Below, piece after piece: positions 1 through 64,000 of a stretch of 64,000 nt of DNA. Source of the DNA: Dehalococcoidia bacterium. GTDB taxonomy: Bacteria; Chloroflexota; Dehalococcoidia; Tepidiformales; Tepidiformaceae. Location: positions 1 to 64,000 of the forward strand of contig JADZEI010000027.1 of the NCBI GenBank assembly GCA_020850615.1. The letters run 5' to 3'. The position numbers and the translations under genes were made by a program. Within the stretch, counting starts at the first letter, position 1. Each line of letters begins with the position of its first letter. The notes below the pieces were generated by a model. It was not told the DNA's origin, searched no databases, and saw only the letters and a program-made list of their open reading frames with translations.

Positions 1-197
1 AGCCCGAATACGCGGAGTTAATCGAGGCGTTGGACCTGGCCGAGGAGGCACCGGAGGCCGTAGCGCAGCGGCTGGGAATCACGACGAACAATCTCAAGGT
101 CCGTCGCCACCGTGCGCGCCAGGCACTGCGCCAGCAGTTGGAGAACGCGTGTGGCACATGCGCTCAGGGGAACTGTATTGGTGATTGCACCTGCTGA
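1..197 (+). CDS. RNA polymerase sigma factor, C-terminal part, with Cys-rich tail (partial)
   Basis: The left window edge cuts this gene; the open frame runs from base 3 to a TGA at 195-197. The visible 64 residues contain a region-4-like helix-turn-helix (AVAQRLGITTNNLKVRRHRA) and end in CGTCAQGNCIGDCTC, five cysteines in the last 15 residues. Sigma factors of the CorE/ECF44 type carry a C-terminal Cys-rich domain that senses copper and they control copper-handling genes. The copper genes that follow make that role likely here, but this is inference because regions 2 and 3 are outside the window. Confidence 0.75.
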   Translation, partial: PEYAELIEALDLAEEAPEAVAQRLGITTNNLKVRRHRARQALRQQLENACGTCAQGNCIGDCTC

Positions 198-215
198 TCG
201 GTCGTGCCCTGCTGG

Positions 216-701
216 CTACTCGACGATCAGCAACGCGTACATTCCCTTCTCGTAGTGGTTCACGTTGTCATCGCCGTCGACGACGAGGCATGAGAGCTCG
301 TACCGGCCAGGTTCGAGCACGGCTTTCCCTGTCTTCTCCTCGCCCACTTTGATGTCGGCAAGATTGAGCAGGGGGGCGCCGAACTTCGTCTCGCCGACGT
401 CGGCCCCGTCCTGGAGGCGGGCGACGACAAGCTGATGGGTGGCACCAGCTTCACCGGCTCCGTGCCCGCCGTGCCCTTCTTCCTCATGCGTGGCGCGGAA
501 CGTGACGGTTCCGGCTTTCACCGTTGCCGATGATGGCTCTATCGCCCAGTTCTTGAGGTTCACCGTGATGCTAGCGCCCGCCGGGCCAGTGCCAGCTGAG
601 GTGATAGGTGTGGTGCGGGCGTCATCGTCATTTCCACCGCACGCGACGGCGACTGCGGTCAACAGGGCGAACCCGACCAGGCCAACTGAGCCTCTTTTCA
701 C
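216..701 (-). CDS. Cupredoxin-like copper-binding lipoprotein
   Basis: This 161-residue protein has a signal sequence ending in a lipobox-like AVAC (Cys21), so it should be lipid-anchored outside the membrane. A His/Gly-rich loop (HEEEGHGGHG, about 72-81) precedes a cupredoxin-like domain. His89, Cys138, His149 and Met154 have the order of type-1 copper ligands. The start is GTG, six bases after AGGTGG. A TACTA/TAGTA inverted repeat sits just upstream. Its job is probably extracytoplasmic copper binding or electron transfer. It faces the sigma gene convergently and belongs with the surrounding copper genes. Confidence 0.75.
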   Translation of the reverse strand: MKRGSVGLVGFALLTAVAVACGGNDDDARTTPITSAGTGPAGASITVNLKNWAIEPSSATVKAGTVTFRATHEEEGHGGHGAGEAGATHQLVVARLQDGADVGETKFGAPLLNLADIKVGEEKTGKAVLEPGRYELSCLVVDGDDNVNHYEKGMYALLIVE

Positions 702-712
702 TTTCGACCACC

Positions 713-729
713 TACTATCATGTGTAGTA
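713..729. promoter_or_regulatory. Candidate BlaI/CopY-type operator
   Basis: TACTATCATGTGTAGTA has perfect 5-base arms (TACTA/TAGTA) around a 7-base centre. It lies 12 bases upstream of the cupredoxin start, over the likely promoter. BlaI/MecI/CopY repressors bind TACTACA-type dyads. A BlaI-family gene lies at 8482-8892. The spacing differs slightly from the usual dyad, so this is a candidate only. Confidence 0.45.
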
Positions 730-934
730 ACAAACGTACTCGTTCACGTTCAACGGACAACGGTGCGGCCGTGCCGCTCGTAAACCAATTCTTGACCGTC
801 CCTGCGCGCCGACGAGATTGTGAGAAGACCGCTATCCCCGCCTTCACCTACGCAACGCCGTAGTAGCAGACGTGCTCATAGCCTCTCGGAATGGCAACCA
901 GCCGCCGGAGTTCAACGTAACCCATCTTTCGGAA

Positions 935-1336
935 ATGCTTCGCACCCATCCACGCGCGTCCTCGGCGCAACTCACCGGCCTCCAGGAATGCATCGAAGCC
1001 TGTTACGACTGCGCTCAAAGTTGTACGTCGTGTGCAGACGCCTGCCTGGGCGAGCAGTCACTCGAGGAACTCGTCCGCTGCATCCGCTTAAACCTCGACT
1101 GTGCCGACGTTTGCAACACGACGGGCAACATACTGGCGCGGCTGACCGAGCCGGACATGGCCCTGATTCGAATGCAACTCGAAGCATGCATTGAAGCGTG
1201 CCGTGTCTGCGGTGCGGAGTGCGAGCGCCATGCCCAGATGCACGAGCACTGCCGGCTCTGCGCGGAAGCGTGCCGCCGCTGCGAACAGGCCTGCGAACGC
1301 GTTCTCCAGGGAATGCGGACGGGCGTAGGCCAATAA
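935..1336 (+). CDS. Four-helix-bundle copper-binding protein (Csp/DUF326 family)
   Basis: The protein has about 133 residues and 18 cysteines in repeated CxxxC and CxxC patterns along four predicted helices (ECIEACYDCAQSCTSCADAC, then CADVC, CIEACRVCGAEC and CRLCAEACRRCEQAC). Csp proteins form four-helix bundles whose inward-facing cysteines store many Cu(I) ions. No signal peptide is seen, so it is probably cytosolic (Csp3-like). I chose ATG 935 because family members usually begin M-x-x-THP. An in-frame GTG at 872 would add 21 residues that do not look like the family. Neither start has a strong ribosome-binding site. Confidence 0.85.
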   Translation: MLRTHPRASSAQLTGLQECIEACYDCAQSCTSCADACLGEQSLEELVRCIRLNLDCADVCNTTGNILARLTEPDMALIRMQLEACIEACRVCGAECERHAQMHEHCRLCAEACRRCEQACERVLQGMRTGVGQ

Positions 1337-1355
1337 CGGCCGAAAGACGGGACTA

Positions 1356-1384
1356 GCGGAGGTTGGGACGCTCCCAATCTCCGC
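1356..1384. terminator. Hairpin between convergent genes
   Basis: A 12-bp stem with one G-U pair (GCGGAGGTTGGG / CCCAATCTCCGC, loop ACGCT) lies between the converging csp gene and the Met-rich gene. No T-run follows, so it may act as a weak bidirectional terminator. Confidence 0.45.
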
Positions 1385-1400
1385 CAGCCCTCTGGGGACA

Positions 1401-1760
1401 TCAGGAATGGTGCTCCGAGTGAGCGCCCGCAGGTATCCCGCCGGGTATCTCGCCGTTGCTGCCCATGCAGGCCGCCATCGCCTGCATCATGCCATCCATG
1501 TCCTCCATGCCCATCGGCATGCCGGCGCCGTGAGTGGCCATGGCCTCGAGCATCTGCGCGTACACGTCCTCGCCGAGCACTTCCTTCATGTGATCCTGCA
1601 TCCCGCGAGAGTGCATCATCTGGTCCATGTCCATGGTGCCGGATCCGTTGTCGTGATGGCCGTCGCCGGGCATCTGCGCGAAGGCAACACCCGTGGCAAC
1701 GCCGATCGCGAGGACGGCGGGCAGCGCTGCGCTCGCCAGGATCTTTTGCCTGCGGTTCAT
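1401..1760 (-). CDS. Met/His-rich exported protein, likely copper binding
   Basis: A 119-residue protein starts at ATG 1760 with AGGAG seven bases upstream; a longer frame upstream is less likely. The first ~29 residues form a Sec signal peptide (basic start, hydrophobic core, AFAQ). The mature part is rich in Met, Asp and His (MDMDQMM, MPMGMEDMDGMM, C-terminal HSEHHS). Such Met clusters bind Cu(I) in periplasmic or surface copper proteins. No catalytic domain is recognised. It is last in a minus-strand run with the HMA-like and small membrane genes. Confidence 0.65.
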   Translation of the reverse strand: MNRRQKILASAALPAVLAIGVATGVAFAQMPGDGHHDNGSGTMDMDQMMHSRGMQDHMKEVLGEDVYAQMLEAMATHGAGMPMGMEDMDGMMQAMAACMGSNGEIPGGIPAGAHSEHHS

Positions 1761-1777
1761 GTTTTGACTCCTTTCCG

Positions 1778-2023
1778 CTAGCAGCAAGGGCAAGGTTTGC
1801 GGCTTTCGGTCGCCCGAAAACCGGTCCGCTCAATACCGGCGACGATGTCATGAATCGCGGTGGTTTCGGAGTGGAACTCGACGCATGCCTCCTGAAGGGG
1901 CTCATCGAACCGTGCAGCCGTTACACCGGGAATCGATCGCAGCACACGATCGAGCAGGGCGCCTCCTCCGCAGTCCGGTTCAAAGCCGAAGATCCGGAGG
2001 CGACGTTGCGAGACTCGCAGCAT
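1778..2023 (-). CDS. HMA-like small metal-binding protein
   Basis: This 81-residue protein has the length and pattern of a heavy-metal-associated fold (RIFGFEPDCGGGALLDRVLR, then GVTAARFD). The usual GMTCxxC loop is reduced to one cysteine (EPDCGGG). Instead the chain ends in CPCC, a possible alternative thiolate site. GGAGG lies seven bases before the ATG, a strong ribosome-binding site. It directly abuts the upstream gene and is presumably translated with it. Copper chaperone function is inferred from context only. Confidence 0.6.
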   Translation of the reverse strand: MLRVSQRRLRIFGFEPDCGGGALLDRVLRSIPGVTAARFDEPLQEACVEFHSETTAIHDIVAGIERTGFRATESRKPCPCC

Positions 2024-2242
2024 TCAATGGCCTCCGTGATTCATGAACTTCAGGTGGGCGGCTGCCAGCCCTACGATGACCAGAACCGCCAGGGTCCAGG
2101 CGATTGGGCCGCCGCCGATGGCGCTCGCAACAGAAATCGCAAGAACCATCCCCACACACATGGCCATCATCAGAACCGCCATGCTGAGCATCGCCCCGGT
2201 GTTGTCCCGGGAACCGTGGTCCGTTTCCTGCCGCTGTGCCAT
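2024..2242 (-). CDS. Small two-helix membrane protein of the copper cluster
   Basis: From ATG 2242 this encodes 72 residues: a polar N-terminus (MAQRQETDHGSRDN), two hydrophobic segments (about 20-45 and 49-66) and a short His tail ending NHGGH. I do not recognise the family with certainty. Small two-TM proteins with His tails are frequent beside CopB-type ATPases. AGGGGA lies upstream at plausible spacing. A much longer frame reaching 2518 has no coding character. Confidence 0.5.
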   Translation of the reverse strand: MAQRQETDHGSRDNTGAMLSMAVLMMAMCVGMVLAISVASAIGGGPIAWTLAVLVIVGLAAAHLKFMNHGGH

Positions 2243-2766
2243 TTCTACTATCCCCTGTCGTAGGATGACTACAGAATCGTCCGCCCCGGTACCGGCTCCA
2301 AGGACCGATCGGCCCAGCCGTATGGACCATCCGGGCCAAGACGATGAGCCAGCGAGGTGCTGTGGAAAGAACACGTCAACGTTTACCGGCCGGTCACCGC
2401 GGGGATTGACCGTAGCAACGTCGAAAGCCCGAGCAAACTGGCACTTCGACACAAATTTTGGTTCGTGTCGGGGATCCGCCAAAGCGCCCGCGAAGACTCT
2501 CCGTCCAGCCGATTTCATCGCCAGGCCGCGCTGGCAGAGTCACCGGGACGCAAGCGCGTCCTCAGGAGGCTCACGTGAAATCCCGATTCGTCCAGCCGAA
2601 AGGGGCATCCGGGCGCAGGCGACAAGCCAGTGAGGAACCTTCGAGAACTCGTCAACGGCCTGGGCCGCTGTAACCGAAAGCCGGCTCCCACGTCTCTTGA
2701 TGTGAAAGCAGAACCGGCCCGACGACATTGGTAACGTCGGCGGGCTGACCCGAAACGAGGACGACA
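2243..2766. other. Divergent intergenic region ahead of copB
   Basis: I see no convincing gene in these ~520 bases. Two features stand out. First, CTAC at 2245-2248, GTAG at 2260-2263 and CTAC at 2269-2272 form overlapping half-dyads like those of BlaI/CopY operators, close to the start of the small membrane gene. Second, an inverted repeat at 2719-2740 (CCGACG / CGTCGG, 10-base loop) lies 26 bases before the copB start. Either could be regulatory. Confidence 0.4.
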
Positions 2767-5118
2767 ATGCCTGAACAGGACCACAGCCAGCACCACGATC
2801 ACCCGCAGCAGTCCGCGCCGGAGCCTCGGCGCGCGTCATCGGCGGATCCGCATGACGTGCATGCCGGCCACGGCGATCACGTACCCCGTCCGACGGCCCC
2901 CGGCCCCGGCGCCGTTCACACCGATCATGCTGGGCATGGAATGCTGTCTCAGTCGCCGGCGGCTCGGGTGGGTCACGGTGAGCACGCCCAGCACGCGGCC
3001 GAAGCGACGCTGGACGAGCACAAGGGCCACGGAAAGGGTCATGGTGGCGGGCACGACCACGCCGCGATGATGTCCGATCCACGGATGGCGGCGGCCATGG
3101 AGCGGGACATGCGCAACCGCTTCTTGGTCTCCTTTATCCTTACCATCCCCGTCATCCTCTATTCCGAACTCGGCGAAACGCTCGTTGGCGACATGCCGCC
3201 CGCTCCGTTTGGCCTCGGCATGGAGTGGATGGGCTTCCTGCTCGCAACGCCTGTGGTCCTCTACGGCGGCTGGGTGTTCATCTTGGGCACCTACGACGCG
3301 CTTCGGAGCCTCCGGCTCGATATGTCGGTCCTCATCTTTACTGGCGTCGCCGCGGCCTACCTCTACTCGGTAGGAGTGACATTCACCGGGGGCGGCGAGG
3401 TGTTCTACGAAGCGGCCGCGATGCTCATCACCTTCGTGCTCTTCGGCCATTGGATGGAGATGCGCAGCCGGCGCGGCACCACCGACGCCCTCCGCGCGCT
3501 CCTAACTCTCGTGCCTGAGAGGGCGGTGGTCGTCCGCGATGGCCAGGAGATCGAGGTCGACACCGTGGAAGTAGTGCCCGGCGACCGCGTGCGCATCCGC
3601 CCCGGCCAGCGCGTGCCTGTGGACGGCACGGTGCTCGAAGGGCGTAGCTCGATCGATGAATCGCTCGTCACGGGCGAGTCCCTCCCGGTCGAGCGGCTCG
3701 AAGGCGACCAGGTCGTCGCCGGTTCAGTCAACGGCGACGGCTTGCTGCTCATCGAGGCCGTGGGGACCGGCAGCGAGACCGTTCTCGGACGGATCATCGA
3801 GCTAGTCCAGAACGCGCAGGCATCGAAGGCGCCGGCGCAGAGGATCGCTGACCGGGCGGCCGCGGTCCTTGTCGTCGTGGCAGTGAGCTCCGGCCTGCTG
3901 ACGTTCGCGCTCTGGATGCTGTTGGACGGAGACACGACGACAGCGCTCCGCTTCGCAATCGCCGCCGTCGTCATCGCCTGCCCTGACGCGCTCGGGCTCG
4001 CGACGCCCACGGCCGTGGCCGTGGCGACCGGACTCGGCGCCCAGCATAAGATCTTGATTAAGGATGCCGCGACCCTCGAACGAGTGTCGGCCGTCAATTC
4101 CATCGTGCTCGACAAGACCGGCACAATCACGGAAGGCAAACCGCAGGTGGTCGAACTTGCCCCGGCCGCCGGCTGGGACGAGCGCGAGATGCTTCGCTTC
4201 GCCGCCGCCATCGAACAGTCGTCCACACACCCATTAGCCCAGGCTGTCGTGAACGCGACGCACGCAAGTGGGCTGCACGAGTTGCCGCCAGTCGAAGACG
4301 CCGAGAATGTGCCCGGCTATGGCGCGAAGGGAGTCGTCGAAGGCAAGCAGGTCCTGGTCGGCAGCCTCGACCTGCTGCGGCGGGAGGGCGTCGAAGCTTC
4401 GGGAGTGGAGGCAAGGGCGAACGAGATCGCGAGCGCCGGCCGCACAGTCGTCGCGGTCTCCGTTGGTGGTCAGGCCGCGGGAGTCATCGCGCTCGCTGAC
4501 GTCGTTCGCGAGTCCGCGGCCGGAACGGTGCGCGCCTTCAAGCGGGAGGGCATCGAAGTCGCTCTGCTCACTGGCGACAATGAGGGGACCGGCAGAGCGG
4601 TCGCGGCCCAGGTCGGAATTGACCGGGTCTTCGCGAACGTGAAGCCCGCCGATAAAGCCGACTACGTGCGGAGACTCCAAGCCGAAGGCAAGGTCGTGGC
4701 GATGGTCGGGGACGGTGTGAACGACGCGCCGGCGCTCGCAGCGGCGGATGTCGGCATCGCCATCGGCGCCGGGACGGACGTCGCCATCGAGACGGCATCC
4801 GTCGTGCTCATGCGGAGCGACCCCGTCGATATCCTCAAGGCTATCGATCTGAGCAAAGCAACCATGCGGAAGATGAAGCAGAATCTCTTCTGGGCGTCGA
4901 TCTACAACTTAATGGCGATCCCGCTCGCCGCTGGCATCATGTACAACAGCACCGGCTTCCAGATACGACCGGAGATCGCCGCGCTCTTGATGTCCGTCTC
5001 GTCCATCATCGTGGCCACGAACGCGGTGCTGCTACGCCGCCAAGGCCGCCACATGGATGCGGTCGAACGCGAGATGGAAGCTCAGGCTCCCAGACGGCTG
5101 GAGAGTGTCCAGGCTTGA
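2767..5118 (+). CDS. copB: CopB-like P1B-type copper-exporting ATPase
   Basis: This 783-residue P-type ATPase has a ~105-residue His-rich cytosolic N-terminus (repeated HxxH/HGxH), as in CopB, and no CxxC HMA domain. Eight membrane segments are arranged as in P1B pumps. TGES marks the actuator domain, Asp449 in DKTGT is phosphorylated, SSTHP (His488) marks the nucleotide domain, and GDGVNDAP closes the hinge. The transmembrane metal motif is Cys405-Pro-Asp instead of the CPC or CPH of characterised Cu pumps. It probably exports copper, but the CPD variant leaves the ion uncertain. Confidence 0.9.
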   Translation: MPEQDHSQHHDHPQQSAPEPRRASSADPHDVHAGHGDHVPRPTAPGPGAVHTDHAGHGMLSQSPAARVGHGEHAQHAAEATLDEHKGHGKGHGGGHDHAAMMSDPRMAAAMERDMRNRFLVSFILTIPVILYSELGETLVGDMPPAPFGLGMEWMGFLLATPVVLYGGWVFILGTYDALRSLRLDMSVLIFTGVAAAYLYSVGVTFTGGGEVFYEAAAMLITFVLFGHWMEMRSRRGTTDALRALLTLVPERAVVVRDGQEIEVDTVEVVPGDRVRIRPGQRVPVDGTVLEGRSSIDESLVTGESLPVERLEGDQVVAGSVNGDGLLLIEAVGTGSETVLGRIIELVQNAQASKAPAQRIADRAAAVLVVVAVSSGLLTFALWMLLDGDTTTALRFAIAAVVIACPDALGLATPTAVAVATGLGAQHKILIKDAATLERVSAVNSIVLDKTGTITEGKPQVVELAPAAGWDEREMLRFAAAIEQSSTHPLAQAVVNATHASGLHELPPVEDAENVPGYGAKGVVEGKQVLVGSLDLLRREGVEASGVEARANEIASAGRTVVAVSVGGQAAGVIALADVVRESAAGTVRAFKREGIEVALLTGDNEGTGRAVAAQVGIDRVFANVKPADKADYVRRLQAEGKVVAMVGDGVNDAPALAAADVGIAIGAGTDVAIETASVVLMRSDPVDILKAIDLSKATMRKMKQNLFWASIYNLMAIPLAAGIMYNSTGFQIRPEIAALLMSVSSIIVATNAVLLRRQGRHMDAVEREMEAQAPRRLESVQA

Positions 5119-5317
5119 ACCGAGGCCCAGCGCGGGGGACTTGCTTTCGAAGGGTGGGAAGGGCAGATGGCCGCCAGGTAGCGATGGAAAGGCCGCATCT
5201 CAGCGATGCGGTCTTCCACACGTGCGGCCAGGAGTTTCCGGAAGACAGCGTGAGCTTGCCCAGCCCGGCCTGGATCCACACAGCGACAACTGGTCATGAT
5301 TGAGTGGGGAGGTACAC

Positions 5318-5950
5318 GTGAACGAAACCAACGGGCGCCGCCCGCTGTCCACGGTCCGCGTCAACGCACGCGGTGAGGACTATCGAGTCGTCCGCGTCAG
5401 CGGAAACCTGTTCGTCTGTTCGAGGCAAAACGGCAGCTGCTGCTGTGGTTGGGGGGAGAAAGGGCGCATGCCCTTCGGGAACGAGCTGTGGTCGGACGAG
5501 TGGGAACGCCGACGGATTCGTAACCGGCTGCACCTCACGTTCACGGGTTGCCTCGGACCGTGTATCGCCGGCAACAACGCCATGCTGCAGCTGCACGGTC
5601 GGTCAATCTGGTTCAAGGACCTCAACTCGGCGGACCTCATCCCGAAGGTCTTTGACTACGCCGAGGAGATGCTCACTGCTGGTAAGGTGCTCCCTCCGCC
5701 GGATGACCTCCGGGGGCATGTCTACGACCGCTACCTGGTGCCGCCGGAAGACGAGTGGCTGCCAATGAGCGCCCCCGATGCGGACGAAGGCAATGGCCTC
5801 GATCGGCTCGACCCCGTGTGCCTGATGGATGTCGACCCTGCAACTGCGAAGCACACGGTTGAATACGGTGGCCGCGTCATTGCCTTCTGCGCACCCTCCT
5901 GCAAGAAGCAGTTCCTTGCCGACCCGGCGGAATTCGCACTGACTCAGTGA
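5318..5950 (+). CDS. Thioredoxin-like [2Fe-2S] ferredoxin fused to a YHS domain
   Basis: From GTG 5318, five bases after GGGGAGG, this encodes 210 residues; the upstream in-frame TTG (5300) is a weaker start. The N-terminal ~125 residues resemble thioredoxin-like 2Fe-2S ferredoxins, with cysteines in NLFVCSRQNGSCCCGWG and TGCLGPCIAGN. A linker leads to a C-terminal YHS domain (DPVCLMDV, then FCAPSCKKQF), a metal-binding module common in copper ATPases and chaperones. The fusion beside copB suggests redox-coupled metal handling, which is inference. Confidence 0.7.
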   Translation: MNETNGRRPLSTVRVNARGEDYRVVRVSGNLFVCSRQNGSCCCGWGEKGRMPFGNELWSDEWERRRIRNRLHLTFTGCLGPCIAGNNAMLQLHGRSIWFKDLNSADLIPKVFDYAEEMLTAGKVLPPPDDLRGHVYDRYLVPPEDEWLPMSAPDADEGNGLDRLDPVCLMDVDPATAKHTVEYGGRVIAFCAPSCKKQFLADPAEFALTQ

Positions 5951-5960
5951 CCGTTTTTTT
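5937..5960 (+). terminator. Candidate rho-independent terminator after the YHS gene
   Basis: CACTGACTCAGTG forms a short perfect hairpin overlapping the stop codon. ACCG and seven Ts follow (5954-5960). The stem is short (5-6 bp), so strength is uncertain. Confidence 0.4.
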
Positions 5961-6089
5961 GAACCGCGTCGCATACGTCGTGGAGCGACCGCCGCAGCCC
6001 GTGTAACCGGCGGCGGGGCCTTACGTCTTCTGCAGCGATAGGCCGTTTCGGCAGCGCCGGATCGGTCGGAACTTGCAGGAGAAGCAGAC

Positions 6090-7526
6090 ATGGCAACAAC
6101 CAGTCCGGCGAGACCTCTCGCCCCACCCCAACGAACCACGGCGGAGCTGTTCGAGAGTCGCCGATGGTGGGCGCTCATCGTCCTTTGCGCCGCTCAATTC
6201 ATCGTCATCGTGGACACCTCGATCGTCGCGATCGCCCTGCCAGGCGATTCAGAGCGACCTCGGCATTTCCTCGAGCAACCTCCAATGGGTGTTCAACGCC
6301 TACGTGGTGGTGCTCGCCTGGCTCCTGCTGCTCGGGGGCAAGCTCGCGGACATCTTCGGTCAGCGGCGAATCTTCCTCACCGGCTTCGCCATTTTGACCG
6401 CATCGTCCCTGGGCGCAGGACTCGCACCGTCCGGTGAAGCGCTCTTCGCCGCCCGCGGAGCGATGGGACTCGGCGCCGCGTTGATCGCGCCATCCGCCCT
6501 CTCCCTGCTGTTCGGCATCTTCGGTTCTCGCCCGCAGGAACTCGGCAGGGCACTCGCCTTCTTCGGTGCAGCGGCACCCGCAGGCGGCACGGCCGGTGTG
6601 TTCCTCGGGGGCATCATTACCGAGTGGTTGGACTGGCGATGGACGTTCCTCGTCATGATCCCGGCAGGTCTGCTCGTGCTCGCCGTGACGTCATCACTCG
6701 TCCCCGCCGGCGTCCGCCGCGGCGGACGGCTCGACATCGTTGGCGCGGCGACGGTGACGGCCGCAATGATCGTCGGCGTCTACGGTGTGGTCACGGCACC
6801 GGAAGGGGGCTGGGGTTCCTGCGAACCCTCTCGGTGCTCGGCGGGAGCATCGGACTGCTGGCGGCGTACGTCATCGTCGAAGCCGTGCAGAAGGAGCCGC
6901 TCGTACGGCTCGGGGTCTTACGCTCTCCCAACCTCTCGGCCGGGAACATCGCCATGGCGCTTCTCGGTGCGGCCTGGATTCCACTGTGGTTCTTCCTGAA
7001 CCTCTACCTCCAGCAGGTGCTCGGCTACGGTGCCTTCGAAAGCGGGCTCGCCCTCCTGCCGATGACTGGCGCGATCATGCTCCTGATGGTGGCGGCGACG
7101 GGCCGGCTCACGGCGATCTTCGGCATCAAGCTCAACATCGCGGCCGGCATGGCGTTCCTGGTCGCGTCGCTGCTCTTGCTCGCCCAGGCGCCGACCGATC
7201 GCGACTTTGTGCTGCACGTGCTTCCCGCGTCGCTGCTGGCTGCCGTGGGCACGTCGCTCGCGTACATCCCGGCGATGATCGCCTCGACGGCAAGTGTCCG
7301 GGCCGAAGACTCGGGCCTCGCCTCTGGACTCGTCAACACCACCTACCAGGTGGGTTCGGCGCTCGGCCTCGCAGCCATGACGGCGGTCGCGCAGTCGTAT
7401 CCGGACGGGACCGGCCTCGCGGACTTCAACGACGGCTTCCACGCGGCGTTCTACGGGGCGACGGTGGTCGCGGTGGCGGGCGGCCTCGCGGCTCTGGCCT
7501 TGATTCGCTCGCCCCGGCAAGCGTAG
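6090..7526 (+). pseudogene. DHA2/EmrB-type MFS drug exporter, two frameshifts
   Basis: Three consecutive frames together encode one ~480-residue, 14-TM MFS exporter. ATG 6090 (MATTSP, AGGAGA upstream) reads to about 6242. There an extra A splits what should read IALPAIQSDLG. The second frame runs to about 6812-6815. There one G is missing from a G-run, so EGGWGFLRTL is split. The third frame runs to 7526. The shifts are +1 and -1, and all three parts remain family-like. It is either a very recent pseudogene or carries two sequencing errors. If intact it would be a proton-driven efflux pump. Confidence 0.8.
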
Positions 7527-7547
7527 CGAATCGGAGGCGGACATCGA

Positions 7548-7581
7548 GGCGGCCGGCACCAAGTGCCGGCCGCCTTCGTCT
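7548..7581. terminator. Strong hairpin after the MFS gene
   Basis: A perfect 12-bp stem (GGCGGCCGGCAC / GTGCCGGCCGCC, loop CAA) is followed by TTCGTCT. It sits between the MFS gene and the converging M56 gene. The T-tract is imperfect. Confidence 0.65.
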
Positions 7582-7672
7582 CCCCGGAACGGGACGAAAC
7601 TCACGCGTCGCGTGACGCGGCAGGCTTCTTCTCTTCCTGATCGGCCGACCCGTGTACTCCTTGAAGCAGGCC

Positions 7673-8485
7673 CTAGACGAGGTTCAGTGTGCAGGCCGCA
7701 GCAAAGATCGCGATCACGTGGGCCAGAATCGCTGGCAGCGCCATTGCCGCGGTGAGGGCGACGAAGCCTCGCGTCGGCTGCGCGGGAATCGGCGTCTCCG
7801 GGTGGACCAGCCGCACGAGCCGGAGTTCCACAGCGGCATCAGCGATACCTGCTGAGGCCAGACGTGCGGGCGTTGCGGACGATGCCGCGATCGCCTCGAA
7901 CAGGTCGGTACGGCGCGCTCCGCCCCGAAGCGCGAATTCGTCCGCCTGACACTCCGCGTGGAGCGATGCTCGTTGAACGAGTGCGTCGGCATGCGGCAGG
8001 AATGCGAACGCCCTGCCCACGGCGCGGAGGACTAGACCCCAGAGCACGTCGCGGTTGCGTTGGTGTGCGAGTTCGTGCAGGAGAGCGGCATGAAGTTCTG
8101 CCGTACTGAGAGCGCGTTCCGCTCCGGCACTCACAAACACCGCCGGCCGGAACACACCGGCGGTGAACACGGTGATCGATTGCGATGGGAACACCCTGTA
8201 GTGAAGGGCGCCCAGTCTGGTAGGCCAACTCGAATGAAGTAGCAGTCGCAGCTCATCCTGGCAGCGGGCAGCCCTGACCAGGAAGATCAGGAAGGCCGTG
8301 GCGGGAAGGACGGAAATCACGGTCAAAGCGCTGAGGGCAACGACCTGTGGGTGGGACGCCTCCCTGCGCAGTCCACCCAGGCCGGCCTCGTACAAGTGGG
8401 CGACGGCCGGATGAAGGGTTAGCAAAGGCCCCAGGACAAGCGCAAGCACCAGGGTAGCCAGCGCCAGCCGGCTGGCGCGGCTCAT
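7673..8485 (-). CDS. M56-family (BlaR1-like) membrane metalloprotease, no sensor domain
   Basis: This 270-residue membrane protein has N-terminal hydrophobic helices, the zinc site HELAH (137-141) with a second acidic motif AECQADEFA (about 177-185), and a C-terminal hydrophobic helix. M56 proteases of the BlaR1/MecR1 type cleave or trigger loss of a BlaI-family repressor after a signal. The penicillin-binding sensor domain of BlaR1 is absent, as in short actinobacterial homologues. Its ATG overlaps the blaI stop (ATGA), so the two are co-translated. The copper context suggests a metal or envelope-stress signal. Confidence 0.85.
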   Translation of the reverse strand: MSRASRLALATLVLALVLGPLLTLHPAVAHLYEAGLGGLRREASHPQVVALSALTVISVLPATAFLIFLVRAARCQDELRLLLHSSWPTRLGALHYRVFPSQSITVFTAGVFRPAVFVSAGAERALSTAELHAALLHELAHQRNRDVLWGLVLRAVGRAFAFLPHADALVQRASLHAECQADEFALRGGARRTDLFEAIAASSATPARLASAGIADAAVELRLVRLVHPETPIPAQPTRGFVALTAAMALPAILAHVIAIFAAACTLNLV

Positions 8486-8892
8486 GTTCCGAGCTCCTCG
8501 AGTTGAGCGCGCAACTGAGCCATGAATTCTGGGTCGAGGCGATCTGCTTCGGAGAGGAACGCCGAGAGACCGGCGCTCCCAAGCTTCACCATGGCCGCGG
8601 CGAGCACCTCGCCGCGCCGCTCGGAAAACTGTTCGCGGGTCAGCGCGGGCGAGTACAAGTGCGACTTGCCGGATGCCCTTCGATTCACGAGGCCTTTGCG
8701 GTGGAGCCGCTGGAGGACCGTCAGGATGGTCGTGTAGGCGAGCCCACGCGGGACGCCGACCTCGCTAAAGACATCGGGAGTCGAGAGTTCTCCCTTTTCC
8801 CAAAGGGCAGAGAGAACGAAGCTCTCCAATTCGCCGAGAGAAGTGGAAGGCACGGCCGGCTGCGCCTCGTTCATACCCATATCGTAGGACAT
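8482..8892 (-). CDS. blaI: BlaI/MecI/CopY-family transcriptional repressor
   Basis: The winged-helix repressor has about 136 residues from ATG 8892. A second ATG at 8880 is possible; the longer frame to 8988 has no coding character. LGELESFVLSALWEKGELST and RGLAYTTILTVLQRLHRKG are typical of the BlaI DNA-binding domain, and the C-terminal half is the dimerisation region. It is coupled to the M56 gene by a 4-base overlap. Such pairs control beta-lactam or copper genes by binding TACA/TGTA-type dyads; the candidate at 713-729 fits. Confidence 0.88.
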   Translation of the reverse strand: MSYDMGMNEAQPAVPSTSLGELESFVLSALWEKGELSTPDVFSEVGVPRGLAYTTILTVLQRLHRKGLVNRRASGKSHLYSPALTREQFSERRGEVLAAAMVKLGSAGLSAFLSEADRLDPEFMAQLRAQLEELGT

Positions 8893-9041
8893 TCGGCGGC
8901 TCAGCTCCGACGGCCAAGAGGGCGCGCCAAGGGGGCCGGAAGTTCCTACGTCCGTGCACTCGGCCTGACCTGCTAAAAAGGTACCCAACTCTCCGCGGAA
9001 GAACGGTTTGCGGAAATCCCGAACCGGGGGCCGACCTCTCG

Positions 9042-9515
9042 TTAAGGCCGGGATGACGAGGGAGCCCGTGGCTTCGTCCCTGCACGATCAACCAACGTTG
9101 TCAATCGTTCACGTTGGCGCTCTAGCGGCAACTTCGTCAGCCCTCTGAGCCACCGCTCCGACACTATTCCGGGTCCAGACTGCCGTTCCAACAGCTCCAA
9201 GGCTTCCGGAGCCAAGTCCAAAACGCTCAGGACTTGCGTGACCCGCGCCCGCGAGACTCCAAGCCGACGCGCGAGATTCGCGCGCGACTCGCCACGCTCT
9301 TCCATCGCACGCTTCCACTCTTGGGCGATGCGGACGGGGTCGGCTCGCGGCGCCGGCTCCTTCTCATCGGTCTCAGTACGTCCCGGCAGGTCTTCCCACG
9401 CGAAGTAGTGCCGTTTCTCGCCGTCCCGGCGTTTCTTGCCGCAATCGACCCTAAGGGTGACGTCCACGCGCAGAAAAGTTCGGGATCTGTCCCGGAAGGC
9501 GGAGCCACTTACCAC
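9042..9515 (-). CDS. HTH protein, ParB/Spo0J-like fold, function unknown
   Basis: The clear domain is a helix-turn-helix (RANLARRLGVSRARVTQVLS) in a basic protein. Before it lies a segment with RVDVTLRVDCGKKRRDGEKR and HYFAWEDLPG. The start is uncertain: GTG 9515 gives 157 residues, while ATG 9620 adds 35 that read through the tRNA-like sequence and look non-coding. Similar HTH proteins occur beside integrated elements. No recombinase is visible in the window. Confidence 0.5.
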   Translation of the reverse strand: MVSGSAFRDRSRTFLRVDVTLRVDCGKKRRDGEKRHYFAWEDLPGRTETDEKEPAPRADPVRIAQEWKRAMEERGESRANLARRLGVSRARVTQVLSVLDLAPEALELLERQSGPGIVSERWLRGLTKLPLERQRERLTTLVDRAGTKPRAPSSSRP

Positions 9516-9575
9516 CCAACGTGCCGCCCTCAGTCGGGGCGGTTGAACCAGGAGCTCCGCCGAGGGCTGGGTGCG

Positions 9576-9633
9576 GGCGGCTGCTAACCGTCCTTTGCGG
9601 GAAGGATTCGTGGTTCGCATCCACGTCGCGGAG
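9576..9633 (+). other. tRNA-Ser(GCT)-like 3' remnant
   Basis: The sequence folds like the 3' two-thirds of a class II tRNA. An anticodon arm GGCGG-CTGCTAA-CCGTC (anticodon GCT) is followed by a variable-arm hairpin TCCTT/AAGGA, a perfect T-stem CGTGG/CCACG around TTCGCAT, then seven bases and a G discriminator. No matching 5' acceptor strand or D-arm is present, and the T-loop lacks the conserved A58. It may be an attachment-site remnant rather than a working tRNA. Confidence 0.35.
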
Positions 9634-9636
9634 CCT

Positions 9637-9879
9637 CTAAGAACACTGGTTCCAGGCGGTCCCTTCAGCGACAACCTTAGTTTCGGGTCTGGGCGCTCGC
9701 GGAATGGCTCCGGCGGCGACGTGGCCGGTCGGGTCAACCCAGGTCGTGGGGTTGTTGGCGACGTAAGCATAGAGGTTCCAGCCCTGCGTGCCTTCGGGAT
9801 TGAGTAGGAACATGCCGGCAGATACCCATTGCCAGACGAGAGCCCCGCGGGGAACCGGGCCGAGGCCGAAGCCCGTCAA
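9637..9879 (-). pseudogene. Rhs C-terminal core fragment (remnant 1)
   Basis: The short frame carries the signature end of an Rhs core (NPEGTQGWNLYAYVANNPTT, then WVDPTGH), where Rhs proteins switch to their variable tip. Everything upstream of the core is missing and the tip after PTGHVAAGAIPRAPRPE is only ~20 residues. The only start is TTG. It overlaps the end of the immunity-like gene upstream by 4 bases. It is a truncated relic of a polymorphic-toxin gene. Confidence 0.7.
9707..9797. repeat. Rhs core repeat, copy A (91 bp)
   Basis: This segment matches 12854-12944 at 89 of 91 positions. It encodes the conserved NLYAYVANNPTTW-DPTGH end of the Rhs core. A diverged third copy lies near 10540-10630. 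Confidence 0.9.
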
Positions 9880-10166
9880 TAGATGACTGGGAACCCCAGG
9901 TCAGGCTCGCCGGCCCAAATGAGAGGCTGATCTGATTGGTACCGCCGCAGATGTATCGCGATGACAGCCAGGGCCTGGAGGATGGCTTCGAATCCATCAG
10001 CTCCCTCAACCGAGTGGACCGCCTCCTGACCGATTCCCACTATCTGGAACGGGCAATGCCAGGTGTCATCTCTCCTGGGATCAGCGAACGGGCGACCTAA
10101 CAGCACGGTGACTGTTTTCGTGGGGTCGTCAGCGAGTTCCAGATGTCGTCGCGCGATGATTTCCAT
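9876..10166 (-). CDS. DUF6968-like putative immunity protein
   Basis: ATG 10166 gives 96 residues; a TTG 18 bases upstream is weaker. The pattern LLGRPFADP, then WHCPFQIVGIGQEA, then GADGFEAILQALAVIAIHLR recurs in three other genes of this locus and recalls the DUF6968 family. In polymorphic-toxin loci a small gene directly after an Rhs tip is usually its immunity protein. Here it follows remnant 2 (10211-10660), whose Cys-rich tip it may once have neutralised. The role is inferred from position. Confidence 0.6.
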   Translation of the reverse strand: MEIIARRHLELADDPTKTVTVLLGRPFADPRRDDTWHCPFQIVGIGQEAVHSVEGADGFEAILQALAVIAIHLRRYQSDQPLIWAGEPDLGFPVIY

Positions 10167-10210
10167 GAGGCAAGAGACTCCCAACTGCTAGTTTAGCCCG
10201 CCAGACAGAC

Positions 10211-10660
10211 CTAGCAGGTCTTCCATGCACCTCGTATGCACTCAGTCCTCTCTTCCTCACGTTTCCACAGTGGCTTCCGACCGCTGGGTTTGATGCACTC
10301 AAGGTACATCCGCATGCAGGTGTTGATTCGAGAGTCGCGTGCGGCCGCACAGCCAGGCTCTGGATCGTATGGATGCTGAACGGTCTGCCAGATGTCGTTT
10401 AGCATCCAGGCCCCGGAGAACACCAGTGCAAGGTACGTCAGGTTGTCGCGGACATTCTCGCCAAGCAGCGTAAGCCCCGCCGTGGCGCCAGCTGCAACAG
10501 CCAGCGGCGCGAGGTTCTCCGGACTGGGCGCTCGCGGAATGGCCGACGCCGCAGCGTGACCTGTCGGGTCCACCCAAGTTGTCGGATTGTCCGCAACATA
10601 CGGGTACAGGTTCCAACCCTGCGTCCCCAGGGCATTCGGCTCGCCGGGTAAGCGGGAATC
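10211..10660 (-). pseudogene. Rhs C-terminal fragment with Cys-rich tip (remnant 2)
   Basis: The frame opens after a TAG at 10661-10663 and has no good start. It encodes the end of an Rhs core (NLYPYVADNP, DPTGH), a hydrophobic stretch (LTYLALVFSGAW then LNDIWQTVQ) and a ~50-residue tip with six cysteines (GCAAARDSRINTCMRMYLEC and ending TECIRGAWKTC). The bulk of the Rhs protein is missing, so this is an orphan tip cassette. No known nuclease or deaminase motif is evident. Confidence 0.65.
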
Positions 10661-10672
10661 CTAAGAGAGCCG

Positions 10673-11143
10673 CTAGAAAGAGGCGATGGAGTCACGCATC
10701 GGCATGGCAACTGGCACCGTCGTTGCTGTTGGCGTGCGCGGACCGAACGGAGAGTTGCCCGGTGCCCTTTGCGCTTCAGTTCTCAGAATCGTAGTCGTCC
10801 CCGGGGCGTCCGTGAACTGTAGGAAGTCCCTGTCCGCACGCGGACCGAAGATGATGGGGAAGCCGAGGTCGGAGGTGCCCAGCCAACTGAGCTCGGTGCC
10901 CGGCGCGGTTCGAAGATGGACCGCGATTGTTCCCAAGGCCACGAAGAGCGCGGCAAATCCATCCACGCCGGAGACCAAATGCACAGCCTGGCGGCCAATC
11001 CCCGTGATTTGGAAAGCACACAGCCACTCTTCAGGATCGCCCGGGTTCGGCCGTGGCATCCCCAGCCGCACTGTCACCGTTTGTTCACCATTCTGCAAGA
11101 CCCGTTCAATATGAAACTTCTGAGGTTCCGTTGTTACGACCAC
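10673..11143 (-). CDS. DUF6968-like putative immunity protein, C-terminally extended
   Basis: By alignment with its truncated neighbour (MVATREPKQF) the start is GTG 11143 (VVVTTEPQKF), giving 156 residues; a further in-frame GTG at 11152 directly follows the neighbour's TAG. The core (TVRLGMPRPNPGDPEEWLCA, then GVDGFAALFVALGTIAVHLR) matches the other DUF6968-like genes. A ~50-residue Pro/Thr-rich tail is unique to this copy. It precedes the remnant-2 tip. Confidence 0.6.
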   Translation of the reverse strand: MVVTTEPQKFHIERVLQNGEQTVTVRLGMPRPNPGDPEEWLCAFQITGIGRQAVHLVSGVDGFAALFVALGTIAVHLRTAPGTELSWLGTSDLGFPIIFGPRADRDFLQFTDAPGTTTILRTEAQRAPGNSPFGPRTPTATTVPVAMPMRDSIASF

Positions 11144-11152
11144 CACGCCCAC

Positions 11153-11341
11153 CTATCCATCCTTACAGGCTTGGTAGTCAAGCCATGCAGAAGTGATACA
11201 ACGGGCGCGCCTTACTTGGCATTCCAGCGTGGGAACGCCGGACCGTGGCATTCCGAGACGGACAGTTGCTTCTGCGCCGTCGGTTTCACGCTGCAGCGTC
11301 CGCTCCACCACGAATTGCTTCGGTTCCCGCGTTGCAACCAT
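11153..11341 (-). pseudogene. Truncated DUF6968-like gene
   Basis: ATG 11341 has an excellent ribosome-binding site (GAGGGGG, five bases before). The first ~40 residues (MVATREPKQFVVERTLQ, then EATVRLGMPRSG) parallel the next gene. The sequence then loses the family pattern and ends at a TAG that directly abuts the next gene in the same frame. It is a truncated tandem duplicate, 62 residues long. Confidence 0.6.
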
Positions 11342-11351
11342 ACGAACCCCC

Positions 11352-11717
11352 TCACCGGTCCGGCGGCTCAACGTGGCGGTCGACTTCTGTCGGCAGGTAG
11401 CCTCCTGTAGCTGGTCGGCGCAGAAGCTCATCAAGGCAGAAATAGTCATCGCGGCGTCCCTCGTAGTTGACTGAGCCCCGCTGCCTCAACCTATTCACCT
11501 CGACGGCGGCATCTACGAGGCCGTTGAGTAGGGCTTGGAGGGAATCTGAGCCGCGCGGCCGGCTCTCGTACTTCCGCTCGCCGACCTCAACGGATACCGG
11601 CACGACCCAGTCAGCCCAGGACAGTTCCGTCGGTCGGCCTATGCGAACCCGAACCGGGAGTATCTCTGAGCCAATGCGCAACTGGGCGGAGCCATCGGCC
11701 ACTTCACCCTCATCCAT
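11352..11717 (-). CDS. Putative immunity protein, second family (DDYFCLDELL type)
   Basis: A 121-residue protein starts one base after the stop of the upstream Rhs tip, the usual toxin-immunity spacing. RVRIGRPTELSWADWVVPV and the C-terminal block RRDDYFCLDELLRRPATGGY define the family. A paralogue lies at 13200-13577, with the same SLQALLNGLV-type helix and DDYFCLDELL motif. I do not recognise a named domain. Immunity to the neighbouring tip is inferred from position. Confidence 0.6.
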   Translation of the reverse strand: MDEGEVADGSAQLRIGSEILPVRVRIGRPTELSWADWVVPVSVEVGERKYESRPRGSDSLQALLNGLVDAAVEVNRLRQRGSVNYEGRRDDYFCLDELLRRPATGGYLPTEVDRHVEPPDR

Positions 11718-11718
11718 C

Positions 11719-12123
11719 TTACCCCTCCGGATACAGACCTTTGACGCACAGTTCGCCGTCAGGATCATCCCATGGCATGGGGGGCCAGTATGTGACGCCC
11801 GAGCGACGATTCAGCCAACCCTGAGATACGATGTTCGCGCAGCATCTGTATTGGCGCGCCGACTTGGCCCAATCACCGCACATCCCGCGCAGCCGGTCGG
11901 CCTTCGGATCGCAGGCTGAACGTCCATCGTTGTCTTGAACGGTTTGCCAGGTGTCGACCAGCGTCCAGGCCCCGGCGAACACCAGTGCGAGGTAGGTGAA
12001 CGCATCTCGGAGTTGCAACCCGAGCCCGGTGAGGGCGTCCTGTGCGAGCGCTCCCACAACGTATGGTGCCAGCGAGTCGGTTACGCCACCGGCGGCCGGT
12101 GGCCTGGGGAATAGTCGCGGCCC
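11719..12123 (-). pseudogene. Orphan Rhs tip (remnant 3)
   Basis: The frame is open from the stop of the upstream gene. It encodes the post-core linker (PRPPAAGGVTDSLAPYVVGA), the hydrophobic segment DAFTYLALVFAGAWTLVDTW and a Cys-containing tip to residue LYPEG. Only the tip and linker survive; a one-base difference near the core boundary relative to remnant 4 breaks the frame into PTGH. GTG 12057 is the only plausible start (112 residues). Shared sequence with remnant 4 shows duplication. Confidence 0.6.
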
Positions 12124-12477
12124 TCACTCGGGGCGCTCCTTCGGGCTCCTCGCTGCACGAAAGAAGAACTCCGGCGCGAACCGTGGATAGCCGTAGAAGC
12201 GAACATCCGATTCTGATCGCAGATCTTCGACGAACGTACCTAGCGCGACCAAGGCATTGGTCAGTGCCTCAATCCCATCCGTGCCTGCCATTGACCACTC
12301 GGCAGCAGCTTCAGTGCCAAGTCGGATTCGATATGAACAATACCATGTCACACGCGCGGTGCTTGGACAAAATGGTCTGCCCAGGTCGATCAGAAGGGAT
12401 CGAGAGGAGCCATCAGCACCCGTTAGTACGCCTTCACTCGTGGCTATGATGTCGGACAGGTCGGTCGGCTGAGTCAT
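12124..12477 (-). CDS. DUF6968-like putative immunity protein
   Basis: ATG 12477 overlaps the stop of the upstream Rhs tip (ATGA), giving 117 residues; a TTG two codons earlier is possible. LLIDLGRPFCP, VTWYCSYRIRLGTEAA and GTDGIEALTNALVALGTF show the same pattern as the other family members. It sits directly behind remnant 4 and is the likely immunity partner of that tip. Confidence 0.6.
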   Translation of the reverse strand: MTQPTDLSDIIATSEGVLTGADGSSRSLLIDLGRPFCPSTARVTWYCSYRIRLGTEAAAEWSMAGTDGIEALTNALVALGTFVEDLRSESDVRFYGYPRFAPEFFFRAARSPKERPE

Positions 12478-12644
12478 TCGCAAATCGCCTTATCGTGGCC
12501 CTTCTCCCAGGGCAGCTTGTGGCCGGGGCCTGGATAGCCCTTGCACTCGAGCATTCGGCCGGCCGTCACTCCCATGCAGCAAGCATGTTTGACCCCGTCT
12601 CCCTTGGCCCACCTGCTGCAATTTCCTTGATTATCCATCCACTG

Positions 12645-12691
12645 TTCCGTACAAGTCTTATTCTGGTCGGAGTCCTTCACGGTCTGCCAGA
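12645..12691. repeat. 47-bp direct repeat, copy 1
   Basis: Identical over 47 bases to 13619-13665. It lies inside the Rhs tip and encodes WQTVKDSDQNKTCTE on the minus strand. The two copies flank remnant 4 and the 13200-13577 gene, as expected from cassette duplication or recombination. Confidence 0.9.
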
Positions 12692-12853
12692 TGTCGACCA
12701 GGGTCCAGGCGCCGGCGAACAAGAGAGCCAGGTAGGTGAACGCATCTCGAAGCTGCAGCCCGAGTCCGGTGAGGGCGCCCTGTGCGAGCGGCTCCCACCA
12801 TGTAGGGTGCCAGCGAGTCGGTCACGCCACCGGCAGTCGGAGGCCTGGGGATT

Positions 12854-12944
12854 GCTCCGGCGGCGACGTGGCCGGTTGGGTCAATCCAGGTCGTGGGGTT
12901 GTTGGCGACGTAAGCATAGAGGTTCCAGCCCTGCGTGCCTTCGG
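12854..12944. repeat. Rhs core repeat, copy B (91 bp)
   Basis: Partner of 9707-9797, differing at two positions. Homologous recombination between the copies would delete the ~3.1 kb of tip and immunity cassettes between them. Confidence 0.9.
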
Positions 12945-13199
12945 CGTTTGGCTGGACTGTGTCCGCGGCGGTCAAGCGGCCCAGCACCGGGTCGTAGTAG
13001 CGGGCACGGAGGTATTCGAAGCCCGTTGCGTCCCACTGTTCACCTGTGAATCGGAACTGGCCGAGGGTGCCGGTTGACGAAGCGACCGATCCGAAGGCGT
13101 CGTAGTCTGCCGACGCTGAGAGCGCGGCGCCGGAGTCAGTCCACCCGCGCACGGAACCCAGTGCGTCAGTGAGGGTGTGTCATCTCGGGCCAGTCCTCG

Positions 13200-13577
13200 C
13201 TACGACCGTGGTGGCGCATCCGCCCTCCGCACTTCTTCCCCTCCCGCAGGCAGGTGTCCCTTCGTGGCTGGCGTGCGCAACAGTTCGTCCAGGCAGAAGT
13301 AGTCGTCGGAGCGCCCCAAGTAGTGGATCTTGCCCCTTTCACGCAGCTTGTGCACCTCGACTGCCGTCGCGATCAGACCGCTCAGGAGCGCCTGCATAGA
13401 ATCCCCTCCCATCGCTTGGTGTACGTGCTCTTCTTCACCGATTACGAGGTTCACTCGAACGAGCCAACGGGAATCCGATGACTCGGTAGGGCGGCTGATC
13501 TGCACACGAACCGATATCCACTCGTCGTGTTCCTGTAGCCACAGCACCGATGTTGCAAAGGGGGGCTCGTCGTGCAT
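13200..13577 (-). CDS. Putative immunity protein, DDYFCLDELL type, second copy
   Basis: A 125-residue protein starts at ATG 13577 with GGAGG seven bases upstream. SMQALLSGLIATAVEVHKLR and RSDDYFCLDELLRTPATKGH closely parallel the 11352-11717 gene. It lies between the surviving Rhs core (remnant 4) and a short tip relic at 13602, which indicates insertion or recombination at this point. Immunity function is inferred. Confidence 0.6.
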   Translation of the reverse strand: MHDEPPFATSVLWLQEHDEWISVRVQISRPTESSDSRWLVRVNLVIGEEEHVHQAMGGDSMQALLSGLIATAVEVHKLRERGKIHYLGRSDDYFCLDELLRTPATKGHLPAGGEEVRRADAPPRS

Positions 13578-13601
13578 CAGCGCTCCTCCGGGTGGAATCG
13601 G

Positions 13602-13680
13602 TCAACACAGACCTATTGGTTCCGTACAAGTCTTATTCTGGTCGGAGTCCTTCACGGTCTGCCAGGTGTGGACTAGCAGG
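13602..13680 (-). pseudogene. Rhs tip relic (remnant 5)
   Basis: A ~23-residue stretch (VHTWQTVKDSDQNKTCTEPI then GLC and stop) is the start of the same Cys-rich tip as remnant 4, cut off after the shared repeat. There is no core upstream. It marks the right edge of the Rhs debris. Confidence 0.6.
13619..13665. repeat. 47-bp direct repeat, copy 2
   Basis: Exact copy of 12645-12691, located in the remnant-5 tip relic. Sequence after the repeat diverges at once. Confidence 0.9.
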
Positions 13681-13797
13681 GTGTTGCTGAATGACCCGGC
13701 TTCGTCCCAACTCGACAATAAGCGATGTCCTGGAGTGGTCTCCAGGTTCGCCCCATCGCACCCGCGAGATGACGCCTGCGGACGGCCGCGACGGGGC

Positions 13798-14217
13798 CTA
13801 CGTGGATTCCTGCCAGCCGGAGACGCCAGCTGCCTGTTCGATCCACTCACGGACGACGGGGTCCTTCGCTTCTTCGAGCGTCTTGATCTTCACGTAGCGG
13901 CTTCGGCCGGAATCGCCGAGGGGCGGTTGGGCGGCGAAGTCTGCGCCGCCAAAGAAGACCAGGTTCACGGACACGTCGTACGAGACCATCTCGATGAGCC
14001 ACCCGCGCTCGGGCAGGCCGTAGTAGGCCTTCTTCCACTTCACGGCGTACTGGAGGCCCGGGATGGTGTCGCGGATGAGCGCGTCCAGGTGCTGGACGAT
14101 GGGAGCCAGGTCCGGCATGACGCGGCGCATCCACTCATCGATGTCCGTGTGGCTGGTGGTGGGTTCCGGCGGCTTCCGCGTCGTTCCTGCGCCGCCCGAC
14201 TTGCTCTTGCGTTCCAT
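13798..14217 (-). CDS. DUF1801 domain protein
   Basis: This 139-residue soluble protein has a Ser/Gly/Pro-rich start and a DUF1801-like domain (WMRRVMPDLAPIVQHLDALI, then IPGLQYAVKWKKAYYGL and GWLIEMVSYDVSVNLVFFGG). DUF1801 proteins share an alpha/beta fold with YdhG/YjbR-like proteins and have no settled function. It is the first gene right of the Rhs region with the composition of the chromosome, so the island boundary lies near 13.7 kb. Confidence 0.8.
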   Translation of the reverse strand: MERKSKSGGAGTTRKPPEPTTSHTDIDEWMRRVMPDLAPIVQHLDALIRDTIPGLQYAVKWKKAYYGLPERGWLIEMVSYDVSVNLVFFGGADFAAQPPLGDSGRSRYVKIKTLEEAKDPVVREWIEQAAGVSGWQEST

Positions 14218-14387
14218 ACGGTCAGTCTATGGGATTCGGAATGCGAGCGGGGCGGCCCGAGCTGCCGAGGTGAGCCACTCCGGGTGTAAGTGCCGCAGGT
14301 GGGGCTCGTTTCCGGCCGTGCGGGAACCGAAACCCGGGTCCCTGGGATGTTCACCCCATGCGGGGACACCGGTAGGGTGGGCGGCAC

Positions 14388-15278
14388 ATGTTGACCTGCG
14401 AGGGGCTGACCAGGCGCTTTGGCGATGTCGTCGCGCTGGAGGGGGCTTCGCTGACGGTGGAGCCGGGGAGGATGGTGGGGTTCCTCGGCCCGAACGGCTC
14501 CGGGAAGACGACGGCGATGCGCTCGATCTTCGGCCTGGTGCGCCTGGATGCGGGGCGGGTGCTCTGGGACGGCCGCCCGGTGGATGGCAGCGTGACCCGG
14601 CGGTTCGGCTACATGCCGGAGAGCCGGGGCCTCTACCCGCGGATGCCGGCCGGGGAGCAGGTGGCGTATTTCGCGACACTGCATGGCGTGGACCGGGCGG
14701 AGGCTCGGCGCAGGGCGAACCACTGGCTGGCCAGGTTCGGGATCGAGGAGCGCGCTGGTTCGAAGGTGGAGACGCTGTCCCACGGCAATCAGCAGCGCGT
14801 GCAGCTCGCCGTCGCGCTGGCCTTCGAGTCTGACCTGCTGGTGCTCGATGAGCCGTTCGCCGGGCTGGATCCGCTCGCTGTCCAGGTCATGGGCGAAGTG
14901 GTGCGGGAGGAGGCGGCCAGGGGCGCCGGGGTGCTGTTCTCCAGTCACCAGCTGGACCTGGTGGAGGGCCTCTGCGACGACGTGGTGATCATCCATCACG
15001 GCCGCGTGGTCGTCGCCGGCCCGCTGGAGGCGGTGCGCGCTGCGTCGCCGCACCGGTACATTGAGGTGACCGGCGAGGCAGCGGACGGGGCGTGGTACCG
15101 CGGCATCCCAGGGGCCGAGGTCGTGGAGGAGCGCCGGCGGGCAGTCCGGCTCCGGGTCGACGCGCAGGCCGACCCGGGCGCCATCCTGGCATTGGCGCGT
15201 GGCGCCGGGCAGGTGGATGGCTTCCGGTTCGAGCCGCCGTCGCTCTCGGACCTGTTCGTGGAGGCGGTGCGCCGATGA
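14388..15278 (+). CDS. ABC exporter ATP-binding subunit (NatA-like)
   Basis: The 296-residue ATPase has Walker A GPNGSGKT (34-41), signature LSHGNQQRVQLAVAL (about 129), Walker B LLVLDEPFAGLDP and switch His in SSHQLDL. A C-terminal ~70-residue domain resembles the DUF4162 extension of NatA-type exporters. Its TGA overlaps the permease ATG, so the two form a coupled operon. It probably energises export of sodium, a drug or another small compound; the substrate cannot be read from sequence. Confidence 0.92.
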   Translation: MLTCEGLTRRFGDVVALEGASLTVEPGRMVGFLGPNGSGKTTAMRSIFGLVRLDAGRVLWDGRPVDGSVTRRFGYMPESRGLYPRMPAGEQVAYFATLHGVDRAEARRRANHWLARFGIEERAGSKVETLSHGNQQRVQLAVALAFESDLLVLDEPFAGLDPLAVQVMGEVVREEAARGAGVLFSSHQLDLVEGLCDDVVIIHHGRVVVAGPLEAVRAASPHRYIEVTGEAADGAWYRGIPGAEVVEERRRAVRLRVDAQADPGAILALARGAGQVDGFRFEPPSLSDLFVEAVRR

Positions 15279-16459
15279 GCAGCTGGTGGCCGGTCTGGCT
15301 GGTGGCGCGCCGGGAGATCGTGGCGAGGACGCGGACGCGCGCATTCCAGCTCTCGACGGCCGCGCTCGTCGTGCTGGTGATCGGCGGTACGGCGGCGGCC
15401 CAGTGGCTACCGGACTTCTTCGAAGAGGACCCGCCGCGCCTGGGACTGCTCCCGGCCGCGAGCCACATGGCGGACACCCTGGACGCCGTGGCGGCGGCCT
15501 TCGGTGAAGAAATCGTGCTCGTCGCGCTTGAACCCGGCGACGACCCTGCGACGGGGATGCAACGCGAGGACCTGGACGCGGTCCTCGCCGGCCCCGGCAG
15601 CTTGCTGTTCGAATCCGAAGAGGACGTCACGCTCCAGGCGATCGTCGCGCGGGCCACCTATGAGGACGCGCTGCCCGATCGAGCGGCCGCGCTCGGGCTC
15701 TCGGTGGAGCAGGCCCAGGAGCTCCTGCAGCCGGTGCCGCTCGAAGTGCAGGTGATTTCGCCGGAGGACCCCGAGGACGACGCGGAGTACGGTCTGAAGT
15801 TTGTCACCACCGTCGTCCTGCTGATGGCCATCTCGTTGTACGGGCAATGGGTGCTGGTCGGCGTGATCGAGGAGAAGTCCAACCGCGTGGCCGAGGTGCT
15901 GCTGGCCGTCCTCGCGCCGTGGCAACTGCTGACCGGCAAGGTGCTGGGCATCCTCGCCCTGGCGGTGAGCCAGATCGCTGCGACGCTCGTCTCCCTGGTG
16001 GTGGCGCTGGTGATCTTCGAAGACGCCACGCTCCCGGCAACGGGCCCGGCGACCATCGCGATGGCCGCGGTCTGGCTCGTGCTTGGTCTGCTCCTCTACA
16101 ACTTTGTCTACGCTGCAGTGGGGTCGACGACAACGCGCCCAGAGGACTCGTCGAACATCATGGTGCCTGCGATGGTCCCGCTCCTGGTCGGGTACCTCGC
16201 GGCGCTGATGTACGTGCCCGACTTCCCGGATTCGGTGGCCTCGCGTGTGCTGTCGCTCTTCCCGCTTACGGCGCCGCTGGTCATGCCGGCACGGACCGCG
16301 GCCGGGGGAAGCTCGGTCATTGAAGTGGTGGTGGCGCTCGCAGGCATGGTCGGTGCGATCGCGGGCGTGATCTGGCTCGGTGCTCGCATCTACTCGGGCG
16401 CGATCCTGCAGACCGGGCGCATGAGCCTGCTGGCGGCGTTCCGCCGGTCGCAGGAATAG
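15275..16459 (+). CDS. ABC-2 type permease (NatB-like)
   Basis: Starting at ATG 15275 inside the ATPase stop, this 394-residue protein has one N-terminal membrane helix, a ~140-residue extracytoplasmic domain and five or six C-terminal helices. That is the NatB/ABC2_membrane_3 layout. The segment WVLVGVIEEKSNRVAEVLLA is the characteristic coupling region. It pairs with the ATPase upstream as an exporter. Confidence 0.9.
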   Translation: MSSWWPVWLVARREIVARTRTRAFQLSTAALVVLVIGGTAAAQWLPDFFEEDPPRLGLLPAASHMADTLDAVAAAFGEEIVLVALEPGDDPATGMQREDLDAVLAGPGSLLFESEEDVTLQAIVARATYEDALPDRAAALGLSVEQAQELLQPVPLEVQVISPEDPEDDAEYGLKFVTTVVLLMAISLYGQWVLVGVIEEKSNRVAEVLLAVLAPWQLLTGKVLGILALAVSQIAATLVSLVVALVIFEDATLPATGPATIAMAAVWLVLGLLLYNFVYAAVGSTTTRPEDSSNIMVPAMVPLLVGYLAALMYVPDFPDSVASRVLSLFPLTAPLVMPARTAAGGSSVIEVVVALAGMVGAIAGVIWLGARIYSGAILQTGRMSLLAAFRRSQE

Positions 16460-16499
16460 TGTGCCGCTGCGTGAAAGCTGCAAGCCGGGGAGCTGGTTG

Positions 16500-17408
16500 T
16501 TACCGGCCAGGGCGGCAACGGCTGGCCTTGCCCCGGTCGTCCCGGACCTGCTGGCGCCTGCCGTGCGGTGTGAAGCCGGTGAGGTTCTCGGTGCCGGCGA
16601 GCCGGATGGCGACGATGGCCACGGCGATCACGCCGATGGTCTCGATCATCGGGAGCAAGCTGCTCGCGTTCGATGCCGAGAACAGGTTGTACAGCCCGTG
16701 CGAGGCGACAACGGCGAGCAGCGACCCGCCGCTCGAGTTGTAGAGCCAGGTCATGAAGATGGCGCCCATCCACAGGCCCGCGAGCCAGCCGCCGATCTCG
16801 AACGGGCTCATCTCCATCATCGACTCGTTCTCGAAGAAGGTCGGGATGTGCCACAACGCCCAGGGGATCGTGAGCAGGTGGGTGGCGCGCATCGCCCCGT
16901 GGTCCGATTGGAGACGTGGGAGCGCGAACCCGCGCCAGCCGGTCTCCTCGCCGAGTCCATAGGTCGCGACGTGGGCGAGGAGGACGAGCGGCACCCCGCT
17001 GAACGGCAGGTTGTCGGTGCTCGCAAGCTCGTCGTAGGTTGGCCATGAGCCGTCGACCAGCCGGATGACGACCGCGGCCACTCCGAAAAGCGCGACCGGC
17101 ATACCCACCGCGAACGCGAGCCACCTCGGTGAGCCGCGGCGCGGCGAGTACTGCGCCAGGAGGGCGCGGACGCCGCGACCTCCCCCGGTGAGCGCCGAAA
17201 CCGCGACTGCCGCCACGATCGGGCCGGCCGCGCCCGAGTAATGCCACCAGCGAGCGACTTCGACGTCCCACCAGCCCTGGACCGTGGCGACGACCGGCAG
17301 CCAGAGGAGCCATGAAATCGCGAAGGCGAGGGCGAAGTACGCCAGCAGCGGCCGTTCTGCGACCCAACGCCGGGCGGGGCTCGATGCTGTGTCCGGAGGA
17401 CGGTCCAC
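16500..17408 (-). CDS. CPBP-family intramembrane metalloprotease
   Basis: This 302-residue, multi-helix membrane protein carries the CPBP/Abi motifs EETGWR (154-159), WALWHIP with His187, and SHGLYN. These form the metal site of Rce1-like intramembrane proteases. Bacterial members act in peptide maturation or self-protection; the substrate is unknown. It converges with the ABC permease and is apparently monocistronic. The C-terminus is basic and disordered. Confidence 0.88.
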   Translation of the reverse strand: MDRPPDTASSPARRWVAERPLLAYFALAFAISWLLWLPVVATVQGWWDVEVARWWHYSGAAGPIVAAVAVSALTGGGRGVRALLAQYSPRRGSPRWLAFAVGMPVALFGVAAVVIRLVDGSWPTYDELASTDNLPFSGVPLVLLAHVATYGLGEETGWRGFALPRLQSDHGAMRATHLLTIPWALWHIPTFFENESMMEMSPFEIGGWLAGLWMGAIFMTWLYNSSGGSLLAVVASHGLYNLFSASNASSLLPMIETIGVIAVAIVAIRLAGTENLTGFTPHGRRQQVRDDRGKASRCRPGR

Positions 17409-17499
17409 GAGATGGAGGGTACGCCGGCCGGCCGGTGCTACAGGGGCCCCAAGGGCTCGAATTCGCGCCCCGGGCGGCTCATTCGGGCGCCGGGCCGGG

Positions 17500-20400
17500 C
17501 TACGGCTTGAACAACTCCGCGATGTCGGCTTCGGTGATGGTCAGCGCGGTGCCGGTGGCTTCGGCGAGGATGGCGTCGGCGAGCTGGGCCTTCTTCGCCT
17601 TCAGCAGCTCGATCTTTTCCTCGATTGAGTCCGTGGTCACAAGCCGGTAGACGAACACCGGTTTCTCCTGCCCGATGCGGTGCGCGCGGTCCGTCGCCTG
17701 GCGCTCGACAGCGGGGTTCCACCAGGGGTCGTAGTGGATGACGGTGTCCGCCGCGGTGAGGTTCAGGCCGAAACCGCCGGCCTTGAGGCTGATCAGGAAG
17801 AGCGGCACTTCGCCGTCCTGGAAGCGGCGGATCGGGGTCACGCGGTCGGTCGTGTCGCCGGTGAGGATCACGTAGTCGATGTGCGCTTCCCGCAGGGCCG
17901 CCTCGATCAGCGCCAGCATCGAGGTGAACTGGGAGAAGAGGAGGATCCGGCGGCCTTCGGCGAGCAGTTCGGGGAGTATCTCCATCAGGCGCTGGAACTT
18001 CGCCGACGCGGGTGGGTTGCGCTTGCCCTGCGCGGGCAGCAGGCGCGGGTCGCAGCACACCTGCCGCATCTTGAGCAGCGCGTCGAGGAGGATTATGTGG
18101 CTGCGGGCAAGCCCCTGCGACGCGATCGCTTCGCGCACGCGGTCGTGCATTGCCAGCCGCACGGCCTCGTAGAGGTCGCGCTGCGGCCCCTCCATGTCGA
18201 TCTGCTCGACGATCTCGGTCTTGGGCGGGAGCTCGCCTGCGACCTCGCCCTTCGTGCGGCGGAGGAGGAACGGGCGCACCCGCCGGCCGAGCGCTTGCCG
18301 CCGGGCGTCGTCGCCATCGGTCTCGATCGGGCGGCGCCAGCGCTGTCCGAAGCTCTTGCGGTCGCCGAGCAGCCCGGGCGACAGGAACGCGAACAGCGAC
18401 CAGAGCTCGGTCAGGTTGTTCTCGATGGGCGTGCCGGTGAGGCAGACGCGGCGTTCGGTCCGCAATTCGCGCACGAGCTTCGACACGTTGGACGCCGGGT
18501 TCTTGATCATCTGCGCTTCGTCGAGGATGACCGTGTGCCATTCCTGCTGCGCCACCACCTCGCGGTCGCGGAGGAGGAGCGGGTAGGTGCTGACGACGAG
18601 GTCGTTGGCCGCGATCTCGTCGAAGCGCTGCTGGCGGTCGGGCCCGTGGAGGACGAGCACGCGGAGGTCCGGGGCGAAGCGTGCCGCCTCGGTGCGCCAG
18701 GTCGAGATGACGCTCGTCGGGGCGACGACCAGCGCGGGATTGGCGAGGCGGCCGGCGTCCTTCTCGATGCCCAGGTGGGCGAGCGCCTGGACCGTCTTCC
18801 CGAGGCCCATGTCGTCGGCGAGGATGCCGCCCAGGCCGGCGGACCCGAGGAACTGGAGCCAGTCGACGCCTGCGGCCTGGTAGGGGCGCAACTCGGCCCG
18901 GAAGGTGGCCGGCGTCGCGACGTGCGGGATGCCGTTTGCCTCGCGCAGGACCGCGCCGAGCCGTCGCAGCCGTTCGCCGCCGTTCCAGCGGGCCCCGGCG
19001 GCCTCGGTCTCCGCCTCGATGCGGGCCAGCTCCGCCGCGTCGATCAGCGAGACGGTGAGCTTCCCCTGGGCCATCGCACCTGTGGAGTAGAGCTCGCGCA
19101 GGGCCTCCGCCATGCGGTTGATGCGCCCGGCCGGGATGGCGACGTTCTTGCCGCCGCCCAGGTCGTGGTAGAGCACCGCATCGTCCGCCAGGCGTTCTTC
19201 GCCCTCCGCCAGGGATTCGATGACGGTGACCACGAGCGGGGTAAGGTCGACGCGCGCGCCGTTCACGTCCACGCCCATGTCCAGCTCGAGCCAGTCGATG
19301 CCGCTGGTTTCGCGAAGGTCGAACTCGACCTCGTTTTCGAGCTCCGCCACGCTGAGGGGGAAGTCCCTGGCAATCTCAACTTCCCAGCCCGCGGCGCGCA
19401 GCCGGGCGACGCCGGTTCGAAGGAAGTCGAGCCAGTGGGCGAGGGCACCCGACCCCGTGATCTCGAACTTGTCGTCCTCGATGGGGCCGCTATACGGACG
19501 TCGCGTCCGAAAGCCGCGGTCCTGGAGCAGCTTGCGGGCGTCCTCCTCGCTCGGGAAGTCCCGTTCGATGTCGATGATGGTGTTGTGGCGGGTCGTGGCG
19601 ATGATGCGGCGCTTCCGCTCACTGGCGGAGATGACGGCGCCGGCATAGGCGAACGAAAGGCGTGCGACGAGTGCGGGGGGCAGGACAGAGTGCATCCAGC
19701 TGCTGTACGGCTGGTACAGGAGCTCGAGGCGAGGCACCGGTGGCCCGGCCACGCGCTCGGGTGCGTCGAGCTCGGCCGGGGCGAAGGCCTCGAGGCCGGG
19801 GAGCTTGTTCACGATGGCGTTGCGCAGCGCCCGCACCTCCAGCAAGGGCACGGCGGGCGCGCGGAGGAGGGCATCCGCGACCGTGGGTGCGAGCCCGGTT
19901 TCGAGCGGGCCGGCCTGGCCGGTCTCCGTGTCGACGTACCAGGGAGGCACGAGGCCGACCGCGACCGCGCGTGTCGGGCCGTCGACTTCGGCGACGGGCC
20001 GCTGGGTGCCGCCCGCCCCGACCTTCCATTCGACCCGGGCATGCCGCGGTTCGCCGAGCGAGACCGGGAGTCCGTCGAGCTCTTCGAGGCGGGCCCGGCC
20101 AGTGGCGACGATGGCTTGCAGCAGCGACACACCTTCTTCGCCGCGAAGCCGCTGTGGCCCGTCGAGCCAGTAGCCGCGAGTGAGCGAGATCAGCCGGCTG
20201 AGGATGGAGCGGTCGGATGGCCGCAGGAACTTCGGGGGCGAGTCGAAGAAGGCATGCGTTGGCCGGTACGACCGTTCGCTCGAAGCCGAGATCCTGCCGT
20301 CCTTGAGCACGCGGACGCTGCGCAGCACGACGCCGAGCGTAGGCGCACCGGCAACGTCCAGGACTGTCAGGATGTAGTAGAGGCGCTGGAAGACGCCGGG

Positions 20401-20862
20401 CGGGTACTCCTCGCTGGCGCCATCGTGCAGTTCCGATAGCTTCTCGACCCACGACGCGAGCGGCTCCGAGAGGGCAATCGCCGGCTCCACGGGCTTCAGC
20501 TCACCCTGGTGGGGGCCGGCTTCGAGCAGGGCGACCTGGTTTTCCTGCCTCCGCAAAGACAGCAGGGTGGCGGCGACGTGCTTGCAGTTCCGGCGCATCT
20601 GGCAGCCGCAGAACCCCACCAGGCGCACCTGGCCGCGCGCCTCCGAGACCTCCACCTGGACGAAGTAGCTGATGTGGGGCTGGTGCTCGCGTACTTTCGC
20701 GGTGAGCGAGCCGCCGCCGGAACCCCACGGCGTCCAGGTTAGGTCGAACACGCACTCCGTGGCCGCCAGCATGTGCCCGCGTTCGTAGGCGTTACGCGAA
20801 ACGAGCGTCCGGATGTCGGCATCGCGGACGCGTTGGAGCAGCGGAGAGCTGACGTCGGTCAC
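17500..20862 (-). CDS. SWIM zinc-finger Snf2-family helicase
   Basis: The 1120-residue protein begins with a SWIM zinc finger (Cys85, Cys87, Cys93, His95 in CGCQMRRNCKH) and a long variable region. A C-terminal Snf2 motor follows: DDMGLGKT (Lys689), LDEAQMIKNP as motif II, LTGTPIENN, SQFTSML, and motif VI ATDRAHRIGQ. The protein is a bacterial Snf2 ATPase, probably a DNA translocase acting in repair or transcription recycling. It is a single gene, divergent from the acyl-CoA dehydrogenase. Confidence 0.93.
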   Translation of the reverse strand: MTDVSSPLLQRVRDADIRTLVSRNAYERGHMLAATECVFDLTWTPWGSGGGSLTAKVREHQPHISYFVQVEVSEARGQVRLVGFCGCQMRRNCKHVAATLLSLRRQENQVALLEAGPHQGELKPVEPAIALSEPLASWVEKLSELHDGASEEYPPGVFQRLYYILTVLDVAGAPTLGVVLRSVRVLKDGRISASSERSYRPTHAFFDSPPKFLRPSDRSILSRLISLTRGYWLDGPQRLRGEEGVSLLQAIVATGRARLEELDGLPVSLGEPRHARVEWKVGAGGTQRPVAEVDGPTRAVAVGLVPPWYVDTETGQAGPLETGLAPTVADALLRAPAVPLLEVRALRNAIVNKLPGLEAFAPAELDAPERVAGPPVPRLELLYQPYSSWMHSVLPPALVARLSFAYAGAVISASERKRRIIATTRHNTIIDIERDFPSEEDARKLLQDRGFRTRRPYSGPIEDDKFEITGSGALAHWLDFLRTGVARLRAAGWEVEIARDFPLSVAELENEVEFDLRETSGIDWLELDMGVDVNGARVDLTPLVVTVIESLAEGEERLADDAVLYHDLGGGKNVAIPAGRINRMAEALRELYSTGAMAQGKLTVSLIDAAELARIEAETEAAGARWNGGERLRRLGAVLREANGIPHVATPATFRAELRPYQAAGVDWLQFLGSAGLGGILADDMGLGKTVQALAHLGIEKDAGRLANPALVVAPTSVISTWRTEAARFAPDLRVLVLHGPDRQQRFDEIAANDLVVSTYPLLLRDREVVAQQEWHTVILDEAQMIKNPASNVSKLVRELRTERRVCLTGTPIENNLTELWSLFAFLSPGLLGDRKSFGQRWRRPIETDGDDARRQALGRRVRPFLLRRTKGEVAGELPPKTEIVEQIDMEGPQRDLYEAVRLAMHDRVREAIASQGLARSHIILLDALLKMRQVCCDPRLLPAQGKRNPPASAKFQRLMEILPELLAEGRRILLFSQFTSMLALIEAALREAHIDYVILTGDTTDRVTPIRRFQDGEVPLFLISLKAGGFGLNLTAADTVIHYDPWWNPAVERQATDRAHRIGQEKPVFVYRLVTTDSIEEKIELLKAKKAQLADAILAEATGTALTITEADIAELFKP

Positions 20863-21070
20863 AGTTCGATTCTAGGACGATGGCGGCCACCGGCCAGCCT
20901 TCCTCGGATCCTCGCGGGCGCGCGGTGAATCTCACGCCAGGCGCGCGCGTGAATGGCAGTCCGTGAACCAGATTACTGTAACGCGGCATGCGTTTCGCGT
21001 ACCACGTATGCAGGCGTTCCGGGTAGGGCCCCAGGGACGCCCTCGCGTCAGTCAGGAAGGAGAAACGGCT

Positions 21071-22237
21071 ATGACCTCGACCATGACGGCCCCTGTGATC
21101 ATCACCGATGAGATGCTGAGGCGCTTCCGCGAGAGAGCGCCAGGCTACGACCGGGAGAACGCGTTCTTCCGGGAGGACTGGGAGGAGATTAAGGCCACCG
21201 GCTTCCTCGGTGTGCTGGTGCCGGAGGACCTGGGCGGCGGCGGGTGGAGCCTCCCCCAGTACGTCCGGGAGCTCCAGCGCATCGCGGAGTACGCGCCCGC
21301 GACCGCCCTCGCCGTGAACATGCACAGCTACTGGGTCGGGATCGCGGCCGAGATGCGGCGGCTCGGCGACCCCTCGCTCGAGTGGCTGCTCAAGGAAGCG
21401 GCTGCGGGCGAGGTCTTCGCCGCCGGCCACGCCGAGAGCGGCAACGACCTCCCGGGCTTCCTTTCGACGGCGAAGGCGGAACGCGTCGACGGCGGCTACC
21501 GGATCACCGGTCACAAGATGTTCGGCAGCCTCACGCCGGTGTGGACCCGCTTCGGGTGCCACGCGATGACCGAGGACGGGCAGATCATCCACGCATTCAT
21601 GCCCCGGGACACGCCGAACTACACCATCAAGGAGACGTGGGACACGCTCGGGATGCGCGCCACCCGCAGCGACGACACGATCCTCGACGGCGTCTTCGTG
21701 CCCGACCGGTACATCGGCCGCGTCCTGCCCGCGGGCACGGCAGACCTGTTCGTCCTCTGCCTCTTCGCGGTCGCGCTGAGCGGGATCGCGTCGGTGTACC
21801 TCGGGATCGCCCACCGGGCGATGGACATCGCGCGGGAGTCCGCCCGCAAGCGGACGTCGCTCGCGCTGACGCGGAGCATGGCCTACAACGCCGAGGTCCA
21901 GCACAACGCCGCGAAGATGGCGATGCGCCTGGAGGCGATGGATGCGCAGCTCGACCGCCTGGTGAACGACTGGGCGAGCAACGCCGATTACGGCGACCGC
22001 TGGCCGCTGAAGATCGTCGCGACCAAGTACAACGTGGTCGAAGGCGCGGCCGAAGTGGTCAACCGCGCCATGTCGATCTCAGGCGGCACGGGGATGTTCA
22101 AGGCCAGCGAGCTCGAACGGCTCTACCGGGACGTGCGCTGCGGCGGGTTCCACCCCGCGAACACGCTCCTCGCCCCGGAGATCGTCGGCAAGATCGCGCT
22201 GGGAATCGACCTCGGCGAGCAGCCTCGCTGGGGGTAG
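21071..22237 (+). CDS. Acyl-CoA dehydrogenase
   Basis: ATG 21071 has AAGGAG upstream, giving 388 residues; the frame is open 108 bases further up without a start signal. The N-terminal helical domain is followed by FAAGHAESGNDLPG (flavin/substrate loop), a beta domain, and a C-terminal helical domain with ISGGTGMFKASELERLYRDV typical of the family. These FAD enzymes make trans-2-enoyl-CoA. The partial enoyl-CoA hydratase at 63404 would act next, though it lies far away. Confidence 0.9.
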   Translation: MTSTMTAPVIITDEMLRRFRERAPGYDRENAFFREDWEEIKATGFLGVLVPEDLGGGGWSLPQYVRELQRIAEYAPATALAVNMHSYWVGIAAEMRRLGDPSLEWLLKEAAAGEVFAAGHAESGNDLPGFLSTAKAERVDGGYRITGHKMFGSLTPVWTRFGCHAMTEDGQIIHAFMPRDTPNYTIKETWDTLGMRATRSDDTILDGVFVPDRYIGRVLPAGTADLFVLCLFAVALSGIASVYLGIAHRAMDIARESARKRTSLALTRSMAYNAEVQHNAAKMAMRLEAMDAQLDRLVNDWASNADYGDRWPLKIVATKYNVVEGAAEVVNRAMSISGGTGMFKASELERLYRDVRCGGFHPANTLLAPEIVGKIALGIDLGEQPRWG

Positions 22238-23248
22238 TCCGGTGCGAACCGGTGCGGTGCGGGGGCTGCGCGGCTCCCGCACCGCACCGGGCACCTGTGT
22301 CGAGCGGGAGGCGGGAGTGGCGCCTTGGGTCTCACGCGACCCCGGGATGTAGCGCACGGCGGCGGCGCCCGCGGCAAAGGCGACGACCTGGACCGCGCGC
22401 TGCACGATCGCGAACGTCGCCGCGTCAGAGGCGCTGGCGCCGGCGGCCACGAGGAGGCCGATCCAGCCGGCTTCGAGCACGCCCCAGCCGCCAGGTGTGA
22501 GCGCGAGGAGCGCGACGAACTGGGCCATCGGGATCAGGACCATCATGTTCAAAGGATGGAGGCCCAGGTCCGCGGGGGCAGCTGCGGCGGCGGTCGCGAT
22601 GGCGAGCAGGATGCCCCGGCCCACGGTCAGCGCCCAGGCGGCGCGGAAGACCGCGGGCGAGACGGCTTCGCCGCGGGTCAGCCGCGCGGCGAGCGGTGAC
22701 GCGACGAGCGGGAGCGCCACGCCTGCGGCGTAGGCTAGCGCGACGTAGCGCACGTCGAACCCGGTGAGCAGGAGCAGGCCCGAAGGCACGAGCGCGGCGG
22801 CGAGGGCGGCATCGAGCGACTTGTCGGCGGCGACCGTGACGGCGAGGCGGCGGCGTTCGTCCACCTGCCCGGCCGCGAACGCGAACCGTCCGACGACGTC
22901 GGCGAGGATTGCCGGGACGAAGAGGCCCACGAAGCGCGCGTAGAACGCCGCGCGGAGCAACGTAGCGAACGACGGCCGCGAGCCGCGGAGGATGGCGCCG
23001 GTGAGCTGGTTCCAGCGGGCCGCGCCGGCGAGCCCGGCGGCCTGCCATGCGACGATGGCAACCGCGAGGAAGGCCAGGTTCGCCGCGTCGAAGGCGATGC
23101 CGGCGTGGCGGGCCTGCCAGAGGACGAAGCCCATGGCCGGGATGGAAACGGCCACGCCGGCGACCGCGAGGGGCTTGCGGAGCGATGAGGCCCTCCCGGC
23201 GAGCTGCCGTGGCGGGAAGACCAGGCGGAGGTGCGAGTCACGGATCAT
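22079..23248 (-). CDS. Flippase-like membrane protein (YbhN/LPG-synthase TM family)
   Basis: The reading frame from ATG 23248 encodes eight or so membrane helices with motifs of the lysylphosphatidylglycerol-synthetase TM / UPF0104 family (RFVGLFVPAILADVVGRFAF, TPGGWGVLEAGWIG). Such proteins are proposed lipid-glycan flippases. The start overlaps the stop of the upstream membrane gene by 11 bases. The last ~100 residues are Arg/Pro/Ala-rich, and the stop lies 159 bases inside the converging acyl-CoA dehydrogenase. The true end may therefore be earlier, with a frameshift near 22.3 kb. Confidence 0.75.
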   Translation of the reverse strand: MIRDSHLRLVFPPRQLAGRASSLRKPLAVAGVAVSIPAMGFVLWQARHAGIAFDAANLAFLAVAIVAWQAAGLAGAARWNQLTGAILRGSRPSFATLLRAAFYARFVGLFVPAILADVVGRFAFAAGQVDERRRLAVTVAADKSLDAALAAALVPSGLLLLTGFDVRYVALAYAAGVALPLVASPLAARLTRGEAVSPAVFRAAWALTVGRGILLAIATAAAAAPADLGLHPLNMMVLIPMAQFVALLALTPGGWGVLEAGWIGLLVAAGASASDAATFAIVQRAVQVVAFAAGAAAVRYIPGSRETQGATPASRSTQVPGAVREPRSPRTAPVRTGLPPARLLAEVDSQRDLADDLRGEERVRGVEPAAAHVPVEPFELAGLEHPRAA

Positions 23249-25028
23249 GGCGGAACAGCCTTTCGAGGCGCGATGTGCAGGATGGGTCGCGGATGACGCG
23301 GAAGAACCGGCCCTGGACCTGTTCGAGCCAGAGGTCGCGGCTGCAGAGCTCGGTGGCGAAGGGCTCGCTGACTTCGCGCGTGTCCCAGACGTAGACCGGC
23401 GCTCCGGCTTCGAACACGCGCGCGATCGTGGTCGCGACGTCGGCGGGCCGGAAGCCGTCGTTTTCGCCGACGGTGGACCAGGAAAGGGCGTGGCGGTCGC
23501 TGCTGATGGCGAACTTGTCGTAGGTTGCGGAGACGATGACCGAGCCGGGCTCCGTCTGGCCGAAGATCTGCGTGAAGGTGGCCTGGCGCTCGGCGAGGTT
23601 GTCGCCCCAGGGGATGAGCGAGACGCCCCGGAAGGCGAAGAACACCTGCCAGGCGGAGAGGGCGATGCCGAGGACCGCCAGGCCGAGCACTGCGCCGCCG
23701 GCGAAACGGCCCGCTTCGCGTCGAAGGCCGACGAGCAGCAGGCTGCGGGCGGCGAAATAGCCGAGCACCAGGTAGAGCGGCACGCAGTAGCGCACGACAC
23801 TGTGCGACGGCAGCGGGTCGGCCGCGCGCGAACCCTGGAGGTTCATGCTGGCGCGGGAGAACGCGAAATAGAGGACCATCGCGGCCAGGCCGCCGAGGAT
23901 GAGGAGCTGGTCCCGGCGACGGCGGCCGGTGAGGTCGGCGGCGGTGCCGGTCGCGGCGAGGATGATCAGCACCGGCGCGAGGAGTGCGGTGTACCTGGTC
24001 ATGAGTTGCAGGGCTTCGCCCGGTGACGCGAGGCCGAGGGGGAAAGCGCGGGCGAGCACGGTGCCCAGGACGGGGATGCCGGTGGTGAGCGGCTGGTCGT
24101 AGCCGGGGTTGTCGCGGGCGATGTCGTAGCCGAACGTGAACGGCGACCCGAAGAACGCGGCGTTGGTGCCCAGCGCGACGCCCAGGAAGAGCGCACCCGT
24201 GACGCTCGCGTGGACCGCGACGTACGCCCACTGGCGGCGCGTGAGCGTGGAGCTGCCGGTGAGCCCGAGCGCGATGGGGAACGCCAGCGCGTGGGCGAAC
24301 ATGAAGTCCGGCCGGGCCGAGAGCGCGAGCCCATGGAGCGCGCCGCTCGCGACGACCAGCGCCAGCGACGGCCGCCGGAGCCCTTCGCGAAGAGCCAGGA
24401 CCGCCCACGGGAGCCAGACCAGGTAGGTCGAGACGCTGAAGAACTGGCGCGTGAGCCAGTAGAGCACCGGCATCGCGAGGACCACGCTCGCGAGCGCGAA
24501 TGGGTAGCGGAGCCCGGCGAGGCGGCTGACCGCGAGCGTCCAGCCGGCCAACCCGACCGCGAAGAGGACGGCCGGGCCGGTTGCATACGTGCCCGACACC
24601 TTCCAGAAGAACGCGTGCGAGACGGGGTTGACCAGCGACTGGATCGGCAGGGCGCGGCCCCCGGCGGTGACGAACGCGCGCGGGTGGAGCAGGTCGAACT
24701 CGTCGTCGACGCCGGCGGGGATGGGCAGCCAGGGGCGGCCCTCCTCCACGATGGCGCGAGCCGTGACGAAGTTGGATGCGTCGTCCGGGCTGTTGAACGC
24801 GCCGTTCGTGCGCGCGAAGGCGGCACCTACGGTGAGCGCCAGCGCCGCGATGAGCGCCAGCGGGACGAGGTACACCCAATAGGCGAGGGCCTCGCGGACG
24901 AACGACGCGAGCGGCCCGGTGACCGGCGCGAACGCCGACCCCGCGGCCCGCGCGAGCCCGCTGCGCGGCCGGACGGCCGTGCGGGGGCGCGCAGCGGCGC
25001 GGGTGGCGTCCGCCGGTATGCCGCTCAC
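23238..25028 (-). CDS. Multi-spanning membrane protein, GT-C glycosyltransferase-like
   Basis: This 596-residue protein has a basic N-terminal tail, 11-13 hydrophobic helices and a C-terminal soluble domain of ~120 residues (from EPGSVIVSATYDKF). An acidic first external loop (NSPDDASNF) fits the GT-C fold, whose members use polyprenyl-phosphate sugars. It overlaps the GT2 gene by 4 bases and the flippase-like gene by 11, forming a tight three-gene operon for surface glycan or glycoprotein assembly. Assignment to GT-C is by topology, not by a unique motif. Confidence 0.65.
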   Translation of the reverse strand: MSGIPADATRAAARPRTAVRPRSGLARAAGSAFAPVTGPLASFVREALAYWVYLVPLALIAALALTVGAAFARTNGAFNSPDDASNFVTARAIVEEGRPWLPIPAGVDDEFDLLHPRAFVTAGGRALPIQSLVNPVSHAFFWKVSGTYATGPAVLFAVGLAGWTLAVSRLAGLRYPFALASVVLAMPVLYWLTRQFFSVSTYLVWLPWAVLALREGLRRPSLALVVASGALHGLALSARPDFMFAHALAFPIALGLTGSSTLTRRQWAYVAVHASVTGALFLGVALGTNAAFFGSPFTFGYDIARDNPGYDQPLTTGIPVLGTVLARAFPLGLASPGEALQLMTRYTALLAPVLIILAATGTAADLTGRRRRDQLLILGGLAAMVLYFAFSRASMNLQGSRAADPLPSHSVVRYCVPLYLVLGYFAARSLLLVGLRREAGRFAGGAVLGLAVLGIALSAWQVFFAFRGVSLIPWGDNLAERQATFTQIFGQTEPGSVIVSATYDKFAISSDRHALSWSTVGENDGFRPADVATTIARVFEAGAPVYVWDTREVSEPFATELCSRDLWLEQVQGRFFRVIRDPSCTSRLERLFRHDP

Positions 25029-25984
25029 GCGGCGGCCGCGTCGTCCCGGCGGGCGGGGAGCTCAATCGGCGCGATGGGTTCGGCGGCGCGGATGCGGGCG
25101 CGGCCGGCGCCACGGGTTAGCACGCCGTCGGTGGCGACGGCGGCGGCGCCGCTGAGGGCCGCCGCGCCGAGGATGCCGGGCTTCCGCGCCCCCACGGCGG
25201 CCAGCGCCAGGAGCGCGGCGGCGCCGAAGAGCGCCGGCACGCGGAAGTCGCCGCGCTGGACGTACTGCCGCATGAGGCGCCAGGCCATGCCGCGCACCAG
25301 CAGCGCCGGGATGCTCCAGAGGACGCGCCGGATCTTCAGCTTGGAGACTTCGCCCACGTGGTAGACGGGCGCGGATGGCACGTCCACCACGTGGTAGCCG
25401 GCGGCGGCGAGCGTCATGAGCATGTCGTTCGGGCAGCCGTACCGCGGGTAGATCCCGCGCTCGACCAGCTCCCGTGCGGCCTCGCGGTTGATGACCGTGA
25501 AGCCGGACTGGGTGTCCCAGGTGCCCCAGAGGCCGGTCGTGACCTGGGTCATGAGCGAGAGGCCCGCGTTGCCGGCGAAGCGCCGGACCGGGATCTGGCG
25601 CCACCAGGCCGGCCGGGCCATGCGGTTCGCCTTCGCGTAGTCGGCGGCGCCGCGGGCGACGGGCTCGGCTAGCGGCGCGAGGTCGTGCGGGGGCATCTGG
25701 CCGTCGCCCGCCATGACGGCCATGAGGTCGTACCCGTGTTCGAGACCGAACCGGTAGCCGGTTTCGATGGCGCCGCCGACGCCGCGGCCGGGTTCGTGGC
25801 GGACCACGGTCAGCGGTACCGGGCAGGGGCTCGCGTGGGCCGCCGCGCTCGTGCCGTCCGTCGAGCCATCGTCGATCACGACGACGGCGTCGACGATGGG
25901 TGGAAGCGTCGAGAGCACCTTCGCGACCTGGTGGGCCTCGTTGTACGCGGGGACGACGACGAGCAGTGAGCGGCCGGCGAGCAT
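25025..25984 (-). CDS. GT2 polyprenyl-phosphate sugar transferase (DPM1-like)
   Basis: The 319-residue GT2 protein has VVPAYNEAHQV, VVIDDGSTDGT and a metal-binding VMAGDGQMPP. The C-terminus adds two hydrophobic stretches. DPM1-type enzymes load a sugar on a polyprenyl phosphate, the donor used by GT-C transferases such as the next gene encodes. The TGA overlaps that gene's start (ATGA). Confidence 0.88.
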   Translation of the reverse strand: MLAGRSLLVVVPAYNEAHQVAKVLSTLPPIVDAVVVIDDGSTDGTSAAAHASPCPVPLTVVRHEPGRGVGGAIETGYRFGLEHGYDLMAVMAGDGQMPPHDLAPLAEPVARGAADYAKANRMARPAWWRQIPVRRFAGNAGLSLMTQVTTGLWGTWDTQSGFTVINREAARELVERGIYPRYGCPNDMLMTLAAAGYHVVDVPSAPVYHVGEVSKLKIRRVLWSIPALLVRGMAWRLMRQYVQRGDFRVPALFGAAALLALAAVGARKPGILGAAALSGAAAVATDGVLTRGAGRARIRAAEPIAPIELPARRDDAAAA

Positions 25985-25989
25985 CTGGA

Positions 25990-26520
25990 TTACTTCCTGT
26001 TGGTGGACTGGCGCCCGGTCCGGGAGAAGACGGCGACGCCGAGCGCGCCGCTCACGGTGAGCAGGGCACCGAGGACCCAGGCGTTGCTGAAGTAGTTGGC
26101 GGACTCGGCCTGGCGGGTGAGGCCCTGGCCGGTCTGCGGGGCGCCGGGAACCGTGCCCGGGGTGCCGGACGGAGCTGCGCCGCTGCCGGGCGTGGAGGTG
26201 GCGCCGGAAGGGGCAGTACCGCCGTCGCCGCCGGGGTTCTCCTGGCCGCGCGTGCCGCTGCCACCGCCCGGCGTGGGGCAGGGGCCGGCCGTGTCGGCGG
26301 CGTGGGTGTCGAGGTGCAGGTTCGCGTCGGTTTCGGGGAGCGTGAGCGTCGTGGAAACGCCGCCTTCGACGTGGCAGACGGTGACGAGCTCGCCCGAGGG
26401 CTCTTCGTACCGCTCGGTGCCGCCTTGCTGGGCGAGCGCGGTGCTGACCGCGAACATCCCGGCCCAGGGGAGGCTGGCGGCGAGGAGTCCGGCGGCGGTC
26501 CGGCGTGCGATGGGGTTCAT
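25990..26520 (-). CDS. Exported protein with CHxxGG/HLxxH motif and C-terminal anchor
   Basis: From ATG 26520 the 176-residue protein has a signal peptide (to about ALAQ30), a Cys/His motif (VTVCHVEGG, then NLHLDTHAADTAGPCP), a Gly/Ser/Thr/Pro-rich linker and a C-terminal membrane helix with basic end. Similar small domains with a CHxTG and HLxHGD pattern occur in secreted bacterial proteins; their role is unknown. It follows the glycosyltransferase operon, which might modify its Thr/Ser-rich linker. Confidence 0.55.
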   Translation of the reverse strand: MNPIARRTAAGLLAASLPWAGMFAVSTALAQQGGTERYEEPSGELVTVCHVEGGVSTTLTLPETDANLHLDTHAADTAGPCPTPGGGSGTRGQENPGGDGGTAPSGATSTPGSGAAPSGTPGTVPGAPQTGQGLTRQAESANYFSNAWVLGALLTVSGALGVAVFSRTGRQSTNRK

Positions 26521-26558
26521 AGGGTCCTCACATTCACTCGTGGGGTGGTGGGGGCCCG

Positions 26559-27005
26559 TCAGGGCCGTGCTCCGAACGACTCCATCGGGCAGACGCCCAG
26601 GTAGAGCCGGCTGCTGACGCCGTCGGGGCAGAGGGTGTCGCCCCAGCGGGCGCCCTCGAACCTCGCCCCGGCGACGTTCGCTCCTGTGAAATCGGCCTGG
26701 CGGAGGTCGGCGCCGTCGAAGGTGGCGCCGGCGAGCTCGGCATCGCGGAAGGTGGCCGCGATGAGGATGGCGGCCGAAAAGTCGGCGCCGGTGGCGTCCG
26801 CGGCGGTGAGATCGGCGCGGCGAAGGACGGCGCCCGCGAGTCCCGCGAGATGCAGGTCGCGGCCGGCGAGCTCGGCCCTGTAGATCTCGACGGCGGGCGT
26901 CGGGGTTGCCGGCGCCGCCGGTGTGTCTCCATTCGCCGTGCACGCGGCGAACGCAGCGCACGCGGCCGCGAGCAGCACGAGGTGGCGAGAGCCGCGAGGA
27001 GTCAC
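26559..27005 (-). CDS. Pentapeptide-repeat lipoprotein
   Basis: The 148-residue protein starts at GTG 27005 with a signal ending in FAAC (Cys22), a lipobox. About residues 44-120 form pentapeptide repeats of the A(D/N)LxX type (AELAGRDLHLAGLAGAVLRR, then ADLTAADATGADFSAA), which fold as a right-handed beta-helix. Two cysteines near the C-terminus (LCPDG and GVCPM) may form a disulphide. Function is unknown. No strong ribosome-binding site is seen. Confidence 0.65.
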   Translation of the reverse strand: MTPRGSRHLVLLAAACAAFAACTANGDTPAAPATPTPAVEIYRAELAGRDLHLAGLAGAVLRRADLTAADATGADFSAAILIAATFRDAELAGATFDGADLRQADFTGANVAGARFEGARWGDTLCPDGVSSRLYLGVCPMESFGARP

Positions 27006-27243
27006 GAATGCATGGTCGGCTGATGTCCAGGGGAGGCCGCGTCAGCAGCGATCCCTATGACCGGCCTGGTAAACCCCGAAATGAATATCCATGAACACTG
27101 TGTCGTAACTGAATGCACACGTGGGCGCTGCTCAGGTGGCGATCCGGATGCGGCGGTGGTGCGACTGCAGCTCGGTTCGGCCGGGCCGGGGAGTAGACGC
27201 GGCATCTCGCGCGGCGTAGAGATCGCGGCGGAGGAGACGCGAT

Positions 27244-28962
27244 ATGCATGACCTGGTCATCCGGGGCGGGACGATTATCGATGGGACGGGCGCGGAGCGG
27301 TTCGTGGGCGATGTCGCCGTGGAGGGCGGCACGATCACGCAGGTGGGGAAGGTCGACGGGCGCGGGACGCGCGAGATCGACGCCGCCGGGATGATCGTCA
27401 CCCCGGGATTCGTCGACCTGCACACGCACTACGACGGCCAGTCGACCTGGGACAGTCTGCTCGCGCCATCGTCGTGGCACGGCGTGACGTCGGTGGTCAT
27501 GGGCAACTGCGGCGTGGGCTTCGCACCGGCCGCGCCGGACAAGCACCAGTTCCTCATCCAACTCATGGAGGGCGTGGAGGACATCCCCGAGACGGCGCTC
27601 TCGGAGGGACTGCCGTGGGACTGGGAGTCGCTGCCGGAGTACTTCGACGCGGTGGACCGGCGGCCCCACGCCATCGATATCGGTGCCCAGGTGCCGCACG
27701 CGGCCCTGCGCGCGCACGTCATGGGCGAACGTGGCGCCGACCACGAGGAAGACCCGACGCCGGACGAGATCGCGGAGATGTCGCGGCTGGTGAAGGAGGC
27801 GCTGCTTGCGGGCGCGCTCGGGTTTGCGACATCGCGGACGTTCAACCATCGCACGCGTCTTGGGCAGAACATCGGCACACTGACGGCGACCGAGGAGGAG
27901 CTGCTGGGCATCGGCGAGGCGCTCCGCGAGACCGGGCGCGGCGTGTTCCAGTTCGTCTCCGACTTCCGTGACCCCGAGTTCGAGTTGGGGCTGATGAAGC
28001 GGCTGGCGAAGGAGTGCGGCCGGCCGCTCTCCGTGGCACTGGCGCAGGCGGACCCTGTGCCGGAACGGTGGCGCGAAGTGCTCGGCTACCTGGAGGCGGC
28101 CCAGGCCGAGGGCGTGGACATGAAGGCCCAGATCGCGGCGCGGCCGATCGGCATCATCGTCGGGCTCGAAGGGACGGTGAGCCCGTTCATGGCCACGGAG
28201 ACGTACCAGGCGATCGCGGGGCTGCCGCTGGCGGAGCGCGTGGCCCGGATGCGGCAGCCGGAGGTTCGCGCGCGGATCCTGGCCGAGTACGAGCAGACCG
28301 GGAAGTTCCAGTATTCGAACATCACGCGGGCGCTCAACAAGACGTTCCGGCTGGGCAACCCGCCCGACTACGAGCCCGACCCGTCGGCGAGCTTCGCGGC
28401 GGAGGCGGAGCGGCGCGGGGTGCCGGCGGCGGAGCTGGTGTACGACGCCATCCTCGAAGACGACGGCCACCAGCTGCTCTACGTGACCCTCGTGAACTAC
28501 TCGAACTTCAACCTCGACCACGCGCGCGAGATGGTGCTGTCCGACCGGACGCTGTTCGGGCTTTCGGACGGCGGGGCGCACGTGGGCCTCATCTCCGATG
28601 CGAGCTTCCCGACCTCGAACCTGACGCTGTGGTGCCGGGACCGCGTGCGCGGCGAGCAGCTGCCGCTCGAGCTCGTGGTGAAGGGCCAGACCCGCGACAC
28701 GGCCCGCCACGTCGGGTGGTACGACCGCGGGGTGCTCGCGCCGGGGTACAGGGCGGACATCAACGTGATCGACTTCGAGGGGCTGCGGCTGCACCGGCCG
28801 GAGATGCACTACGACCTGCCCGCGGGCGGGAAGCGGCTCATGCAGCGGGTGGACGGCTACCGCTACACCGTCAAGGCCGGGACGGTCACCTTCGAGGACG
28901 GGGAGCACACGGGAGAGCTGCCGGGGCGGCTGGTCCGGGGGGCGCAGGCAGCACCGCGCTAA
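27244..28962 (+). CDS. N-acyl-D-amino-acid deacylase family amidohydrolase
   Basis: This 572-residue amidohydrolase has the metal motif HTHYD (His60, His62), the D-aminoacylase hallmark GNCGVGFAP with its metal-bridging Cys, and LSDGGAHVG as the active-site Asp block. GGAGGAG precedes the ATG. Family members deacylate N-acyl-D-amino acids, and relatives act on other cyclic amides, so the exact substrate is uncertain. It converges with pncB with only 10 bases between stops. Confidence 0.88.
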   Translation: MHDLVIRGGTIIDGTGAERFVGDVAVEGGTITQVGKVDGRGTREIDAAGMIVTPGFVDLHTHYDGQSTWDSLLAPSSWHGVTSVVMGNCGVGFAPAAPDKHQFLIQLMEGVEDIPETALSEGLPWDWESLPEYFDAVDRRPHAIDIGAQVPHAALRAHVMGERGADHEEDPTPDEIAEMSRLVKEALLAGALGFATSRTFNHRTRLGQNIGTLTATEEELLGIGEALRETGRGVFQFVSDFRDPEFELGLMKRLAKECGRPLSVALAQADPVPERWREVLGYLEAAQAEGVDMKAQIAARPIGIIVGLEGTVSPFMATETYQAIAGLPLAERVARMRQPEVRARILAEYEQTGKFQYSNITRALNKTFRLGNPPDYEPDPSASFAAEAERRGVPAAELVYDAILEDDGHQLLYVTLVNYSNFNLDHAREMVLSDRTLFGLSDGGAHVGLISDASFPTSNLTLWCRDRVRGEQLPLELVVKGQTRDTARHVGWYDRGVLAPGYRADINVIDFEGLRLHRPEMHYDLPAGGKRLMQRVDGYRYTVKAGTVTFEDGEHTGELPGRLVRGAQAAPR

Positions 28963-28972
28963 AGGTCGCGAG

Positions 28973-30340
28973 TCAGGGCGCGGCGTCGGTGTGGCGGAGG
29001 TGCGCGACGGCGGATTCGTGTGCCGCGCGGAGGCCGGGGCTCCGGTCGACGCGGTACTCCTCGACCGGTCCGTGGAGCAGGCGCAGCCGCTCCGGGAGGG
29101 CGGCGAGCGCGCCGCGGCACCGTTCGCGGGCAGCGTGGAGCGGTTCGGGCGGGTCGACGCGCCGGCCGTTCGCCATGACCTTCCGGAGGAGCGGGCGGCC
29201 ACCGTCGACGCGTTCGTCTTCGAGCGCGATGAGGTCGTGGTGGTAGCGCCCATCCACGGTGAAGCGGTAGACCTGCTTGCGACCGGGCCAGGTGATCTTC
29301 AGGGGCGAGAGCTTCACCTTGGGGCCGTGGCTGTCTTCGACGAGCTTGTAGACGCCGCCGAGGGCGGGCGCATCGGCGCTGGTGCCGAGCTGCGTGCCCA
29401 CGCCGAACGCGTCGATCGGCGCGCCGCGGGCGACGATTTCGGCAATGCGGAACTCGTCGAGGTCGCCGCTGGCGAAGATGCGGGTGGACTGGCATCCGTT
29501 CTCGTCGAGGATGCGGCGGACCCCAACGGCGAGCTCCGCGACGTCGCCGGAGTCGAGGCGGACGCCCTGGATGCGGACGCCCTCGGGCGCGAGTTCGTTC
29601 GCCACCTGCGCGGCCCGGCGCGCGCCCTCGAGCGTGTCGTAGGTGTCGATAAGCAGGATTGAGCGGTCCGGGAAGTCGCGGGCGAACGTTCGGAAGGCGT
29701 CGATCTCGTGTTCGAACGATATCACGTAGGAATGGGCCATCGTGCCCGCGACGGGAATGCCGTACATAACGCCAGCGAGCACGTTCGAGGTGGCGGAGGC
29801 GCCGCCGATGTAGGACGCCCGGGCGGCGCGCAGGGCGGCGTCCGGGCCGTGGTCGCGGCGGGCCGAGAAGTCCACGAACTCGCGGCCGGCGCAGGCGATG
29901 GCGACGCGGGCGGCCTTGCTGGCGATGAGCGACTGGAAGTTCATCATGCTCAACAGGAACGTCTCGACGAGCTGCGCCTCGATCAGCGGCGCGGTGACCC
30001 GCAGGAGCGGCTCATCGCCGAAGAAGGCCTCGCCTTCGGAAATCGCCCAGACGTCGCCGGTGAAGCGCAGCTGCCCGAGGAAGGCGAGGAACGCCTCGTC
30101 GAAGAGACCCAGGTTGTGGAGGCTCGCGACCGCATCGTCGTCGAAGCGGAAGTGCTCCAGGTAGTGGAGCGCGTCATCGAGGCCGGCGGCGATGAGGAAG
30201 CGCCGGCTTTCGGGTGGCTTGCGGACGAACAGGTCGAACGTGGCGGGGGCGTCCATGCCGTGGGCGAAGTAGCTCGCGGCCATGGTGAGCTCGTAGAGGT
30301 CGGTCAGGAGCGGCGCGTTCGCATCGTTGACCCAGCTCAT
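28973..30340 (-). CDS. pncB: Nicotinate phosphoribosyltransferase
   Basis: The 455-residue enzyme converts nicotinate and PRPP to nicotinate mononucleotide. LLTDLYELTMAASYF, the catalytic-His region FSARRDHG, GVRLDSGDV, and FGVGTQLGTS are family signatures. The ATG overlaps the pncA stop (ATGA), so nicotinamidase and this enzyme are made together as the salvage route from nicotinamide. Confidence 0.95.
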   Translation of the reverse strand: MSWVNDANAPLLTDLYELTMAASYFAHGMDAPATFDLFVRKPPESRRFLIAAGLDDALHYLEHFRFDDDAVASLHNLGLFDEAFLAFLGQLRFTGDVWAISEGEAFFGDEPLLRVTAPLIEAQLVETFLLSMMNFQSLIASKAARVAIACAGREFVDFSARRDHGPDAALRAARASYIGGASATSNVLAGVMYGIPVAGTMAHSYVISFEHEIDAFRTFARDFPDRSILLIDTYDTLEGARRAAQVANELAPEGVRIQGVRLDSGDVAELAVGVRRILDENGCQSTRIFASGDLDEFRIAEIVARGAPIDAFGVGTQLGTSADAPALGGVYKLVEDSHGPKVKLSPLKITWPGRKQVYRFTVDGRYHHDLIALEDERVDGGRPLLRKVMANGRRVDPPEPLHAARERCRGALAALPERLRLLHGPVEEYRVDRSPGLRAAHESAVAHLRHTDAAP

Positions 30341-30939
30341 GGGGCACCGGGCGCCGCGACGACGGTCCCGCCGGCGGCCGCGATCTCGGCGAGCGCGGCT
30401 TCGCCATCGCCGGGTCGGAGATCGACGGCGCGGACGCCTTCGCGCAGGACGGTGGTGTCGTAGCCGTTCGCGATGGCGTCGAGGGCGGTGGCACGGACGC
30501 AGTAGTCGGTCGCGAGGCCGAGGACGACGACTTTCGTGATGCCGTGGGCGGTGAGGAGCTCCTGCAGCGGCGTCGGGCAGGTCTCGCCGGTCTGCGGGTC
30601 GCGCATGGTGAAGGCGGAGTAGCCGTCTTCGCCGCCGGTGCCCTTGCGGATGACATGGCCGTCGATGACGAGGTTGGGCGCGAATGCGGCGCCGGGCGTG
30701 CCGGCCACGCAGTGGGCCGGCCAGGGGCCGCCATCGGTGACGAAGTGGGGTGTGCGCGCCGGGTGCCAGTCCTGGCTGTAGGCGACGAGCGCCCCGGCCG
30801 CGTGCGCCGCTGCGATCTCGCGGTTGGCCACGGGCACGACATCCTGGCCACCGGCCACGGAGAGCGCGCCGGCGGGGTCGGCGAAATCGACCTGGATATC
30901 GACGACGATGAGGGCGGTGCTGGCGTCGTACCGGTGCAT
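30337..30939 (-). CDS. pncA: Nicotinamidase
   Basis: The 200-residue protein starts at ATG 30939. Asp14, Lys99 and Cys147 form the catalytic triad (IVVDIQVDF, VIRKGT, ATDYCVRATA). Asp57, His59 and His76 match the metal site (QDWHP, WPAHC). It hydrolyses nicotinamide to nicotinate, feeding pncB, which it overlaps by four bases. Confidence 0.95.
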   Translation of the reverse strand: MHRYDASTALIVVDIQVDFADPAGALSVAGGQDVVPVANREIAAAHAAGALVAYSQDWHPARTPHFVTDGGPWPAHCVAGTPGAAFAPNLVIDGHVIRKGTGGEDGYSAFTMRDPQTGETCPTPLQELLTAHGITKVVVLGLATDYCVRATALDAIANGYDTTVLREGVRAVDLRPGDGEAALAEIAAAGGTVVAAPGAP

Positions 30940-30966
30940 GGGTCGAAGCCTAGCATGCGCGAGAAA

Positions 30967-30998
30967 GGCGAGGCGCAGGTCCGTCCCCGCGCCTCGCC
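30967..30998 (-). terminator. Terminator ahead of pncA
   Basis: A perfect 10-bp stem (GGCGAGGCGC / GCGCCTCGCC, 12-base loop) is followed on the minus strand by TTTCTC. It ends transcription arriving from the M28 peptidase side before pncA. Confidence 0.65.
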
Positions 30999-31009
30999 GG
31001 GTTGGGTGC

Positions 31010-31096
31010 TTAGCCGAGCTCGACCGTTTCGAGGCCCGACACGTAGGGGACGCCGCCAAGGCGGAGGTATGCACCGCCCGCGCCACGAGGTTGCAA
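31010..31096 (-). CDS. Possible 28-residue small ORF after the M28 gene
   Basis: Between the M28 stop and the terminator, a minus-strand frame ends GGAYLRLGGVPYVSGLETVE then LG and stop. The only local start is TTG 31096, with no clear ribosome-binding site. The composition looks protein-like, but length and start are doubtful. Confidence 0.25.
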   Translation of the reverse strand: MQPRGAGGAYLRLGGVPYVSGLETVELG

Positions 31097-31118
31097 GGAA
31101 TCAACGGAGCCGATGGAC

Positions 31119-32480
31119 TCAACGGGCTTCGATGAGGTCGAGGAGGAGGGCGAGGGCGAGCTCGCCGGTCGCGTCGAGCATGACCGGGTTGAGCCGGTCG
31201 AACGTGTCGTTCGGGGAGTGGATGCCAGCGTAGTCGCCGCTGGTCAGGAGGATGGAGGGGATGCCTGCCTCGATGAAGGACGCGTGGTCGCTGGAGGAGC
31301 CCTCCGGGAGGGTCGCGGGCCTGGCCGGGATGCCGGCGGCAGCGGCGAGCTGGAGCGCGCGCCCGCGCAGGCTCGCGCTGCCGACGAGCTCGACATCGTC
31401 GCCGTTGCCGGTCACGTCGAGGTTGATGACGGCGGCGGGGAGTGCCTGGGCGGCGGCGAGCTGGTCCGCGAGGGCGGCGCTGCCCCAGAGGCCGCTCTCC
31501 TCGGCGCCGAAGGCCACGAAGCAGACGCCCGGGCGCGGCCCGGTGACGCGGGCGAGCTCGACCACCGAGGCGACGCCGCTGGCGTTGTCGTTGCCACCGG
31601 GAGAGCCGGGGGTTGTGTCGTAGTGGCCGCCGACGATGAGGTCGCAGCGGCTGCCGGGCGCGGGGCGCGCGATAACGTTCACCGCGGTCGGTGCGGGCAG
31701 CTCGACCGAAACGGTGAGCGCCAGGCCGGCGGCCGCCTCGGCGAGGAGCAGGTCCCGGGCCGAGCCGGGGACCGCGACCACGGGTATCGGGAACGCGCGC
31801 CCGAGCGTGCCGGAGAAGCCGCCGGCCTCGTTGTTCACGATGACGAGCGCCGCGGCGCCTGCCGCGACCGCATTCGTGGCTTTCTGCGCGAACGTGAAGA
31901 CGCCGCGGTCGACGACGACTATGCGCCCGGCGGCGTCGCGGCCCGCGTAGTCGGACGCCGCGCCGTGGCCGGCGAAAAGCGACGGTGCCGTGACCGAGGA
32001 GCCGGCGCTGCCCGTGAGCGGCGCTGCGGTCAGCTGCTGGCCTGCCGCCTGCAGTGACGCGAGCGCGTAGCGGCTTTCGAACCCGAAGGGCATCAGCTCG
32101 ACCGTGAACCCGGCGGCCGCAAAGCGTCCCTGCAGATACGCGACAGCTTCGTCGCCGCCGGCCGTCCCGGCGACCCGCTCGCCGATGTCGACGGAAAGGT
32201 GGCGGGCGATCTCCAGGGCACGGGAGGCGTCGAACGAGAGCGTGGTGTCGGGCGGCTGCGTGGCGGTGGGGGTTGCTGTAGGGGACGGCGTTGGGGTAGG
32301 CGTCGCCGGTGAGGGTATGGGTGTGGTGGCGCGCGGCTCGTCGTTCGCGACCAGCGGGAGGTGCGCCCGGACCGGGAGGTCGTGGCTGTCGCCGGCTGCC
32401 TGCGTCCATGCCGCGGCGAAGAGGCAGCTCGCCAGGACAAGGAGCGAAGCGGCGGCGATGCGTGTGCGGCGGGGGTTCAT
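31119..32480 (-). CDS. Secreted M28-family metallopeptidase with PA domain
   Basis: ATG 32480 gives 453 residues. A signal peptide, an LPLV segment (RAHLPLVANDEP) and a Pro/Thr linker lead to a peptidase. A PA-like insert (about 180-260) interrupts the early part. GGHYDTTPGSPGGNDNASGV and FGAEESGLWGS carry zinc ligands and the catalytic Glu, and INLDVTGNGD and SSDHASF carry the rest. M28 enzymes are aminopeptidases or carboxypeptidases. The exported location suggests peptide scavenging. Confidence 0.88.
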   Translation of the reverse strand: MNPRRTRIAAASLLVLASCLFAAAWTQAAGDSHDLPVRAHLPLVANDEPRATTPIPSPATPTPTPSPTATPTATQPPDTTLSFDASRALEIARHLSVDIGERVAGTAGGDEAVAYLQGRFAAAGFTVELMPFGFESRYALASLQAAGQQLTAAPLTGSAGSSVTAPSLFAGHGAASDYAGRDAAGRIVVVDRGVFTFAQKATNAVAAGAAALVIVNNEAGGFSGTLGRAFPIPVVAVPGSARDLLLAEAAAGLALTVSVELPAPTAVNVIARPAPGSRCDLIVGGHYDTTPGSPGGNDNASGVASVVELARVTGPRPGVCFVAFGAEESGLWGSAALADQLAAAQALPAAVINLDVTGNGDDVELVGSASLRGRALQLAAAAGIPARPATLPEGSSSDHASFIEAGIPSILLTSGDYAGIHSPNDTFDRLNPVMLDATGELALALLLDLIEAR

Positions 32481-32562
32481 GCGTTGCCACCAGCGGGACG
32501 TTCGGTCGGCGCAGCCATCGCGCCACTGTACCAGCACGGGGGACCGGGAGCGGCCGGCGTTC

Positions 32563-32640
32563 GTGGCTGCCTTCGAGGCCCAGACGGCACCTGTTTACCA
32601 CGCGCACGGGTGGTGGTTCGAGACCAAAAGGGGCCAGTAG
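32563..32640 (+). CDS. Possible 25-residue small ORF upstream of the microprotein repeats
   Basis: A plus-strand frame ends AAFEAQTAPVYHAHGWWFET then KRGQ and TAG at 32638. GTG 32563 is the nearest start, but no ribosome-binding site is obvious and the frame stays open upstream as antisense to the peptidase gene. Its aromatic-rich, basic end is reminiscent of the microproteins that follow. Weak call. Confidence 0.2.
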   Translation: MAAFEAQTAPVYHAHGWWFETKRGQ

Positions 32641-32724
32641 ATGGGCCGATCGGTGCGCGAAAGTCCCCACATGGGCGCGTAATGTCGATGTCAGAGAGAG
32701 CGGAGAAACGGAGAGACGCGAACG

Positions 32725-32775
32725 ATGTACCAACCACTTCACGTCCTCTACCGGGTGTGGGAAGTCGACAGATAA
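32725..32775 (+). CDS. Tandem microprotein 1 (MYQPLHVLYRVWEVDR)
   Basis: A 16-codon ORF, ATG to TAA. GGAGAG lies about 9-11 bases upstream. It shares LHV-L/I-YRVWEVD with copies 2 and 3 and differs in the second and third residue pair (QP instead of RR) and the last residue (R instead of S). I know no named family. A short amphipathic, Trp-containing peptide could be a type I toxin, a leader peptide, a signal or a modified-peptide precursor; nothing in the sequence decides. Confidence 0.55.
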   Translation: MYQPLHVLYRVWEVDR

Positions 32776-32831
32776 GGGGGCGGAAATAGCGTTCCGAACT
32801 GGATGAGCGGAGAAACGGAGAGACGCGAACA

Positions 32832-32882
32832 ATGTACCGGCGGCTTCACGTCATCTACCGGGTCTGGGAAGTCGACAGCTAA
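32832..32882 (+). CDS. Tandem microprotein 2 (MYRRLHVIYRVWEVDS)
   Basis: A 16-codon ORF, ATG to TAA, with the same leader as copy 1. Against copy 3 it differs at eight codons: seven changes are synonymous (Arg, Arg, Val, Tyr, Val, Glu and Val codons) and one is Tyr2 to Phe. That pattern is what selection on the peptide produces and is hard to explain if the DNA were non-coding. Confidence 0.65.
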   Translation: MYRRLHVIYRVWEVDS

Positions 32883-32935
32883 GGGCCGTCCCACCGATAC
32901 GAACCAGGGAGCGGAGAAACGGAGAAGTGCGAACC

Positions 32936-32986
32936 ATGTTCAGGCGACTTCACGTGATCTATCGGGTGTGGGAGGTTGACAGCTAA
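32936..32986 (+). CDS. Tandem microprotein 3 (MFRRLHVIYRVWEVDS)
   Basis: A 16-codon ORF, ATG to TAA, with a slightly altered leader (GGAGAAGTGCGAACC before ATG). It encodes nearly the same peptide as copy 2 with different codons. It is the last unit; a terminator follows ~190 bases downstream, so the array probably forms its own short transcript. Confidence 0.65.
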   Translation: MFRRLHVIYRVWEVDS

Positions 32987-33176
32987 GTGGCAGCCATGGA
33001 CAGGACGGACCGCCTGGCCCGCTAACGCGGTCCACCTCACCGGGAATGAGCCGCCGGCCTGACCGGCGCCCCGGACACGCTGAAGATGCACGGACGCTGC
33101 GCGAAAGCCGGGCACTCGCCGCCTGACACGGCGAGCCGAACACCGTTCAACCGACCGTACGCAACACACCACAACA

Positions 33177-33206
33177 GGGCCCCGCCGAAATCGGGGCCCC
33201 TCTTTC
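33177..33206 (+). terminator. Rho-independent terminator after the microprotein array
   Basis: GGGCCCCG / CGGGGCCC with a 7-base loop (CCGAAAT) is followed by CTCTTTCG. It separates the microprotein transcript from the 33332 gene. Between the last peptide and this hairpin (32987-33176) I see only a weak 26-codon frame at 33046-33126. Confidence 0.7.
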
Positions 33207-33331
33207 GTGGCCCCGGGGCGCCGCGCGGAAAGGCCCGAACGGCCTTCGAGATCCGGCGCGATGGATGCTGACGAGTGACCCGCGACCGTGTGCAATCAGC
33301 GGTGCACGGCGCCCCCCGCGGAGGTGTAGTC

Positions 33332-35278
33332 ATGCCCACGATACGACCGAAATCCCACGCCTCTGTCCGGCTCCTGCACCCGCGAGCCGGCGGGACGCTC
33401 GACGCCTCGCGGGCGGCGTTTCGCTGGGCCCCGGTGAAGGCGCGCCGCGGCGGCGGACTCCGCTACCGGCTCAGCGTCTACGCCCTGCGGCCGGGGCAGC
33501 CGCTGGCGAAGGCCGCCTCGGGACGCCCGCTCTACGCTGCCGACGGCCTCAAGGAGACGCAGCACCGCGTGCCAGCTGTGGCGACGGGGTTCAAGCCCGG
33601 CCGCGGGTACTGCTGGAACGTCGAGGCGGTCGACCAGGCAGGGGCGGTGGTATCGAGCGCGATGCGGGGCTTCCGGCTGGAGCGGAAGCGGACGGCCCCG
33701 GCGCCCGTGGGCATGGCCCGGCTCGACATGGGCGCGCTCCGCGACCCGGCGAACCACCTGCCCCATGCGCCCTTTGTCTGGGGCCAGCCGGTCCGCGTCG
33801 GGTTCCGAAGCCGGCTGCCGGAGGGCGGGGAGGGCGGCAGCGGTGGCAGCACCGAGCCGGGCTGGAAGTGGACGCTCTGGGGACAGGAAGCGGCCCGCAT
33901 CTACCTCATCGAGCCGTTCTGGACGCAGGCGCGGCTCCAGTGGGACTACAGCACGGTGCCCGGCTGCGAAGAGGTGGTGCTCCAGATCGCCGGCCCCGAC
34001 GGGTTCGCCGAGCCCAACTCGATGGACGCAGCCTCTGACCCCGGCGTCGCCGTCTGGTACAGCGGGCCGGTCACGCTGCCCGAGTTCTGCCTGGGGGTCA
34101 CGCTGTCGCTGCGCGGGGACCCGGCGGTCTACGGGATCGCGCACAGCCTGGACCTGCAGTACACCGGCGAGGAGCACGAGTTCTGGGACAACCTCTCTGT
34201 GCGGCTGGTGCCAATGGACGGCGCCGGGAACCAGGTGGACGTGGCTTCCGACCACGTCAGCGTGGGCTGCGTCGACCTGCCGCTCATCACCGTCGAGTCG
34301 TGCGACGTGGAGTGGACCTGGGGCGAGTCGCCGCGGCGGCGCATCGAAATCGAGCTCCGGCTCGAGCGGGCGTTCCCGGCCAACGGCGACACGGAGCGGT
34401 CGACGCTGGCGTTCGCCGCCTGGACACCGCACACGGGCACGTCGATCGCGCGGGCAGTGCTCGAAAACGAACAGCTCCTCAACGACGACGGCATCCCGAC
34501 GGGTGAGGCGGGGACGTGGGAGGGCAAGCCCGCGTACTTCGCGCTCCTCCCGGAGTGGGTCGACGGGGCGCGACTGGTGTACACGCTCGAACAACGGGCC
34601 ACGGCCGCGGAGGCGCCCGTTGGGATGCTCGGCGGGCTGCTGCACTTCACGGACCTGTTCCTCCGGGTGCACTGCATCCCCGGGCTGACGCCGCAGACGT
34701 ACACCTGCGGGCGGATGCTGAAGGACGACGGCGTGCCGGAGATCCCATGCGCTGCCGAGTACGAAGGGCGCTACTACGACGCGGTGCTCGCGGCCCGGGA
34801 CCTGTTCGCCGGCCATAGCGAGTCCGGGCTCGAACCGATCTTCGAGCTGTTCACGCGGCCGCTCCGTGGCACGAAGCACACGGTACGGACGGTCGACGGC
34901 GAGGAAACGGAGGACCGCGAGGAGGACGTGACGGTTGAGTTCCGGTACACGGAGGACCTGCTCGACGCGCAAGACTTCGAGCGCTACCTCATGCGGGCGA
35001 GCGCGGCGAACAGCCCGTGCACCATCACGCTGGTCGAGACGATTGGCAGCCGCGAGACGGAGTACAGCTTCCGGATGCTCGGCTTCCACGCGACCATGAC
35101 GAAGGTGGGCGAGCGGTCGGCCTGGTACCACGGCCCCGAGGGCACGGACCCGGCGCGGCTGATCTTCGACCCGCCTCGGCTGCGGACGACGTTCTATCGC
35201 GAACGCGGGCGCTGGGATGAGGCCGAGGGGCGGTGGATCGACGACGTGGAGCGGGTTGAGTACGACGTCGGGCACTGA
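33332..35278 (+). CDS. Large protein of unknown function with N-terminal Fn3-like domain
   Basis: ATG 33332 has GGAGG seven bases upstream (648 residues); an in-frame GTG at 33275 is weaker. Residues 1-115 look like a fibronectin-III-type beta-sandwich (SVRLLHPRAGGTLDASRAAF, RYRLSVYAL, GYCWNVEAVD). The rest is beta-rich with many Trp and Tyr and a Gly/Ser linker near 165-180, but I recognise no domain. No signal peptide or membrane helix is seen. It lies directly after the microprotein terminator and converges with the Lon-like gene. Confidence 0.6.
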   Translation: MPTIRPKSHASVRLLHPRAGGTLDASRAAFRWAPVKARRGGGLRYRLSVYALRPGQPLAKAASGRPLYAADGLKETQHRVPAVATGFKPGRGYCWNVEAVDQAGAVVSSAMRGFRLERKRTAPAPVGMARLDMGALRDPANHLPHAPFVWGQPVRVGFRSRLPEGGEGGSGGSTEPGWKWTLWGQEAARIYLIEPFWTQARLQWDYSTVPGCEEVVLQIAGPDGFAEPNSMDAASDPGVAVWYSGPVTLPEFCLGVTLSLRGDPAVYGIAHSLDLQYTGEEHEFWDNLSVRLVPMDGAGNQVDVASDHVSVGCVDLPLITVESCDVEWTWGESPRRRIEIELRLERAFPANGDTERSTLAFAAWTPHTGTSIARAVLENEQLLNDDGIPTGEAGTWEGKPAYFALLPEWVDGARLVYTLEQRATAAEAPVGMLGGLLHFTDLFLRVHCIPGLTPQTYTCGRMLKDDGVPEIPCAAEYEGRYYDAVLAARDLFAGHSESGLEPIFELFTRPLRGTKHTVRTVDGEETEDREEDVTVEFRYTEDLLDAQDFERYLMRASAANSPCTITLVETIGSRETEYSFRMLGFHATMTKVGERSAWYHGPEGTDPARLIFDPPRLRTTFYRERGRWDEAEGRWIDDVERVEYDVGH

Positions 35279-35286
35279 GCCTCGCC

Positions 35287-35325
35287 GGGGCCCGGCCCGG
35301 GCGCCATGCACCCGGACCGGGCCCC
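35287..35325. terminator. Hairpin between convergent genes
   Basis: GGGGCCCGG and CCGGGCCCC pair across a 21-base loop between the stops of the 33332 gene and the Lon-like gene. There is no T-run. Probably a bidirectional transcription barrier. Confidence 0.4.
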
Positions 35326-35329
35326 GCGC

Positions 35330-37774
35330 TCACGGCGTGTGGTGGTTCGTGCGCAACATCGCCGGGACGGCGGCGTCGCTCATCTGGCCGAGACGGGTGG
35401 CGACGCGACCGAGGAGGCTGTGCGGCGGGAAGTTCCCGAACTGGTCGAGCTCCCCGGCCGCCTCTCCGGTGAGGATGGTGAGCGCCTGTTCCACGCGCGT
35501 CACCGGCCAGAGGTGGAACCGGCCCGCGGTGATGGCCTCGGCGACGTCCGGCCGGAGGGTGAGGTCGCGCACGTTGCTGGCGGGCATGATCACGCCCTGC
35601 GCGCCGGTGAGCCCGGCCTCGCTGCAGACATCGAAGAAGCCTTCGACCTTTTCGGTGACGCCACCCACGGCCTGGACGTTCCCGAACTGGTCGACGGAGC
35701 CGGTGATCGCGGTGTCCTGGCGCGCAGGGCAGTCGGCGATGGCGGTGAGGATGGCGCAGAGCTCGGCCACCGAGGCGCTGTCGCCTTCGACCTCGTCGTA
35801 GCTCTGTTCGAAGGTGAGGCTGGCGGTGAAGGCGAGCGGCGCGGTGCGCCCGAACAGGCCCATGAGGTAGCCGCTCAGGACGAGGACGCCCTTGGTGTGG
35901 ATCGCGCCGCTGCGCTCGGATTCGCGCTCGACGTCGATGACGCCCTGCTGGCCGACGCCGACACGGCAGCTGATCCGCAGCGGCGTGCCGAATTCGTGGG
36001 CGCCAGTCGAATAGACGGCGAGGCCGTTCACCTGTCCGACGACCGTGCCGGTTGTCTGGATGTGGAGCGTGCCATCCGCGACGAGGCGGCGGAGGCGGTC
36101 GGCGAGCAGCGAGGAGCGGTTCCGCCGGGCGGTGATGGCCCGCAGGACGTGCGCACCTTCGACGGCCTCGACACCTTCGAGCGCGGCGATGTGGTTGGCT
36201 TCGTGACAGAGGTCGGCGATGACGGCGAACCGGCTGCTCAGGCGGTCCTGGCGCCCGGCGAGACGTGCGCCGTACTGGATGAGCTCGGCGAGCGCGGACC
36301 GCCGAAATGGCAGCAGCTTCGAGGCATCGACGGTGCGGCGGACGAACCCGGTGTAGTCGGCGATCGCGGAAGGAGAGAGCTCGACGTCGGGCTCGAACTC
36401 GGCGCGGACCTTGAACAGTGATGGGAAGTCCGAGTCGACGGCATCGAGGACGGCGAGCAGGAGCGGCTCACCGATGAGGATGACCTTGACGTCGAGCGGG
36501 ACGGGCTCCGGCGAGATGCCGGCTACGGGGAGCACGCCGAGGCCCTCGGCCCAGTCCTCGATGCGCACCTCGCGATTCTTCAACGACTGCTTGAGTGCGG
36601 CCCAGGCGCGCGGGTCGGCGAGAAGGTCCTGCGCCTGGAGGACGAGGAACCCGCCGTTCGCGGCGTGGAGGGCGCCGCCGCGGACCTGGGTGAAGTCGGT
36701 GACCAGCGCGCCCTGCCGGTTTTCGAAGCTGATCCGGCCGACGAGGTTGCGGTAGTTCGGGCTCCGCTCATCGACCACCGGCGCGCCGCGATGTCCCGCC
36801 GGGTGGCTCACGAAGAGGTTCGCCCGGTAGCGCCGGAGGATCTCCTCGCGCTGTTCGAGCAGCTGCGCGAAGAGCTGCGGCGGGAGTGACTGGGGCAGGG
36901 CGCTCGTGAATTGCTTAAAGATGGAGAGGTTCGCGACGATGTCCGCTTCCACGGCGTCGAAATAGGGCGCCAGGCCGCACTCGACGAACTCCTGCCGCAG
37001 GTCGTCGAGGATCGGCCCGACGACGTAGCGCGTCACATCGCGGTCGAGGTCGCGGAGCGCCTGGGCGGCCTCGGCATCGATGCGCCGGACATCGCGCACG
37101 GTCGCCGCGATGGTTTCGTTGACGTTGTCACTTTCCGCTTCGAGCTTCGCCCGGACATCGGCCGGGAGGTTGCGGTAGACCTCGGGCGCCATCGGCGAGC
37201 CATCGCGCGCCCGGGGAAAGGCGAGCAGGCCGCCGGGCGTGGCGCTGACGAGGAAGCCGCGCGCCTGGGCGAACCGGTCGAGCTCCTTGAGGGTCGCGTC
37301 GCGCCGGGCTTCGAACGGTTCGAGCGCCTGGCGGGCGCGCGCTTCGTACGACTCGGTGTCGAAGGCGCGGGGGAGCGCGTCGCGGCAGGATTCGACGAGC
37401 CCGGTGAGGTGCTCGACCAGGTGGCCGCCCTGGCCGTTCGGCAGGCGGACGGCCCGCGGCGTGCGAGGGTCGGCGAAGTTGTGGATGTAGACCCAGTCCG
37501 CGGCCGGTGGCCGGGACGCCGCGAGGGCATCGGCGACGAGGCGGGCGGCGCTGTTGCGGCCGCTGCCGTGCGGGCCGGCCACGGCGACGTGGTACCCCTC
37601 GGCGGTGATGCGGAGGCCGAACTCCAGCGCCTCGCGCGCGCGGGCCTGGCCGGCGATCGCCTCGAGCGGCGCGACATTGGCGGTGCTTTCGGGGAGGAGG
37701 GCTTCGTCGACGGGCGCGCGCAGGCGGTCGGGGGGAACGCGTAGGATGGATGGAGCGGATGCTGGTGTCTGCAT
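35330..37774 (-). CDS. Lon-like ATP-dependent protease (AAA_32 type)
   Basis: The 814-residue protein has an N-terminal AAA+ module and a C-terminal Lon serine-lysine protease domain: EGDSASVAE with Ser666 and VGGVTEKVEGF with Lys709 form the dyad. The Walker A motif is GPHGSGRNS (67-75), with Arg in place of the usual Lys. The central region (about 150-320) is predicted helical, as in LonB-type insertions. It may degrade damaged or regulatory proteins; the Walker change could alter ATP use. Confidence 0.88.
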   Translation of the reverse strand: MQTPASAPSILRVPPDRLRAPVDEALLPESTANVAPLEAIAGQARAREALEFGLRITAEGYHVAVAGPHGSGRNSAARLVADALAASRPPAADWVYIHNFADPRTPRAVRLPNGQGGHLVEHLTGLVESCRDALPRAFDTESYEARARQALEPFEARRDATLKELDRFAQARGFLVSATPGGLLAFPRARDGSPMAPEVYRNLPADVRAKLEAESDNVNETIAATVRDVRRIDAEAAQALRDLDRDVTRYVVGPILDDLRQEFVECGLAPYFDAVEADIVANLSIFKQFTSALPQSLPPQLFAQLLEQREEILRRYRANLFVSHPAGHRGAPVVDERSPNYRNLVGRISFENRQGALVTDFTQVRGGALHAANGGFLVLQAQDLLADPRAWAALKQSLKNREVRIEDWAEGLGVLPVAGISPEPVPLDVKVILIGEPLLLAVLDAVDSDFPSLFKVRAEFEPDVELSPSAIADYTGFVRRTVDASKLLPFRRSALAELIQYGARLAGRQDRLSSRFAVIADLCHEANHIAALEGVEAVEGAHVLRAITARRNRSSLLADRLRRLVADGTLHIQTTGTVVGQVNGLAVYSTGAHEFGTPLRISCRVGVGQQGVIDVERESERSGAIHTKGVLVLSGYLMGLFGRTAPLAFTASLTFEQSYDEVEGDSASVAELCAILTAIADCPARQDTAITGSVDQFGNVQAVGGVTEKVEGFFDVCSEAGLTGAQGVIMPASNVRDLTLRPDVAEAITAGRFHLWPVTRVEQALTILTGEAAGELDQFGNFPPHSLLGRVATRLGQMSDAAVPAMLRTNHHTP

Positions 37775-38008
37775 GGTGGCCTCCCTGCTCAGGGTGCCTG
37801 CGCGAAGGCCGCCGGGACGACGGCCGCCCGGGCCCGGCCCGGTGGTCGAAGGCCCGGAGGATCCGCGGCGATTGCGATGAGAGTGGGGCCGAGTGGCGAT
37901 GGAACCGGGGCCGTCCGTGCCTGCGATCGCGATGACGCCGGGTGGACGCTAGGCGAGGGTGCGGGCGTACGGGCCCGGACACGCTGCGGCGGGGAAGGGG
38001 TGACAGTG

Positions 38009-38677
38009 ATGCGGCTCTTCAGAGACAGGGACGATGCAGGCCGGCAGCTGGCCGAAGTGGTGGCGCGCCGGCATCTGCCGGACCCGGTGGTGCTTGGCGT
38101 GCCCCGCGGCGGTGTGCCCGTGGCGGCGCACGTGGCGCGGCGGCTCGGCGCGCCGCTGGGCGTGGTGACGGCGCGGAAGCTGCGCGCGCCCGGTTCGCCC
38201 GAGCTCGCGGTCGGCGCCGTGACCGCAGCCGGCGTGCCATGGGTGAACGACGAGGTGGCGCAGGCGACGGGCGCGACGGCGGCCTACATCGAACGCGAGG
38301 CCGAGCTCCAGGCGGCCGAGGCCGCGCGCCGGGAGTCGGCGTTCAACGGCGTGCACCGGCCCGACATCCGCGGCAAGAGCGTCATCGTCGTCGACGACGG
38401 CATCGCGACGGGCGCGACGGTGCTGGCGGCAGCGCGATCGCTCAAGGCGAGCGGCGCCGGGCGGGTCGTGATCGCGGCGCCAGTCGCGCCACCGGACACG
38501 ATCGAAGAGCTCGCTGCCGAAGCGGACGAGGTGATCTGCCCGTTCGCGATCGAGGAGTTCTATGCGATCGGTCAGTTCTACGAGGACTTTACCCAAGTCG
38601 GCGACGGCGAGGTCGCGCGCGTGCTGCGCGAATACGCAGCCGAGCACGCCGCGGGCCGGGCCACGGCCTCGCGGTAG
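38009..38677 (+). CDS. Phosphoribosyltransferase-family protein
   Basis: ATG 38009 gives 222 residues, with GAAGGGG upstream; an in-frame GTG three codons earlier is possible. SVIVVDDGIATGATVLAA is the PRPP-binding loop of type I phosphoribosyltransferases. An early VVLGVPRGGVPVA block and a helical insertion (YIEREAELQAAEAARR) match the family often fused or linked to hydrolases. The nucleobase, if any, is unknown. It is divergent from the Lon-like gene across 234 bases in which I see nothing further. Confidence 0.85.
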   Translation: MRLFRDRDDAGRQLAEVVARRHLPDPVVLGVPRGGVPVAAHVARRLGAPLGVVTARKLRAPGSPELAVGAVTAAGVPWVNDEVAQATGATAAYIEREAELQAAEAARRESAFNGVHRPDIRGKSVIVVDDGIATGATVLAAARSLKASGAGRVVIAAPVAPPDTIEELAAEADEVICPFAIEEFYAIGQFYEDFTQVGDGEVARVLREYAAEHAAGRATASR

Positions 38678-38691
38678 CCGGAGACGCCGGA

Positions 38692-39051
38692 TCAGGTGAG
38701 CCGGGCGCGGGCGGCGTCGCGGACCTGCTCGCTCTCCCAGGGGTCGGCGGCCAGCGCTTCGACTCGTTCGCGGGCGCCCGGCGCGTCGAGGTCGACGCGC
38801 TCGCAGGCGATGCGCCGCGTTTCGCTTTCGCAGTCCCACAGGCAGTCGACCGCGGCTGTTGTCGCGAAGCCCGGGTCGGTCTGCGCCATGATGCGTATGG
38901 CGCGTTCGCGGGCGCAGGAGAGCTGGGTCGTGCGGTAGACCTTCGCGACCTCGGGCCAGGGGCCGAAGGCCACGAGGTGCTCCAGCACTTCGAGCAGGGA
39001 GCAGGGGTGGTGGTCCGGGCGCGGGCGCGGCGGGGCGACGCGACGGAGCAC
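38692..39051 (-). CDS. HEAT-like helical protein, downstream half
   Basis: GTG 39051 directly follows the TAG of the upstream gene in the same frame, giving 119 residues. The sequence (SCARERAIRIMAQTDPGFAT, then AAVDCLWDCESETRRIACER) looks like alpha-helical HEAT/Armadillo repeats. It may be a separate protein, or the C-terminal part of the upstream protein cut off by an amber codon. Function is unknown. Confidence 0.5.
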   Translation of the reverse strand: MLRRVAPPRPRPDHHPCSLLEVLEHLVAFGPWPEVAKVYRTTQLSCARERAIRIMAQTDPGFATTAAVDCLWDCESETRRIACERVDLDAPGARERVEALAADPWESEQVRDAARARLT

Positions 39052-40170
39052 CTAGGGGACGTCCTCCGCGGTGGCGTGGCGACGGAGGATCTCGATGCCG
39101 GTCAGCGCCATGTCCGACGTCCGGGAGTCCCGCCATGCTCGCGCGAGCGGCAAGACCTGCCCGGCCGGGAGCGCAACAAGAGCCTCCCGTGCGAAGCGCT
39201 TCAGCTGGAATCGCCCGTGTCGCATCCCGCGGTACCGGGTGATGACCTTCACCGCTGCGTCGAACACCGCCGGGTCGTTCCTCCCGACCATCGAGCGCAT
39301 AGCGATCACGGAAGGTGGGTTGGTCTTGCCGCTCCTCGTCCGGACCCGCCGGCCGTCCACCTCAACGAATGGACCGCGGGGACGTGGCCGGAACAGCACT
39401 GGCGCCAGGTCCGCGATGGGGATGTTCCGACGCCGGATCTCGCCGGCCGCAAGCTTCGCCGACTTGAAGTCGTCGCCGTAGTCCAGCAGCTGTTCGAGCG
39501 ACGCCGCCTGGAGTTCCTGCGAGCTGTACCGTACCGGTGCGGGACGGTCTTCGGCGCGTTCCTCCGCCGGTTGAACGTCGAACCACGGGTCGAACTGCGC
39601 CAGGCGCGCCGCGACATGTGGTGGAGTCCCGTCGAACGCCGCGCGGAGCGCTTCGCGACCCGGGAAGCGGCGGCGCAATGCCGCCGCCACACGTCGCCAC
39701 GGGACGGCTGACTCGATGTCATCTACGGAGCACAGGGCGTCTTCCCAGCGGTAACCGAACTCGATGATCCAGAGGAAGGTCGTGCCGGCTCCCGGGACGG
39801 CGGCCTTCAGTTGCCACTCCGCGATGTCCCGCATGAGCCAGCCTTTGCCGCCACTGGTTTCGTCGACGTCATCGTGCTCCTGGAGCCAGGCGAGCACCTC
39901 GGTAGGCGGTATCTCGAGCTCCACGGCGAGCCGCCCGTAGTAGTCGCCGCGCTCCTCGATCTGGTGGTCCCAGCGGGGGTCGCGGGTGATGCACTCCCAG
40001 AGCGCGGTCCGCCCCTCCTCCGGCCGGCGCAACGCCTCGCGGTACCCGCGCCCGGTGCCGCGCTGGAGCATGCCCAGCAGCGTGCGGGATGGCGCCTGTT
40101 TCGGTGGCCAGGTGGGTGCGTCTCCGCCCATGCGCGCGCAGTATACCGTTCCCGCGACGGCGCCGGGCAC
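39052..40170 (-). CDS. Helical-repeat protein of unknown function
   Basis: The start at 40170 gives 372 residues; later ATGs (for example MGGDAP) are possible. The N-terminal ~130 residues are rich in Trp and charged helices (LWECITRDPRWDHQIEERGD, WLMRDIAEWQLKAA). The C-terminal part looks like HEAT-type repeats (AVFDAAVKVITRYRGMRHGR, FAREALVALPAGQVLPLARA). The TAG stop abuts an in-frame GTG that opens 38692-39051. No named domain is recognised. Confidence 0.5.
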   Translation of the reverse strand: MPGAVAGTVYCARMGGDAPTWPPKQAPSRTLLGMLQRGTGRGYREALRRPEEGRTALWECITRDPRWDHQIEERGDYYGRLAVELEIPPTEVLAWLQEHDDVDETSGGKGWLMRDIAEWQLKAAVPGAGTTFLWIIEFGYRWEDALCSVDDIESAVPWRRVAAALRRRFPGREALRAAFDGTPPHVAARLAQFDPWFDVQPAEERAEDRPAPVRYSSQELQAASLEQLLDYGDDFKSAKLAAGEIRRRNIPIADLAPVLFRPRPRGPFVEVDGRRVRTRSGKTNPPSVIAMRSMVGRNDPAVFDAAVKVITRYRGMRHGRFQLKRFAREALVALPAGQVLPLARAWRDSRTSDMALTGIEILRRHATAEDVP

Positions 40171-40222
40171 CGCGGTGCGACCGCGTCTCTACCGCCTGGA
40201 GCGCGGCACCTGGAATCCCGGG

Positions 40223-40251
40223 TTGACGCGGTAGAACACGCGTTCTACAGT
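40223..40251 (+). promoter_or_regulatory. Promoter P1 for the rplI-dnaB operon
   Basis: TTGACG and TACAGT are separated by exactly 17 bases, a good sigma-70-type promoter about 165 bases before rplI. The spacer carries the palindrome described separately. Confidence 0.6.
40231..40248. promoter_or_regulatory. LexA-like SOS-box palindrome
   Basis: GTAGAACACGCGTTCTAC is an inverted repeat with 7-base arms. Its core GAAC-N4-GTTC matches the SOS box of Gram-positive-type LexA. It fills the spacer and overlaps the -10 of P1, an ideal repressor position. LexA binding in this lineage is inferred. Confidence 0.5.
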
Positions 40252-40311
40252 CATAACCGGCGCGGGAAAGTGTAGGACGCGTGCGGATTTGGACGACGCG
40301 ACGATAACGCG

Positions 40312-40340
40312 TTGAGCAGGTAGCATGGTTGTTCTACGTT
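40312..40340 (+). promoter_or_regulatory. Promoter P2, diverged copy of P1
   Basis: TTGAGC and TACGTT are 17 bases apart, 89 bases downstream of P1. Both share GTTGA, GGTAG and TTCTAC at matching positions, but here the left GAAC arm is lost. P2 may give transcription not controlled by the palindrome. Confidence 0.45.
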
Positions 40341-40417
40341 GCCGCTCCGGGTTCCGGGGGGCAGCGCCCCGCGAGCCAACGGCGCGGGCCATCCCGTGAT
40401 TTGAGTATGAGGTCCCC

Positions 40418-41011
40418 ATGAAAGTCGTCTTTTTCGAAGACGTTGAAGGCACCGCGCAGGTTGGCGAGGTGAAGGAAGTCAAGAACGGCTTCGCCCGCAA
40501 CTACCTGCTGCCGCGGAACATCGCCGGCGCTGCCACGAAGGACAACCTCCAGCACGCGAACGCGCTCGCCCAGAAGGAAGCGCGCCGCCAGGAGAAGCTG
40601 GACGCCGAAGCCCGCACCAAGGTCGAGCGCCTGCAGGGCTACCGCGTGACCATCGAAGCCCGCGTCGGCGAGACCGGCCGCCTCTTCGGTTCGGTCACGA
40701 ACCGCGACATCGCCGAGAAGCTGAACGACGCGACGCAGCTCAGCATCGATTCGCACATCGTCCTCCTGCCGGAGCCGATCCGGGAGCTGGGCGAGCGCGC
40801 CGTGACGGTGAAGTTCACGCGCAACGTCTCGGTCGATGTGACCGTGGAAGTCGTGCCGGACGAGGCCTCGAAGCCGGTCGTGGCGAAGTTCCTCGAAGAG
40901 CAGGCCGCCGAGGCCGCGAAGGCGAAGGCTGCCGCGGAAGCGGCCGCTGCTGCTGCCGCCGCGAAGGCGGAAGCTGAAGCCGAGACCGAAACCGAAACTG
41001 CCGAAGCCTGA
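40418..41011 (+). CDS. rplI: 50S ribosomal protein L9
   Basis: MKVVFFEDVEGTAQVGEVKE and the GFARNYLLPRNIA signature identify L9. At 197 residues it is ~45 longer than usual: the C-terminus adds an Ala/Lys/Glu/Thr tail (from about 165). It binds 23S rRNA near the L1 stalk base. It leads the dnaB operon, and a GC-rich inverted region (about 41026-41078) lies between it and dnaB. Confidence 0.97.
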   Translation: MKVVFFEDVEGTAQVGEVKEVKNGFARNYLLPRNIAGAATKDNLQHANALAQKEARRQEKLDAEARTKVERLQGYRVTIEARVGETGRLFGSVTNRDIAEKLNDATQLSIDSHIVLLPEPIRELGERAVTVKFTRNVSVDVTVEVVPDEASKPVVAKFLEEQAAEAAKAKAAAEAAAAAAAAKAEAEAETETETAEA

Positions 41012-41082
41012 CTGGAAGGAGGTGACCGGGACCACGTGCAGGTGATGCGCCCGGTTACGCGGGCATCCGGTCCCCTCCATCC

Positions 41083-42474
41083 ATGACGCTCGCCTTCGAA
41101 CGGCTCCCTCCCCACGACATCGAAGCCGAGGAGGCGGTTATCGCCGCCCTCCTCGTCGACCCCGAAGCGATATTTCAGGTCGCGCCCATCCTCAAGGGCG
41201 AGGACTTCTTCCGCGAGAAGAACGCATGGGTCTACGAAGCGTGCCTCGCGCTCTGGGCGCGGGACGACGCGATCAACCAGATCACGGTGGCGCACGAGCT
41301 CGCCCGGCGGGAGCAGCTCGAAGACGCGGGCGGGCAGGCCTACCTCGCCGAGGTCATCCGCCGCCTGCCGACGAGCATCGGTGCGGCCTTCTACGCGAAG
41401 ATCGTCAAGCGCGATGCGACCTACCGTGGGCTGATCCACGCGTCCACGGCGATCATGCAGATGGCGTACGAAGCGCCGGCCGAGGTCGACCGCGTGTTCT
41501 CGCGCGCGGAGGAACTGCTCCAGCGCGTCCGCGGCGGCGACAACTTCCGCGATTTCGTGCACATCAGCCAGTTGCTGCAGGCGTTCCTCGACGAGGACGC
41601 GGAGGCGGCAGAGCGGCGCCAACTCGCCTCAATGACCACGGGCTACAGCGACCTCGACACGCTGCTCGGTGGCCTGAAACGCAGCGACCTGGTCATCGTC
41701 GGCGCCCGCCCGAGCGTCGGTAAATCGAGCTTCGCGCTTGGCATCGCCCGGAACGCGGCGATCATCGACAAGGCGCACGTCGCGTTCTTCTCGCTTGAAA
41801 TGTCGAGCGAGCAGCTGGCGGTGCGCCTGCTTTCGGCGGAGTCGGGCGTCGATAGCACGCGCTTGCGCCTGGGGCAGCAGACGGAGCTCGAGGAGCGACG
41901 GATCATCCGTGCCTCGGGCGTGCTTTCGGAAGCGAACATATGGTTCGACGACACGCCGGTCCTGACCGCGCCGGAGCTGCGGGCGAAGGCGCGGCGCCTG
42001 CAGGGCGAGCGCGGGCTGGACCTGATCATCATCGACTACCTGCAGCTGATGCAGGGCGAGGGCGGCGGCGGTGGGCGCGAGAACCGCGTGCAGGAGATCA
42101 GCTTCATCTCGCGGACGCTCAAGGGGCTCGCGCGCGAGCTCGACGTGCCGGTCGTGGCGCTCGCGCAGCTCTCCCGCGCGATCGAGAACCGCCACCCGCG
42201 GACGCCGATGCTGTCCGACCTCCGGGATTCCGGCTCGATCGAGCAGGACGCGGACATCGTGATGTTCCTGAGCCGCGAAGAGCTGTACGTGACGCCCGAG
42301 CAGTGGGCGATGCAGCACCCCGAACTACCTGAGAGCACGTACCCGAAGGGCGTCGCCCAGGTCACGGTCGCGAAGCACCGGAACGGCCCGACGGGGTCGA
42401 TCGAGCTGCGCTTCCGCGACCGGCTGGCGAAGTTCGAGGACTGGGTACTCCGCACCGACGAGCCGCCGCTGTGA
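41083..42474 (+). CDS. dnaB: Replicative DNA helicase
   Basis: The 463-residue DnaB has the N-terminal helical domain (PPHDIEAEEAVIAALL), Walker A ARPSVGKSS with Lys214, Walker B LIIIDYLQLM, and DLRDSGSIEQDAD near the C-terminus. It unwinds DNA at the fork as a hexamer. Its stop overlaps the GTG of the next gene, coupling it to the putative loader genes. Confidence 0.97.
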   Translation: MTLAFERLPPHDIEAEEAVIAALLVDPEAIFQVAPILKGEDFFREKNAWVYEACLALWARDDAINQITVAHELARREQLEDAGGQAYLAEVIRRLPTSIGAAFYAKIVKRDATYRGLIHASTAIMQMAYEAPAEVDRVFSRAEELLQRVRGGDNFRDFVHISQLLQAFLDEDAEAAERRQLASMTTGYSDLDTLLGGLKRSDLVIVGARPSVGKSSFALGIARNAAIIDKAHVAFFSLEMSSEQLAVRLLSAESGVDSTRLRLGQQTELEERRIIRASGVLSEANIWFDDTPVLTAPELRAKARRLQGERGLDLIIIDYLQLMQGEGGGGGRENRVQEISFISRTLKGLARELDVPVVALAQLSRAIENRHPRTPMLSDLRDSGSIEQDADIVMFLSREELYVTPEQWAMQHPELPESTYPKGVAQVTVAKHRNGPTGSIELRFRDRLAKFEDWVLRTDEPPL

Positions 42475-43184
42475 ACCCGGACGCGTTCCAGGGGTTCCCG
42501 GGCATCGCCAAGGGGACGGTGTTGCCGAACCTGTTCTTCGTGGCCGTGTTGCCGCGGATGCGCGAGCCCGGCGACCTCCTGGCGTTCCTCTGGGCGTCCC
42601 GGTTCGTACAGGACGTGCGCGGCGACGCCCGCTTCGTCTCGGCCGACGGCATCTGGGGCGACGGGGCAGCCCGGGCGTCGTTCGAGGCGTTCGGCGGCGG
42701 CCGGGCGGGGCTCGAACGCGGGCTGGGGCACTGCGTGGAGCTGGGCGCGCTAATCGGCGTGCGCCTGACCGGGCAGGGCAGCGACGAAGTGGTCTACTTC
42801 GTGAACAACCCCGCCTCCCGGCGAGCGGTGGCGCGCGCGCGTGCGGGCGAGGTGCGGCTGGCGCCTGGGGCGGCGGTCAGCCCCGTGGTGGTGGAAACGC
42901 GGCCGGGGATCTTCCGGCTGTACGAAGAGCACGTGGGCACGATCACGCCGCTGGTTGGGGAGCGGCTGCTCGCGGCGGTGGAGACGTACCCCGCGGAGTG
43001 GATCGAGCAAGCGTTCCGCGAGGCGGCGGAGCTGAACAAGCGGAACTGGCGATACATCGAGCGCATCCTGCAGAACTGGGCCCAGGAGGGCCGTGGCGAT
43101 GAAACGGCTGGAAGAGATTCTTTCGAAGAGAGGAAGCGCCGATACCTCGGCGGAGCTATCGGAGGGCGCCCCGCTGCCGGCTGA
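42471..43184 (+). CDS. DnaD-domain-like primosome protein
   Basis: GTG 42471 overlaps the dnaB stop; 237 residues. FQGFPGIAKGTVLPNLFFV begins a winged-helix-like N-terminal domain. The C-terminal part (YEEHVGTITPLVGERLLAAV, then EAAELNKRNWRYIERILQNW) has the DnaD hallmark of a helical bundle ending in NWRYIExILxxW. DnaD helps load the replicative helicase, which fits the neighbours. Confidence 0.85.
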   Translation: MNPDAFQGFPGIAKGTVLPNLFFVAVLPRMREPGDLLAFLWASRFVQDVRGDARFVSADGIWGDGAARASFEAFGGGRAGLERGLGHCVELGALIGVRLTGQGSDEVVYFVNNPASRRAVARARAGEVRLAPGAAVSPVVVETRPGIFRLYEEHVGTITPLVGERLLAAVETYPAEWIEQAFREAAELNKRNWRYIERILQNWAQEGRGDETAGRDSFEERKRRYLGGAIGGRPAAG

Positions 43185-44508
43185 GGACGACGGCGCGGTG
43201 TGCGCGCTCTGCGGCGGCGCCGGCTTCGTGCGGCGGCCCTACCCGCTGGACCATCCGCGGTTCGGCAAGGCAGAGCCGTGCGAGTGCGCGCTCACGGAGT
43301 CGGTCGACACGCGCCGGGCGCGCCTGGAGCGGCTGAGCAACCTCGGCGCGCTCAGCCGGTTCACCTTCGCGACGTTTTCGGACGAAGGGCGCGACCGCGC
43401 GAGCCACTGGTACGGGCGCGTGGCCGAGGCGGCGCGGACGTACGCGGCGGCGCCGGCTGGGTGGCTCGTCATAACGGGGCCCAGCGGGAGCGGGAAGACG
43501 CACCTGGCGGCGGCGATCGCGAACCGGCGCATCGAACGCGGGGACCCGGCGGTGTTCATGGTCGTGCCGGACCTGCTGGACCACCTGCGCGCGAGCTACG
43601 ACCCGGAGGAGGGCGACCTGAGCTTCGACCAGCTGTTCGAGCTCGTCCGGAACGCGCCCCTGCTCATCCTCGACGACATCGACGCCGCCAGTGGGACGCC
43701 CTGGGCGCGCGAGAAGCTGTTCCAGGTGGTGAACCACCGATACAACGGCGAGCTCCCGACGGTGTTTACCACGACGCAGGCGCCGAAAGCGCTCGACGAC
43801 CGGGTCGCGAGCCGGCTGACCGACGACCGGCTGACGCAGGCGATCGTGCTCGAAGGGCCGCATGCGGGCGGGTATCACCAGGTCGGCGGCCTGACGCGGG
43901 AGCGGCTCGCCGAGATGCAGTTCCGCGACTTCGACCTCGGCGGGGCCGGGCTGCGGCCGGAGGAGCGCCACTCGCTGGACGCGGCGTTCCGGTCGGCGAT
44001 GGCGTACGCGGACGCACCGAAGGGGTGGTTCGTGCTGCAGGGCGCGAACGGCTGTGGCAAGACGCACCTGGCTGCGGCGATCGCGAACCGGGCGCTGGGC
44101 CGGGGCATCGACGTGTTCTTCGCGGTCGTGCCGGACCTGTTGGACCACCTGCGGGCGTCGTTCGCGCCGGGCACGGAAGTGGCGTACGACGAGCTCTTCG
44201 AACAGGTGCGCAACGCGGGCCTGCTGATCCTCGATGACCTCGGCGCGCAGGCAACATCGCCGTGGGCACAGGAGAAGCTGTACCAGATCGTGAACTACCG
44301 CACCGTTGCAGGGATGCCGACGATCGTGACGACGGACCAGGGCGACGAGCAGCTCAACAAGGCGCACCCGCGGATCGTCGCGCGCATCCTGGACCCGAGC
44401 GCTGGCAGCGTGGTGCGGATCCTGGCGCCGCACTACCGGCTGGGGCGGTCGATGCCGGCGAACGCCGGCGCGCCACCGCGGCGGGCGGTGGGCCGGCGGC
44501 GGGAGTAG
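43099..44508 (+). CDS. Tandem DnaC/IstB-like AAA+ ATPase with zinc finger
   Basis: ATG 43099 with GGAGG nine bases upstream gives 469 residues (GTG 43093 is an alternative). A Cys4 site (Cys35, 38, 61, 63) is followed by two DnaC-type AAA+ domains: GPSGSGKTHLAAA (Lys133) with LLILDDIDAA, and GANGCGKTHLAAA (Lys321) with LLILDDLGAQ. Both retain Walker motifs and the PDLLDHLRAS segment, so it arose by internal duplication. It is probably the DnaB loader; it overlaps the end of the DnaD-like gene by ~85 bases. Confidence 0.85.
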   Translation: MKRLEEILSKRGSADTSAELSEGAPLPAEDDGAVCALCGGAGFVRRPYPLDHPRFGKAEPCECALTESVDTRRARLERLSNLGALSRFTFATFSDEGRDRASHWYGRVAEAARTYAAAPAGWLVITGPSGSGKTHLAAAIANRRIERGDPAVFMVVPDLLDHLRASYDPEEGDLSFDQLFELVRNAPLLILDDIDAASGTPWAREKLFQVVNHRYNGELPTVFTTTQAPKALDDRVASRLTDDRLTQAIVLEGPHAGGYHQVGGLTRERLAEMQFRDFDLGGAGLRPEERHSLDAAFRSAMAYADAPKGWFVLQGANGCGKTHLAAAIANRALGRGIDVFFAVVPDLLDHLRASFAPGTEVAYDELFEQVRNAGLLILDDLGAQATSPWAQEKLYQIVNYRTVAGMPTIVTTDQGDEQLNKAHPRIVARILDPSAGSVVRILAPHYRLGRSMPANAGAPPRRAVGRRRE

Positions 44509-44514
44509 CGCCGC

Positions 44515-45744
44515 TCAGGCGCGCCCGGCGACTTCGGCCATCGCTTCGCCGATGCGCTGGATACCTTCTTCGATGTCCTCCATCGCGACGTAGCTGAAGG
44601 CGAGGCGCAGGTGGTTCGTGGCCTGCCCATCGGCGAAGAACTGTGGGCCCTGCCCGACGACGACCTTGCGTTGCATCGCGGCGGCCGCGACGTCGGCAGA
44701 GGCCATGCCGGGGTGCAGCTTGAGCCAGAGGAAAAACCCGCCCTTCGGCGAGCGCCAGGTGCAGTGGGCGCCGCAGTACCGGGCGAGCGCGGACTCGACG
44801 CGTTCGAGCTTGCGGGCGTAGACGCCGCGGAGGTTCGCGATGTGGTGGTCGACGTCGCCGTTGCGCAGCATCTCGGCGATGACGCGGCCCTGGAAGACGG
44901 AGCTGCCCATGTCGTAGCGGACGGCCGCGAGGCGGCTGATCAGCGGCTCCGGGCCCATGACCCAGCCCATGCGCAAGCCCGTGGCGATGATCTTCGAGAA
45001 GCTCGAGACCTTGATCCCGTGGTCGCCGTGGCTGAGCGCGAAGAGCGAGGGCGGAGGGTTCTCCTGGAACCAGAGCTCCCCGTAGGCGTCGTCTTCGAGG
45101 ATGAAGGTGCGGTAGCGGTGAGCGAGCTCGACCATCTTCACGCGCCGGTCGAGGGGGAGGGTGATCCCCGCGGGGTTCTGGTGCGTGGGGATGCAGTAGA
45201 TGAACTTGGCCCGCTTGCCCTGGTCTTCGAGCTTCTGGAGCTCCGCTTCGAGCGCGTCCGTGCGCAGGCCATCTTCGTCCATCGGGATGGCGATCTGTTC
45301 GGCGCCGAAGGACCGAATGGTGCGCATGCTGCCCGGGAAGTTCGGGCTCTCGGTGAGGACGATGTCGCCGGGGTCGAGCAGGGTCTCGCAGACCATGCCG
45401 ATGCCGTGCGCCGAGCCGGACGAGATGATGACCTGCCCGACCGCGACGGGGACGCCTTCGATCTCGGAGGAGCGCGTCGCGATCTCCTGGCGGAGGGGCA
45501 TCGTGCCGAAGGTGCCGGCGTACTCGAGCGCTTCCTTCTGCTCGCGGTCGATGACTACGCGGGCCGCCTTGAGGATCTGCTCGCCGGGGAGGGAGGGGAT
45601 GTCGGGGAGGCCGCCGGCGAAGGAGATGATGGGCCCGGCATCGGGGCGGGCAGCGGCCCAGACGCTCGGGCCGAGGATCTTCGCGCGGTAGGAGACGACC
45701 TCCTCGAGCGTCTCGGCGTTCCAGTAGGGGAGCTGTTCGGCCAT
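44515..45744 (-). CDS. PLP-dependent aminotransferase (class I/II, LysN-like)
   Basis: ATG 45744 with GGAGG five bases upstream gives 409 residues. Lys251 in SSFSKIIATGLRMGW binds PLP; the PTHQNPAG, LEDDAYGEL and GGFFLWLKL blocks are typical of the 2-aminoadipate/KAT-II-like branch without the MocR DNA-binding domain. It transfers amino groups between an amino acid and 2-oxoglutarate; substrate uncertain. It is divergent from the MarR gene. Confidence 0.88.
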   Translation of the reverse strand: MAEQLPYWNAETLEEVVSYRAKILGPSVWAAARPDAGPIISFAGGLPDIPSLPGEQILKAARVVIDREQKEALEYAGTFGTMPLRQEIATRSSEIEGVPVAVGQVIISSGSAHGIGMVCETLLDPGDIVLTESPNFPGSMRTIRSFGAEQIAIPMDEDGLRTDALEAELQKLEDQGKRAKFIYCIPTHQNPAGITLPLDRRVKMVELAHRYRTFILEDDAYGELWFQENPPPSLFALSHGDHGIKVSSFSKIIATGLRMGWVMGPEPLISRLAAVRYDMGSSVFQGRVIAEMLRNGDVDHHIANLRGVYARKLERVESALARYCGAHCTWRSPKGGFFLWLKLHPGMASADVAAAAMQRKVVVGQGPQFFADGQATNHLRLAFSYVAMEDIEEGIQRIGEAMAEVAGRA

Positions 45745-45875
45745 TCGACCCTCCAATCGCTTCAGGAGAGCGTACATGGGCGACGGTGCCGCCGCACGGG
45801 CCGCGACCGCGCGAATACCAGTGACACGAGTAGTACGGGGGATGCTAGTATTCAGCCCGCGAGAGTATCTGAGCT

Positions 45876-46382
45876 ATGCAACGAACCGATGTGCCTTCCC
45901 CCATCCTGTCGACGCCGCGCCGGAAGTCCGGGTCCGGCGTCGAGGCGCTGACCTTCCAGGTGCGCGTGGCGAGCGCGTACTCGGTGCTCGTGAGCCAGGC
46001 GATCGCCGCGCGCGTGGGCATCCATAGCAGCGACATGGAGACGCTCGACCTGCTGCTGACGCACGGCCCCATGACCGCGGGCAAGCTCGCGGAGCTCACC
46101 GGGCTGACCACGGGCGCGATCACGCGGCTGGTCGACCGGCTGCTCGCGGAGGACCTCGTCAGCCGCCAGGAGGACCCGCACGACCGACGGCGGGTGATCA
46201 TCGCCGCGAACGAGGCGGAGTGCGACGCCCGCGCCGGGCGCTATTACGCCGGGCTCGCGGAGGCGGCGGAGAAGGCGTGGTCCGAGTTCACCCCGGAGGA
46301 GCTCGACGCCGCCGTGCGGGTGCTGCAGCGGAGCAACGAGCTCGTGCTGACGTTCCTCCACCAGCTCAAGACCCAGCCCTGA
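45876..46382 (+). CDS. MarR-family transcriptional regulator
   Basis: The 168-residue protein has a MarR winged helix (TAGKLAELTGLTTGAITRLV, then the wing SRQEDPHDRRRVI). The first 25 residues are a disordered Pro/Ser leader. It is divergent from the aminotransferase across 131 bases that contain TAGTAT and repeated TAGTA elements, likely sites for its control. The inducer is unknown. Confidence 0.88.
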   Translation: MQRTDVPSPILSTPRRKSGSGVEALTFQVRVASAYSVLVSQAIAARVGIHSSDMETLDLLLTHGPMTAGKLAELTGLTTGAITRLVDRLLAEDLVSRQEDPHDRRRVIIAANEAECDARAGRYYAGLAEAAEKAWSEFTPEELDAAVRVLQRSNELVLTFLHQLKTQP

Positions 46383-46397
46383 TGCGGCTCCGGCCCC

Positions 46398-47810
46398 TCA
46401 GCGGGCGGCGATAGGCTCCGGTTCGCTCCAGAAGGCGCCGTTGGGTGCTCCGTTCCGGCCGGGCCGGCGCGGGCCGCGAAGGAGGATGTCGAGCACCTCG
46501 CTCCACTGGCTGGCGAACGTCAAGGGCGCGCCAAGCCGCGTCTCGAGCTCATCGATCGTCATGGAATCGAGGAAGTGGCGGCCGAAGTAGTCCAGGCTGG
46601 GGCGGGGGAGGACGAAGCAGTCCGGGCGCATGCCCGCGAGGGCGCTCGCGTAGTCGCCGCCGCAGAGCAGGCCGCTGACGTTCACGCGCTCGCCGAAGAT
46701 GGTGTTGGTCACCGGAACGACATCGATGCGGGCGCCGGTCAGGGCGGCGAGCTCGGCCGCGACCTCCCGCAGCCGCCCGCCGATCAGGGCCCCGCAGGCG
46801 ACGGTGATGTGGCGGCCGGCGAGGGCGCCGGGCGGGAGCTTCGCGATGCGGCGCTTCGTGCGCTTCACGTCTTCGAGCATGGTGCGGACCATGCCGATGC
46901 CGTTTTCGTACTGGGGGTAGCCGTCGTACCAGCTGGCCGGGGGCACCTCGGCGCCGGCGGTGACGTAGTACTCGTCGCTGCACTGGGCGATGGTCGCCCC
47001 GTGCTGCTTGCGGAGCTCGCGCTGGAGGCGGGTCAGCTGTTCGACGATGCCGCGGGCGTATTCGGCGTTGGGCCGGACGATCTCGATGCCGTCGCGTTCA
47101 AGCGACCAGTCCTCGAGCTTCGGGCTCGCGCCCACGGGCACCACGGACACGGTCTGGACTGTGGGGTAGAGCGCAGCCAGGTCGCGGATCGAGCGGTCGA
47201 GGTGCTCGCCGTCGTTCACGCCGGGGCAGAGCACGATCTGGGTGTGCGCGCGCAGGCCGAGCTCGCCGAGGCGGCGGAGCTGCTCGATGACGTCGGGTGC
47301 GGTCGGGTTCGCGAGCATGTGGCGGCGCAGGTCGAGCTCGGTGGCGTGGACCGAGACGTTCAGCGGGCTGAGGCGCTGCTCGGCGAGGCGCGTCCAGTCC
47401 TCCTCGGTGAGGTTCGTCAGGGTGACGAAGTTGCCGTGGAGGAAGCTCAGCCGGTAGTCATCGTCCTTCATGTAGAGCGTCTTCCGCATACCTTTCGGGA
47501 GGCCCTTGAGGAAGCAGAAGAAGCAGTTGTTGTTGCAGAGAATGACGTCGTCCCACGTGGGCCGTTCGAATTCGAGCCCGAGGTCCTCATCGATGTCTTT
47601 TTCGAACAGGAGCAGTTCGTCGAGCCCGTTGCCCTTGCGGATGTGGACCTCGACCTCGGGTTCGGCCTGGTAGAACTGAAGATCGACGACGTCGCGGAGC
47701 GCGCGGCCATCAACGGAGACGAGCAGGTCGCCGGGCTCGATGCCCGCTTCTTCGGCCAGCGAGCCCGGGCGGACGCCGGAGATGAGCGCGGGTTGCGGTG
47801 CGCGGCTCAC
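46398..47810 (-). CDS. DUF512 radical-SAM-like protein with PDZ domain
   Basis: GTG 47810 overlaps the ispH stop (GTGA), giving 470 residues. A PDZ-like domain (GVRPGSLAEEAGIEPGDLLV) is followed by a cluster-binding segment ILCNNNCFFCFLKGLPKGMR with a CxxxCxxC-type motif and the DUF512 domain (IAQCSDEYYVTAGAEVP). Members are predicted radical SAM enzymes of unknown reaction, common near der/ispH/plsC-type genes in Gram-positive-like genomes. Confidence 0.88.
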   Translation of the reverse strand: MSRAPQPALISGVRPGSLAEEAGIEPGDLLVSVDGRALRDVVDLQFYQAEPEVEVHIRKGNGLDELLLFEKDIDEDLGLEFERPTWDDVILCNNNCFFCFLKGLPKGMRKTLYMKDDDYRLSFLHGNFVTLTNLTEEDWTRLAEQRLSPLNVSVHATELDLRRHMLANPTAPDVIEQLRRLGELGLRAHTQIVLCPGVNDGEHLDRSIRDLAALYPTVQTVSVVPVGASPKLEDWSLERDGIEIVRPNAEYARGIVEQLTRLQRELRKQHGATIAQCSDEYYVTAGAEVPPASWYDGYPQYENGIGMVRTMLEDVKRTKRRIAKLPPGALAGRHITVACGALIGGRLREVAAELAALTGARIDVVPVTNTIFGERVNVSGLLCGGDYASALAGMRPDCFVLPRPSLDYFGRHFLDSMTIDELETRLGAPLTFASQWSEVLDILLRGPRRPGRNGAPNGAFWSEPEPIAAR

Positions 47811-48736
47811 GCGGGGACGAGCTCGTGGATGCGGCCTTCGACCTCGTCGATCGAGTAGTCCGGGGTCGATGCACCGGCGGTGAGCCCCACGCGCTCGACG
47901 CCGGCGAACCACTCGGCCCGGAGCTCACCGGGGCCTTCGATGTGGTAGGCGCGGGTGCCCTGCTCTTCGCACACTTCCTTCAGGTGGCGGGTGTTCGCGC
48001 TCTTGCGGCCGCCGACGACGACCATGACGTCGACCTGGCGGGCAAGGAGCGCGGCCGCTTCCTGCTGGCCGGTGGTAGCGTGGCAGAGCGTGTTTACGAT
48101 GTGCATTTCGAAGTTGCGGTCGCGCTGGAGGAGCATGAGGTTCGCCACGAACTTGGCGAAGTCCTCCATCTTGTGCGTGGTTTGGACCATCACGCCGATC
48201 TTGCTCGGGAAGCCGCCGGGGAAGCTGTCCATGAAGTCGCGCAGGTGGTCGAGCTCCGGGCTGGAGACGATGGACGCGTGGGAGACGCCCTCCTTGTCGA
48301 GCGTCCAGCCCATGATGCCGCGGACCTCCTTGTGGCCGGGGTCGCCGAAGATGACGACGTGCCAGCCTTCGCGGACGAACTTGGAGCCGTAGCGCTGCGC
48401 CCGGGTGACGATGGGGCAGGTGGTGTCGACGATGTCGAGCCCGGAGCGTTCGAGCTCGGAGAGGACGCGCTGGCCGACGCCGTGCGCCGTGATCGCGACG
48501 CGGCCCCGCTGGACGCGCTCGGCGGTGGCCCGGCCGATGTCGCCGTCGACCTCGTCGGGGCCGGGGAGCTGGCGGACGCCGCCGGCTTCGAGCGAACGCA
48601 CGACGTGCGGGTTGTGGACGATTTCGCCGACGCTGTAGACCGGCGAATCGGGGGTGGCTTCGGCTTCCATAATCTGCACGGCGCGCCGGACGCCCATGCA
48701 GAACCCCATTTCAGCTGCTCGTAGGACCTGGACCAT
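47807..48736 (-). CDS. ispH: 4-hydroxy-3-methylbut-2-enyl diphosphate reductase
   Basis: The 309-residue enzyme catalyses the last MEP-pathway step, making IPP and DMAPP. Cys13 (GFCMGV), Cys107 (DTTCPIV) and Cys218 (NTLCHATTGQ) bind the 4Fe-4S cluster. It overlaps the cmk-plsC gene by 26 bases and the DUF512 gene by four. Confidence 0.95.
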   Translation of the reverse strand: MVQVLRAAEMGFCMGVRRAVQIMEAEATPDSPVYSVGEIVHNPHVVRSLEAGGVRQLPGPDEVDGDIGRATAERVQRGRVAITAHGVGQRVLSELERSGLDIVDTTCPIVTRAQRYGSKFVREGWHVVIFGDPGHKEVRGIMGWTLDKEGVSHASIVSSPELDHLRDFMDSFPGGFPSKIGVMVQTTHKMEDFAKFVANLMLLQRDRNFEMHIVNTLCHATTGQQEAAALLARQVDVMVVVGGRKSANTRHLKEVCEEQGTRAYHIEGPGELRAEWFAGVERVGLTAGASTPDYSIDEVEGRIHELVPA

Positions 48737-50186
48737 CGGATCCAGTATAGGCAGGCCGGTAATCCGGGGGTAACAGGGCGGCGATGGCCTCGGTAATCCG
48801 GGTGGTGAGTTCGCTCACCTGCTGCTCGGTGGGCCGCTTTACTTTCGGCACCGGGATGGGCTCGCCGATGCGGATCTCGACCTTCGGCTTGCGCAGCACC
48901 ACGAGCGGGTTGCGGAGCTGCTCGGTGCCGACGATCGAGCAGGGCAGGACGGTGGCGCCGGCGCGGAGCGCGATCATCGCCGTGCCGGGGTGCGTCGGGC
49001 CCATGCGGCCGGTGCGGCTGCGGTGGCCCTCGGGGAACATGCCGATGACGCCACCGCGCCTCAGGATCCGTTCTGCGGTGAGCATCGCGCCCAGGTCGGA
49101 TTCGAAGCGGCGGACCGGGAAGGCGCCGTAGAGCCTGGGGAAGATGCCGAACGGCATGCGGAAGAGCTCGACCTTCGCCATGAAGTGGATGCGGCGGCGG
49201 GCCACGCCCGAGGCGAGGATCGGCGGGTCGGCGTTGTTCAGGTGGTTCGAAACGACGATCAGCGCGCCTGTGCGCGGGACGTTCTCGCGGCCCTCGGCCT
49301 TCCAGCGGCCGACCACCCAGAGGACGGCGCGCAGGACGTGGACGCAGAGCCAGTAAAACGGGCGGTACACCGTCTCGAGGCGCATGCGCGACCGGACCGG
49401 CGCGAGGCGGCGCTTCGCCGCAGCCGCCGCACGGGTGCGGGCGGTGCGCAGGCGCGACGGCTTCCGCGGCTGCGGTCCTGATGTGGTGACCACGTCGCCC
49501 GGTGTCGCGGGGGCGGCGGCGAAGCGTCGGACCTCCGCAAAGACGCGCGCGATTACATCCTCGAGGGCCATGTGCGTGGTATCGATGACGACGGCGCCCG
49601 GCGCGGCCTGGAGCGGCGCGACCGTGCGCTTGCTGTCCTCCTCGTCGCGGCGGGTGATGTTGCCGAGGGCGCGTTCATCGGTGGACTCGCCGGCCTGGCG
49701 CTGACGGCGGACCGCGCGCTCGTGCTCGTCGGCGTCGAGGTAGAGCTTGAGCGGCGCATCGGGAAGGACGACGGTGCCGATGTCCCGCCCGGCGAGGACG
49801 GCGAGGCCGTCCGCGGCGATGGTGCGCTGGCGGGCAACCATGACCTCGCGGACGGCCGGGACCTTGCTGAACCCGCTGACGGCGTCCTCGACGTGGGGTT
49901 CGCGCAGCTCCGCGGTGACGTCTTCGTCGCCGAGGAAGACGCGGGTGGCGTGCGTTGCTTCGACGCGGAGCGGGGCGGCGGCAGCGAGCGCGGAACAGGC
50001 GTCCGGGTCGTCGGGCTTCACGCCCGCGCGGAGCGCCGCGAGCGCGAAGGCGCGGTACATCAGCCCCGTATCGAGGAAGCGGTAGCCGAACTCGCGGGCG
50101 AGGGCTTCGCCGACGCTGGATTTGCCCGAGGCGGCGGGCCCGTCGATGGCGATGGGGCGCGGCAGCCGGTCCGTGTCATCTCGCAT
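48711..50186 (-). CDS. cmk-plsC: Cytidylate kinase / 1-acylglycerol-3-phosphate acyltransferase fusion
   Basis: The 491-residue bifunctional protein has an N-terminal cytidylate kinase (IDGPAASGKSS, Lys22; NITRRDEEDSKR) and, after a basic linker (about 235-265), a PlsC acyltransferase with NHLNNADP (His315) and FPEGHRSRTG. The kinase phosphorylates CMP/dCMP; the acyltransferase makes phosphatidic acid. The fusion or adjacency is known in several Chloroflexota and Firmicutes. It is coupled to ispH. Confidence 0.93.
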   Translation of the reverse strand: MRDDTDRLPRPIAIDGPAASGKSSVGEALAREFGYRFLDTGLMYRAFALAALRAGVKPDDPDACSALAAAAPLRVEATHATRVFLGDEDVTAELREPHVEDAVSGFSKVPAVREVMVARQRTIAADGLAVLAGRDIGTVVLPDAPLKLYLDADEHERAVRRQRQAGESTDERALGNITRRDEEDSKRTVAPLQAAPGAVVIDTTHMALEDVIARVFAEVRRFAAAPATPGDVVTTSGPQPRKPSRLRTARTRAAAAAKRRLAPVRSRMRLETVYRPFYWLCVHVLRAVLWVVGRWKAEGRENVPRTGALIVVSNHLNNADPPILASGVARRRIHFMAKVELFRMPFGIFPRLYGAFPVRRFESDLGAMLTAERILRRGGVIGMFPEGHRSRTGRMGPTHPGTAMIALRAGATVLPCSIVGTEQLRNPLVVLRKPKVEIRIGEPIPVPKVKRPTEQQVSELTTRITEAIAALLPPDYRPAYTGSDGPGPTSS

Positions 50187-50219
50187 GGAGGCTCATCGTA
50201 GTGGATCGGCGGCAAGGCA

Positions 50220-51635
50220 CTATCGCGGGCGGCGGGGCGACTGGCGGGCTGTGCCTTTGCCCGGGCCGGCGCCGCGTGGGGGGCCGCCCGGGCCCTTCGC
50301 CGGGCCGCCCGGGCGGGAGCCGCGCGACTGACTACCGGCCGGGCCGCGGTTCGATCCGGGGCCGGAGGGCCGTCCCCGGGCGGGGCCGGCAGTGGGGCCG
50401 GATGGGAGCCGCGAACCTCCCCGGCGCGGGCCACCGGATGCCGGGGCTGGGCCGGAGGCGCGGGAATCGCCGCGCGCGGGGCCCCCGGGGCCGCGCGCCG
50501 GGCCACCGGGCCCACGGGACGGTCGAGCGGGCCCGCGGCCTTCGCCTGCGGCGGGGTCGGCGGCCCGGCGTGGCCCTTTGGCGCCGGGGCGGCCCGGGCC
50601 GCCGGGTTTCGCGGGGGTGGTGAAGTCGCGGGGTGGTGCCACGCGGCTGCGCGGAGCTCCGCCGCGTGGCGCGGCGGCACCGCTGGTGCCGGTAGCCCGC
50701 GGCGCGGGTGCTCCGGCCGCCGGTTTTGCGCGCCGGGGAGCGGGCTCGTCCTGTGGTGCCTTCGCTGTGGCTGCCCGGCTGCCGGGCCTGGGGGCTGTAG
50801 CCCGGGCAGGCGCACCGCGAGGCGGCGTGGGCTTGAACTTCTTCGATCCGGGCGGGCGTTCGGGCTCGCGCGCGGCGCGTTCGCGGGCGACGGTGACCGT
50901 GGCGTAGAGCGCGTGCACCTCCTCGGCGGTCAGCTCGCGGAAGGAGCCGGTGCTCATGCCGCCGATGTGGAGCGGGCCCACGCGGATCCGGCGGAGGAGC
51001 CGCACCTGCCGGCCGAGGGCGGTCATCATGCGGCGGATCTCGCGGTTCTTGCCCTCGGCGAGGGTGAGCAGCAGCCAGGCACCGGCATCCGGGAGCTCCT
51101 CGCCGGGGCCGGTGGCCGGCGGTGTGGCGGGGTGGGCCGAGAGCGCGCGCAGCCGGTCGCCGTCGGATTCGAGGCCGCGGACGAGGCGCTGCAGGTCGGC
51201 GCGCGAAAGCGGCGCGTCGAGCGCGACGAGGTACTCCTTCTCGACCTGGTAGCGCGGGTGGGTCAGGAGGTCGGTGAGGTGGCCGTCGTTCGTGACGAGG
51301 AGGAGACCCTCGGAGTCCATGTCGAGCCGGCCGACCGGGTGCAGCTGGATGTCGCCGATTGCGACGAGGTCGAGCACGGTCGGGCGGCCCTGGTCGTCGC
51401 TGGCGGTGGTGACGAAGCCGGCGGGCTTGTTCAGGGCGAAATAGCGGTACCGCTCGAGGCGCACCGGCACACCATCGACGGTGACCTCGTCGACATCGGG
51501 GTCCGCGCGGGCGCCGAGCTGGTCCTGGACGACGCCGTTCACGGCGACGTGGCCCCCGATAATCAGCTCTTCGGCTTTGCGGCGGGAGGACGCGCCCGCG
51601 TTCGAGAGGATCTTCTGCAGCCGTTCAATCGCCAC
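50220..51635 (-). CDS. rluB: RluB/RsuA-type pseudouridine synthase with long disordered tail
   Basis: GTG 51635 gives 471 residues; GTG 51647 is an alternative. An S4 RNA-binding domain (ERLQKILSNAGASSRRKAEE) precedes the catalytic domain with GRLDMDSEGLLL (Asp105). It modifies rRNA uridine. Residues ~260-471 are a Pro/Gly/Arg/Ala-rich tail with repeated RGG-like and GPGG units, almost certainly disordered and RNA-binding. The start overlaps the LTD gene's end. Confidence 0.9.
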   Translation of the reverse strand: MAIERLQKILSNAGASSRRKAEELIIGGHVAVNGVVQDQLGARADPDVDEVTVDGVPVRLERYRYFALNKPAGFVTTASDDQGRPTVLDLVAIGDIQLHPVGRLDMDSEGLLLVTNDGHLTDLLTHPRYQVEKEYLVALDAPLSRADLQRLVRGLESDGDRLRALSAHPATPPATGPGEELPDAGAWLLLTLAEGKNREIRRMMTALGRQVRLLRRIRVGPLHIGGMSTGSFRELTAEEVHALYATVTVARERAAREPERPPGSKKFKPTPPRGAPARATAPRPGSRAATAKAPQDEPAPRRAKPAAGAPAPRATGTSGAAAPRGGAPRSRVAPPRDFTTPAKPGGPGRPGAKGPRRAADPAAGEGRGPARPSRGPGGPARGPGGPARGDSRASGPAPASGGPRRGGSRLPSGPTAGPARGRPSGPGSNRGPAGSQSRGSRPGGPAKGPGGPPRGAGPGKGTARQSPRRPR

Positions 51636-53766
51636 CCCTGGGCCCACCCTTTCGCCGCTGGATGCGTTGCCAGCCGGCGATCGCGACCGCGGCCGCGCTG
51701 CCACCGATGGAACCGCCCAGCAGGATCCACGGTATCGCACTGCCGTCCTTCGTGCCGTCTTCGAACGTCGCGTCCGGCGCCCCGGCGGGCTGCGTCGCGG
51801 CGCCTGGCGCGGAGACGATGCCCTGGGGCGCGGACGTCGCCGTCGCCTCGGCCGCGTCCCGCGCGGGCGGGGGGAAGGTGTTGGGGGCGCCGGGCGTCGG
51901 CGCGCTCGTGATGGCCCAGTTCTCCGGGGCCGGGTCCGCGCCGGCGGCGATCACGCCGAGTGTCGACCCCGCGGGGGGTGCGGGCGGCGCCGGGTCGAAG
52001 ACGGACCGGTCGTCGCCGAAGGAGATGCTATCGACCTCGTCGCCGCCCGGGGCGAGCAGCCGGACCGTGTCGCCGCCGTTGTTCAGCCCACCGCCGATTT
52101 CGCCGTCCGGGACGCGGACGATCGGGATACCCGGGAACTGGGCGTCGCGCCCGGCGATGACGACGAACCCACCGGGCGGCACGACCGCGGACGGCAGGAC
52201 GTCGCTCCCGGCCCCGTCGGCGATGGTCCAGCCGGCGAGGTCGACGGGCTCGGCACCCACGTTCACGAGCTCGACCCACTCGAAGGGCGCGTCGCGGCCC
52301 GACTCCGCCGGGTCGGCCAGGAGTTCCGAGATCCGGAGGCTCAGCGGGCCGGCGACGGGCTGGACGACGAACGCGGGCGCGGGCGATGCCGCCGGGCCGG
52401 GGGCGATCACGCCTGCGACGGTCGATGTGGCGGTGGCGGTCGCGGCATTGCCGGGAGGGCGCGCCACCGGCGGTGGCGTGGCCGGACCGGGGCTCGCCGT
52501 GGCCGGGGTGGGAGTGGCGGTGCGGGCGGGGCTCGCGGTGGCCGTCGCGGTAGGAGCGGTTGTGACCGCGAACACAACGTCATCGAACGCGACGCTGGCA
52601 AAGCCTGGCTCCGGGCGGAGCATCAGGCGGACGCGGGCGGAGTTCGCACCGCCCGGCGCCAGGACCGCACCCGTGGCGAGCGGCTGCCAGCCGACGGCCG
52701 TGGTCGACGGCGAATCGGCCTGGTCCATCTCACGGCCGCTGCCGTCGCCGCTCGCATACCAGCTGACCCGCAGCCAGGCTTCGCCGTTGCCCCAGCGGAT
52801 GCGGGCCTGGCCGCTGGCGGCGAACCACGTGCCGCCGGAGACCGGGACGACCTGGTAGAGCCACTTGGTGGAGGACGTGGACGAGTCGATCGCGCCGGCG
52901 GCGTTGCCCCGGAAGGCGCCGGGTTCGAGCGCCAGCTCGCCGCCCACCTTCGACCAGTAGGCCGGCACGTCGTCGTCGAGCAGTTCGAAGTCGCCGTTGA
53001 GGACGAGCCCGCCGAACCCCGACGGGATGCCTGGTGGCAGGTCCTTCGGCGGTTTTGGCGTCGAAACCGGCGCGGGCGTCGCGGTGCCCGGCGGGCGTGT
53101 GGCCGTGGCGGTACCCGCGGTGGCGGTGGGCGTCTTCGTCGAGGTGACAGACTTCGGTGGAGTCGCAGGCGACGTGGCTGTGGTCGTGGCAGTTGCTGTG
53201 GGGATCGGCGTGCCGGGCGCGGGCGTCGGCGGGTCGGTCGGGGTGGCCGTGGGCGGCGGTGGCGCGGACTCGGTCAGCGAGGCCGAGTCGAGCAGGACGA
53301 CGAGCGACCCGCCGGGGGGCGTCATCTCCACGACGAGCCGCGCGCTCGTTGCCTGGGGTGGGGCGACTGCCGAGAACGAGACCGCCTGGAAGGCGGACGA
53401 TGCGGGCACCGGATGGAGCGTGATGCCGGCGTCATCGGGCGGTGACATGAACTGGAGCGAGACGGTGACGCCGGGCTGGTCCGCCTGGACCAGGATCGCG
53501 GCTGCATAGGTGGCGCCGCCCGTCACGGGAACCGACTGCACGACACGCGCGGGGCCTGTGGCTTCGATCCGGGCCGCGCTGCCGGCGGCGCCCGGGGCCT
53601 CGTTGGCGGTCGCACCAATGAGGAGCCAGCCGGTGGGCGCGGAGCCGGTCCAGGAATCGAAGCCGGGGTTGGCGAGGAGCTCAGAGGCGCGCGTGGGCGT
53701 GGCAGCCACGAACAGCACCGCGGCCGCCATCACCATCCCGAGCCAGCCGCGAACGTGCCGCTCCAT
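51625..53766 (-). CDS. Surface protein with two CBM-like domains and lamin-tail domain
   Basis: The 713-residue protein has a signal peptide, two jelly-roll-like modules beginning NPGFDSWTGSAPTGWLL and LNGDFELLDDDVPAYWSKVG, each followed by a Thr/Pro linker, then a lamin-tail domain (LRISELLADPAESGRDAPFE, WVELVNVGAEPVDLAGWTIA). A C-terminal membrane helix and basic end (IQRRKGGPRGG) anchor it. LTD domains are common in exported bacterial proteins linked to binding or nuclease functions; no enzyme domain is seen. Confidence 0.8.
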   Translation of the reverse strand: MERHVRGWLGMVMAAAVLFVAATPTRASELLANPGFDSWTGSAPTGWLLIGATANEAPGAAGSAARIEATGPARVVQSVPVTGGATYAAAILVQADQPGVTVSLQFMSPPDDAGITLHPVPASSAFQAVSFSAVAPPQATSARLVVEMTPPGGSLVVLLDSASLTESAPPPPTATPTDPPTPAPGTPIPTATATTTATSPATPPKSVTSTKTPTATAGTATATRPPGTATPAPVSTPKPPKDLPPGIPSGFGGLVLNGDFELLDDDVPAYWSKVGGELALEPGAFRGNAAGAIDSSTSSTKWLYQVVPVSGGTWFAASGQARIRWGNGEAWLRVSWYASGDGSGREMDQADSPSTTAVGWQPLATGAVLAPGGANSARVRLMLRPEPGFASVAFDDVVFAVTTAPTATATASPARTATPTPATASPGPATPPPVARPPGNAATATATSTVAGVIAPGPAASPAPAFVVQPVAGPLSLRISELLADPAESGRDAPFEWVELVNVGAEPVDLAGWTIADGAGSDVLPSAVVPPGGFVVIAGRDAQFPGIPIVRVPDGEIGGGLNNGGDTVRLLAPGGDEVDSISFGDDRSVFDPAPPAPPAGSTLGVIAAGADPAPENWAITSAPTPGAPNTFPPPARDAAEATATSAPQGIVSAPGAATQPAGAPDATFEDGTKDGSAIPWILLGGSIGGSAAAVAIAGWQRIQRRKGGPRGGD

Positions 53767-53841
53767 AGCGCGGCGCCATCCTACGACAAAACCGCGACGC
53801 GTATCACTGGTCTGCGACAGAAAACGGGGGTCGGCGGATGG

Positions 53842-53916
53842 TCGGGGTGCGCAGATTCGAACTGCGGGCCTCGCGCTCCCAAAGCGCGCGCTCTAACCAG
53901 GCTGAGCTACACCCCG
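53842..53916 (-). tRNA. tRNA-Pro (TGG)
   Basis: The 75-base minus-strand sequence folds fully: acceptor CGGGGTG/CACCCCG, D-arm GCTCAGCCTGGTTAGAGC, anticodon stem CGCGC/GCGCG with loop TTTGGGA (anticodon TGG), T-arm CGCAG-TTCGAAT-CTGCG, discriminator A. No CCA is encoded. Confidence 0.97.
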
Positions 53917-53968
53917 ATGGGCTCGATTGTCGCGGGTCGTGCCTGCAAAGTCCAAGCGTTCGCGTGGG

Positions 53969-54907
53969 TCAGACGGGTGCCGGGAGCGCGCACCCGATGA
54001 TCTCGCGCAGATCCTCCACGCCCTCGCGCGCGCACCAGGCTTCGATGCCGTCGAGCACGTCGAGCGGCGCACGGGGGTCCGCGAACGTGGCGGTGCCGAC
54101 CTGGACCGCGCTGGCGCCGGCCATCAGGAACTCGATCGCGTCTTCGCCCGTGCGGATGCCGCCGCAGCCGATGACCGGCACGCGGACCGCCTTCGCCACG
54201 TCGTAGACGATACGGAGGGCCACGGGCTTGATCGCGGGGCCGCTGAGCCCGCCGCGGGCGCGGGGCAGCACCGGCCGCCGCCGCTTCGTGTCGATGGCGA
54301 GGCCGAGTACGGTGTTGATCGCGCAGATGGCGGCCGCGCCCTCGGCTTCGACGGCGAGCGCAAGCTTCACCGGGTCGGTGACGTTGGGCGTGAGCTTCAC
54401 GATGACCGGGAGGTCCGTGTTGCGGACGGCGGCGCGGGTGGCGCGGGCGGAGGCTTCGGGGTCCTGGCCGATTTCGATGCCGCCGATGTCGACGTTGGGG
54501 CAGCTGATGTTCAGCTCGAGCGCGGCGATGCCGGGGAGGCCGTCGAGCGCGGCGGCCATCTCGCCAAACTCGTCGATCGTGTCGCCGGCGACGTTGACGA
54601 TGACGGGCACGTCCCACTTCGCCCACTTCGGCGCGAGCTCGGTGATCACCTCATCGAGGCCGACGTTCTGGAGGCCGATGCTGTTGAGCATGCCCGCGGG
54701 CGTTTCGGCGACGCGAGGCTGCTGGTTGCCCGCTCGCGGCGCGATGGTCACGCCCTTCGAAACGACGGCCCCGAGCGCGTTGATGTCGAACTGCTTCGCG
54801 AATTCGAAGCCCCAGCTGAACGTGCCGGAGGCCGTCATGACAGGGTTGCGCAGCGCGAGGCCGGTCTTGTGCCCGGGGGCGAGGTCCACAGCAAGGGAAG
54901 GGGGCAT
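53969..54907 (-). CDS. pyrD: Dihydroorotate dehydrogenase, class 1B catalytic subunit
   Basis: The 312-residue FMN enzyme oxidises dihydroorotate to orotate in pyrimidine synthesis. Cys136 in LELNISCPNV is the catalytic base of class 1 enzymes; SKGVT, the KLTPNVTD lysine, and GCGGIRTGEDA with the phosphate-binding loop are present. A PyrK electron-transfer partner is not in the window. Confidence 0.94.
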   Translation of the reverse strand: MPPSLAVDLAPGHKTGLALRNPVMTASGTFSWGFEFAKQFDINALGAVVSKGVTIAPRAGNQQPRVAETPAGMLNSIGLQNVGLDEVITELAPKWAKWDVPVIVNVAGDTIDEFGEMAAALDGLPGIAALELNISCPNVDIGGIEIGQDPEASARATRAAVRNTDLPVIVKLTPNVTDPVKLALAVEAEGAAAICAINTVLGLAIDTKRRRPVLPRARGGLSGPAIKPVALRIVYDVAKAVRVPVIGCGGIRTGEDAIEFLMAGASAVQVGTATFADPRAPLDVLDGIEAWCAREGVEDLREIIGCALPAPV

Positions 54908-54952
54908 GGTCCGAGTGTACGGTGACCATGCCCCCCGGGCGAACGTGCGGCG

Positions 54953-55342
54953 CTAGGCCGGGAGCTCCTTGGGGCTCGCGATCTTCACCTTGTTCACGAC
55001 GGTCTCGAAGATGTGGCGCTGGAGGGCCATGTCCTTCTCCGCGTCGTCGAACTCGCCGTTGCGGATGCGCTCGCAGAGGTTGGCGTTGCGCTCGAGGAGG
55101 CGCGCAGTGAACGCGGCCTGGCGGTCCGGGATGGGCTCGGCGCCGACCAGCCGGTCGAGGCCCTCCCACTCCTGGCGCATGAAGTCGTCCTCCGATTCGA
55201 GCTCGCGGAGGATGATCCCGAGCGAGTTCGCGGCGACCTGGAACTGGAACTTCTCCCAGCGGTCGCGGGCGGCGTTCTGGCGGTCGCGCATGAAGGATTG
55301 GAGCGCGTCCAGGAGCTCGTGTGCGGTAGGCCTATCCTGCAT
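54953..55342 (-). CDS. DUF6285 domain protein
   Basis: ATG 55342 gives 129 residues. MQDRPTAHELLDALQSFMRD and the following helices match DUF6285, a small helical family that usually follows an APH-like kinase and acyl-CoA dehydrogenase. It overlaps the kinase gene by 11 bases. Function unknown. Confidence 0.8.
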   Translation of the reverse strand: MQDRPTAHELLDALQSFMRDRQNAARDRWEKFQFQVAANSLGIILRELESEDDFMRQEWEGLDRLVGAEPIPDRQAAFTARLLERNANLCERIRNGEFDDAEKDMALQRHIFETVVNKVKIASPKELPA

Positions 55343-56378
55343 TGCGGACCCTCTCGACCAGTCCTGTGAGCCGGAGCACTTCCAGCTCGGTTTCACCGAA
55401 GCGGCGGCCGATGGCGGCGAGCTCGTGGCTCACGGTCTTGCCATCGAGGTGCGCGCGCGCCTGCATCATCGTGATCTGGCACCAGCGGATGTTCTGGAGC
55501 ACCTCCCAGGCGGCGACGCGGCGGCGGTCGACCGGGCGGCCGCTGGCCACTTCGTAGGCGCGGACCCACTCCTCGCGGTGGACGATGCCGCCGGCTTCGA
55601 GCTGGGGCTGGGAGAAGCGCCAGACGCGGGTGAGGAACCAGGTCAGGTCCTCCTCCGGCTCGCCGATGTGCGTGCCTTCCCAGTCGATCAGGGCGGTGAC
55701 GCCACCTTCATCGAACATGAGGTTGCCGATGCGGAAGTCGCCGTGGACGAGGCAGGGTTCGCGGCCCTCCTCCTTGAGCGCCTCGACTTCGCGGCGGAGC
55801 CAGCGGAACGCCCACTCGATGCCGGGGTGCGGGTTCAGGAGGTCCGCCCGGTAGGCCATCTCGGTGGTCATGCAGGCGTAGCTCAGCGGGTCCTCGCCGG
55901 TTGTGGGGCCGCGCATGCCGGGTGCGGTCGCGGCTTCGGCCGGGGTGATCGAATGGACGATCGCGAGGTCCTCGGCGAGCTGCGGGATGATCAGCCGACG
56001 GGCCTCGGCGTACTCGGGCGTGGTCAGCAGGAGGCGCGGGTTCGTGTCGCCGCGCACCCGGTTCATCACGACATAATCTTCGCCAGTCGCGCAGAGACCC
56101 GTCCCGAACGGCTTTGGGCAGCGGACGCCGCGCTCGTAGGCGATGCGGAGCACCTCCGCCTCGCGCTGCGTCTTTTCGTAGTCCACGCGGCCCGCGGGCG
56201 TGACGCGCACGACGAGCTCGTGGGTGACGCCGTCGGGCGTGACGGTGTCGATGGCCCAGGAATCGTGGACCGCGCCGCCGGCGAGCTTCCATGGCTTGCC
56301 CGGCTTCGAGCCGGGGAACGTCTTTTCCGCCGCCTCGATAGCGACGTCGCCGGTATCCCGGCGCTCAGCACCACTCAC
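55332..56378 (-). CDS. APH-family phosphotransferase
   Basis: GTG 56378 has GGAGG eight bases upstream (348 residues); ATG 56384 is closer than ideal to it. LVHGDFRIGNLMF and ALIDWEGTHIG are the catalytic and metal loops of aminoglycoside-phosphotransferase-like kinases. In operons with DUF6285 and acyl-CoA dehydrogenases these are thought to phosphorylate hydroxyacyl-CoA-type metabolites (ACAD10/11-like), so drug resistance is unlikely. Confidence 0.82.
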   Translation of the reverse strand: MSGAERRDTGDVAIEAAEKTFPGSKPGKPWKLAGGAVHDSWAIDTVTPDGVTHELVVRVTPAGRVDYEKTQREAEVLRIAYERGVRCPKPFGTGLCATGEDYVVMNRVRGDTNPRLLLTTPEYAEARRLIIPQLAEDLAIVHSITPAEAATAPGMRGPTTGEDPLSYACMTTEMAYRADLLNPHPGIEWAFRWLRREVEALKEEGREPCLVHGDFRIGNLMFDEGGVTALIDWEGTHIGEPEEDLTWFLTRVWRFSQPQLEAGGIVHREEWVRAYEVASGRPVDRRRVAAWEVLQNIRWCQITMMQARAHLDGKTVSHELAAIGRRFGETELEVLRLTGLVERVRNAG

Positions 56379-56534
56379 GTACATCACCTCCGCCGCCGGT
56401 GGGCAAACGTCAGCCTGCCGACGGAAACGGGTCAATCCTACGGGTGCGCGGCTGACCGTCCAGTGGGGCGGGTTTGACGCGTGCCTGTGGCGTCCATAGC
56501 GTACGCGCCACTATTCATCCGATTGGGGGGCTCT

Positions 56535-57566
56535 ATGCGGGCAGCAGTCCTGAAGAGCGGCGGAAGGTTCGCCGTCGAAGACGTGCCGGACCCGGTACCG
56601 GCGGGCCGGCAGGCCGTGATCCGGGTCATCTATTGCGGGATTTGCGGTTCGGACCTGCATGCCCTGCGGGCGGGGACGCTGCCGGAAGGGGCGATCCTCG
56701 GCCACGAAATCGTCGGCGAGATCACGGCCCTCGGGCCCGAGGCGCGCGGCTTCGAAGTCGGCGACCGGGTGACCACGCTCTCGGCCGTGCCCTGCGACAG
56801 CTGCCCGCAGTGCGAGAAGGGCATGTATCGCTCCTGCGAGAAGGGCTGGCAGGTGTTCGGCTACACCGGGCTGGCCGGCGGGTACGCGGAGTACCTGCTC
56901 ACGCACACGGCGGTGCTGCTCAAGGCGCCGGAGGAGCTCTCGGATCTCGGTGCGGCGCTGAACGAACCGTCGATGGTTGGCCTCTACGCGGCCCGCGCGA
57001 GCAAGGTGCGGGTCGGCGACAACGTCGCGATCATCGGCGCGGGGCCGATCGGGCTGCTGGTGCTCCAGTCGGTGCTGCTGATGAACCCGGCGAACTGCTG
57101 GGTGATCGAAACCTCGGCCGGGCGGCGCGCGAAGGCGCTGGAGCTCGGCGCCACCGCGGCGTTCGACCCCACGGACATCGACATGGCCGCGTTCTTCCTG
57201 GCCAACTGCGACATGGGCGGTCCCGACGTGATCTTCGAATGCGCGGGGGCGAAGGGGACGCTGCAGCGGGCGATTGAGTGGGTGCGCGCAGGCGGCCAGG
57301 TGATGGTACCGGGCGTGAACATGGAGGAGGACGAGGTTTCGCCGCTGACCATGGTCGGCAAGGAGTGCGAAGTGAAGGCGTCCCTCGGCGGGATGGACCT
57401 CTTCCGCCCGGCGCTCGACCTGCTCTCTAAGGGCAAGATCCAGCCCGAGGCGATGGTCACGAAGGTGATCGGGCTCGATGAGGTGGACGAGGTGTGCCAG
57501 ACGCTCGGCACGCGCGGGGACGACAACGTGAAGGTGCTCGTTGCGCCTGGAAAGGGTGCGAAATGA
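56535..57566 (+). CDS. Zinc-dependent alcohol dehydrogenase (MDR family)
   Basis: ATG 56535 after a G-run gives 343 residues. Cys37, His57 and Glu58 (CGICGSDLH, GHEIVGEI) bind the catalytic zinc. CDSCPQCEKGMYRSC carries the structural zinc, and AIIGAGPIGLLVLQ the NAD(P) site. The stop overlaps the next dehydrogenase start (ATGA). The substrate is an alcohol or polyol, not specified. Confidence 0.9.
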   Translation: MRAAVLKSGGRFAVEDVPDPVPAGRQAVIRVIYCGICGSDLHALRAGTLPEGAILGHEIVGEITALGPEARGFEVGDRVTTLSAVPCDSCPQCEKGMYRSCEKGWQVFGYTGLAGGYAEYLLTHTAVLLKAPEELSDLGAALNEPSMVGLYAARASKVRVGDNVAIIGAGPIGLLVLQSVLLMNPANCWVIETSAGRRAKALELGATAAFDPTDIDMAAFFLANCDMGGPDVIFECAGAKGTLQRAIEWVRAGGQVMVPGVNMEEDEVSPLTMVGKECEVKASLGGMDLFRPALDLLSKGKIQPEAMVTKVIGLDEVDEVCQTLGTRGDDNVKVLVAPGKGAK

Positions 57567-58615
57567 AGGCGCCAGTGCTTCATGGCCGCCGCTCGATGCG
57601 GTACGAGGAGGTGCCGGACCCGGCGCCGGGCGAGGGCGAAGTCGTCGTCGAAGTCGGGCTCTGCGGGATCTGCGGCTCCGACCTGCACCTGTACGACAGC
57701 GACATGGCGCCGGAGGGCATCGTCCTCGGGCACGAGTACGGCGGCACGATCGTCGAGGTGGGCAAGGGCGTGACCGGCTGGGAGGCGGGCGACCGCGTGG
57801 TCGGCGCGCCGATGAAGCCGTGCATGAACTGCGCGTTCTGCCTCCGCGGCGAGTTCGACTTCTGCTACCAGCACTTCCGGCTGGACATGGCGCGCGCGGG
57901 GACCGCGCCCGCGGGCGGCGCATCGCTCGGCGCTGGCGGCTACGGTCCGTACACGAAGATCACGGCGCCGCGGCTCATGCGGGTGCCGGACGGGCTCGAC
58001 GAGCGGCAGGCGGCATCCGTGGAGCCGGCGGCGGTCGGCTTCCACGCGGTGAAGCTCTCCGGGATGAAGATCGGCGACCGCGTGGCGATCCTCGGCGCGG
58101 GGCCGATCGGGCTGTTCACGCTCCAGTGCGCGCTGGCAGCCGGCGCCCGGGCCGTCACGGTCGCGGAGCCCGCGGCCGGGCGGGGCGCCATCGCCAGCAA
58201 GCTCGGCGCCGGGACGGTGCTGAACCCGCGCGAGCTCGCGGACGTGCCGACCGCGATCGCCGACACGCTCGGCGGCCCGCCGGACGTCGTCTTCGACGCC
58301 GCGGGCGTCGCGCCGACGCTGCAGCAGGCGGTCGACATCGTGCGGCCCGGTGGTTCCGTGATGATGGTCGGCGTGGCGTTCGACAACGCGCCGGTGAAGC
58401 CGTCGGTCTGGGTGACCAAGCGCGTCACGGTGCGCGCGGCGTTCGCCTACAGCCGGGCGGACTACGAGGCGACGATCGCGATGCTGGAGCGCGGGACCAT
58501 CCGCATCGACCCGGTGGTCACCACCGTCGTCGGGGCGTCGGAGACGCATGCCGCGTTCGAGCGGCTTCTGACGCCGAACGAAGAGGTGAAGGTCCTGGTG
58601 GACCCGCGCCGGTAG
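57563..58615 (+). CDS. Zinc-dependent alcohol dehydrogenase (MDR family), second of pair
   Basis: The 350-residue paralogue has Cys37, His57, Glu58 for catalytic zinc, PCMNCAFCLRGEFDFC for structural zinc and AILGAGPIGLFTLQ for the cofactor. It is translationally coupled to the first enzyme, so the two may oxidise related substrates or act as a heteromer. Divergence is too high for a recent duplication. Confidence 0.9.
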   Translation: MKAPVLHGRRSMRYEEVPDPAPGEGEVVVEVGLCGICGSDLHLYDSDMAPEGIVLGHEYGGTIVEVGKGVTGWEAGDRVVGAPMKPCMNCAFCLRGEFDFCYQHFRLDMARAGTAPAGGASLGAGGYGPYTKITAPRLMRVPDGLDERQAASVEPAAVGFHAVKLSGMKIGDRVAILGAGPIGLFTLQCALAAGARAVTVAEPAAGRGAIASKLGAGTVLNPRELADVPTAIADTLGGPPDVVFDAAGVAPTLQQAVDIVRPGGSVMMVGVAFDNAPVKPSVWVTKRVTVRAAFAYSRADYEATIAMLERGTIRIDPVVTTVVGASETHAAFERLLTPNEEVKVLVDPRR

Positions 58616-58637
58616 GCGACTCGGATTTGGGGGAATC

Positions 58638-58675
58638 GCGAAGGGGCACCGGTCACGTGGCTGGCGCCCCTTCGC
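58638..58675. terminator. Bidirectional terminator between convergent genes
   Basis: GCGAAGGGGC and GCCCCTTCGC form a perfect 10-bp stem with an 18-base loop, placed exactly between the dehydrogenase and tandem-SDR stops. Short T/A flanks only. Confidence 0.6.
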
Positions 58676-60421
58676 TTACGCGTCGAGCCGCCAGCCGGCC
58701 GCCCGCATCTGGTGCTCCCAGTCGTCGTCGGCGGTGGTGCGCCGGGCCGCGATGAACCGGATCGCGTCGTCGCCGATGGGCCAGCGCAGCGGGAGCGGCT
58801 GCTGGAGCTGGGCGATGTCCGCGAGGGCGGCGGCGACGGCGTCGGAGCCGGGCCTGGTGGCGGCGCGCTCGCGGAACTCGGCGAGCATGCGATCGACGCC
58901 GGCCTGCAGCCGGCTCCGCCCCTCGCGGACCGTCTCGCAGACATCGAGGTTGCCGGTCTGCCAGTCGCTCTTGTACATGCCGGGCTGGAGGATGCAGACC
59001 TGGATGCCCCACTGCTCGACCTCGTCGGCGAGGGCTTCGGACATGGCTTCGACGGCGTGCTTCGAGGCGGCGTAGAAGCCCATGAGCGGGCTCGCGACCA
59101 CGCCGGAGAGCGAGCTGACGTTGACGACCTTGCCGTGACCCTGCTCCCGCATGTGGGGCAGCACCGCGCGGAGCACGCGCACCTGGCCGACGAAGTTCGT
59201 GTCGAACTGGCGGCGGACCTCGGCTTCGGAGCAGTCCTCGACCGGGCCGTAGAGCCCGTAGCCCGCGTTGTTCACGACCACGTCGATGCGGCCGTGCCGG
59301 GCGATGGTGTCGCGGACCGCGGCGTCGATGCTCGCCTGGTCCGTGACGTCGACGCGGGCGAGCTCGATGCGGTCGTCCAGGCCCTGCCGCACCTTCGCGC
59401 CGTCGCGCTCGGGGCTGCGCATGGTGGCGACGACGTGGTGGCCACGGGCGGCGCACTCGCGCGCGGCGGCTTCGCCGAACCCGCGTGAGGCGCCGGTGAT
59501 GAACACGACCTGGGGTGCGGCCCAGTCGTGGCGGGCGGCCGGCGCCGCGGTGGCAGCTCCGCCCTCGCGCATCCATTTGCGGAACTCGCCGAGCGCGCCG
59601 GAACGGGTGAGGAAGCGCCACTCCTCGTCCGTGACGCGGCTGCGCAGGCCGATCATGTGCACGGCGTCGTTGCCGACGGGCCAGCGCAACGGCGGCCGCT
59701 GGGCCAGGTCGACGATGTCGGCCATGGCCACCGCGACGGAGCAGCTCCCTGGGCGGGTCGCCGCCTGGTCGCGGAAGGCGGTCAGCGCGCGAGTGGCCTG
59801 CGGATAGGCGCTGCGCCCTTCGCGCACCGGCAGGCTGACGTCGAGGTTCCCGGTCTGCCAGTCGCTGGCGAACATGCCGGGTTCGACGATCGTGACGGCG
59901 ACGCCGCTCCCGCCGGTCTCGAAGCGAAGGGATTCGGACATGGCTTCGACGGCGTGCTTGCTGGCGGCGTAGTGCCCGAGGAACGGCCCCGGCAGGCGCC
60001 CGGCGAGCGAGCTGACGTTCACGATCTTGCCGCTGCGGGCATCGCGCATCGCCGGGAGGACGGCCGAGAGCACGCGCCACTGGCCGAGCACGTTGGTGTC
60101 GAGCTGGCGCCAGATCTCGTCGTCGGTCGCTTCTTCGATCGGCCCGAAGAGCCCGTAGCCGGCGTTGTTCACGACTGCGTCGACCCGTCCGAACCGGGCG
60201 AGGGCCTTCGCGACGACCGACCGCACCTGGTCGCCGTCGGTGACGTCGAGCTCCTCGGGGACGATGCGGTCGTCGAGGCCCGCGCTGGTCCCGGCGGCGT
60301 CGCGACCCGGGTTCCGCATCGTTGCCACGACCGTGTGTCCGCGTTCGGCCATCCTTCGCACCGCCCCCTGGCCGAACCCGCGCGATGCGCCGGTGACCAG
60401 CACGACCTTCGCTTCCGCCAT
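58676..60421 (-). CDS. Two-domain short-chain dehydrogenase (tandem SDR fusion)
   Basis: ATG 60421 with AGGAGG eight bases upstream gives 581 residues. Two complete classical SDR domains lie head to tail, each with TGASRGFG, NNAGYGL and YAASKHAVEAMSE (Ser-Tyr-Lys catalytic set), and each ends with a DDEW-type C-terminal tail. The halves are clearly homologous, so this is a duplication-fusion. Substrate unknown; classical SDRs reduce ketones or oxidise alcohols with NAD(P)H. Confidence 0.85.
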   Translation of the reverse strand: MAEAKVVLVTGASRGFGQGAVRRMAERGHTVVATMRNPGRDAAGTSAGLDDRIVPEELDVTDGDQVRSVVAKALARFGRVDAVVNNAGYGLFGPIEEATDDEIWRQLDTNVLGQWRVLSAVLPAMRDARSGKIVNVSSLAGRLPGPFLGHYAASKHAVEAMSESLRFETGGSGVAVTIVEPGMFASDWQTGNLDVSLPVREGRSAYPQATRALTAFRDQAATRPGSCSVAVAMADIVDLAQRPPLRWPVGNDAVHMIGLRSRVTDEEWRFLTRSGALGEFRKWMREGGAATAAPAARHDWAAPQVVFITGASRGFGEAAARECAARGHHVVATMRSPERDGAKVRQGLDDRIELARVDVTDQASIDAAVRDTIARHGRIDVVVNNAGYGLYGPVEDCSEAEVRRQFDTNFVGQVRVLRAVLPHMREQGHGKVVNVSSLSGVVASPLMGFYAASKHAVEAMSEALADEVEQWGIQVCILQPGMYKSDWQTGNLDVCETVREGRSRLQAGVDRMLAEFRERAATRPGSDAVAAALADIAQLQQPLPLRWPIGDDAIRFIAARRTTADDDWEHQMRAAGWRLDA

Positions 60422-60546
60422 CTCCTGCACCTCCTGAGCGGGCGCATCGTACAGGAGCGGGCGGGTCGCTGGCGGGCCTGTGCGAACGCTCGTTTGCGAT
60501 GGCCGCGCCGATGGCGCAGGATCGCGCGCATCACAGGAGGTTTCGA

Positions 60547-61353
60547 ATGTCCGCAGTAAACCCGAATGGCCTGCTCGCGGGGAAGGTCGCGATCGTGACC
60601 GGTTCCTCGCGCGGCATCGGCGAGGCGATCGCCATCCGCTACGCGATGGAAGGCGCCAAGGTGGTCGTGAGCGCCCGCACCGAGGAAGAGGGGCAGCACA
60701 TGCTGCCGGGTGCCATGTCGACCGTCGTCCACCGCATCAAGCAGGCGGGCGGCGAGGCGATCGCGGTGCGCTGCGACATGGGCGTGCCGGAAGATCGCGA
60801 GAACCTGGTGAAGCAGACAGTCGACGCGTTCGGCCCCGTCGACATCCTGGTGAACAACGCGGCCGTGACGTTTCTCCAGCCAATCTCGGACTTCAGCGAC
60901 AAGCGCATGCGGCTGATGTTCGAAGTCCAGGTCTTCGGGCCGATGCACCTTTCGCAGATGGTCCTGCAGTCGATGAAGGAGCGGGGGAGCGGCTGGATCC
61001 TGAACATCTCGTCGCACGCGGCGATCCATCCGCCGCTGTCGGCCGCTGGTGGCGGGACCGTGTACGGCATGTGCAAGGCCGCGCTCGAGCGGTTCACCAC
61101 CGGCCTCGCCGCCGAGGTGAACCCCGACGGCATCGGCGTGAACGTCATCTCTCCGGGCCTGGTGGCGACACCAGGCGTCGTCTACCACAAGCTCATCAAC
61201 GATTCGAACCGCGACACGCAGACGCCGGTGGAGCACATGGCCGAGGCCTGCCTGCGGCTCGTGCACGGCGACCCGAAGACCCTGAGCGGCCGCATCACGT
61301 ATGCGTCCGACATCATGAAGGAGTACAACCTCCAGGCGGCGGAGCTCGTCTAG
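60547..61353 (+). CDS. Short-chain dehydrogenase/reductase
   Basis: ATG 60547 follows AGGAGG by six bases; 268 residues. TGSSRGIGEA binds NAD(P), NNAAV and the YGMCKAALE lysine are present, but the expected catalytic Tyr sits in GGGTVYGMCKAAL. Divergent from the tandem SDR. It may feed the Ldh-family enzyme next door. Confidence 0.9.
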   Translation: MSAVNPNGLLAGKVAIVTGSSRGIGEAIAIRYAMEGAKVVVSARTEEEGQHMLPGAMSTVVHRIKQAGGEAIAVRCDMGVPEDRENLVKQTVDAFGPVDILVNNAAVTFLQPISDFSDKRMRLMFEVQVFGPMHLSQMVLQSMKERGSGWILNISSHAAIHPPLSAAGGGTVYGMCKAALERFTTGLAAEVNPDGIGVNVISPGLVATPGVVYHKLINDSNRDTQTPVEHMAEACLRLVHGDPKTLSGRITYASDIMKEYNLQAAELV

Positions 61354-61416
61354 CACGACCCCTGGCGACCGGGCCGGTCACCAGCTGGCCGGCCCCCAAC
61401 CGTGGAGGTGGACCCC

Positions 61417-62514
61417 ATGCTGATCCCGGACGACCCCCGTGCGCGGTACCGCGCGGACGAGCTGACCGCCTTCACCGCGGCCGTGTTCGAGCGCTTCGAC
61501 ATGCCTGCGGGCGATGCGGCGGCCGCGGCGGAGGTGCTGATCGACGCCGACATCTCGGGAATCGAGTCGCACGGGATCGCCCACCTCCCGTGGCACCCGG
61601 GGTACGCCCCGGGGTTCAAGAACAGCATCGTGAACCCGCGGCCCGAGATCCGGATCGAGCGGGACAGCGCCGTCGCCGCGACCTGGGACGCGGGCGGGGG
61701 CCTCGGGGTGCTAGTCGCGCGGCGGGCGATGGAGGCGTGCATCGCGAAGGCGGACGCGACGGGCATGGGCATGATCGCGGTGCGCAACGGGCGGCACTTC
61801 GGGGCAGCCGGCTACTACGCGCGGATGGCCGCCGAGCGCGACATGGTCGGCATGGCGATGTGCAACGTGCTGCCGCTGGCGACGGCGAGCGGCAGCATCG
61901 ACCGCGCCTTCGGGACGAACCCGATCGCGATGGGCGCACCGGTCCAGGACGACCACCCGTTCCTGCTCGACATGGCGACGACGGCGGTCGCGGGCGGCAA
62001 GCTCGAGATCGCGATGCGCCAGGGCAAGGGCATCCCGGCGGGGTGGGCGGTCGACGCCGCGGGCGCCGAGACCGCCGACCCGGCGATCCTGCGGGCCGGC
62101 GGTGCGCTCACACCGCTTGGTTCGACCGTGGTGACGAGCGCGCACAAGGGCTACGGCCTCGGCATCATGGTCGACATCCTCACGGGCGTGCTGCCGGGCA
62201 TGGGGAGTGCCATCTTCGCGCCGCGCCACGAGCAGGGCTGGTGGTTCGCCGCCTGGCGGATCGACGCGTTCCGCGACGTCGATGGGTTCAAGGCGGACAT
62301 GAAGCGGATGGTGGACCACCTGCGCACGCTGCGGCCCCTGCCCGGCATCGACCGCGTGCGCGTGGCCGGCGACCCCGAGTTCGAAGCGCGCGAAGACCGG
62401 CTCGCGAACGGCGTGCCGCTCGACGAGGAGACGATCGAGCAGCTCAAGACGCTCGCGACCGACCTGGGGCTGGAGTTCCCGGCGCCGATCGCGGCCGCCA
62501 GGGACGACGGCTAG
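61417..62514 (+). CDS. Ldh-family malate/lactate-type oxidoreductase
   Basis: ATG 61417 with GGAGG eight bases upstream gives 365 residues. GIESHGIAHLPWHP, VRNGRHFGAAGYYA and AHKGYGLGIMVDIL are family signatures. Members oxidise 2-hydroxy acids with NAD(P). The neighbouring 2-keto-3-deoxy aldolase makes sugar-acid catabolism plausible. Confidence 0.88.
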   Translation: MLIPDDPRARYRADELTAFTAAVFERFDMPAGDAAAAAEVLIDADISGIESHGIAHLPWHPGYAPGFKNSIVNPRPEIRIERDSAVAATWDAGGGLGVLVARRAMEACIAKADATGMGMIAVRNGRHFGAAGYYARMAAERDMVGMAMCNVLPLATASGSIDRAFGTNPIAMGAPVQDDHPFLLDMATTAVAGGKLEIAMRQGKGIPAGWAVDAAGAETADPAILRAGGALTPLGSTVVTSAHKGYGLGIMVDILTGVLPGMGSAIFAPRHEQGWWFAAWRIDAFRDVDGFKADMKRMVDHLRTLRPLPGIDRVRVAGDPEFEAREDRLANGVPLDEETIEQLKTLATDLGLEFPAPIAAARDDG

Positions 62515-63293
62515 CCGTAGACCGGCTTCGTCCCGTCCGCCGTGCCCTTCGCCACCTTGAGGTCGGCCTGAGCCTGGATGGCGATGGACCCCGCGTCGCT
62601 GGTGATGGTGACCATGCGGTAGCCGGCTTCGCCGTGCTTGGCGGCGAGCTGCGCGTTCGCGTGGATGCCCGCGGTCACGCCGTGAGCGGCGCAGGCTTTC
62701 GCGATCTTCACGCGGGCGGATTCGAACGGCTCGCCGTTGTTCATCCCCGGCGGCAGGCCGAGCGTGATGCTCAGGTCGGCCGGGCCGACGTAGACCGCGT
62801 CGACGCCGGGCACGGAGAGGATCTCGTCGAGGCGGTCGACCGCCTGGCCGGTCTCGATCATCGGGATGCAGGCGATCTCCTGGTTCGCGCCGCGGAAGTA
62901 GTCGCTCCCGGCGTAGTAGGCCGCGCGGGTCGGGCCGAAGCTGCGGCTGCCGTCCGGGAAGTAGCGGCAGGCGGCGACGGCGGCCTTCGCTTCCTCGGCG
63001 CTGTTGACCATGGGGATGATGACGCCCATGGCGCCCGCATCGAGCACCTTGCCGATGATGCCGAATTCGTTCCACGGCACGCGCACGAAGGGGATTGTGG
63101 GGGTGCTGCCGATGGCCTGGAGCATGGTGAGCGCGACCTGATAGTCGACCAGGCCGTGCTGCATGTCGATGCAGACCCAATCGAGGCCCTGGTGGGCCAT
63201 GACTTCGGCGGAGAACGAGCTGGGGATGGAGAGCCAGCCGCCGTAGGTCATCTCGCCGCGGGCCCACTTCTCCTTGACGGTGTTCGTTCGCAT
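62511..63293 (-). CDS. HpcH/HpaI-family aldolase
   Basis: ATG 63293 with GGAGG upstream gives 260 residues. VCIDMQHGLVD (His46), an ACIPMIETGQAV glutamate and VYVGPADLSI bind metal and substrate as in 2-keto-3-deoxy-L-rhamnonate and HpaI aldolases. It splits a 2-keto-3-deoxy acid into pyruvate and an aldehyde. It converges with the Ldh gene; stops overlap by three bases. Confidence 0.92.
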   Translation of the reverse strand: MRTNTVKEKWARGEMTYGGWLSIPSSFSAEVMAHQGLDWVCIDMQHGLVDYQVALTMLQAIGSTPTIPFVRVPWNEFGIIGKVLDAGAMGVIIPMVNSAEEAKAAVAACRYFPDGSRSFGPTRAAYYAGSDYFRGANQEIACIPMIETGQAVDRLDEILSVPGVDAVYVGPADLSITLGLPPGMNNGEPFESARVKIAKACAAHGVTAGIHANAQLAAKHGEAGYRMVTITSDAGSIAIQAQADLKVAKGTADGTKPVYG

Positions 63294-63403
63294 GGCTGTC
63301 ACTCCTCCTGCCCGGCGATTCCCGGCGGGCGCCATTCTAGGCACATGGCCGGGCTGGCGCGCGTGGGCCGATAGCGGGCAGAATCGCGGCCGGAGGAACT
63401 GCG

Positions 63404-64000
63404 ATGCCCGACCTGCTGTACGAGAAGCACGAGAACTACGCCATCTTCACCATGAACCGGCCGGAGCGGCTCAACGCCCTCGGCGGCACCATGCAGGCCG
63501 AGCTCCAGGAGGCGCTGGCCGACTTGTCCGCCGACCAGGCCATGCGCTGCGGGATCGTCACCGGCGCCGGGCGGGCGTTCAGCGCGGGCGCTGACCTGAA
63601 GGAGATGTCCGCCCGCAACGCCGAGATGTCGCCCGGCGAGGCCCGCGGCCAGACGTTCCACCCGGAGATGGTGCGCTTTTCGCGGCACCCCAAGCCGTTC
63701 ATCGCTGCGGTCAACGGGCTCTGCCTGGCGGGCGGCCTCGAACGCGCGCTCGACTGCGACATCCGGATCTGCTCGACGGAGGCGTACTTCGGGCTGTTCG
63801 AAGTGAAGCGCGGGATCATGCCGGGCTACGGGATCCACCACCTTGCGCGGCTGATCCCGTTCGGGGACGCGATGTACATCATGCTGACCGCGGACCGGAT
63901 CGAGCCCGACCACGCGCTGCGCATCGGCCTGGTCCAGGAGATCACGTCGCCGGAGGGTCTGATGCCGCGCGCCGTCGCCATCGCGGAGATGATCGCGCAA
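63404..64000 (+). CDS. Enoyl-CoA hydratase/isomerase (partial, cut by window end)
   Basis: ATG 63404 follows CGGAGGA; 199 residues are visible before the window ends without a stop. NRPERLNALGG, AFSAGADLKEM and NGLCLAGGLERALDCDIRI are crotonase signatures, with the oxyanion-hole glycines present. It hydrates or isomerises enoyl-CoAs in beta-oxidation or a related route. Confidence 0.9.
   Translation, partial: MPDLLYEKHENYAIFTMNRPERLNALGGTMQAELQEALADLSADQAMRCGIVTGAGRAFSAGADLKEMSARNAEMSPGEARGQTFHPEMVRFSRHPKPFIAAVNGLCLAGGLERALDCDIRICSTEAYFGLFEVKRGIMPGYGIHHLARLIPFGDAMYIMLTADRIEPDHALRIGLVQEITSPEGLMPRAVAIAEMIAQ

What the first reader, a model, noticed from the sequence alone, without database searches (positions are those of the whole stretch)
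32697..32986. Three tandem 16-codon microprotein genes with synonymous divergence
Three ORFs of exactly 16 codons encode MYQPLHVLYRVWEVDR, MYRRLHVIYRVWEVDS and MFRRLHVIYRVWEVDS, spaced 107 and 104 bases. Copies 2 and 3 differ at eight codons, seven synonymous and one Tyr/Phe, which implies selection on the peptide. Each has the same purine-rich leader, while the alternative frame through the leader is not kept. A terminator follows at 33177. No conventional gene occupies this ~850-base gap, and standard gene callers would skip it. Function is open: type I toxin, signalling or leader peptide, or RiPP-like precursor. No maturase or transporter is adjacent.
Basis: partly seen in the sequence, partly recalled or inferred. 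Interest (0 to 1): 0.88.

Follow-up and report, generated by a model that had tools for sequence, protein, structure and literature searches.

The report
Conserved micro-ORF gene in structured RNA
The three tiny 16-codon genes are real and belong to a previously undescribed family of stand-alone small RNAs, spread through a class of Chloroflexota bacteria, that each encode a 14-20 amino-acid peptide next to conserved RNA hairpins; the spacing suggests, but does not prove, that the peptide and hairpin pause the ribosome.

Summary
Three 16-codon ORFs lie at 32725-32775, 32832-32882 and 32936-32986; copies 2 and 3 differ at eight codons, seven synonymous plus Tyr/Phe. The peptide (consensus M..[KR]LHx[LV][YF]GVWxV[DQ]) occurs as short SD-led ORFs in most genomes of the same family (that of Tepidiforma), in many other families of the class and in one other class of the phylum. 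It is part of a larger gene: a stand-alone unit (usually sigma-70 promoter, micro-ORF, hairpin H1, branched RNA domain, terminator). In 31 relatives 29 of 42 base pairs show compensatory changes. A covariance model of the RNA alone finds the ORF upstream of nearly every hit. H1 starts 6 nt (sd 1) after the conserved Asp/Gln codon wherever the stop lies, the spacing known to pause ribosomes. I infer a ribosome-pausing micro-ORF inside a stand-alone, dual-function-type RNA. Translation, pausing and output are unshown. The window's unit is a divergent three-ORF variant: peptides kept, H1 displaced. No Pfam, NCBIfam, PHROG, Rfam or paper match was found.

The parts
32725..32775 (+). micro-ORF 1, MYQPLHVLYRVWEVDR
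   Evidence: (profile E 1.3e-9 per genome)
32832..32882 (+). micro-ORF 2, MYRRLHVIYRVWEVDS
32936..32986 (+). micro-ORF 3, MFRRLHVIYRVWEVDS
32698..32724 (+). purine-rich leader with SD-like GGAG before ORF 1 (repeated unit)
   Evidence: direct repeat D1
32805..32831 (+). same leader before ORF 2
32909..32935 (+). same leader before ORF 3
32680..32685 (+). TAATGT, possible -10 element; resembles TAATGTG of single-ORF relatives, but no TTGACA at the right distance
   Evidence: sequence; not found by the promoter scan, so weak
33007..33033 (+). H1-like hairpin GGACCGC/GCGGTCC after the last ORF (displaced: far downstream of the Asp codon instead of 6 nt)
   Evidence: fold; position compared
33040..33074 (+). 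P2-like nested hairpin CCGGG..CCCGG
   Evidence: fold; analogy with relatives only, models R1 and R2 do not score it
33115..33135 (+). P3-like hairpin CTCGCCG/CGGCGAG
   Evidence: fold; analogy only
33177..33199 (+). intrinsic-terminator-like hairpin ending the unit (same place as the terminator of relatives)

Best explanation
This is a stand-alone small-RNA gene, not a leader of the next gene, whose transcript carries one micro-ORF (three in the window) followed, in the canonical form, by a hairpin and a branched RNA domain. SHOWN: the peptide is under purifying selection, ORF and RNA structure are inherited together, and hairpin H1 is anchored at a fixed distance from the last conserved codon and not from the stop codon. 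INFERRED: the ORF is translated; when the codon for the second conserved Val is in the P site and that for Asp/Gln (or Pro) in the A site, H1 reaches the mouth of the mRNA channel, an internal SD-like GGAG sits at SD-to-P-site distance, and the nascent ..LHxxYGVWxV peptide is in the tunnel; together these pause the ribosome. The pause would decide between alternative folds (5' end paired with codons 2-4 versus open; H1 and the branched domain formed or not) and so set the stability or activity of the RNA. The output (trans-acting RNA, peptide, or both) is not known. The window's three-ORF unit keeps the peptides and the terminator but has H1 displaced, so it is a derived form in which the peptide itself is the most conserved part.
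For: Peptide family: 29 of 38 genomes of the family match at E <= 1, the strong ones as short SD-led ORFs; class-wide; 48 hits among 84,980 named genomes with an SD+ATG+motif pattern, all but one labelled Chloroflexota/Dehalococcoidia or misnamed members of it. Coding: pN/pS 0.41 in frame against 1.43/1.68 out of frame; His, Val, Val invariant with all four Val codons in use. Structure: RNAalifold on 31 units, 42 pairs, 29 with compensatory change, 92.5% of cells paired, 0/500 shuffles reach it, slid controls 34-51%. Linkage: model R1, which starts at H1 and contains no ORF, finds 30 of 294 class genomes, and the hits read upstream carry an SD plus a 13-codon frame at constant distance, also where His became Gln or Tyr; one is degenerate (L147), one weak hit is chance (L161), one lies at a contig end. 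Anchoring: H1 starts 6 nt (sd 0.98, n = 56) after the Asp/Gln codon, while its distance from the stop varies from -47 to +4, i.e. 12 nt after the first base of the Val codon; [quoted passage not shown] Codon use: Gly is GGA/GGG in all 33 high-GC cases against 31% expected. Stand-alone: downstream gene same strand 25, opposite 20.
Against: No expression, translation or stalling data. The window's own three ORFs have CGG (Arg) instead of GGA (Gly) and no H1 at 6 nt, and two-ORF relatives lack H1 after the first ORF, so peptide conservation does not depend on the hairpin everywhere. The 3' domain of the window is not recognised by either covariance model; R1 also fails on single-ORF units of the window's family, so the RNA domain evolves faster than the peptide, or is only analogous between families. 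The 5'-end/ORF helix P0 is well supported in A4 but individually weak in additional units and not seen in the window's family.
Confidence: 0.45

Rival explanations
1. The free micropeptide is the product and acts in trans; the RNA hairpins merely protect and tune the small mRNA.
For: Peptide conserved further than the RNA domain; ORFs duplicated two- and threefold in some units, which raises peptide dose; peptide kept where H1 is absent.
Against: Both ends of the peptide vary freely (about 1-8 residues before Leu-His, 0-17 after Asp/Gln), and the conserved part ends exactly where a ribosome would meet H1; Gly codon choice is constrained at the nucleotide level; the branched RNA domain covaries, which simple message stability would not require.
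Confidence: 0.33
2. A cis-acting leader/attenuator or arrest-peptide uORF for a downstream gene.
For: ORF plus hairpin spacing resembles arrest and attenuation leaders; one divergent copy (L131) lies about 140 nt upstream of a same-strand gene.
Against: Downstream gene on opposite strand in 20 of 45 loci, no shared downstream family beyond local synteny, strong terminator closes the unit.
Confidence: 0.07
3. Type I toxin with antisense RNA antitoxin, as in the tandem Ibs/Sib or Ldr loci.
For: Tandem copies of a tiny ORF in an intergenic region; 5' end of the RNA pairs with the start of the ORF, as in translationally inert toxin mRNAs (own knowledge).
Against: Peptide of 14-16 residues with invariant His, Asp/Gln and basic residues and no transmembrane stretch (sequence); no promoter found on the opposite strand in the window.
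Confidence: 0.05
4. A purely non-coding structured RNA in which the ORF is incidental.
For: Codons 2-4 and the GGA codon are constrained as RNA.
Against: pN/pS and frame controls; start codon and SD kept at fixed distance in independently found RNA units; 7:1 synonymous excess in the window.
Confidence: 0.03

Closest known systems
Dual-function small RNAs (SgrS/SgrT, VcdRP)
   Same: Stand-alone small RNA with own promoter and terminator, containing a short ORF and conserved RNA structure
   Different: Those have a known base-pairing function and longer proteins (VcdP is 29 aa, PMC8672173); here 14-20 aa, no target known, and the ORF lies inside the structure with a hairpin at ribosome-pausing distance. 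No sequence relation was found
Arrest-peptide and attenuation leaders (SecM, TnaC, MifM and the uORF groups of PMC10987492)
   Same: Short ORF with conserved C-terminal residues and an RNA hairpin at or near the leading edge of the ribosome; N-terminal part and tail free to vary
   Different: Those control a downstream gene in cis (PMC10987492); here no downstream gene is associated. Stalling untested
dnaX-type frameshift/pause cassette
   Different: No extended alternative frame: codons to stop in the +1/+2 frames are as in shuffles
Type I toxin repeats (Ibs/Sib, Ldr)
   Same: Tandem intergenic micro-ORFs
   Different: Peptide not hydrophobic, no antisense promoter seen

Membership tests
Dual-function sRNA | independent transcription unit | tested here: met
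   TTGACA/-10-like promoter in most relatives and terminator in the aligned units; orientation to neighbours random. In the window itself only the terminator is clear
Dual-function sRNA | translated ORF | tested here: inconclusive
   coding selection shown, translation itself not testable
Dual-function sRNA | RNA regulates targets by base pairing | not testable with these tools
   no targets or expression data
Arrest/attenuation leader | controls a downstream gene in cis | tested here: not met
   25 same / 20 opposite strand, no common downstream family
Arrest/attenuation leader | nascent peptide stalls ribosome | not testable with these tools
   geometry compatible, no stalling data
Programmed frameshift site | conserved alternative reading frame | tested here: not met
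Type I toxin | hydrophobic membrane peptide | tested here: not met
   direct reading of 48 distinct peptide cores
Type I toxin | antisense RNA | tested here: inconclusive
   no opposite-strand promoter by consensus scan in the window; RNA-seq needed
RiPP precursor | leader/core precursor with modification or export genes nearby | tested here: not met
   no conserved neighbour; window neighbours are an M28 peptidase and an unassigned protein
Any Rfam family | score above gathering threshold | tested here: not met
Any Pfam, NCBIfam or PHROG family | profile match | tested here: not met

The most novel reading that the evidence does not exclude
A class-wide family of stand-alone regulatory RNAs that read the state of the translating ribosome: a 14-codon ORF, whose nascent peptide and a precisely placed hairpin pause the ribosome, switches the fold and fate of a trans-acting RNA, with no downstream gene.
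Probability: 0.33. Interest if true: 0.9.

Novelty: new variant of a known kind. Interest (0 to 1): 0.78.

Why it matters
It turns an isolated oddity into a gene family that is missing from every library searched here and that standard gene callers would skip, found in dozens of genomes of a major group of mostly uncultured bacteria and in a cultured, sequenced strain (Tepidiforma flava YIM 72310), so it can be tested. If the ribosome-pausing reading holds, nascent-peptide sensing would exist outside cis-acting leaders, built into a free-standing small RNA. If the peptide is the product, it would be among the smallest conserved bacterial proteins.

Tried and rejected
Leader of a downstream gene: rejected by orientation counts. 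Frameshift product: other frames no longer than in shuffles (17 of the 82 loci in that script were read one base out of register, corrected for codon use, so the frame test rests mainly on the other 65). tRNA/tmRNA at the loci: none. Known RNA family: none in Rfam at gathering or at E <= 1, apart from a tRNA at a contig edge and two sub-threshold matches. Known protein family: none. Literature: no paper with the motif strings or with this element. Plasmid copy: none. The search for related loci refuses a 16-mer, replaced by a DNA pattern scan. Covariance models R1 (other families) and R2 (window's family) do not match the window's three-ORF unit, so I do not claim that its 3' region is the same RNA domain. 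Two low-scoring loci of the first search (L005, L006) were not convincing units. Structure prediction was not attempted for a 16-residue peptide.

Full report
Observation. The three ORFs, their peptides, spacing and codon differences are exactly as reported. Between copies 2 and 3 there are 7 synonymous changes in 11.4 synonymous sites and 1 nonsynonymous change in 33.6 (Fisher p = 5e-5 on rounded counts). The unit lies in an 850-base gap between an M28 peptidase gene on the other strand and an unassigned 648-aa protein gene, and a terminator-like hairpin follows at 33177-33199. No promoter passes a sigma-70 consensus scan there.

The peptide is a family. A profile from the first relatives finds the same short ORF in 29 of 38 genomes of the window's family at E <= 1 (the best hits about 1e-9 per genome), as SD-led ORFs of about 16-22 codons. 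One genus of the family (g13, nine genomes) has none. The window's own genome has a second, single-ORF locus on contig C53 (MRSKLHAFYGVFIVQSEGSR). The family is that of Tepidiforma: G032 contig C1 has the same length, 2,767,986, as Tepidiforma flava NZ_CP115149.1. Class-wide and phylum-wide searches find units in many other families of the class and in one family of another class of the phylum (L128, L129). A pattern scan of 84,980 named genomes (SD, start, motif) gives 48 stretches, labelled Chloroflexota, Chloroflexi, Dehalococcoidia, Dehalococcoidales or Tepidiforma, plus one contig labelled Deltaproteobacteria that carries a complete unit, an HR29 bin that is G014 of the window's family, and contigs labelled Anaerolinea sp. 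PR.017 that are G011 of the window's family. This concentration is the control against chance matches. Outside the window's family the usual peptide is 14 residues, M[RK]LHx[LIMR][YF]GVWQVD[SKRW].

Coding. In 66 distinct core sequences, 48 distinct peptides, pN/pS is 0.41 in frame and 1.43 and 1.68 in the two other frames; His, Val7 and Val10 of the core are invariant while Val7 uses all four codons. Two positions are also constrained as nucleotides: Leu is mostly CTT, and Gly is always GGA or GGG, 33 of 33 in high-GC loci where these make up 31% of Gly codons in long ORFs.

The RNA. In relatives each instance is a separate unit of roughly 250-450 nt: in most, TTGACA and a -10-like box, then SD, micro-ORF, a hairpin directly after the last conserved codon (H1), a branched domain, and a terminator. 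On 31 units from outside the window's family, RNAalifold (not told the answer) predicts 42 pairs: P0, the 5' end with ORF codons 2-4, which encloses the SD; H1; a 13-pair long-range helix P1 enclosing further hairpins; and the terminator. 29 pairs have compensatory changes, 92.5% of cells pair, none of 500 shuffles reaches this, and slid controls pair 34-51%. P0 explains the CTT codon: changes in the 5' end and in codons 2-4 compensate each other (helix 1). It is weaker in units not used for that alignment. In the window's family an H1, a P3-like hairpin and a terminator are also supported, with a longer-range helix less clear, but model R1 does not recognise these units, so homology of the branched domain between families is not shown.

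Independent linkage test. Model R1 was built from H1 onward and holds no ORF. It finds 30 of 294 class genomes. Read upstream, the full-length hits carry an SD, ATG or GTG and a 13-codon frame ending at constant distance from H1, including divergent peptides such as MKLQAVLGVWQVDS, MKLYLVYGVLEVD and MQLSKFIGVWLFPS. One is degenerate (L147), the weakest hit is chance (L161), and one lies at a contig end. ORF and RNA therefore travel together.

Anchoring and mechanism. In 56 units H1 begins 6 nt (sd 0.98) after the Asp/Gln codon, whereas the distance to the stop codon ranges from -47 to +4; in 29 of them the stop lies within or beyond H1. In two-ORF units the second ORF ends ..WFGPI or similar, and H1 begins 6 nt after the Pro codon (sequence). 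With the preceding codon (Val) in the P site, H1 starts 12 nt downstream of its first base. [quoted passage not shown] The GGAG of codons 8-9 (14-codon form) then ends 8 nt upstream of the P-site codon, a normal SD spacing (counting from the sequence). I infer that this is a pause cassette. Frameshifting is not supported. Because the downstream gene is as often on the opposite strand as on the same and the unit ends in a terminator, the pause would act on the RNA itself or on peptide output, not on a neighbour.

The window's variant. The three window ORFs keep the WEVD form of the peptide but have CGG (Arg) for GGA (Gly) and no H1 at 6 nt; a hairpin of the right kind lies further downstream, at 33007-33033. 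Two-ORF units also lack H1 after the first ORF. Neither R1 nor R2 matches the window's 3' region, while R2 finds the C53 unit of the same genome and most single-ORF units of the family. So the peptide survives where the hairpin geometry does not, which is the main argument for the rival in which the peptide is the product.

Novelty. No match in Rfam, Pfam, NCBIfam or PHROGs, and no paper found (only open-licence PubMed Central papers are held). It works like a dual-function sRNA with an arrest-leader-like core, but fails the cis-gene feature of leaders, and the target feature of dual-function sRNAs is untested, so I file it under neither.

Noticed in passing
L061 about 5310-5900 and L060 about 5300-5600: Directly downstream of the micro-ORF unit (G006, G014) lie further promoter/SD-led short ORFs with perfect AAAGGAGGTG sites, in part Arg-rich, and repeated GGAGCGGCCCGCTCCGGGTAGGAGCATCGC-like hairpins: possibly a second, unrelated small-ORF RNA family.
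   Followed up: partly
L131 1501-1640 (G258:C15): Divergent copy MTVKLNMLYGVWQVDCTYPAF (His to Asn) with H1 but apparently without the branched domain, about 140 nt upstream of a same-strand gene: a possible cis-acting offshoot.
   Followed up: no
L138, L154; ORF2 of L044, L048, L054, L058, L110: Variant endings WLFPS and WFGPI/WHRPM put Pro at the position of Asp/Gln, at the same 6-7 nt distance from H1.
   Followed up: partly
window 32996-33025 (+): ATG-led 10-codon ORF MDRTDRLAR whose stop lies in the loop of the H1-like hairpin, as in relatives; no SD, possibly a decayed fourth ORF.
   Followed up: no
L116 (JABMRW010000038.1): Contig labelled Deltaproteobacteria carries a complete unit of this family; misbinning or transfer not checked.
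   Followed up: no
L049, L050, L052, L055, L056: In several members of the window's family the unit sits about 290 nt upstream of a gene for a secreted protein with VEVSE.GFNP..C..N (copper-protein-like); local synteny only.
   Followed up: partly
genus g13 of the window's family (G012, G020, G025, G028, G031, G033, G035, G036, G061): All nine genomes lack the peptide and the RNA: a clean absence that would suit comparison.
   Followed up: no
window 33332-35278 (+): 648-aa protein without any Pfam match next to the unit.
   Followed up: no
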